Shown: one piece after another, positions 1 through 22,177 of the stretch
Numbering within the stretch: position 1 is the stretch's first letter
Layout of the letters: each line of letters begins with the position of its first letter
Source: a virus
DNA length: 22,177 bases
Reading direction: 5' to 3' (one strand)
Virus record (IMG/VR): IMGVR_UViG_3300028025_000597
Span: 1 to 22,177 of that record
Made by a program: the position numbers and the translations under genes
Notes under the pieces: model-generated
Database searches by the model: none
Seen by the model: only the letters and a program-made list of their open reading frames with translations
What the model was told of the DNA's origin: nothing

Positions 1-100
1 TATTGAAAGGCCTAATAAAAGCGAAAATGACCACTTATGGGCGATTCTATGGGTACTAGCAGCATTGTTTGCAATGGTATGGGTGTTTAGTCGTTTCTGA
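1..100 (+). CDS. C-terminal end of a small membrane protein (partial, 5' end outside window)
   Basis: Frame 2 of the plus strand is open from the window edge to a TGA at 98-100 and encodes 32 residues. A hydrophilic stretch (IERPNKSENDH) is followed by one hydrophobic segment of about 18 residues (WAILWVLAALFAMVWVF) and a short basic tail, SRF. This looks like a C-terminal membrane anchor. It is the only apparently intact plus-strand coding sequence, so the window edge marks the border between a plus-strand module and the minus-strand late operon. The missing N-terminus prevents assignment. It could also be chance reading, but the coherent charged-then-hydrophobic pattern argues for a real gene. 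Confidence 0.45.
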   Translation, partial: IERPNKSENDHLWAILWVLAALFAMVWVFSRF

Positions 101-220
101 TACAATAGCAAAAAGCCCAAACAGTTGCATATTGGGTATTTTGAAGATATTGAGTTAGCAGGTTTAGTTGCACAAGAAGCTAGGGACAAATACCATAGAG
201 AGTTTGCTAGGCATTGTTAA
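101..220 (+). pseudogene. AP2-domain fragment, probable relic of an HNH/AP2 homing endonuclease
   Basis: Immediately after the TGA at 98-100, and in the same frame, the plus strand reads YNSKKPKQLHIGYFEDIELA and then GLVAQEARDKYHREFARHC before a TAA at 218-220. This matches the last two strands and the C-terminal helix of the AP2 domain of phage HNH endonucleases, where the usual pattern is YNSKK-HLGYFDxxEEAA-AYxxAAxKYHGEFA. The HNH nuclease part and the first half of AP2 are missing. No ATG is in frame, and only a TTG at 125 could start a 31-residue peptide. I infer a decayed or recombined remnant rather than a working gene. Its last 14 bases overlap the end of the convergent endolysin gene. 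Recognition is by pattern from memory, without a profile search. Confidence 0.6.
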
Positions 221-716
221 GCATTTCTAATGCTTCTTTTTCTTCACGGTCAGTCCTTGCGAGCCAACCTTTTCCGAATACTGGAAATGTTTTTAGTGAA
301 CGATAATATTTTCTCCGTGACTCAGAGAAGCCCTTGATAACATCTGCAATATTAGAATTACTAATTTTTTCTCTGACTCTTGGCCCAATGATTCCGTCAG
401 GAACAAGTCCAAGAGAGGTTTGAAGAACCTTAACTGAGCGTCCGCATCCTGCGTTAACTCCGAAACTGAAGCATAAAAAGTCGAGTCCTCTAGGTAATAC
501 TTCACAATAACAAGGCCTCCAGTATTTTAATTCGTACAACGGGGCTACATCTTCTTTGGTTAGCTTTTTAAGGCTTTCAACGGGATGACCTACATACTCT
601 TCCCAAACACGCTTGGTAACCCCTAAATTCGTTTCACCACCAGGGTCGCTAGGATGATTTACCCAACCACCTTCAGACTTTAATACTAAGTCTAAACATT
701 CTTCAAAATTACTCAT
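207..716 (-). CDS. Endolysin: GH108-type N-acetylmuramidase with C-terminal peptidoglycan-binding domain
   Basis: This enzyme would cut the glycan backbone of peptidoglycan at the end of infection. The N-terminal motif SEGGWVNHPSDPGGETNLGV (about residues 14-33 from the ATG at 716) is the signature of glycoside hydrolase family 108. The Glu of the SEGG motif (residue 15) is the expected catalytic acid. From about residue 80 the sequence FGVNAGCGRSVKVLQTSLGL followed by a DGIIGP motif fits the PG_binding_3 domain that usually follows. The length of 169 aa is normal for the family. There is no signal peptide or SAR segment, so export should depend on the neighbouring holin. A GTG directly upstream at 719 could add one residue; I prefer ATG 716, which overlaps the end of the previous gene by 8 bp. 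Last gene of the minus-strand operon. Confidence 0.9.
   Translation of the reverse strand: MSNFEECLDLVLKSEGGWVNHPSDPGGETNLGVTKRVWEEYVGHPVESLKKLTKEDVAPLYELKYWRPCYCEVLPRGLDFLCFSFGVNAGCGRSVKVLQTSLGLVPDGIIGPRVREKISNSNIADVIKGFSESRRKYYRSLKTFPVFGKGWLARTDREEKEALEMLNNA
219..245 (+). terminator. Likely intrinsic terminator for plus-strand transcripts, inside the endolysin 3' end
   Basis: AAGCATT (219-225), loop TCT, AATGCTT (229-235) form a perfect 7-bp stem followed by CTTTTTCTTC. The first stem bases are part of the TAA that ends the AP2 fragment. Only two of the seven pairs are G-C, so the stem is modest. On the minus strand the hairpin has no U-tract after it, so it would act only on plus-strand transcripts. 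The same bases encode residues KEALEML of the endolysin, so coincidence is possible. Confidence 0.45.
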
Positions 717-927
717 CACTTTGACCTAGCTTAATTCCTGTAATTAGCCCAATAAACCCACCAATAATAGTTTGAAATGCAGGTGTAATAGCTTCAAATA
801 TTTTGTCGTTGCTAATTTCTCTGTCAAAAAGGCCTACTAACATTGCGCCAACCATGCCTACTACTACTACGCAAAGCGTTACAGTAACAGCCATAGTTAC
901 CCATGAGGCTAAGTTATTCTTTTCCAT
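709..927 (-). CDS. Two-TM small membrane protein of the lysis cassette (candidate second holin or antiholin)
   Basis: This 72-aa protein has a short polar N-terminus (MEKNNLASW), a first hydrophobic helix at about residues 10-34 (rich in V, with a VVVVGMVGAMLVGLF core), a charged linker (DREISNDK) and a second helix at about 47-68 containing IIGGFIGLITGIKLG. Two short TM helices and a charged tail (GQSDE) fit the general shape of a class II holin. It sits between the 3TM-type holin and the endolysin, overlapping the first by 14 bp and the second by 8 bp. I do not recognise the family with certainty. An antiholin or a lysis accessory role is equally possible. Confidence 0.7.
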   Translation of the reverse strand: MEKNNLASWVTMAVTVTLCVVVVGMVGAMLVGLFDREISNDKIFEAITPAFQTIIGGFIGLITGIKLGQSDE

Positions 928-1321
928 TTTTAGTCTTCATGTCCATAATTTTTTCTAGGGTTCTACCGCCAAAGTAAAACGACATAATTAACATACCCCA
1001 TTGCCCAAGCAATTCAACATAGGCTTTATTAGTGTCTAAGTCAAAAGCAGACATCATGGCAAATGTAAAATACCCCATTAGAATGAATATAAGGGTCATA
1101 GGGCGAATGTTTTTAGACAACCAAGAGTCAGATAGCATGTCAGCTTTTAAACGCTCTGTAAGCTGTTGTTGCTCTGCGGTGTCTGCTGCAATTTGAGCTA
1201 ATTCACCATTCTGTTGCATTTCTAATAGCTTAAGTTTTGCTTGCTCTGCTTGTGCAGGGTCAGGAAATACTTTGTCTAGTATTTTTGAGCCAATGTTTAG
1301 GATTGTGTCTAATGGAAACAT
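914..1321 (-). CDS. Holin of the gene-transfer-agent 3TM type
   Basis: It should permeabilise the inner membrane and release the endolysin. The 135-aa product starts with an amphipathic region (MFPLDTILNIGSKILDKVFP), then a long charged helix rich in Q, E and K (about 22-66). Hydrophobic segments follow at about 74-94 (MTLIFILMGYFTFAMM) and 106-119, ending in SFYFGGRTLEKIMDMK. That arrangement and ending are what I know from the GTA_holin_3TM family (PF11351). A longer reading from 1396 exists, but its first 25 residues are not holin-like and would lie inside the upstream gene. The ATG at 1321 forms a TAATG junction with the upstream stop, which supports this start. Strongest holin candidate in the window. 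Confidence 0.85.
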   Translation of the reverse strand: MFPLDTILNIGSKILDKVFPDPAQAEQAKLKLLEMQQNGELAQIAADTAEQQQLTERLKADMLSDSWLSKNIRPMTLIFILMGYFTFAMMSAFDLDTNKAYVELLGQWGMLIMSFYFGGRTLEKIMDMKTKNGKE

Positions 1322-1530
1322 TATTTGTCTGATATGTAATGTGCTACAAAACCTACAAAAGTAGAAAAGGCTGACACGATTGCCATGCCAGCCCAAAAGC
1401 CACCACGACCCTTATTAGCTAACTCAAGTAGTGCTTTAACATCTTTACGCAATTCAGCTACTTCATGCTCCATAGCTTCTACTTTTTGCCAAGTAACGCC
1501 AAATTTTACAGGGTCGATTTCCATAATCAC
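1321..1530 (-). CDS. Small coiled-coil protein with C-terminal membrane anchor, lysis cassette
   Basis: The product has a heptad-like helix at about residues 15-40 (WQKVEAMEHEVAELRKDVKA and LLELANK), a GRGGFW turn, then one hydrophobic segment (AGMAIVSAFSTFVGFVAHYI) and a short SDK tail. This layout (cytoplasmic coiled coil plus one TM at the C-terminus) resembles XhlA-type or other lysis accessory proteins, but I cannot name the family. Two starts are possible: GTG at 1530, which makes a GTGA overlap with the stop of the preceding 48-aa gene, or ATG at 1524. The first gives 69 aa and the second 67. The junction with the downstream holin is TAATG. Confidence 0.75.
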   Translation of the reverse strand: MIMEIDPVKFGVTWQKVEAMEHEVAELRKDVKALLELANKGRGGFWAGMAIVSAFSTFVGFVAHYISDK

Positions 1531-1673
1531 TTTTTAATAGGTGTTTTACGGGTAGTGGCTTTTTTAACAGTCTTTTTAGCTACTGTTTTAGGCTTTTCTA
1601 CGGGAAAGTCAAATGTTTCAATTTTAGGTTGAAACCCAAATTTGTCTAATATCCATGTGAATGTGAAATTCAT
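1527..1673 (-). CDS. 48-aa Lys/Thr-rich basic protein, unknown function
   Basis: A short reading frame between the 68-aa and 67-69-aa genes begins with ATG at 1671-1673 and ends with TGA at 1527-1529. It starts MNFTFTWILDKFGFQPKIET and ends with a strongly basic tail, VAKKTVKKATTRKTPIKK. Its start overlaps the upstream stop as ATGA and its stop overlaps the next gene's GTG as GTGA. Such overlaps at both ends are strong evidence that it is translated. The N-terminus is amphipathic, while the tail resembles histone-H1-like or DNA/membrane-binding tails. No known function; it may belong to the lysis cassette by position. Easily missed because of its length. Confidence 0.7.
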   Translation of the reverse strand: MNFTFTWILDKFGFQPKIETFDFPVEKPKTVAKKTVKKATTRKTPIKK

Positions 1674-1876
1674 ACTGCCTCCGTTAAAGACTTCTTTAAC
1701 ATATCTATAAAAGCCTGTTTGCCTACTGATAACTGCTCAAGGTTAAACTGAGTAGAGCCAATTTTGCGGTCTAAGTCAGCAATGTGATTAACCATAGCTT
1801 GTTGGTCAGGTTTCATGTCTTCAAATACATACTCTACATCATCGATTGTCACAGGCGTTGTTTTTTTCTCAGCCAT
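1670..1876 (-). CDS. Small conserved phage protein resembling DUF6447
   Basis: This 68-aa protein reads MAEKKTTPVTIDDVEYVFED, then a helical region (MVNHIADLDRKIGSTQFNLEQL) ending with FIDMLKKSLTEAV. A short beta-like N-terminus (VTIDDVEYVF) followed by one long coiled helix is the pattern I associate with DUF6447 proteins, common near phage tail and lysis genes. No enzymatic motif is visible. The upstream sequence AAGGAG, 7 bases before the ATG, is one of the best ribosome-binding sites in the left part of the window. This gene therefore probably sets initiation for the string of coupled small genes below it. Role unknown. Confidence 0.75.
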   Translation of the reverse strand: MAEKKTTPVTIDDVEYVFEDMKPDQQAMVNHIADLDRKIGSTQFNLEQLSVGKQAFIDMLKKSLTEAV

Positions 1877-1912
1877 GTCATTCTCCTTAATTAATCCTGA
1901 AAGCGCAGGATT

Positions 1913-2209
1913 TTACGCAGTAACCCAAGGTAATCCTGTTTCTTGTACAGGATTTTTCAATGCTTCAATTTGTGCAGTCAGACTAGCTTCTATTGTGTCT
2001 TTACCTAGTGATTCTTGTACCCAACCAATGACTTCTTCTTTAGTCAAACTAGCGTAAGGAATATAAGACTTGTTAGTCTCTGTATAGCCTACAGTTCCAT
2101 AAGTAGAGGCTGTATAGTCACCATCTACAGCGTTAACTGTGTAGTGAACATTTATGACAAAACCCCCATCAGTAAGTCTGTCCATTTGTACTACATTCCA
2201 TGTAAACAT
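1913..2209 (-). CDS. 98-aa conserved phage protein (DUF7936-like)
   Basis: The product reads MFTWNVVQMDRLTDGGFVIN, followed by a beta-rich stretch (VHYTVNAVDGDYTASTYGTV) and a helical part with PYASLTKEEVIGWVQESLG, ending NPVQETGLPWVTA. Small proteins with the same plan (xFxWxVxQxDR, then GDYTAS, then VIGWVxESLG, then KNPVxxxGxPW) recur just after tailspike genes in many phages; I believe they are filed as DUF7936. Function is unknown. AAGGA lies within the last codons of the tailspike gene and only one base separates that stop from this ATG, so translation is probably coupled. It could be a small assembly factor for the spike, but that is inference from position. Confidence 0.75.
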   Translation of the reverse strand: MFTWNVVQMDRLTDGGFVINVHYTVNAVDGDYTASTYGTVGYTETNKSYIPYASLTKEEVIGWVQESLGKDTIEASLTAQIEALKNPVQETGLPWVTA

Positions 2210-2210
2210 T

Positions 2211-3482
2211 TTATTTTCCTTTTAATAAATCAATTTCAGCTTTAAGTTCTTGAATTGCTTTAATTAATACTGGTACTAATTCTGAAGTTGCCAATCCATA
2301 CATTTGTGTTTTTTCATCCTTTAAATCTGAAACCGCTTCATCTATTACAGATTTAACTTCTTGGGCAATTAAGCCAATGTGTTTTTTGTCATCGTCATTT
2401 TCTGCAACCATGTTATAAATAACAGGTTTTAGTTTAAGAATTTCATTAAGTCCGTATTGCAAGGGTTCAATATTTTTCTTTACTCTAATATCAGAAAGTG
2501 GTGTATACACACCAGTAGCAGCAGAAATACTTGCTCTCAATGCTCCATTGTAAGCAAACACAAAATCGCCAGTAGTTACATTATCACGACCAAAAGTAAA
2601 TTGAAGCGTTCCTGAAGAATCGCCTGAAACATAATTTCCTATTGCAGGACCATCCCAAGAACCAATAGCTATACCAGTACCTCCATTACTTACTTGAAGT
2701 TTTGCAACAACAGAACCAATAGAAGAAGATAAACCCACCAATAATCGACCACTAGAGTCAATACGCATACGCTCTGCACCGCCAGTATAAAACCTATGTG
2801 CAGCAGCAGAATAAAGAAAATCTAAAGCTGAACCAGCACCTGTTCTATCTATGCTTTCAAAATAATTTGCAGCAGCTCCTGATGTATAGCCAAATTCAAT
2901 ATTTCTATTACTTCCATCAGAAATAACAAATTTAGTTAAAGGGTTGCTTGTGCCAACTCCTACATTTCCTGCGCTACTAATACGCATACGCTCTGTTAAA
3001 GTTCCAGCACTACTACACAAAACTGACATTCCACCGCTTGTTCCATCCACATTATTTGTGGCTAAAGCAAAATAACCGCTACCAGACGAAGGGAAACTTG
3101 AGCTATTCTTTCCATAAAGAACAAACCCGCCAGCACCTGCAGTAATAGCACCGTCTTGAACCTGTAACTTTGTAGCAGGACTAGCAGTACCCACTCCAAT
3201 ATTCCCACTAGCATCTTTATAGAACTGTCCAGAGCCTAAATTAACTACTCCTGTTCCGCCTGTAAGAGTGCCTGTGTAGGATAAGTTAGTAAAAGAGCCT
3301 GAAGCACTAGCTCTAGTAGCTAAGACTTGTACTACTCCAGCAGAATCTTTGTAGAAAAGCTTCCCATCGGCTGTATTAATGTTAAGGGCTAATTCGCCAT
3401 TAACAAGATTGCCAGCCGTAGGTACTGCGCTTGCAGTAGTCGTATAGTAAGTCGAAATGGGTGTAAATCCAGTAGCTGCCAT
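2211..3482 (-). CDS. Tailspike/tail fibre with C-terminal Peptidase_S74 intramolecular chaperone
   Basis: This 423-aa beta-rich protein probably recognises the host surface. Residues 1-60 form a fibre N-terminal module (ASAVPTAGNLVNGELALNIN, then GKLFYKDSAG). The middle carries repeated strands of the type GN(I/V)GVGT-x-P-TK (around 93-107 and 172-186) and RMRI-SS-G (166-173, 238-246). The C-terminus from S330 is an S74 chaperone: LSDIRVKKNIEPL, then LKPVIYN, HIGLIAQEV, and a trimerising coiled coil at about 402-421. In this family the chaperone trimerises the spike and then cuts itself off. The expected cleavage point is before S330, with S330 and K335/K336 as the likely dyad. The preceding 79-aa module is separated by only 2 bp but lies in another frame. 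Confidence 0.88.
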   Translation of the reverse strand: MAATGFTPISTYYTTTASAVPTAGNLVNGELALNINTADGKLFYKDSAGVVQVLATRASASGSFTNLSYTGTLTGGTGVVNLGSGQFYKDASGNIGVGTASPATKLQVQDGAITAGAGGFVLYGKNSSSFPSSGSGYFALATNNVDGTSGGMSVLCSSAGTLTERMRISSAGNVGVGTSNPLTKFVISDGSNRNIEFGYTSGAAANYFESIDRTGAGSALDFLYSAAAHRFYTGGAERMRIDSSGRLLVGLSSSIGSVVAKLQVSNGGTGIAIGSWDGPAIGNYVSGDSSGTLQFTFGRDNVTTGDFVFAYNGALRASISAATGVYTPLSDIRVKKNIEPLQYGLNEILKLKPVIYNMVAENDDDKKHIGLIAQEVKSVIDEAVSDLKDEKTQMYGLATSELVPVLIKAIQELKAEIDLLKGK

Positions 3483-3484
3483 GA

Positions 3485-3724
3485 TTAGTATGTCCCGCCA
3501 AAAATGCCTGTTAAGGCTGTTAGTGTACCAACATTATTAATGTTGTTTGTTGCCATATTCAATGCGCCTGACATAGGAGTTTGACCATCTGAGGCTACTG
3601 ACTGAGTAAGGGCATCAGCAATGTTTTGCATAGTTGAATTAGCCCAACTACTTGTAATAGTAGTCCCTGTTACTACTGGGTTACCTGCTGGGAGGCTGTA
3701 TGTACCGCTTCCGTTTCTACTCAT
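3485..3724 (-). CDS. Stand-alone fibre-anchor module (N-terminal fibre domain as a separate gene)
   Basis: The 79 residues begin MSRNGSGTYSLPAGNPVVTG and continue with SSWANSTMQNIADALTQSVA and DGQTPMSGALNMATNNINNV, ending GIFGGTY. In many phages this sequence forms the N-terminus of much longer tail fibres, where it attaches the fibre to the tail. Here it stops after the GTLTAL-G linker and has no receptor-binding part. It overlaps the upstream 538-aa gene by 8 bp and is followed after 2 bp by the tailspike. I infer an adaptor between the tail and the spike, or the remnant of a longer fibre. Its last codons resemble those of the 592-aa fibre gene (see findings). Confidence 0.8.
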   Translation of the reverse strand: MSRNGSGTYSLPAGNPVVTGTTITSSWANSTMQNIADALTQSVASDGQTPMSGALNMATNNINNVGTLTALTGIFGGTY

Positions 3725-5333
3725 TTTCTGCTCCTTGAATTAGCTTATTTGTTGCTGGAATTCCACCTTGCAACATTAACATTCTAGCTAATGCAGACTG
3801 CTCAGGTGTTATTTGACCTTGTACTAGGCGATTTTGTATAGGGCTTGACAATGCTGCTGCCCTAGCGCCTGGCCTTACCCCTAAACTTGCCAATGCAGCA
3901 GGGCTAGTAAAAGCAGAAGCAATACCAGCCGTAGCTATATCTAATGGACTAGTTTGAGGCAAACTTCCCATTGACTCTATAGTTTGGCTAGCTTTAGGGA
4001 ATTGGGTAGCAAACTCAGCAGCCGTTCTTAATTCTTCAGTTAATGGTTTGCCTTTTTTCAATTCTCTAGCTAAGGCTTTAGCGTCCACATTGCCTGAAAC
4101 AGGGTTTAAAGCCTTTTCTACTGTGTATGTTTTGGCAATTAATTGACGACCATTTCTAAATTCATCAAGTAATTGTGATTGACCTGTAGTTTTTAAATGG
4201 CGCTCAATTTCATCTTCTAATAAGTTTGCAGCCTTTTTATTGGCATTGCCTAATAGTTTTTGGTTAGAAGCATAAGCAGTATTAGCGGCGTCTCTTAAAT
4301 CAATAATTTTAGCAATAGCAGCAGAACCATCAAAAGCATCAGATTTCAATGAATCAGCTAAATCAATAATAGGACTAGGTTTAGCATTAGGAAAGCCAGC
4401 TTGAGCCTTTAATGGCTTACTAGCTATCTGGTTTAAACCTTCCATGTATTCTTTGCTAGGCTTAATTGTGCCAATGTTTTCAATGTTTTCGTATGCTTTG
4501 CCAGCTATAGTACGAATATTGTTTAAACCTTCAGGTGTAAGCATTTCATTTTCAGGTAGCCCTAAAGACTTTGCAACTAACTTATTAGTTACTTCTTGGT
4601 TTCTAGCGCTAGCGTTTTGAGCAGTAGAAATTTTGCCAGCAGTACCTTCTAAGGCACGATTAATAATTGAACCTCTAGCTTGTGTAGGCGGAATGACAAA
4701 CCCAGCCTCTCTAGCTTTTTGTACTGCTCCAGCCATTTGAGGGGTTTGCTCTGGGCCACGCAATACACCTGCTAATCTTTGCAATGGGGTTAAAGCAGCA
4801 CCTAAAGCACCGCCAATACCAGCTTGTTTAGCTTGTTCTGTGTATAAATCTGTGCCTGTTTTACCTGTTTCTTCAGGAGTCATAGCACCTAAAGCTGTAC
4901 CCATACCTATGTTTTGAGCAAGCATAGGGGCTTTGGCAAAAGAAGGAATTTGCCCAATAATATTAGAAGCACCCATAGCAGGGGCTACAACACCAGCAAC
5001 ACGACCTGCACCATAAGAAATAGGGTTTTCTTGTTGGTATGGCTCTGCCTGTTGACTTAATCTTTGGGCTAATTCGCTAGTGCCTAAATTGCCACCTGTA
5101 GCTAATTGTGCAGCTCCTACAGGAATATCTATCATAGACTTGGTAAGACCTGCCATAGCTGACTCTAAAGGGCGAGGTTGTGCTTGGACATTTAATTGGC
5201 CACGATTAATAGGTCTGCCTAATGCTGCGCCACCACCTGTTTCGCCAAATTGTCCTGACGAGGCTGGAATTTTACCTTGTTGTGAAAGTCTTAATCTAGC
5301 GCTTGCTAAAGCTATAGCTTGTTCTGGAGTCAT
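3717..5333 (-). CDS. Large Ala-rich putative internal/ejection protein (538 aa)
   Basis: The product starts MTPEQAIALASARLRLSQQG and is rich in Ala, Gly, Leu and Gln. Several weakly hydrophobic, membrane-active-looking segments are visible at about residues 67-80, 104-128 (GAGRVAGVVAPAMGASNIIG), 171-190 (AGIGGALGAALTPLQRLAGV) and 462-495. Between them are long charged helices (about 195-450). No lytic transglycosylase or other enzyme motif is seen. By position (last of four such genes, after the hub and before the fibre) it fits the podovirus proteins ejected with DNA to cross the cell envelope. That function is inferred from context and composition. Its start overlaps the preceding stop as ATGA. 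Confidence 0.7.
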   Translation of the reverse strand: MTPEQAIALASARLRLSQQGKIPASSGQFGETGGGAALGRPINRGQLNVQAQPRPLESAMAGLTKSMIDIPVGAAQLATGGNLGTSELAQRLSQQAEPYQQENPISYGAGRVAGVVAPAMGASNIIGQIPSFAKAPMLAQNIGMGTALGAMTPEETGKTGTDLYTEQAKQAGIGGALGAALTPLQRLAGVLRGPEQTPQMAGAVQKAREAGFVIPPTQARGSIINRALEGTAGKISTAQNASARNQEVTNKLVAKSLGLPENEMLTPEGLNNIRTIAGKAYENIENIGTIKPSKEYMEGLNQIASKPLKAQAGFPNAKPSPIIDLADSLKSDAFDGSAAIAKIIDLRDAANTAYASNQKLLGNANKKAANLLEDEIERHLKTTGQSQLLDEFRNGRQLIAKTYTVEKALNPVSGNVDAKALARELKKGKPLTEELRTAAEFATQFPKASQTIESMGSLPQTSPLDIATAGIASAFTSPAALASLGVRPGARAAALSSPIQNRLVQGQITPEQSALARMLMLQGGIPATNKLIQGAENE

Positions 5334-6454
5334 TTGAAAGCAGCCTTTTCTTCAGGTGTCATTACATTCCAAAGTTGTGGCGTAACGCCAGGTGGCAATT
5401 TCATATTAGAAGTATTTGCACTTGGTTTTGTAGGCGTTGGTGAATAAGGTTCAGAAACTCTTGGTGGAGTAGCCCTGCCTGAAGCAATATAAGCACCATC
5501 AAGTAATGTTTCTAAGCGTTGTTTCTTGGCATTAACCGCAGAAGTTGAGTCACCTAATCTAGGGAAATAAGTATCACGCATACCTACTAATTGTTCCTTG
5601 GTGTATGCTGCACCAGTACGCAATGTCAAAGCAGCATCTAAAACATCCAACTGAGAATCTTCAATAATTTGGCGTTGAGCAGGGGTAATAGAGCGAGACA
5701 ATAAATTTGGCCCTGCTATTGCAGAAACAACGCTTGCGGGTACATTTGGTTTAACTGCGGTTGGGTCAATATCTAAAGCTTTTTGCATTTGCAAAATATT
5801 CTTATCCAAAATGTTAGCCATAAACCCAGCTTTTCTTTCGCCTTCAGTAGGAATATTAAGACTTACATTAGAAGCTCCAGCCTTTTTAAATTCAATAGCT
5901 TTTCTTTCTACTGCTTGTAATTCTTGGTCAGTAAGTTGGTCTATTGGTTTAGTAATTCTTAAAAATTGCATTGCTCTACGAGTTTCTGGGTCTACTTTTA
6001 TGCCACCTTGTAGCATTGGCTCATAAGCTCCAGTACCCATATTCATTTGGCTAATAGTTTCACCTTCGCCAACTTTTTGCGGTTCTAACATTTTATAAGA
6101 TGCAGCTTGCAACGCTTTAGGAGCATATTCACTTGTGCCAATAGCAAACCTTTCTTGAGGTGTTTTTGCTTGTGCGTATGCTTGCATAACTTTTTGTTGT
6201 CTGCCACGCAACGCAGTAGCTAAATCTTGTTGTTTAATGTCTGCTCTTTCACCAATAGCTTGCCCTGCAAGTATGTTAGCAAGAGGGTTTAATTGCTGAG
6301 TAAAGCTAGGCGCAACATAACGACCACTAATCATTTGACCTTGTGGCTGTTGCATACCTTGAGCCATTAACAATTCAGCTAATTTGCGTTGGCGGCCTAC
6401 ATCCTGTAATTCAGGATTAAAGTCTAATGCTTGTTCTTCTGCGGTGAGTGCCAT
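5330..6454 (-). CDS. Putative internal virion/ejection protein (374 aa)
   Basis: A mostly helical, Gln/Ala-rich soluble protein beginning MALTAEEQALDFNPELQDVG. A recognisable conserved block lies at about residues 257-303 (ITPAQRQIIEDSQLDVLDAA, then LTLRTGAAYTKEQLV and TYFPRLGDS). I have seen this block in proteins at the same place in other podovirus-like phages, usually described as internal or ejection proteins. The C-terminus is Pro-rich (330-355) and ends with LPPGVTPQLWNVMTPEEKAA. No catalytic motif is visible. It is joined to its neighbours by TAATG (upstream) and ATGA (downstream), so the three large proteins of this block may be made in fixed ratio. Exact role unknown. Confidence 0.7.
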   Translation of the reverse strand: MALTAEEQALDFNPELQDVGRQRKLAELLMAQGMQQPQGQMISGRYVAPSFTQQLNPLANILAGQAIGERADIKQQDLATALRGRQQKVMQAYAQAKTPQERFAIGTSEYAPKALQAASYKMLEPQKVGEGETISQMNMGTGAYEPMLQGGIKVDPETRRAMQFLRITKPIDQLTDQELQAVERKAIEFKKAGASNVSLNIPTEGERKAGFMANILDKNILQMQKALDIDPTAVKPNVPASVVSAIAGPNLLSRSITPAQRQIIEDSQLDVLDAALTLRTGAAYTKEQLVGMRDTYFPRLGDSTSAVNAKKQRLETLLDGAYIASGRATPPRVSEPYSPTPTKPSANTSNMKLPPGVTPQLWNVMTPEEKAAFK

Positions 6455-7803
6455 TATGCTTTCCTTAATGCGTTTGCCATTGGGTTTGTACCCGAAACAT
6501 CATATGTACCTTGTGAAACTGGAGTTTGACCTTGTGTGCCAAATGTAAATGGGTTTTGGTTCATTCTATATATACCGCCTGGGGCAACTTGCGTAGGTAA
6601 TGATAGTAATGAAGCTAACTGTTGTGTGTTAACCCCTGTACCACCAGTTGTGCCACCAGTTAAACCACCAGTTGTGCCACCAGTTGCACCCGATGGGCTT
6701 CTAACTAAGTTTGCAAGTGTGTTTGCACCACTTCTAACTCTGTTTACATTAGATAAAATGTCTTTTAAAGATGTGCTATTAGCGGCTTCAGCAGCTGGAT
6801 TAAATATTGGCGAATCCATTGGCGTATTTGCCAACTCTTGAATAAAGTTTTCATAGGCTGACCCAGCTGGCAATCCCTCTGCGCCTAACCCTGCAATTGT
6901 GTAAGTAGCAGTAGGGTCAATAACAAATGCGTTTCCAGCAGTAGGTGTAAAACCTGTAGAGCCAAGCAATTCAGCAGTAGATAAAGCACCAGCACCACCT
7001 AAACCACCAGCAGCCCCAGCACCTGAAGCTAATGCACCACTTAATTCCGCAGCAGTTCCAAGGCCACTACCAATACCATAAGTAGCCATTCCTGTGCCAG
7101 CACCATAAGCAGCTCCTAAACCAGCAATTAAAGCCTGGTCAATACCATACATACCCAATGCGCCTGGCCCAACAAATTTAAGACCTTCTACTAAAGGTTT
7201 TAAATTACCACCTTGCTCTTGCATATTAGAAAGGATTTGTGAAAAGCCTTGTGCTCCAGCAGAATATCCACTTCCATAAAGAGAGTTAATTTCTTGAGGT
7301 GTTAAACCAGCTTTTTGTGCTTCAGGTATCAGGTCTTGTAATTGTTGTTTAACAACATCACCACGAGCACCTTGATTAGATTGATATTGGTGTCCAACAT
7401 CTCTACTTAGCGTATCAATTTTAGCTGTGTAATATGCTTTTGGGTCTATTTCTTTAAGACCTTCAATTAAATCAAGATATTGAGAAGCATTACCATGTAT
7501 TGATGTTTGTCCATAACTAGCTTCAGATAAATCTTTTGCTAATTGATTGTAGTAAGTACTTGGGTCTAATGAAGCATCCGCACTATCTGTAACAAGTTTG
7601 TCTTGGTTTGGGTCAAAAGCATAGCCAGACCTATTCTTAATATCTTCTAAAGAAAATTGAGATGGGGTGTTAGGGTTAGGCGTAGGCTTAACAAATGTAC
7701 CCATTTCTTCATTAAATGTGTAACCTGCTCCAGGGTAATCACCACCCTCATAGGCGGTATATCCAGTATAGGGCTCATAAGCAACGGTTTGTTTAATAGC
7801 CAT
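6454..7803 (-). CDS. Gly/Ala-rich putative membrane-active ejection protein (449 aa)
   Basis: The N-terminal 60 residues are Tyr/Gly/Pro-rich (VAYEPYTGYTAYEGGDYPGA), and a helical domain follows to about 205. Residues 207-282 are a long Gly/Ala hydrophobic stretch (for example GALASGAGAAGGLGGAGAL) that could insert into or cross a membrane. Near the C-terminus a GGTT/GGLT tandem repeat (about 375-389) forms a flexible linker before a Gln/Asn-rich tail. This composition is typical of proteins stored inside the capsid and injected ahead of DNA, but I see no family-defining motif. It follows the 365-aa gene by 5 bp and leads into the 374-aa gene through TAATG. Confidence 0.68.
   Translation of the reverse strand: MAIKQTVAYEPYTGYTAYEGGDYPGAGYTFNEEMGTFVKPTPNPNTPSQFSLEDIKNRSGYAFDPNQDKLVTDSADASLDPSTYYNQLAKDLSEASYGQTSIHGNASQYLDLIEGLKEIDPKAYYTAKIDTLSRDVGHQYQSNQGARGDVVKQQLQDLIPEAQKAGLTPQEINSLYGSGYSAGAQGFSQILSNMQEQGGNLKPLVEGLKFVGPGALGMYGIDQALIAGLGAAYGAGTGMATYGIGSGLGTAAELSGALASGAGAAGGLGGAGALSTAELLGSTGFTPTAGNAFVIDPTATYTIAGLGAEGLPAGSAYENFIQELANTPMDSPIFNPAAEAANSTSLKDILSNVNRVRSGANTLANLVRSPSGATGGTTGGLTGGTTGGTGVNTQQLASLLSLPTQVAPGGIYRMNQNPFTFGTQGQTPVSQGTYDVSGTNPMANALRKA
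6641..6688. repeat. Four tandem 12-bp repeats (unit CCACCAGTTGTG and variants)
   Basis: On the plus strand CCACCAGTT occurs four times at exact 12-base spacing (6641, 6653, 6665, 6677), each followed by a variable triplet (GTG, AAA, GTG, GCA). On the coding minus strand this gives the Thr-Gly-Gly linker of the 449-aa protein. The period is a multiple of 3, so copy-number change would keep the frame. Confidence 0.9.
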
Positions 7804-7808
7804 AATTA

Positions 7809-8906
7809 TTAGAATATTCCAAGGTCACCATAAAGGTTTTGCAAATACTCACTACTAGACATAGCTTGGTCACCTAATCCACTACCATAAGCACCAATAG
7901 TATTCATGTAATCTTGGGCGCTAGTTGCATTGTTAAGCAAACTCATACCGTTATCGCCAAACAAACCTTGGTAAATAGAGTTTCCAAGGCCTAATAATCC
8001 TGAGCCACCAACACCACTTGTACCTAGTTTGCCTAGACCACCGCTACCTAGTAGTGCAGCACCACCTAGTCCATATAGACCCTGTGTAGTAGCATTTTGT
8101 CTAGCAAGATTAGCGTTTTGTTGTGCAATAGCAGCAGCATTAGAAGTAGCAGTAGCACCTAAATAGTCAGGGCCAGCAACAGCAGCTTGACTATATGGGT
8201 TTACATAACCTGGCTGAGTTGCTTGTTGAAAAGCGCCAAGTTGATTTAATGGCAAATTCTTTTGTGCCAATGCTTGTAAATAGTTTTGTTGCAATGCAGC
8301 GTTATTAGCTTGTTGCTGCTGTAGGCTTTGACCTTGCATTTGGTTTTGTACTTGTGAGCCAGCTAATTGTGCTTGTGTTAACAAGTCATTTGTCTTTTGG
8401 CTTTGTTGCATCATAGCTCTGTTATAAGCCTCTGTGCCAGGTGCAATACCTTGGTTAGCTAATTGGGCTTGTAAACGCTCTTGGCTTTGCTCAATTTGTG
8501 GCTGAAGGCGTTGGTTAATAAGACCTGTAGCTTTGTCCCAACCTTCCATGCCTGTAAAGCCTTGGCTTGTTTGACCTTGGTATTGGCTAACATCAAAAGG
8601 ACTAGCAGTACTTTGTGCTAATTGACCTTGAATATTGCCCAAAGATTGTTGTAATGGCTGTGCTAAAGACTGGTTAGCAGTCCATGTAGGGTTACCATTG
8701 GCATCTACGCCTCTTGTGTAACTTAAGTTTGCATAAGGGGTATTTTGGTTAATACGGTTAGCAGCAGTAGCTTGTTGTGCACCAGCTAAATTACCTAAAG
8801 TAGTAGCGTTAGCAGCTTGTATATACTGGTCAGATGAGCCAGCATAAGGGTTTGCTTGCCCAGTACCTGTAGCTGCTCCAGTTGCAAATGATGAACCTGC
8901 TCCCAT
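7809..8906 (-). CDS. Gln/Asn-rich putative tail/ejection protein (365 aa)
   Basis: The N-terminus is small-residue rich (MGAGSSFATGAATGTGQANP), followed by a block I recognise from many phage tail-region proteins: NTPYANLSYTRGVDANGNPT followed by WTANQSLAQPLQQ. Residues about 130-270 are a Gln-rich helical region with probable coiled coil. At 277-310 a Gly/Leu stretch (GLYGLGGAALLGSGGLG) is followed by a short soluble tail ending EYLQNLYGDLGIF. No enzyme motif. It is the first of the four large low-complexity proteins after the hub, so I infer an internal or distal tail component. The RBS is clear (AAGGAGAAGG, a few bases before the ATG), sitting at the end of the acetyltransferase gene. Confidence 0.72.
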   Translation of the reverse strand: MGAGSSFATGAATGTGQANPYAGSSDQYIQAANATTLGNLAGAQQATAANRINQNTPYANLSYTRGVDANGNPTWTANQSLAQPLQQSLGNIQGQLAQSTASPFDVSQYQGQTSQGFTGMEGWDKATGLINQRLQPQIEQSQERLQAQLANQGIAPGTEAYNRAMMQQSQKTNDLLTQAQLAGSQVQNQMQGQSLQQQQANNAALQQNYLQALAQKNLPLNQLGAFQQATQPGYVNPYSQAAVAGPDYLGATATSNAAAIAQQNANLARQNATTQGLYGLGGAALLGSGGLGKLGTSGVGGSGLLGLGNSIYQGLFGDNGMSLLNNATSAQDYMNTIGAYGSGLGDQAMSSSEYLQNLYGDLGIF

Positions 8907-8916
8907 TACCTTCTCC

Positions 8917-9309
8917 TTATGCCCATTTACAATATTCTGGGCGCATTTCTAAAATGACCAAATCTCCATCTTCATGTGCGTCAGGAATAGTGGCAACATC
9001 TTTGAAACCAAGGTGTCGGTTTAGTCTTAGGGCTTTTTTATTACTCCCTGCGACTGTGCCAATTATAACCTTTAATTTCAAGGTGTTAAACGGGTAATCA
9101 AACACTTTTTTAACAAAGTCTTTAGTTGCCCAATGCTGCCCTTCTGACCCTACATGAATCATGCAAGATTTGCCGTAAAAACCACAATAAACTACTACTG
9201 CTTTAATCTGTCCATTTAATGCTTGTCCCAAATAATGTGCGTCATTTGGAGTAGGCATTTTATGTTTAATAGCCCAATCTTTAATACTTTGCTGATTAAG
9301 CAATATCAA
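8917..9309 (-). CDS. GNAT-family N-acetyltransferase with TTG start
   Basis: This small enzyme should transfer an acetyl group from acetyl-CoA to an unknown amine. The fold signature is present: a beta strand, KVIIGTVAGSNKKALRLNRH (about residues 80-99), then LGFKDVATIPDAHEDGDLVI. The loop-helix-LGF portion is motif A/B of GNAT proteins, where acetyl-CoA is bound. I place the start at TTG 9309 because it forms a TTGA overlap with the upstream hub stop and has a near-perfect GGAGGT five bases upstream (9315-9320). The longer ATG reading from 9351 would add 14 residues (MGFYRLCNGGWRCC) that only mirror hub codons. The product is 130 aa. It sits between the hub and the first ejection-type protein. 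Confidence 0.82.
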   Translation of the reverse strand: MILLNQQSIKDWAIKHKMPTPNDAHYLGQALNGQIKAVVVYCGFYGKSCMIHVGSEGQHWATKDFVKKVFDYPFNTLKLKVIIGTVAGSNKKALRLNRHLGFKDVATIPDAHEDGDLVILEMRPEYCKWA

Positions 9310-11321
9310 ACAACACCTCCAGCCTCCATTACATAATCGGTAGAAGCCCAATGCAACTCAATATTACGACTTGCAGCATTTAAGTTTACAGAGCCTGTAT
9401 AGCCTATTCCTGTAACACCTTGCCAAATCTTTGTAGTAATTAAGCCACCAGACCATACATTTCCATCCCATTTGGCTGTGTCCCAAATACCATCAGACTG
9501 AATACTAGGGTTAAATGAAACTGCGCCTAATTGAGATTGAGTGTCAAAATCTACGCTAATACCGCATAAAACGCTTGGTACGCCACCTGTTGACTGTAGT
9601 ATTGGTCTTACCATAGTAAATCGCTTTAACTGCCCTGGTGAATCAAAATAGCTATATGCTTGTTGTGCAGTTGCAGTAATATTGGCTTCGTCATCAGACA
9701 AATTATCGTAAAAAATACCTACAAAACCATTGCTACCAAAGTGCATATCGGCATCGCCTGACACTTCCCAGCAATAACCTTGAATACCTGTAAATCTAGC
9801 CCATGACTTAGTAATTGTGTGCATTACATATTGCTCTATGCCATTAGGAATAGGAATATTTAATATCAGCATATTTTCAGAAGCAAAATAGTTAATTTGC
9901 CAGCCAAATTGTGCAAAATAAAGAGTTGCAGCTTGTGAAACTGCAAAGTAAATCTTATCTGTAAGGTTAACTCTAGGGTCTAATCGGCTAGACTGAAGTG
10001 CAGAAGCTAAAGGTACTAACCCGTCTTGCGTTAGTAGCAATAAATCGCCAGCAAATTTAAAGAAGCATCTACGGCTAAAGGTTTGACCTAATTGCCATAC
10101 ACCTTTTAATGCCCATGTGTCAGCATTGTCAGGGTCAGTACCGTTATAAACAATAGCTTCGCCCATAGAGGTGACAAATACTGCGTAGTCATCAGCACCT
10201 TGACCTGCGTCTAGCGTCCAAGTACCCATTGCTTGCAAATAGCCTGAATTACGAGCTATTCCGCCAAAATAAAGGGGTGAAGCAACACCACCAATAGCGT
10301 CAGGGTCTAAATACCAACAAGTTAAACTGTCTTCTTCTGTGAAATATAAGCGGTTTTTAAACAAATTGACATTAACAAATTTGTTACTGTTTACGCCAGT
10401 AATGCCTATTGTTGTGTAAATTCCTACTACTGTAGCATTGGCGGCTGGGGCAGTAGCCATTGTGTAAGTAAAGCTACTTGCTCCAGTTACTGTAATGACA
10501 TAAGTACCATTGTAATTAGACTCTGTAGCACCAGAAATTGTGACACGATTATTAGTAACTAAACCATGCGGAGCAGCCGTTGTAAGAGTAGCTGTTAAGT
10601 TACTTGCACCACCTCTAGTAATAGTGCTAATTGTTTGAGCAGTTGTAGTTGTAGCTACATAAAACCAGCGTGTGCCGTCATAAATGGTTACAGGGTCAAC
10701 ACCATTACAAGCTACTAAAAACTTACCTGCGGTATTAGTAAGGTTAACTGACTGAAATTTATCGCTAGAAATACCAGTAAACGCAACAGTAGCAGGGTTA
10801 GCTTTAGTTTCCCAAATGTTTGTACCTGCTGCCCCAAATAACTTATATGTACCCACTTCGGTGTAATTCATCAAAGTGTTAATAGGGGTTGTAGCTTGAT
10901 TTAAGTATGTACCTACTACTGTGGCATTACCACTTGGAATAGTTACTGTTACATAAGTAAATGTTGTAGTGCTAGTTACTGTAATTTTAAATACACCGCT
11001 ATATGCAGCAGGTGTTGTGCCACTAATTGACACATAAGCACCTGTTGTTAAGCCATGTGCTGTAGCTGTTGTTAAAGTAGCTGTTGTGCCTACAAAAGTA
11101 ATACTGCTAATTGTTTGTACGCCAGAAGAAGTAGTTAATATAGACGAAACTGTGTAACCCTTACGCATAGTCACATCAGTAGGCGTGGGATACCAGTTAA
11201 CTAACTGTACTGCGTCAGTAGGACTCATGTTTGCAAGCGAGTCTCTAGCGTTCCAACCACCAATAGGTGCTGGCACAGAAGCCGTTTTAGCTGTGTTTTG
11301 TTTGGCTCTTTGTAATAGCAT
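9306..11321 (-). CDS. Tail hub/stabilisation protein, P22 gp10-like
   Basis: This 671-aa protein would form part of the tail closing the portal vertex. The N-terminus contains VPAPIGGWNARDSLANMSP followed by AVQLVNWYPTP and VTMRKGY, a conserved start I know from podovirus gp10-like hubs. The body is beta-rich with propeller-like elements (KNRLYFTEEDSLTCWYLDP, SMGEAIVYNGTDPDNADTW, LLLLTQDGLVPL) and a C-terminal beta domain. Two related insertions at about residues 70-139 and 229-302 look like duplicated Ig-like modules. The length is greater than that of P22 gp10 (about 470 aa), and the inserts explain much of the difference. It is coupled to the adaptor by TAATG and overlaps the acetyltransferase start. 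Confidence 0.8.
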   Translation of the reverse strand: MLLQRAKQNTAKTASVPAPIGGWNARDSLANMSPTDAVQLVNWYPTPTDVTMRKGYTVSSILTTSSGVQTISSITFVGTTATLTTATAHGLTTGAYVSISGTTPAAYSGVFKITVTSTTTFTYVTVTIPSGNATVVGTYLNQATTPINTLMNYTEVGTYKLFGAAGTNIWETKANPATVAFTGISSDKFQSVNLTNTAGKFLVACNGVDPVTIYDGTRWFYVATTTTAQTISTITRGGASNLTATLTTAAPHGLVTNNRVTISGATESNYNGTYVITVTGASSFTYTMATAPAANATVVGIYTTIGITGVNSNKFVNVNLFKNRLYFTEEDSLTCWYLDPDAIGGVASPLYFGGIARNSGYLQAMGTWTLDAGQGADDYAVFVTSMGEAIVYNGTDPDNADTWALKGVWQLGQTFSRRCFFKFAGDLLLLTQDGLVPLASALQSSRLDPRVNLTDKIYFAVSQAATLYFAQFGWQINYFASENMLILNIPIPNGIEQYVMHTITKSWARFTGIQGYCWEVSGDADMHFGSNGFVGIFYDNLSDDEANITATAQQAYSYFDSPGQLKRFTMVRPILQSTGGVPSVLCGISVDFDTQSQLGAVSFNPSIQSDGIWDTAKWDGNVWSGGLITTKIWQGVTGIGYTGSVNLNAASRNIELHWASTDYVMEAGGVV
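9315..9320 (-). promoter_or_regulatory. Shine-Dalgarno GGAGGT that decides the TTG start of the acetyltransferase
   Basis: GGAGGT on the minus strand lies five bases from TTG at 9307-9309 and is encoded within the last codons (Gly-Gly) of the hub gene. It is among the strongest ribosome-binding sequences in the window. No ATG lies downstream of it until the ATG of KMPTPND, which is too far away. Confidence 0.75.
10416..11114 (-). repeat. Two diverged copies of a ~70-residue beta-domain within the hub gene
   Basis: Copy A (10905-11114, residues 70-139) and copy B (10416-10637, residues 229-302) share the same pattern. Both have TISxIT near the start, then ATLTTAxxHGL, then VxISGxTxxxYxG, then ITVTxxxxFTY, and finally NATVVGxY. 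They read as an internal duplication separated by about 90 residues of unrelated hub sequence. Confidence 0.85.
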
Positions 11322-12232
11322 TATGAGCCATAGCCTGTGTCAGGGATGTTAGCGTAACCAATAAGCACTCTGCTTGCTTGTGGTGCAAATGACAAATTAG
11401 GCGCACCCTTGTCGTTAGCTTTAGCAATAGTCAAATAACGCTGATAATCTTGAGAAACGACTGTAGTGTCAAAGCCTTTAATGCCCCAATACTTCATTTT
11501 TGTGCTTAAAACAATAATTCTGTCATCTAAAACAGTAGTGTCTGAGTCAGCAGTAAAGCTATTCTTAATTGCGCCATCTGCGCCTCTTACCCAACCTTTT
11601 GACCTGTATTCCCAGCCTAAATACTCTTGGGTATTCATAATAGGCCATATTTGGAATTGGTTGTCTAGTATTCTCCAGCGTACTCTAGGGCCTGTAGAAA
11701 TATAACCAGACTTTAGCCATTGCCATTGCTGTGCGTCTTCAGCACCCAACATTTCCCAATGTTTGGACTTGTCCCATTGAGTCCTATTGGTAATAGTTTC
11801 AAAGTCAGCAGGTAAGTCATAAGCAGTTTGAGCACAAACTACTGACTCTAAGCCAGAGCCTGTAGCGTACTGGCTCATTACTACTACTTTTGTAGTGTTA
11901 TTTGCACTTACAACATAAGTGTCTTGCGGAATGTTATAGCCTGATAACTGCCATTGGCTTGTAACATTGCTTAAATCTGTGCCTGCCTCAAAAGTAATGG
12001 AAGCAGACCCATTAACAGTTGTGGCATTGGCGGTTAAAGATTGTGTGTAGAAACGATACTGCACCTGGAGTGCTTGCCAATCATATTCTTTCAGCAAGTC
12101 ATAGCCTGAACCATTCATCAGGGCTAAAATCTGTTGCACATCCTGAGAAGTGTTACCGACTACAAAAGATGGTACAGCCAAGTTTAACTCGGCTGCGGTC
12201 TGTTGCACCATTTGAAGCATCGTTTGGGACAT
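11321..12232 (-). CDS. Head-to-tail adaptor, P22 gp4-like
   Basis: A 303-aa protein that should bind below the portal and close the head after packaging. The N-terminus is helical (MLQMVQQTAAELNLAVPSFV) with DVQQILALMNGSGYDLLKEY followed by DWQALQ, a pattern seen in gp4-type adaptors. The middle contains a beta insert (SASITFEAGTDLSNVTSQW) and then TAYDLPADFETITNRTQWD. An aromatic-rich part with WRILDNQFQIWP and LGWEYRSKGW follows. The order adaptor then hub in the operon agrees with this assignment. It is longer than P22 gp4 (about 165 aa), as is usual for these phages. A fibre-trimming or lysozyme activity is not visible. Coupled upstream with 1 bp spacing and downstream by TAATG. Confidence 0.75.
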   Translation of the reverse strand: MSQTMLQMVQQTAAELNLAVPSFVVGNTSQDVQQILALMNGSGYDLLKEYDWQALQVQYRFYTQSLTANATTVNGSASITFEAGTDLSNVTSQWQLSGYNIPQDTYVVSANNTTKVVVMSQYATGSGLESVVCAQTAYDLPADFETITNRTQWDKSKHWEMLGAEDAQQWQWLKSGYISTGPRVRWRILDNQFQIWPIMNTQEYLGWEYRSKGWVRGADGAIKNSFTADSDTTVLDDRIIVLSTKMKYWGIKGFDTTVVSQDYQRYLTIAKANDKGAPNLSFAPQASRVLIGYANIPDTGYGS

Positions 12233-12233
12233 A

Positions 12234-12851
12234 TTAGGCCTCTACTACTTTCGGTTTGCGTGTTTTTGGTTTCGCAACAGTCGCAAGTAGCGCTGACACT
12301 TGCTCTTGCATAGCAGCCAGCTTCGCCTCTGTTTCAGCCTTAATTTTAGCATTTTCTTCACGAAGTGCTTGCAATTCAGACTCTCTTTGTGCTACTTCAG
12401 CAGAATCGTTAGCTAAATTCAAGAAAGCCTTGGCTTTTAAGCGGAAATTATGGGGCGACATACCAGCTACCATGCCAATTCTCTGAAGTTGTTGGTCAGA
12501 GCAGTCAGCAATAGACTCTACTGTGTAGAATTTAAGCCCACGCAATTCTTCAGCTTGACTACGGGTAACTTGAGGCCATTGGTCTAAAGGTGTGCCAACA
12601 ACATCTTCATGCCCTGCTACTTGGTTTTGGTAATGCGCCCATTGGCGAGGAAAACGCTGTTTATGGGACTCTTGTGCGTAAGTGTCAATTTCTGTCAAAT
12701 TATCGCCAGGAATCATAATGCGTACAAAATCGAATTCTTTAAAAATTGGCCTACCTGCCTCGTTTGAAGCGTCTTCTTGCTTCATACTTTTTTTATAGAA
12801 TTGGACTGCTAATCGTGAATCTGCGCCTTGAATATCGCTTTCTAATGCCAT
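12234..12851 (-). CDS. Conserved phage protein of head-tail region, C-terminal coiled coil (205 aa)
   Basis: The N-terminal half is soluble (LAVQFYKKSMKQEDASNEAG, then FKEFDFVRIMIPGDN, then HKQRFPRQWAHYQNQ). A compact helical segment at about 95-135 (LDQWPQVTRSQAEELRGLKF, YTVESIADCSDQQL, QRIGM) looks like a helix-hairpin-helix-type fold. From about 148 to 190 there is a charged coiled coil, ending in a Lys-rich tail (AKPKTRKPKVVEA). I recognise the general sequence from phage genomes with the same gene order, but the function is not known to me. It is the first gene after the capsid terminator and has a GGAG site about 9 bases before the ATG. A role in head completion is inference from position. 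Confidence 0.72.
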   Translation of the reverse strand: MALESDIQGADSRLAVQFYKKSMKQEDASNEAGRPIFKEFDFVRIMIPGDNLTEIDTYAQESHKQRFPRQWAHYQNQVAGHEDVVGTPLDQWPQVTRSQAEELRGLKFYTVESIADCSDQQLQRIGMVAGMSPHNFRLKAKAFLNLANDSAEVAQRESELQALREENAKIKAETEAKLAAMQEQVSALLATVAKPKTRKPKVVEA

Positions 12852-12888
12852 TTTTAATTCTCCAAAGTGGTTTGGGGTTTATAAAAAG

Positions 12889-12925
12889 AAAAAGGGACTC
12901 CCCTTGTGAGAGAGTCCCCGTTTTT
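12889..12925 (-). terminator. Intrinsic terminator after the capsid/decoration genes (usable in both directions)
   Basis: GGGACTC (12894-12900) pairs with GAGTCCC (12912-12918) around an 11-nt loop. On the minus strand the stem is followed by UUUUU, C, UUUUU; on the plus strand by CG and UUUUU. It lies 17 bp past the stop of the 98-aa gene. Seven pairs with five G-C and A-rich/T-rich flanks make it the best terminator in the window. It should reduce transcription into the tail genes, giving more capsid than tail message. Confidence 0.82.
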
Positions 12926-12941
12926 ACTACATCTTCAATTT

Positions 12942-13238
12942 TTAGACTGAAGCCTTACCGAACCAACCATAATCACCAGAAACCATTGAAACTGCTGGGG
13001 AGATATAAGCTCCACCAGTAGCGGCAACAGTAAATGCTGTTGTGTTGATGTTGCAAACAGTAGTGCTTGGAGCAATAGTAGCTGCTGCTACTGCCCAAAC
13101 ATAACGCAAACCGTCAGAAGCGAAAGTTTGTGTACCAAGTGGGCCAAAATCTACTGGCTCACCGTAAAGTGCGACATCTGCCGCAGTTTGGGTTACATCT
13201 AGGTTAATACCAGCGATGGGAAGTGTTGAGTATGACAT
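12942..13238 (-). CDS. Probable capsid decoration protein (98 aa)
   Basis: A small beta-rich protein directly after the major capsid gene. It starts MSYSTLPIAGINLDVTQTAA, contains GPLGTQTFASDGLRYVWAVA followed by ATIAPSTTVCNIN, and ends SPAVSMVSGDYGWFGKASV. The composition is low in charge and rich in Ala, Thr, Val and Gly, as expected for a shell-binding protein. I infer decoration or cementing from position, size and composition; I cannot place it in a named family. It has its own good RBS (AAAGGA about 7 bases before the ATG) in an AT-rich leader. It is followed by the terminator at 12889-12925, so it shares the abundant capsid transcript. Confidence 0.7.
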   Translation of the reverse strand: MSYSTLPIAGINLDVTQTAADVALYGEPVDFGPLGTQTFASDGLRYVWAVAAATIAPSTTVCNINTTAFTVAATGGAYISPAVSMVSGDYGWFGKASV

Positions 13239-13275
13239 GATTATTTCCTTTATTAATTAATTAGACAAAATAGAA

Positions 13276-13287
13276 GGGGTTTCCCCC
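13276..13287 (-). promoter_or_regulatory. Small GAAA-tetraloop hairpin between capsid and decoration genes
   Basis: The minus strand reads GGGG-GAAA-CCCC followed by TTCTATTTTG: a four-pair all-GC stem with a stable GNRA loop, just after the tandem stops TAATAG of the capsid gene. It could slow RNA decay at the end of the capsid message or cause weak termination. The stem is short, so the call is tentative. Confidence 0.35.
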
Positions 13288-13292
13288 AACTA

Positions 13293-14267
13293 TTAGGTTG
13301 TCAACAAGCCTTGTAGGAAGCTGTTAGATGTAGTCAAGTTACCAGCCCAACCGTATAACTTCACGATTGCGTCTTGGTTAATTGACTGACGCTCGCCACC
13401 GATAGGTACAAAGTTACGCTCTTTGTGTGGGCGTAAGAAAATGTAGTTGGTGTTAAGCATATACATGTAAGTAGCTGTCTCTTGTGAGCCATAACCACCA
13501 CCCAATACTACATCGGCAGAAGTACCGCCACCGTAGAATTTGAGGGAAGCGAAACCAGCAGCGCCAGACTCTTCAGCAGCAATACGCTGAATAGACTGCA
13601 ATGCGCCTACATAGTATTGGTACATTGTGTTACCAGCAACAATTAAGTCAGCTTTGTCTGTGCCACGAATCTGTTTAATAGCAGCTTCAGTCATTTTAGC
13701 CAAAATAGTGTTAGCAGTAGCGCCAGTAGTGATTTGGTTCTGCCAGAAAGTCCAAACTGCACGGTTAATACCACCGTAAGTGCCAGTTGTAGGTGAAACT
13801 GCAACAGCAGCGCCTAGACCGTCAAGGTTCTTACCACCGTTACCAGTACCGTTACCGTACAAGTCACCAGAAATGCGGTTTAACAAGCGAACTTCAGAAA
13901 CTTGCATACGACCATCTAACAAGTCGATGATTGCCTCTTTGGAGCTGTTTTGCAACATTTCTAAGCCAGACATAGTAACTGCGTCAGCGTACTGAGCAAT
14001 TTTGAACTGAGCAGCAGAAATAGGGCTATCTGGAGCAATATTTAATACTTCATATCCGCTATAAGAGTTAGCGTTGTTGGTTGCTGAATCGTCATACATG
14101 ATTTCTTCCAAAATCACATTACCGCCTGAGAATGGGCGTACATTGCCCTTCTGTTGTAGGCGCTGAAGAATAGCGTTGTTTTGTGTTAAGTTGTCTGCCA
14201 ATTCACCGCTACGACTTTGAATAGTTGTGGCGATAATATCGGTAATAGCTGAGTTAGCGAATGCCAT
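13293..14267 (-). CDS. Major capsid protein (HK97-type fold expected)
   Basis: The 324-aa product is the shell subunit. It begins MAFANSAITDIIATTIQSRS and has the features of HK97-fold major capsid proteins of this phage group. An N-terminal helix is followed by NVRPFSGGNVILEEIMYDDS (E-loop-like region), and then AAQFKIAQYADAVTMSGLEM. A Gly-rich loop follows (YGNGTGNGGKNLDGLG), then a helix-rich P-domain (ILAKMTEAAIKQIRGTDKAD). The C-terminal portion contains RPHKERNFVPIGGERQSINQ, then QDAIVKLYGWAGNLT. No N-terminal protease or delta domain is fused. Scaffold lies immediately upstream and the decoration gene downstream. The RBS AAGGA lies about 8 bases before the ATG. High expression is likely. 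Confidence 0.88.
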   Translation of the reverse strand: MAFANSAITDIIATTIQSRSGELADNLTQNNAILQRLQQKGNVRPFSGGNVILEEIMYDDSATNNANSYSGYEVLNIAPDSPISAAQFKIAQYADAVTMSGLEMLQNSSKEAIIDLLDGRMQVSEVRLLNRISGDLYGNGTGNGGKNLDGLGAAVAVSPTTGTYGGINRAVWTFWQNQITTGATANTILAKMTEAAIKQIRGTDKADLIVAGNTMYQYYVGALQSIQRIAAEESGAAGFASLKFYGGGTSADVVLGGGYGSQETATYMYMLNTNYIFLRPHKERNFVPIGGERQSINQDAIVKLYGWAGNLTTSNSFLQGLLTT

Positions 14268-14278
14268 GATATATCCTT

Positions 14279-14300
14279 AAAAAAATGTGCCAAAATTGGC
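14279..14300 (-). promoter_or_regulatory. Short hairpin plus T7 run in the capsid gene leader
   Basis: On the minus strand GCCAATTTTGGC (14289-14300) is a palindrome followed by ACA and TTTTTTT (14279-14285), then the AAGGA site of the capsid gene. The stem has only four or five pairs. It might be a weak attenuator or a 5' stabilising element for the capsid message. Low confidence, because full termination here would cut the operon before the capsid gene. Confidence 0.28.
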
Positions 14301-14303
14301 TAG

Positions 14304-15359
14304 TTAAACCAGACGGCTCATTGCTTCACCTAATTGGTCAGCAATTAAAGACCGTCTATCCTTTTTATCTTCTGGATTACTCACTTTTCCACTAGGAGTA
14401 GTGGACTTAGGACTAACCGCAGCAGCCTTCGCTTTCTGTACTTGTTGTGCTTTGATTGCTGACTGTTTGGCATCTTTCAAGAGTCTATCTTGCTCTAATG
14501 CCCATACATCATCATTCATACGCACAGCTTTCTTGTAAGCTGTTTCTAGGTCTTGGGCTTTCCCTAGCTCAAGTAATTGAGCCATTTCTTCCCTTACCAC
14601 ATCAAAGTGAGGGTATTTCTCCACATCACTTCTTACTCTTTCAATTTCACCCATTAAGCGTTGATTTTCCTCTTCGGCAAATCGACCTTTAATGCTTGAA
14701 ACTTCTTGATTAACCATATTTAACTGGTTCATCAGTTGTTGCGTATATGGGTCAAGCTGTGTTGCTTGTCCATTTCCATTTAATTGTATACCATAATCTG
14801 CCGCAAGTTTCTGAAATACTTGGACTTTTTGCTCATAAGGTGCGTTAGACAAAATCTGCTCTGCACGGACTAAGTTTTCAATATATTGAGTTGGCTGTAT
14901 ACCTCTGCGTTGCAAATTGTCTGCAAAAGGGGCAATAGCGTTTTCATAAGACTTAGCTCTGTCAGCTTCAGCTTTATAAGTGCTTACGCCTTTCTTATAT
15001 TCAGACTCACGCTGATTAGCGTATTCAGCAAACTTAGTAAAGTCTTCTTTGCTAATTTGCTCACCAGCTTCCATTTTGTCCCAAATTTGGACATATTCTT
15101 TTTTCCAAGTAGAAGGTCTGCTTACAGGTTTGGCTTCTTCCTCCTGCGCCTCATCCTTATTCGCAAATTCAATAGAATCAGCATCTTGGGAAGTTTCTTC
15201 GTTGTCATGTGAGCTAACTTCCTCTTTAGCGGACTCCTTGGAAATGTTGTCCTCATCAGCCATTTCAATGTCTTTTTCGATGGGTGTTTCAAGTGTGCCA
15301 TCCTCTGCTGCGTCTAATGCAGCTTCTAATAAATCTCTGCGGTCTAATTGCTCTTCCAT
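14304..15359 (-). CDS. Scaffolding protein
   Basis: A 351-aa, highly charged and largely helical protein directly upstream of the capsid gene, the usual place for the scaffold. The N-terminal 85 residues are very acidic (for example DIEMADEDNISKESAKEEVS). A helical middle follows with GIQPTQYIENLVRAEQILSN and coiled-coil segments (about 210-290). The C-terminus is basic (KDRRSLIADQLGEAMSRLV), as expected for the capsid-binding end of scaffolds. No protease motif is seen. I start it at ATG 15359 (MEEQLDRRDLLEAAL) with an AGGGA site just before it and a 7-bp gap to the previous stop. A longer reading from 15404 would overlap the previous gene with non-typical sequence. Confidence 0.82.
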   Translation of the reverse strand: MEEQLDRRDLLEAALDAAEDGTLETPIEKDIEMADEDNISKESAKEEVSSHDNEETSQDADSIEFANKDEAQEEEAKPVSRPSTWKKEYVQIWDKMEAGEQISKEDFTKFAEYANQRESEYKKGVSTYKAEADRAKSYENAIAPFADNLQRRGIQPTQYIENLVRAEQILSNAPYEQKVQVFQKLAADYGIQLNGNGQATQLDPYTQQLMNQLNMVNQEVSSIKGRFAEEENQRLMGEIERVRSDVEKYPHFDVVREEMAQLLELGKAQDLETAYKKAVRMNDDVWALEQDRLLKDAKQSAIKAQQVQKAKAAAVSPKSTTPSGKVSNPEDKKDRRSLIADQLGEAMSRLV

Positions 15360-15366
15360 GATTTCC

Positions 15367-15747
15367 CTATCGGTAGTTAAGTTTTGCGTATGCCAATTCT
15401 GCAATCTGGCGCTTTCTTGCTTCTTGTGACTTTTTGCTCATTTCTGGCGCTTTTTGCTGCAAAGGCACATCGTTGCCTAATTCAACACAACCGTTGCGTT
15501 TTAGGTTTTCTCTGTGCTTAGACCGACTGTCTATCCATGTGCCATCAGCCATAGAAATATGGCCTGGTATGTCAGACATTACTGCTGGGGCTTCTCTAGC
15601 TACCATTTCTTGCTTTTGTTTCCAGGCTTCTTCAGCTTCAGGTGTACCTAGGGTAAACCCCCAAAACTCAAGGTAAAACTCTTTATCAGACTGTTGTTTT
15701 TTTGCAACATGGTTACTTCCTGAGTAACCGCAATTAGGGCAAATCAT
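15367..15747 (-). CDS. Small phage protein with N-terminal CPxCG zinc-ribbon-like motif (126 aa)
   Basis: The product starts MICPNCGYSGSNHVAKKQQS, where C3-x2-C6 and possibly a His form half of a zinc ribbon. The central block ISMADGTWIDSRSKHRENLK followed by RNGCVELGND is a pattern I have seen in small proteins encoded next to portal and scaffold genes in related phages, where it ends with a basic helix, as here (KKSQEARKRQIAELAYAKL). No second CxxC pair is present, so metal binding by a monomer would be incomplete. The function is unknown. The start overlaps the glycosyltransferase stop as ATGA, so the two are translated together. Confidence 0.7.
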   Translation of the reverse strand: MICPNCGYSGSNHVAKKQQSDKEFYLEFWGFTLGTPEAEEAWKQKQEMVAREAPAVMSDIPGHISMADGTWIDSRSKHRENLKRNGCVELGNDVPLQQKAPEMSKKSQEARKRQIAELAYAKLNYR

Positions 15748-16637
15748 AGTTTCTCCAAAAGACTAGGCAATTTATGCCATTCATTTTTACGAAGCGGTAC
15801 AACAGAGTCATACCAAGTACCATGCCGCCACCGCCAACAAATATAATCATCTTCAGGTAGCAACATAAAACATTTAACCCCTAATGCACCAGCAAGGTGA
15901 GCAGTAGCGGTATCGGGTGCAATGACGGCTTTCATGGCTTTCATGTGGCAAGCAGTCTTGTAGAAGTTTCTTTGCCAACCATCATTAGGAAGAGTGTCAA
16001 ACGCATCGCTTTCTTTGACATGAAGCGAATACATATTATCGCCAAGCATTTCTCGCAATTCGTCTATAGGCAAAGACTTAACATAGTGCAATGGGCCTGT
16101 AGAAGCATGCCAATTAATACCTACTTTGCGCTCTATATTGCTTGCAATAGCTTCAAAATAGCCTTCTGAGCCAACAATATGCTTGGCAGTAATAGGAAAT
16201 GACTGTTTTACAAATGGGGGCGCATAGGTAGCAAAATGAGGAAGTGACATAGAGCCAATCCAGTAATCTGCTTGCGTTGGTGGGCCATCAGTCTTTGAGC
16301 AGGAAATGTAATCTATGCAATCCATTGTCCCTAATAGTTGCATCATGGACTCATGGCATAGTACAGACAGGGTTTTAGCACCCCATGCTTTAAGCATTGG
16401 CAAAAATCTGGCAAATTGAATAACATCGCCAAACCCTTGCTCCATTTGCACAACAATGTGCTTGCCAAAAAGTCTTTCACCATCCCATTTGGGGGCATTT
16501 GACCATTTTTCAAAGTTTTCGCCAGTAGCTTCTATAACTTTAGGATGCCACCTATACTCATACAGTCTAAAACCTGCTTGAAAATGTCCTAAGTGAAGTA
16601 AATTTATGCCTTTTTTGTATTGCTGATAAGGAGTCAT
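15744..16637 (-). CDS. Glycosyltransferase of GT9/TPR type, likely host-derived accessory gene
   Basis: A 297-aa protein related to the bacterial TPR-containing, heptosyltransferase-like glycosyltransferases. One TPR-like helix pair is at residues 3-36 (YQQYKKGINLLHLGHFQAGF). A catalytic-type domain follows: WDGERLFGKHIVVQMEQGFG and DVIQFARFLPMLKAWG (51-86), ADYWIGSMSLPHF, KVGINWHAST, and the hallmark nucleotide-sugar-binding block IAPDTATAHLAGALGVKCFM and LLPEDDYICWRW (239-270). In cellular relatives several TPR units precede the domain; here only one remains. It may modify host surface sugars or virion proteins. The donor and acceptor cannot be read from the sequence. It lies between portal and scaffold, within an operon otherwise devoted to structure. 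Its SD is rather far from ATG 16637; a CTG at 16640 is an alternative. Confidence 0.82.
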   Translation of the reverse strand: MTPYQQYKKGINLLHLGHFQAGFRLYEYRWHPKVIEATGENFEKWSNAPKWDGERLFGKHIVVQMEQGFGDVIQFARFLPMLKAWGAKTLSVLCHESMMQLLGTMDCIDYISCSKTDGPPTQADYWIGSMSLPHFATYAPPFVKQSFPITAKHIVGSEGYFEAIASNIERKVGINWHASTGPLHYVKSLPIDELREMLGDNMYSLHVKESDAFDTLPNDGWQRNFYKTACHMKAMKAVIAPDTATAHLAGALGVKCFMLLPEDDYICWRWRHGTWYDSVVPLRKNEWHKLPSLLEKL

Positions 16638-16653
16638 CAGTTTTTACTACCCT

Positions 16654-17133
16654 TTATAAAATTAACGCTAATAGTGCTTCTTCATCGTCTAATTCTGCTT
16701 GGCGCTTAACTTCTAAAATTGCTAACTCTTGCTCTAAGCGGAGTTTTGCGGCTCTTATTAATACAGCGTTTTGCAAGTCTTTTTGTTGCGCTACAAGATT
16801 AGCGATGTATCGGTCAATATTTGCTAGGTTTGACGGTGTATCAACGCTAACTTCTTGATTGGATTGTACTTTGTTTTGTTTCTTATTTGCAACAGGTTTA
16901 GGGTCAACTAAATCTGCAATGGTTTGCTTGCGTAATTCTTGGTCAGCTTTAAGTGCTGCAATACGCTTTTCTTCTGCCTGGCGCAGTTTCTTCTGAATAC
17001 CCTTAAGACGCTTTAATTCTTCTCTTGTGTAAGGTGCGTCATCCCCACCAGTTTTTGTAGGTGTAACAGGAATAATGACAATTTGAAATGCGTTATTTTG
17101 AAACGCATTGACTTGAAAAGCAGTTTGAAACAT
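16654..17133 (-). CDS. Coiled-coil protein with N-terminal FQ repeats (159 aa)
   Basis: The N-terminus is a short iterated sequence, MFQTAFQVNAFQNNAFQIV, which I know from small phage proteins found next to fibre genes. A linker (PVTPTKTGGDDAPYT) is followed by two long charged helices (about 37-75: REELKRLKGIQKKLRQAEEK; about 103-155: YIANLVAQQKDLQNAVLIRA and KLRLEQELAILEVKRQAELD). The FQ repeat could be a beta-strand stacking or docking element; the helices probably oligomerise. I cannot assign a function. The start is coupled to the fibre stop by TAATG, so it may be a fibre-associated assembly protein (inference). Confidence 0.68.
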   Translation of the reverse strand: MFQTAFQVNAFQNNAFQIVIIPVTPTKTGGDDAPYTREELKRLKGIQKKLRQAEEKRIAALKADQELRKQTIADLVDPKPVANKKQNKVQSNQEVSVDTPSNLANIDRYIANLVAQQKDLQNAVLIRAAKLRLEQELAILEVKRQAELDDEEALLALIL

Positions 17134-18911
17134 TAGAATGTACCGCCAGACACCCCTACATAAGTAGTAGCTGTAATGGTTGTACCAGTAATTAAATTAG
17201 GCGTTGTACCACCAATAGCAGGAGGACTAGATAAGTCTAATGAACCCCCTAGTGTCAAACTACCGCTAGAAGTGACTGTTCCGCTAAGGCTAATTCCTGA
17301 GACTGTTCCTGTACCGCTTACGCTAGTTACCGTACCACCTAATGATGGCAAAGTATTGGTAATAGTAATAGAACCTGAACCATTGGTTATAGATACTCCA
17401 GTACCAGCAGTTAAAGTGGATTTTGTAAGCGTATTGCCTGTAGTGTTGCCAATTAATAACTGACCGTTGGTATAGCTAGTTTGACTTGTACCACCTTGGT
17501 CTACTGCTAATGTGCCGATAATATGTTGAGTTTCAGTAGAAACAATTTGGACTGAAACTAACAATGTGCCAACACTAGAGTTTGCCCTGAGAATTACGCC
17601 TACTTGAATTGAATAATTAGGTCTTGTAGGCTCTGTAACTGTATATGTTCCAGCGGTTGTAGCCGATAAAAATACAGCATCACCTTCATTAAAAGCCGAT
17701 GTGTCTAGCCCATTAACCAATCCATTAATGGTTACATAACCAAAGCCATTGTTTGCAATACTTGTAGTAGTAACACCAATAATGTCAGAAGTAGCAAAGC
17801 TAGTTGCTATTGCTTTAGCAATCGTAGGAGTATTGCCTGTTGCTCCATTTACATAAACTACTGTGCCATCAGCAATAGTTGAACCAGTTTGATTGCGTAC
17901 TCTGACAATGCTTTCTTGACCGATATTTACAGTCATTTGATTGTTATCGTTGTAATAAGCTAGTGTTTTAGCATCTGTGTCGTAAAAAACTTTGCCTTCT
18001 AAATAAGTAGGTGCTGTAACTGGCGTAAAGTTTTCTTGAATAACTCCTGTAATTGCACCTGTATCGCTTACTGTTACTACGCTGTTTTGTATTAATTTGC
18101 CTGTGGTTGTGTCAAACCTAGCAATAGCATTGTCAGTAGCGGAAGCTGGGCCAACTACATCACCACCTAAAGACGGGGCAGTATTAGCAACGGTAAAGTT
18201 AGGGTAAGTGCCTGTAACGCTTATTCCCGTGCCACTAGCAATCGCTACGGTTTGGTCAGGCGCAGTATTGGTTACTGTAAATGCTGGATAAGTGCCAGTA
18301 GCAGAAATGCCTGTACCACTAGCAATACTAACTGTTTGGTCAGGCGCAGAGTTGGTTATAACGCCTGTGGAATTGTCATAACTAATGCCAGTACCAGCAC
18401 TATTAGAAGCCCTAGCTCTAGCATCCGTATAGTAAAGGTTTGTACCTTCAGCTACATCAGTAGTAGTTAAAACTACTGTGCCTGTTTGTCCGTTTACGCT
18501 AGTTACGGCATCAGTATTGTCTATTTTTTGCCAGACACTACCGTTGTAAACAGCCCAGTCACCCACTTGCCAATCTGTAATCCCGTTAAGATTAGTGCTA
18601 CCAGCAACAGACACAACATAGTAGTAACCCTTAGTGCCAACAGACGAAGTAAGAGTAGGGGTATTTGTAGTGGCATTCCATGTTCCTTGGTAGCTAAGTG
18701 CTCCTAATACTGCGGCAGGTAATTCGCTTACAGGCACTTTTCCTGTGCCATCTAGCGTTGCTACACCATTAGCTACACCAGCGTTTAATTCAGCAGCAGT
18801 ACCTAATCCCACTAATGTATGGGTATTATTCCAATCACTTGGGCGAATTAGGGATGTGTCATCCCCATCAGGTATTGTTGAAACCTTAGTATGCGTTACG
18901 ACAATAGCCAT
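17133..18911 (-). CDS. Long fibre-like protein encoded between portal and scaffold (592 aa)
   Basis: An almost entirely beta-structured, Thr/Gly/Ser-rich protein. Residues 1-60 form an N-terminal attachment module (VVTHTKVSTIPDGDDTSLIR, PSDWNNTHTLVG, ATLDGTGKVPVSELP). The region 71-131 (LSYQGTWNATTNTPTLTSSV; DWQVGDWAVYNGSVWQKID) is a domain common in phage fibres. Then NGQTGTVVLTTTDVAEGTNLYYTDARAR (137-166) is a typical fibre shaft strand set. Two 28-residue repeats follow (189-244), then a domain with VRVRNQTGSTIADGTVVYVN (336-355). The C-terminus is Gly/Ser/Thr strands ending ATTYVGVSGGTF. No chaperone or enzyme domain is visible. I infer a tail or head fibre. The portal stop lies 1 bp before its ATG. 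Confidence 0.8.
   Translation of the reverse strand: MAIVVTHTKVSTIPDGDDTSLIRPSDWNNTHTLVGLGTAAELNAGVANGVATLDGTGKVPVSELPAAVLGALSYQGTWNATTNTPTLTSSVGTKGYYYVVSVAGSTNLNGITDWQVGDWAVYNGSVWQKIDNTDAVTSVNGQTGTVVLTTTDVAEGTNLYYTDARARASNSAGTGISYDNSTGVITNSAPDQTVSIASGTGISATGTYPAFTVTNTAPDQTVAIASGTGISVTGTYPNFTVANTAPSLGGDVVGPASATDNAIARFDTTTGKLIQNSVVTVSDTGAITGVIQENFTPVTAPTYLEGKVFYDTDAKTLAYYNDNNQMTVNIGQESIVRVRNQTGSTIADGTVVYVNGATGNTPTIAKAIATSFATSDIIGVTTTSIANNGFGYVTINGLVNGLDTSAFNEGDAVFLSATTAGTYTVTEPTRPNYSIQVGVILRANSSVGTLLVSVQIVSTETQHIIGTLAVDQGGTSQTSYTNGQLLIGNTTGNTLTKSTLTAGTGVSITNGSGSITITNTLPSLGGTVTSVSGTGTVSGISLSGTVTSSGSLTLGGSLDLSSPPAIGGTTPNLITGTTITATTYVGVSGGTF
18180..18347 (-). repeat. Two tandem 84-bp units in the fibre gene
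   Basis: Residues 189-216 (APDQTVSIASGTGISATGTY and eight more) and 217-244 repeat with only a few substitutions (S/A, A/V, A/N, T/A) over 28 residues. The units are adjacent and in frame, so the fibre shaft could be lengthened or shortened by recombination. Confidence 0.9.
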
Positions 18912-18912
18912 G

Positions 18913-21198
18913 TTATTGGACTCCGATTATCTTACCGTCTTGACCTCTAACCACAGTTTTAGGGCGGTTATGTTGGGCATTAATTGTATCTACTAAAGCA
19001 CTAATAGCTTGTGCCATTTGCATATTTCCGCTACCAATAGCGTCAGCAATAGGTTGCATTGGGGACTCCATAGACTTAGCCATGTCTTGCTCTGTCATGT
19101 AGGCCATTGCACCATCAGACTCATCTGAGCCAATGCGAGCTACTTCAATTTTTGCACCATTGTTAATATGAGCTAACAATACTTGAGTGTTTCGCTCAGT
19201 CATCATTTTCATTTGGGCTACTTTCATCTCCATCTCTCTGTCCATCTGATTGCGTTGCTCTTCAAGTTGGAATTTAAGTTGGTTTTCTTGTGCCTGGTAT
19301 TCTTGTTTAGCCTTTTCAAGCTGCATTTGACCTTGTAACTTAGCTTGCTCAAGTTGTGCTTGGGCTTGCATTTTCTGTTGGTCAGCTTGCATCTTAGCTT
19401 GCTCAATTTGCATAGTCATCTGCATTTTTTGCTGTTCAGGTGAAGGTGGTTTAGGTTGACCTTCTGCTTGTTTTGCTTGTTGGCGCAATTTATCAGCAGT
19501 TTCGTCAATAATTCCTTCTAATTGCTTACCTGCTTTAAAGGCTGTTACACCAAACTTCAGCATTTCAATAGCCATAGGTGCTAATTCAGGCTGAGATTGC
19601 ACTAAAGGTACTGCTTGTTGGAAGAATCCACCGACTGCTGCCAAGAATTGCATCCTATCTTGCTTTTCTTGTTGCTCATCTTGGTAAATCATTGAGTCAG
19701 AAGTGACTTCTATGCGGAAATTCTTGCTTGCTTCGTTTCTTAGCAACTCAATAGCTTGCGGAATAAGCTGTTTGTCTGTGTCAGACAGTTGCATTGCACC
19801 AGAAATCTTAACTAGCGTGTCATCAGTAAAATGATTGCAAATAATCTGCGCTTTAATAGACAGTAAGCTAGTAGCAAAGTCTACGACTGCGTGTTGCTGA
19901 GTTTTTAAGCGACCAGCAGCGTTGTTTGACTTAATAATCTGTGCGCCAAGGGTTTCGCTAGGGTCAGTTTGACCTCTTTGAATGTCAGCAATACCCATTA
20001 ATTCGTATATTTGACCCTTAACTTGCTCCATTGCCTGGTAACAGGACATTAATGCACTTGCAAAAGGTGTTAAATCTACTAAATCAATAGCACCTTTCAT
20101 GCCTTGCTTTTCAGCAAATGCCATCCAGTTGTTTACTGGAATCATTGTGTTGTTTTCGCCTTCAGAGAATAAGCGTTGTAGCTCACTTGCTGAAGCGTCA
20201 TATACACCACGCACTTTCAATGCGTTAATTAAGCCATCTATGCGGTCACAAAGGACATCTAATTCTCTAGCCTGGTCTTGGTAAATAGTAAAGTCAGGAA
20301 TAGGCTCAAGGCTGTCAGTTGTAAGGGTGGCATATAGTGGTTTAGGGCAAGGCCAGAAGTTTTCTAAACCTAATGGGTCATCTCGCTCATCAACAATCTT
20401 GCCTAATGACTTACTAATCCACAGTACTTTTCCTGTTTCTTTATCCCAAATCTCATAAATAACAGCTTCATATACGCCATCATCAGACTTATAAGACTGT
20501 TTTAAATCGTCAGGCTTTGTGTCTAATGGGATTTTATAGCCCATTTCTTCGCCAAAACGCTCAACTAATGCAGGGCGAGACATATACACTCTGCGCCAGA
20601 CTGCTGTCACTTCTTCCCATGTACGGGCAATCGTGTGTCCAAAGTCACGCCAATGGACATAATCGACAGGACAGCACTCATACTCAATGCGCTCAGGGTC
20701 TTCCATCTCCATAGCTTGTGGTGTTTCAGCTTCGTCACTATCTTCAGTAACGCTAAGTCCGTCATCAGGCTCACCAGTTTCTTCGCCAACAATATGTGGC
20801 TCATAACGCACCCAAGCTACACCACGACCACCTAATAAGCGGTCTAGTACTGCATTATTCATTGCAGACTTGTAGTCACCATAGTGCTCAATCTCAAACT
20901 CTAATGCTCTTTCAAGCATCATTGAAGCTACTCTGCCGATAGGGTCATTGTCTCTAAAGCGCCTACTAACATCAGGTCTTGGAAGTCTAGCAAAGATAGC
21001 TGGCTGAATTGTTTGGACATTTGACCAAAGAATATTAAATCTTGCGTTTGGGTTTCTGTCGTATCTTGAGTCATCTTTGTATTTTTTAACAATGCGGTCA
21101 ACTCTAGCCTCCCATCGTTTATAGCTGCGCTCATAGCCCATAATGACTTTATACCAGTCCTCATAGGTATGATTGACTGTAGCTTTATCGTTTGCCAT
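18913..21198 (-). CDS. Portal protein, P22-like, with long Gln/Met-rich C-terminal coiled coil
   Basis: A 761-aa ring subunit through which DNA is packaged and ejected. The N-terminus contains YERSYKRWEARVDRIVKKYK and NPNARFNILWSNVQTIQPAI, then FARLPRPDVSRRF, characteristic of P22-type portals of this phage group. Stem/clip features follow (CPVDYVHWRDFGHTIARTWE), then a long helix region (LMGIADIQRGQTDPSETLGA with Q/N-rich helices). Residues 589-675 are an unbroken heptad-like helix rich in Q, K, E and M, equivalent in place to the C-terminal barrel of the P22 portal. A further C-terminal segment ends VVRGQDGKIIGVQ. It is coupled to the terminase by TAATG with AGGAG in the last terminase codons. 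Confidence 0.9.
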   Translation of the reverse strand: MANDKATVNHTYEDWYKVIMGYERSYKRWEARVDRIVKKYKDDSRYDRNPNARFNILWSNVQTIQPAIFARLPRPDVSRRFRDNDPIGRVASMMLERALEFEIEHYGDYKSAMNNAVLDRLLGGRGVAWVRYEPHIVGEETGEPDDGLSVTEDSDEAETPQAMEMEDPERIEYECCPVDYVHWRDFGHTIARTWEEVTAVWRRVYMSRPALVERFGEEMGYKIPLDTKPDDLKQSYKSDDGVYEAVIYEIWDKETGKVLWISKSLGKIVDERDDPLGLENFWPCPKPLYATLTTDSLEPIPDFTIYQDQARELDVLCDRIDGLINALKVRGVYDASASELQRLFSEGENNTMIPVNNWMAFAEKQGMKGAIDLVDLTPFASALMSCYQAMEQVKGQIYELMGIADIQRGQTDPSETLGAQIIKSNNAAGRLKTQQHAVVDFATSLLSIKAQIICNHFTDDTLVKISGAMQLSDTDKQLIPQAIELLRNEASKNFRIEVTSDSMIYQDEQQEKQDRMQFLAAVGGFFQQAVPLVQSQPELAPMAIEMLKFGVTAFKAGKQLEGIIDETADKLRQQAKQAEGQPKPPSPEQQKMQMTMQIEQAKMQADQQKMQAQAQLEQAKLQGQMQLEKAKQEYQAQENQLKFQLEEQRNQMDREMEMKVAQMKMMTERNTQVLLAHINNGAKIEVARIGSDESDGAMAYMTEQDMAKSMESPMQPIADAIGSGNMQMAQAISALVDTINAQHNRPKTVVRGQDGKIIGVQ

Positions 21199-22177
21199 TA
21201 AATTCTCCTATTGGTAACAGTTTGCTGCTGTGACCATAATTCTTTCAAAGTTACATCTGTTTTGCCTACAAACACACCTCTAATAGCGTCATCTTTATGG
21301 GGCAACTTAGCTTCTTCTTTCCAGGCAATACTTAACATCCTAAATGCGTCTGCACCATGAGAAGTCCAATCGTGCCTAGGTTTATCCCTAAACACTTTCT
21401 TGTCTTCATCGTACTCACGCTGGTATTGCCTTAAACATTCAATGCCGTCTTCACATCTATGGTCAAACCAAGCTCTAGTTAATGCTAGTCGTGTTGCTTG
21501 TATTCCATCTTGAAGTGACAAACTTGGCACAATTTTCATTGATTTTAACGCAATTTTGTCTGAAAGTTGCTCAATTATGCTTCTATTTGACGCAAGTGTC
21601 TTTGCCTTAGCATCGTGAGGTAAATAATGTGTGCCATAAATGTAGCCTCTTTCTTTCTCTCTTGACTGAATAATCCCAGAATAAAACGCTACTGGCTGAC
21701 CATTAGAAGAATGGTAGTCAAGCATACGAATCTCGCCATGCACTACTTGAAACCACCATATTGCTGTGTCATCTGAGTAGCCCAAGTCCCATGCTGTATG
21801 CACAGGAAACATAGGGTCGTACTCAATATCAGTAATTCTGCCTTGGTCAGTAAGTTGACGCATTTCTTTGCCGTAATAAGCGCCCATAATTGCAGACTCA
21901 AAATCGCACTCCCACTCAGCAAGGTATTGGTCTTGCGTCATTATCTTGGCAGCATCAGCTAATTCTTCTTCGGGGATTAATTTAGTTTGACTAGCCCTTA
22001 ATGTCTTACAGTACCAGTCAGGGTCTTTAGTAGCGTTGTTATAGACTTCCCAGAATTGGTTATGGCCTTTAGGTGTACCAATAAACACAGCCCAACCTTT
22101 ACGGTCAGACAACAATGGCCTTAAAACTGCACCCCATATAGAGGGCTTCATGTCTGCGTACTCGTCTAGTACTACAC
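21198..22177 (-). CDS. terL: Terminase large subunit (5' end outside window)
   Basis: The motor that cuts and packages DNA. The frame stays open to the window edge: upstream of the internal Met at 22151 it reads VVLDEYAD, the Walker B motif with the catalytic Glu. The start therefore lies outside the window, and the Walker A part is missing. GWAVFIGTPKG is the ATPase coupling motif. The nuclease domain follows: HTAWDLGYSDDTAIWWFQVV with the first metal-binding Asp, GTHYLPHDAKAKT with a second acidic site, and DWTSHGADAFRMLSIAWKEE with the third. This is the RNase H-like arrangement of large terminases. It is the most upstream minus-strand gene visible. The small terminase subunit would be expected outside the window. 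Confidence 0.93.
   Translation of the reverse strand, partial: VVLDEYADMKPSIWGAVLRPLLSDRKGWAVFIGTPKGHNQFWEVYNNATKDPDWYCKTLRASQTKLIPEEELADAAKIMTQDQYLAEWECDFESAIMGAYYGKEMRQLTDQGRITDIEYDPMFPVHTAWDLGYSDDTAIWWFQVVHGEIRMLDYHSSNGQPVAFYSGIIQSREKERGYIYGTHYLPHDAKAKTLASNRSIIEQLSDKIALKSMKIVPSLSLQDGIQATRLALTRAWFDHRCEDGIECLRQYQREYDEDKKVFRDKPRHDWTSHGADAFRMLSIAWKEEAKLPHKDDAIRGVFVGKTDVTLKELWSQQQTVTNRRI

Follow-up and report, generated by a model that had tools for sequence, protein, structure and literature searches.

Inserted domains on tail hubs are already known from the phages SU10, crAss001 and T7. In the nozzle protein of SU10 (gp17) four small domains, called Ig-like, are located between propeller blades 2 and 3 according to the available part of the report (PMC9509320). 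In the muzzle protein of crAss001 (gp44), which shares the hub fold, the inserts are called immunoglobulin-like in the accessible sections of its description, IG1 lies between blades 2 and 3 and starts with residue 163, and IG2 carries a large 'crass' domain (PMC10172136). The nozzle tip of T7 emerges from the propeller through a loop of blade 3, and Y146 belongs to the base of this loop, as stated in the available portion of that study (PMC6702177). A barrel nested in a propeller is also found in the K1F endosialidase, where the barrel (PF12195, residues 424-506) interrupts the propeller domain (PF12217, residues 313-754); in K1F and phi92 the protein is a tailspike enzyme and not a hub.

The window, that is the whole stretch of 22,177 nucleotides that was analysed (IMG/VR record IMGVR_UViG_3300028025_000597), contains a hub gene that adjoins the adaptor gene within the head-tail block, as in gp10/gp12-type hubs, and the order adaptor, hub, GNAT-like gene is that of annotated phages of the window's own family (Table 1). 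The hub matched PHROG 5107 (E = 1e-93). The AF2 model of the hub, based on 78 aligned hubs, had a pLDDT of 90 and a pTM of 0.88, and its best solved match was the Pa223 hub (Z = 27.5, 434 aligned residues, 3.0 Å). The Z-scores for the SU10 nozzle (25.8), P22 gp10 (24.5; 416 aligned residues, 3.7 Å) and the crAss001 muzzle (24.1) also exceeded, as did that of Pa223, those of unrelated propellers, whereas the score for T7 gp12 (Z about 19) was tied with them, though that match covers residues 10-671. The hubs of P22 (gp10), Pa223 and Sf6 have the same fold over residues 10-671 of the model (Z 23.4-27.5) in chains of 471-512 residues, and the window hub differs in having two extra barrels. As modelled, the window hub has the platform and propeller fold of gp10/gp12-type hubs over its whole chain. 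No match up to E = 1 was obtained in a PDB sequence search with the hub profile, and megablast of the whole window gave no phage match. The library name of PHROG 5107, 'amidase' (lysis), looks wrong given the tail hub fold, and the same name is found on two RefSeq phage records of this hub family. Elsewhere in the window a gene for 297 residues (15744-16637, minus strand), located between the head genes and the portal, looked by eye like TPR followed by a glycosyltransferase and had no Pfam match at 0.01.

Table 1. Features of the hub locus in window coordinates. Assignments to platform and blades are our own reading of the DSSP strand list.
Feature	Position	Strand	Basis
Tail hub / nozzle protein, P22 gp10 / T7 gp12 type, 671 aa	9306-11321	-	ORF
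N-terminal platform strands and first propeller strand (E55-61), hub aa 1-67	11121-11321	-	DSSP on model
Copy 1 (site 1), hub aa 68-139, 72 residues, FCCH / endosialidase-barrel-like	10905-11120	-	
Two propeller blades between the inserts, hub aa 140-227	10641-10904	-	DSSP; alignable in relatives
Copy 2 (site 2), hub aa 228-302, 75 residues, FCCH / endosialidase-barrel-like	10416-10640	-	
Remaining blades and C-terminal platform strands, hub aa 303-671, and stop codon	9306-10415	-	
Adaptor (gp4/gp11-type), directly upstream of hub	11321-12232	-	PHROG 6013 tail protein, E 3.4e-39; synteny
GNAT-like gene, directly downstream of hub, as in relatives	8917-9351	-	PHROG 4470; synteny

A sequence-only reading of the window had proposed that two segments of about 70 residues with the same motif spacing interrupt a gp10-like hub. 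The two segments are clearly homologous: their local alignment score was 186 (45.5 ± 7.1 and at most 80 in 2000 shuffles of copy 2), BLASTP gave 41 of 74 residues identical (55%, E = 1e-20), and the motifs named in that reading fall opposite each other in the alignment. The interval given for them, 10416-11114, covers copy 2 entirely and misses two residues at the start of copy 1. Relatives of the hub were found by tblastn in 21 of 50,697 phage records, and nine of the 11 phage hubs that were aligned have neither segment and nothing in their place. Without both segments the window hub has a core of 524 residues, compared with 527 residues for the hub of MW202489, which lacks both. In the remaining two hubs, of Rhizobium phage RHph_I3_18 and Microcystis phage Mwe-JY13, an unrelated insert occupies site 2, so this loop can also take up a domain of another type; the hub genes of these two phages are located at 2785-4602 and 2794-4623 of their loci (L085 and L086) and the insert has a TGGTSGATG motif. 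Given that the segments are beta-rich and placed among propeller strands, they could be thought to be blades of the core misread as inserts. This was rejected as very improbable, since intact hubs of the same family do without them, and a segment on its own is predicted to fold as a barrel. The same observations, together with hubs that have four domains in tandem, indicated that the segments are almost certainly independent domains inserted into a gp10-like hub (the relationship to gp10 being one of fold), as the sequence-only reading had suggested. The domain was not present in any other open reading frame of at least 80 residues in the rest of the window.

Structure prediction of copy 2 alone gave a confident model (pLDDT 95.1, pTM 0.83) with six strands of at least three residues, so that the segments would not be integral parts of the hub core, and the strand order of copy 1 in the hub model resembles that of copy 2. 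The closest structures were the FCCH domain of UBA6 (Z = 10.5, 70 aligned residues, 1.9 Å, 27% identity) and the endosialidase barrels of phi92 (Z = 9.8, 73 aligned, 25% identity) and of K1F (residues 426-503, Z = 9.8, 73 aligned, 20% identity), and the first match outside the E1 and endosialidase entries was a phage head-tail protein (Z = 7.2). On the predicted model, therefore, the segment has the fold of the FCCH barrel and of the endosialidase barrel. By title no Ig entry was present among the 50 structure matches listed, and the Pfam Ig model He_PIG matched copy 2 weakly and below its cut-off (E = 0.0035). Because barrels of E1 enzymes (FCCH) and of endosialidases match the fold best, Ig is rejected as the nearest fold, and the earlier description of the segments as Ig-like is not supported.

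With Foldseek the segment had no match in the PDB at E = 0.001 or better (E-values were 0.02 and up) and eight matches at this level among predicted viral proteins, those listed including fibres and baseplate proteins. The window hub scored 23.8 bits against Pfam E1_FCCH (PF16190), under the cut-off of 29.5, which was passed by a hub with five copies (39.2 bits). Of 49 single domains, 33 matched E1_FCCH at E = 0.1 or better, all 49 matched PHROG 9998, and three weakly matched the endosialidase beta barrel family PF12195 (best E = 0.0052). In hhalign the segment aligned weakly with K1F residues 447-484 (E = 0.079, with a probability of 0.72 where 100 is the maximum). The similarity in sequence to the endosialidase barrel is weak, and folds of the small-barrel kind are common. 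A PDB search with the domain profile gave weak matches to two geranyl diphosphate synthases (E = 0.008-0.009) and, as the third and last, to ribosomal L13 (E = 0.16); we take all of them as chance, and copy 1 had no match at E = 0.01 in the phage records. E1_FCCH and PHROGs 9998, 5838, 19630, 701 and 529 are among the closest known families; the window protein is no E1 enzyme. A search for the segment elsewhere, as proposed from the sequence, found the same domain scattered over unrelated phage virion proteins. On another phage contig (L364, 1056-7715) an open frame of 2220 residues that runs to the end of the locus has seven domain matches and 50.5 bits against E1_FCCH.

As we read the strand list, site 1 follows the first propeller strand (55-61) and precedes the blade that starts at 146, while site 2 separates the full blades that come second and third in the sequence (219-221 and 306/315 on). 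In propellers generally, the loops that lead from one blade's last strand into the next blade lie on one face. In the model both sites are in loops of this kind, and both barrels would probably emerge from this same face. When copy 1 is left out site 2 corresponds to residue 156. By its position, when compared with the inserts of SU10 and crAss001 and the T7 loop described above, site 2 is probably the nozzle-tip site and located at the distal tip of the tail. The window hub thus resembles SU10 gp17 in having small domains inserted between blades 2 and 3, four in SU10. The SU10 domains are called Ig-like, whereas the family of the window has zero, one or four FCCH/endosialidase-barrel-like domains at this place and a second site. 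Its hubs with four tandem barrels at site 2 bring the four nozzle domains of SU10 to mind, though their fold differs.

The number of copies was determined in a set of hubs obtained with patterns derived from the window and from its relatives. From 425 open reading frames (window excluded) 385 were complete, 40 cut or incomplete ones being dropped, and merging of rows with identical C-terminal 350 residues left 277 distinct hubs. Since the loci were picked by patterns, using at most 80 matches per list, the proportions are not prevalences. In this set 66 hubs had no copy, including the two with the unrelated insert, 93 had one copy at site 2 only, 99 had one copy at each site, eight had four copies at site 2 only, and 11 had four at site 2 and one at site 1. 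Copy 1 was accordingly absent from 167 of the 277 hubs, and four tandem copies at site 2 were present in 19, with or without a copy at site 1. There was no hub with a copy at site 1 only among the 277, even though the scan with copy 1 would have favoured such hubs, and none with two or three copies at site 2. The comparison with relatives that lack one copy, which the sequence-only reading had called for, therefore gave many hubs with site 2 only and others with neither. The hub with five copies (L321, 2785-5484) has copies that are mutually 40-57% identical, and a recent tandem amplification was rejected on the basis of these low identities.

When each hub was scored as none, site 2 only, both or unrelated, these four states required 7 changes on a tree of the hub cores, compared with a mean of 72.2 when the states were shuffled. 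The tree was a quick one of 152 cores with the insert columns removed, in which many long branches were flagged and L321 was scored as both. The zero-copy hubs fall outside on this tree, and we take their side as the inferred root. One starred branch consists of 89 rows that all have the domain, 40 at site 2 only and 49 at both sites. Among the latter, 44 belong to a single open group, whereas L250, L292, L311, L312 and L321 are found elsewhere, which indicates either repeated gain or loss of site 1. Likewise, three hubs with site 2 only (L280, L301 and L317) are placed among zero-copy hubs, indicating that gain or transfer of site 2 also happened repeatedly. The sites seem to be filled in order, with site 2 first. 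Copy 2 of the window is up to 93% identical to site-2 domains of distant hubs and 55% identical to its own copy 1. This makes it unlikely that the pair arose by recent duplication inside this hub, and such an origin was rejected. The proposed duplicated pair thus consists of two homologous copies, as stated, but a recent duplication is disfavoured. A tree of the domains themselves had too few columns to root copy 1 relative to copy 2 (6 of 138 inner branches were starred).

Identities of the domains and of the cores that carry them were compared in 3916 hub pairs, a comparison that includes one locus identical to the window (L001); the controls for correlation and pN/pS were made without it. 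Three hubs (L021, L025 and L026) have cores 91% identical to that of the window and site-2 domains only 56-60% identical, whereas another (L100) has a core 65% identical and a site-2 domain 93% identical. The same was seen in the DNA: between the window and L100 the identity was 78% in the site-2 domain and 50-70% in four longer stretches of the core, and between the window and L021 it was 62% in the domain and 79-89% in the same four stretches. In 3828 hub pairs identity at site 1 and site 2 correlated with core identity at 0.48 and 0.46, respectively, while each of 19 core intervals of 75 residues correlated at 0.75-0.92 with the rest of the core, these intervals being all within residues 311-655 since the shorter core stretches cannot hold 75 residues. 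The blades between the inserts correlated at 0.89 with the C-terminal core and the inserts at 0.42 and 0.50 (73 hubs), with similar variability (mean identity 0.72 for the blades and 0.74 and 0.68 for the inserts). The correlation between identities at site 1 and at site 2 was 0.12. For the adaptor, with its extra segment excluded, the correlation with the C-terminal core of the hub was only 0.45, so part of the discordance reflects general mosaicism of the genomes. The distinctive point is that the exchanged pieces are bounded by domain edges inside one gene.

Site-2 subtypes differed in 235 of 448 hub pairs with cores 88-98.5% identical. On the core tree the subtype changed 23 times among 91 labelled rows, where two changes is the minimum possible and shuffled labels gave 33.2, which indicates that the subtype is partly inherited. 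Starred branches force at least 14 changes of type A, at least 15 of type B and at least five of type C. Given that the division into types A and B depends mainly on an indel of three residues, some of the 23 changes may be indels, and type C (8 rows, five changes) is the safer case of exchange. The pN/pS ratio was 0.137 for the core, 0.229 for copy 1, 0.182 for copy 2 within a subtype and 0.471 between subtypes; both copies are constrained, and nothing in these values points to selection for diversity through point mutations. At site 2 the variability was 0.96 bits outside strands and 0.64 bits in strands, with a peak at residue 269. Recent exchange of phage domains usually affects receptor-binding proteins, baseplate proteins and endolysins in the available part of a wide protein survey (PMC10684548), which, as far as that part goes, places the hub at the edge of the known pattern.

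We propose that small self-folding beta-barrels have been inserted in loops between the blades of the hub propeller, site 2 corresponding to the distal-tip insertion place of other short-tailed phages and site 1 being a second place, two blades away, that would have been filled later. On an unchanged core, barrel cassettes would be acquired, increased in number (one or four at site 2) and swapped. By analogy with solved tails, six hubs would display the barrels at the end of the tail, where their variable loops would touch polymers of the host envelope, such as capsule or LPS, and so provide a secondary surface for adsorption or positioning alongside the tail fibres, and swapping of the site-2 domain would alter this contact. 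The insertion, the predicted fold, the copy-number series and the exchange were all obtained by computation; the distal position, the outward direction of the loops and a contact with glycans are inferred. The chances that this explanation is right as a whole, with interchangeable tail-tip barrels touching the host envelope, are about even.

The sequence-only reading had suggested that the inserts bind host surface sugars and form an extra adsorption surface, which fits the endosialidase precedent, the likely position at the tip and the exchange of alleles. The barrel of K1F is one of three polysialic-acid sites and a hotspot of host discrimination, with the residues S460, S468 and G504 in the barrel and G730, N732 and G742 in the loops behind it, in the accessible part of a deep-mutational preprint, which also describes the barrel as largely permissive to mutation (PMC12632334); the latter counts against such a role. 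If the hhalign alignment is right, the loop of the window at 264-270, which contains the most variable residue, would lie between the counterparts of S460 and S468, and this may be taken as a lead. The crAss001 authors also expect the domain carried by an insert to contact the cell surface, in the part of their paper that was available (PMC10172136). The endosialidase lead, the likely tip position and the allele exchange together make contact with the host envelope the most likely role, one that could with equal chance prove right or wrong, and a mechanical or docking role the next. That the ligand of the barrels is a glycan appears somewhat doubtful, and it is unlikely, if conceivable, that site 2 is a tail-tip locus dedicated to domain exchange where glycan-reading barrels (zero, one or four) set the envelope specificity at the DNA gate as well as on the fibres, the four-barrel array having arisen independently of the extending four-domain nozzle that SU10 has at the same place. 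In a scan of a genome collection for hosts, limited by patterns, 13 stretches matched and none was confirmed as a relative.

The barrels could instead be mechanical, lengthening or closing the channel, contacting other hubs, the needle or a fibre (docking) and rearranging on ejection without any recognition of the host. The four Ig-like nozzle domains of SU10, at the same place, lock, extend and stabilise the tail and straighten on ejection according to the available text (PMC9509320), opening of the crAss001 gate would, in the passages at hand, need the inserted IG domains to rearrange (PMC10172136), and hubs with four tandem domains exist here too. A docking function is also suggested by the adaptor, which has an extra segment beside most domain-bearing hubs and in P-SCSP1u has a fibre dock. 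Swapping of domains that are 41-60% identical between cores that are 80-91% identical is, however, a poor fit to tight contacts between subunits, and 66 of the 277 hubs do without any such domain. We therefore consider a mechanical role possible but less than probable.

It could also be argued that the domains are selfish or neutral passengers, promiscuous beta-domains that are spread by recombination and tolerated on the surface with little effect. Their scattered occurrence in unrelated virion proteins and absence from the zero-copy hubs are compatible with this idea, as is the unrelated insert at the same site in two phages. Passengers would not be expected to show the constraint observed (pN/pS 0.18-0.23), and the retention of the domain in every row of the 89-row branch and the lack of hubs with site 1 only also speak against this explanation, which we regard as improbable.

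Studies of what determines the hosts of a short-tailed phage usually look at its fibres and spikes. Should exchangeable surface domains be present on the hub, which keeps the DNA inside, then some of the specificity or of the trigger for ejection may be located there. Among the papers listed from one open-access library, with most subscription papers outside its scope, we found no report of an FCCH/endosialidase-type barrel at this place in a hub and none of a series of zero, one or four copies with a second site or of cassette-like exchange. Papers listed for FCCH domains and phages were, by title, on ubiquitin or SUMO, and none of the 12 listed, out of 1,021 matches, for FCCH and phage tails mentioned FCCH. 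The natural series of zero, one, two, four and five copies on related cores is a ready test set for nozzle-tip inserts, relevant to short tails of the T7, SU10 and crAss001 kind.

The adaptor of the window (303 residues) has about 63 extra residues (aa ~67-130) that are absent from the adaptors of MW202489 (238 residues), Mx8, phiGT1 and RHph_I3_18. Of 214 domain-bearing hubs, 181 had an uncut adaptor, and in 178 of these 181 the adaptor had a length of roughly 300 residues or above, as it did beside at least 25 of 58 hubs with no copy; lengths were counted from the first M and rounded to ten. The extra segment is more variable than the remainder of the adaptor (0.55 and 0.82, respectively) and may be a fibre-dock-like part.

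Follow-up and report, generated by a model that had tools for sequence, protein, structure and literature searches.

A fibre gene, a putative adaptor gene and a separately exchanged glycosyltransferase gene between portal and scaffold in a predicted Mx8-like podovirus module

Gene content and order of the late module

We analysed a 22-kb fragment from a virus record (22,177 nt, here called the window), which carries on its minus strand the late module of what is, judged from its genes, an Mx8-like podovirus. Homologues of portal, scaffold, and capsid lie in the conserved order by which we recognised a module of this kind. The order from portal to capsid is the same in all 38 relatives that were selected by capsid and span the region, and it is therefore not an assembly artefact. 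Along the minus strand, TerL (21198-22175, open) is followed by the portal (18913-21198), a 592-aa fibre (17133-18911), a 159-aa protein that we call p159 (16654-17133), a 297-aa glycosyltransferase (GT; 15744-16637), p126 (15367-15747), the scaffold (14304-15404), and the capsid (13293-14267). The portal and the capsid match head PHROGs, and the fibre matches PHROG tail families with a best E value of 6e-27. Only 1 nt separates portal from fibre and 16 nt separate p159 from GT, while fibre and p159 overlap in TAATG and GT and p126 overlap in ATGA. The source phage is a freshwater phage, and its group is called common in freshwater.

The initial annotation had described an accessory island of four genes at 15744-18911, consisting of a fibre, a small helical partner protein, a glycosyltransferase, and a CPxCG protein. 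We agree that something between portal and scaffold deserves a closer look: the genes are real and ordered as described, they are coupled or closely spaced, and the fibre and glycosyltransferase calls hold. The interval encloses fibre, p159, and GT, and p126 lies just outside it.

The window shares its gene order with the Mx8/Pr-type module, which likewise runs from TerL and portal through a small protein (zinc-ribbon-like or related), scaffold, and capsid to tail proteins and GNAT, and the major capsid protein (MCP) of the Myxococcus phage Mx8 is approximately 50% identical to that of the window. The difference lies behind the portal. In Mx8, BUCT555, and MW202489, one small protein, scaffold, and capsid come after the portal, preceded by a single very small gene at most, and there is no fibre, p159, or GT between the portal and the small protein. 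Fibre genes of Mx8/Pr-type phages are generally located to the right (PMC10386132). p126, which starts with CPNCG and matches PHROG 21669, appears to be a zinc-ribbon-like CPxCG protein. Its profile matched the syntenic small proteins of Mx8, ppBjS10J-1, BUCT555, and MW202489 at E values of 5e-4 to 8e-9, which are optimistic because the set searched was small (eight sequences). Given these matches, we place p126 in the core of the module and outside the insertion, which then comprises fibre, p159, and GT; the CPxCG protein is thus removed from the proposed island.

For the relatives, loci were picked by capsid similarity and GT was ignored in the selection. Fibre, p159, and GT lie between portal and p126 in 38 of the 38 loci that span the region, and GT is carried by all 49 loci with sufficient upstream sequence. 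The insertion, so called by comparison with Mx8, BUCT555, and MW202489, is fixed in the window clade, and accessory status within the clade is ruled out. The gap from portal to p159, which holds the fibre block, varies from 1.5 to 5.8 kb across 92 relatives. A link between GT and the N-terminus of p126 was considered and dropped: the CxxC motif is uninformative because it is present in every p126, and the distance correlation is weak (0.28). An acidic tail does not mark every insertion located between portal and p126, as no more than 8 of 20 had one (Fisher p 0.02), and we kept it as a lead.

Matching of fibre anchor and p159 head

The first fibres of the loci fall into two anchor classes, N1 (MAITVKHxKVSTIPD..) and N2 (MAL[VI][LI]KDRV..). 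The window fibre has the N1-class anchor MAIVVTHTKVSTIPDGDDTSLIRPSDWN, ends in ..VSGGTF, and contains 28% Ser+Thr; among relatives, the fibre N-terminus is conserved and the body is variable. The AF2 monomer model of p159 has a disordered FQ-repeat head (residues 1-30) and helices at residues 37-76 and 102-158, and the protein ends in an acidic-hydrophobic tail (..DDEEALLALIL). Two head types occur, FQ (three [AG]FQ motifs) and GF (GFxAFSxxPIS..), and the FQ heads contain exactly three [AG]FQ motifs at a spacing of exactly 5,5 (77/77). The stretch of the head that changes along with the anchor reads FQTAFQVNAFQNNAFQI in the window (residues 2-18; 17080-17130, minus strand). Distances among p159 bodies correlate with those of MCP (0.81) and scaffold (0.86), and with those of GT at only 0.45. 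We found no PHROG match and only a sub-threshold Pfam match for p159, which these two databases assign to no named fibre adaptor family, and searching the PDB by sequence gave nothing useful for p159, the fibre, or GT.

Considering all loci, we counted 141 with N1 and an FQ head and 24 with N2 and a GF head; one further N2 locus was missed by the head pattern and reads GF by eye. After dereplication, 62 N1/FQ and 15 N2/GF loci remained, with 0 exceptions. On the capsid and scaffold tree, anchor class and head type switch seven times each, and all five independent pairs on supported branches agree in their anchor-head pairing, although a sign test with five pairs cannot reach p 0.05. In one locus, L111, p159 departs from the FQ type of its neighbours over approximately its first 16 codons only, and the body is unchanged. 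The p159 head is matched one-to-one to the anchor class of the fibre N-terminus, and this strict pairing bears out the earlier suggestion that the small helical protein partners the fibre. Because the head type changes whenever the attachment end of the fibre changes, p159 is probably an adaptor that holds the fibre.

As an independent test, we examined phages chosen by fibre anchor alone, using pentad pattern rules that had been defined after inspection of the window clade and loci that are not fully independent of one another. A triple-pentad protein of FQ type was present in 9 of 25 N1 loci and one of S type ([FY][SA] pentads) in 0 of 25. S-type pentads were present in 46 of 80 N2 loci, with a single apparent Q-type match that is probably a spurious, out-of-frame ORF. 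Bacterial control loci gave a match to a pentad protein in 1 of 80. When the loci were collapsed to DNA clusters, a pentad partner was found in 7 of 16 N1 clusters and 22 of 38 N2 clusters, with no crossing once the spurious ORF was excluded. Approximately half of the N1 and N2 loci had no recognised pentad protein, owing to contig ends, the strict pattern, or absence. Named phages in which a partner was found follow the rule, namely Rhizobium phage RHph_TM3_14A and MJing1 (N1, FQ type) and, by eye, Methylophilales phage Venkman and CRP-603 (N2); in three or four of the six named N2 phages, no partner was seen among the CDS inspected. In MW202496, an N1-like fibre precedes the head TAFDPSSFSSASFES, whose spacing fits and which falls outside the strict rule.

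Heads and bodies are combined in several ways. We found FQ heads on approximately 10 unrelated bodies and S heads mostly on one shared body family, and in L111 and L402 a head of one type is joined to the body family of the other. In some unrelated phages, the pentad gene is several genes away from the fibre gene. Apart from one weak PHROG match outside the head, the other pentad-headed proteins gave no usable Pfam or PHROG match, and a search covering part of the literature turned up no account of such a head.

Identity and exchange of the glycosyltransferase

The AF2 model of GT has a mean pLDDT of 80, with low confidence for residues 2-25. The top Foldseek matches were the GT9 structure 3tov (E 2e-7), WaaC, and TibC, with TM of approximately 0.5 and a probability of 1.00, and WaaF was also among the nearest solved folds; identity to these structure matches is only 11 to 14%. 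Pfam GT9 was matched weakly by 34 of 34 members (best member E 1.6e-5), and the window GT scored 12.7 bits against PF01075, below the cut-off of 22. With the GT9 ADP-heptose enzymes (WaaC, 3tov), the phage GT shares the GT-B fold, the Asp of the N-lobe G-D motif, and DTxxxHLxxA in the C-lobe, and it differs from them in its low identity and its score below the Pfam gathering threshold. An hhalign comparison to the WaaC C-lobe gave an E value of 4.8e-4 and a probability of 32%, and in the N-lobe the Gly-Asp residue D71 corresponds to WaaC D13 by motif rather than by computed alignment. D71, D242, T243, and H247 are invariant in 102 of 102 sequences. Retention of the catalytic Asp throughout shows that the gene has been kept under conservation as what its predicted fold and motifs identify as a GT9-like GT-B enzyme.

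Two more specific assignments were rejected. The best cellular matches are bacterial TPR-GT9 proteins, with approximately 30% identity over the GT domain, but the TPR array of these homologues has no match in the phage GT. TibC and the other bacterial autotransporter heptosyltransferases (BAHT) have a related GT-B catalytic fold, and TibC is a model of protein O-glycosylation with a Ser-rich acceptor; however, the family has a four-Cys iron finger and TibC has a 97-residue N-terminal barrel (PMC4358343), whereas the 297-aa phage GT lacks the iron-finger cysteine set and has only one invariant Cys in A1.

GT has been exchanged repeatedly. Relatives with capsids 94 to 98% like that of the window have GTs that are merely 46 to 50% identical. 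Between the window and its relative L135, a 30-nt profile gave a nucleotide identity of approximately 87% through p159 and 55 to 60% from the p159 stop codon, with recovery approximately 45 codons into p126, and 100-nt profiles against seven relatives had the same sharp boundaries. The exchanged segment, defined by these identity profiles, consists of GT and approximately the first 45 codons of p126 (15611-16660, minus strand). There are two GT types, of which the window has type A. A tree built from capsid, scaffold, and p159 requires seven changes between them, every change being forced by supported branches (FastTree), and the tree of GT itself requires one. We found no link between GT type and fibre anchor class; GT type and the class of the fibre C-terminus changed in the same direction in one to five of five pairs, depending on the pairing, a result that is not significant and underpowered. 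GT is absent from L245 and L304, which are more distantly related but still carry an N1-like fibre together with an FQ protein. Thus, GT has been swapped among phages as an allele at least seven times, independently of anchor class and p159, and because it moves independently and at sharp breakpoints, co-adaptation of the whole block is ruled out. A gene that is fixed in place while its alleles are repeatedly swapped suggests that diversifying selection acts on a virion or surface sugar.

A proposed docking of the fibre and its alternatives

We lean, at somewhat better than even confidence, toward interpreting the block as a fibre cassette with p159 as its adaptor and a separately exchanged GT, set into the conserved Mx8-like head module. 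Phage fibres are generally trimeric, and the three pentads of p159 would dock on the three N-termini of one fibre, which suggests one adaptor per fibre. The helical body and acidic-hydrophobic tail of p159, whose variation tracks that of capsid and scaffold, may bind the virion core; we read them as the core contact because the distances of the body follow capsid and scaffold and not GT. GT would be made late and would add a sugar, perhaps heptose from host ADP-heptose, to Ser or Thr of a virion protein. Its Ser/Thr-rich composition makes the fibre a plausible acceptor, and among the putative acceptors we rank it first, at a little under even confidence; another virion protein comes well behind and a host surface glycan slightly further back. 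The absence of a link between GT type and anchor class makes the fibre less convincing as a specific acceptor. Glycans on the capsid and tail tube of mycobacteriophage virions (Freeman et al. 2023, as cited in PMC12619734) are a precedent for phage virions that carry sugars.

The pairing may also reflect a previously undescribed docking code, a tentative proposal to which we give somewhat less than even weight: three N-terminal aromatic pentads, one per fibre chain, whose chemistry must match the anchor class. On the same tentative footing, the code would distinguish FQ from [FY][SA] pentads, with heads and bodies mixed modularly across unrelated phages. If this is true, a short sequence rule would tell which anchor fits which adaptor in many uncultured phages, also for proteins that lack a family name, and the exchange of fibres as functional modules would be accounted for.

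Within the window clade, the chief alternative is that the pairing reflects genetic linkage only, with whole cassettes recombining and the head an unrelated hitch-hiker. The fibre and p159 genes adjoin there, so one recombination spanning both could transfer them together without any contact between their products. We nevertheless consider it unlikely overall, since the exchange in L111 extends just past the pentads into p159, FQ heads are found on unrelated bodies, and the rule extends to unrelated phages in which several genes separate the pentad gene from the fibre, a situation that linkage does not cover. Comparably improbable is a role of p159 as a chaperone in fibre assembly, or as a fibre factor associated with the scaffold, in place of a virion adaptor: the protein is small, helical, and beside the scaffold module, and its body co-varies with the scaffold, but its three exact pentads are in keeping with a structural joint and similarly headed proteins in other phages have long, repetitive bodies, neither of which is decisive. 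As a possible counterpart of p159 we also considered the needle protein of P22.

We give little weight to the possibility that GT modifies host LPS, for example to block superinfection or release progeny, and that its location is incidental. The LPS heptosyltransferases WaaC and WaaF among its nearest solved folds and the swapping of alleles, which would fit varied host glycans, agree with such a role, whereas the position of GT inside a late structural operon, between head genes and fixed in the close relatives examined, argues against it. The initial annotation had the block as a self-contained system making a decorated fibre and had named independent occurrence of the genes as what would speak against this; its fibre and small partner are indeed matched and not independent, and GT is independent of both. 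That fibre, p159, and GT form one such system is therefore the least probable of these readings, despite their constant company in the close clade, their coupled genes, the Ser+Thr content of the fibre, and the resemblance of the GT fold to TibC, which heptosylates adhesin serines (PMC4358343), because GT was swapped out of step with anchor class, is missing where fibre and FQ protein persist, and, in the regions read, no GT of the window's kind lies near the FQ-headed proteins of unrelated phages.

Exchange of the terminase and glycosyltransferase genes

Four relatives of the window (loci L013, L020, L025, and L031) encode a portal and capsid 75 to 90% identical to those of the window, yet their terminase large subunits are only ~30% identical, from which we infer that the terminase has been swapped in these phages. 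At the GT9-like glycosyltransferase locus, exchange of the gene partly takes along the N-terminal alleles of p126, the CPxCG protein encoded 3' of it. Residues 1 to ~45 of p126 (15611-15747) occur as distinct alleles, MICP[NK]CG.. versus VTCPHCKVDHEEYD... In another contig, L307, the glycosyltransferase gene looks broken, because the match (L307:5620-6295) is short and the C-terminus lies on a separate 79-aa ORF; this split could be an assembly error.

Fibre genes and the tail module

The Peptidase_S74 fibre (2211-3482) is directly preceded by a fibre-anchor-like protein of 79 aa (3485-3724) that ends in ..FGGTY. The 592-aa first fibre ends in ..SGGTF, and first fibres in many relatives of the window end in GG[TS][FY]; this may be a joint between fibre segments. 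Immediately upstream of the N2-class fibre, five of the six named phages (L510 to L515) encode a ~123- to 148-aa protein, and a ~134-aa ORF takes a comparable pre-fibre position in many window relatives. Within the tail module, the position of a GNAT/acyltransferase-like gene (8917-9351) is occupied by Mx8p53 in Mx8 and by a GNAT in ppBjS10J-1.

Pentad-headed proteins in deeper relatives

In six deeper relatives (L290, L310, L318, L319, L304, and L245), the portal-scaffold interval encodes proteins with a triple aromatic pentad head, of FQ or WD type, joined to an acidic-hydrophobic C-terminal tail.
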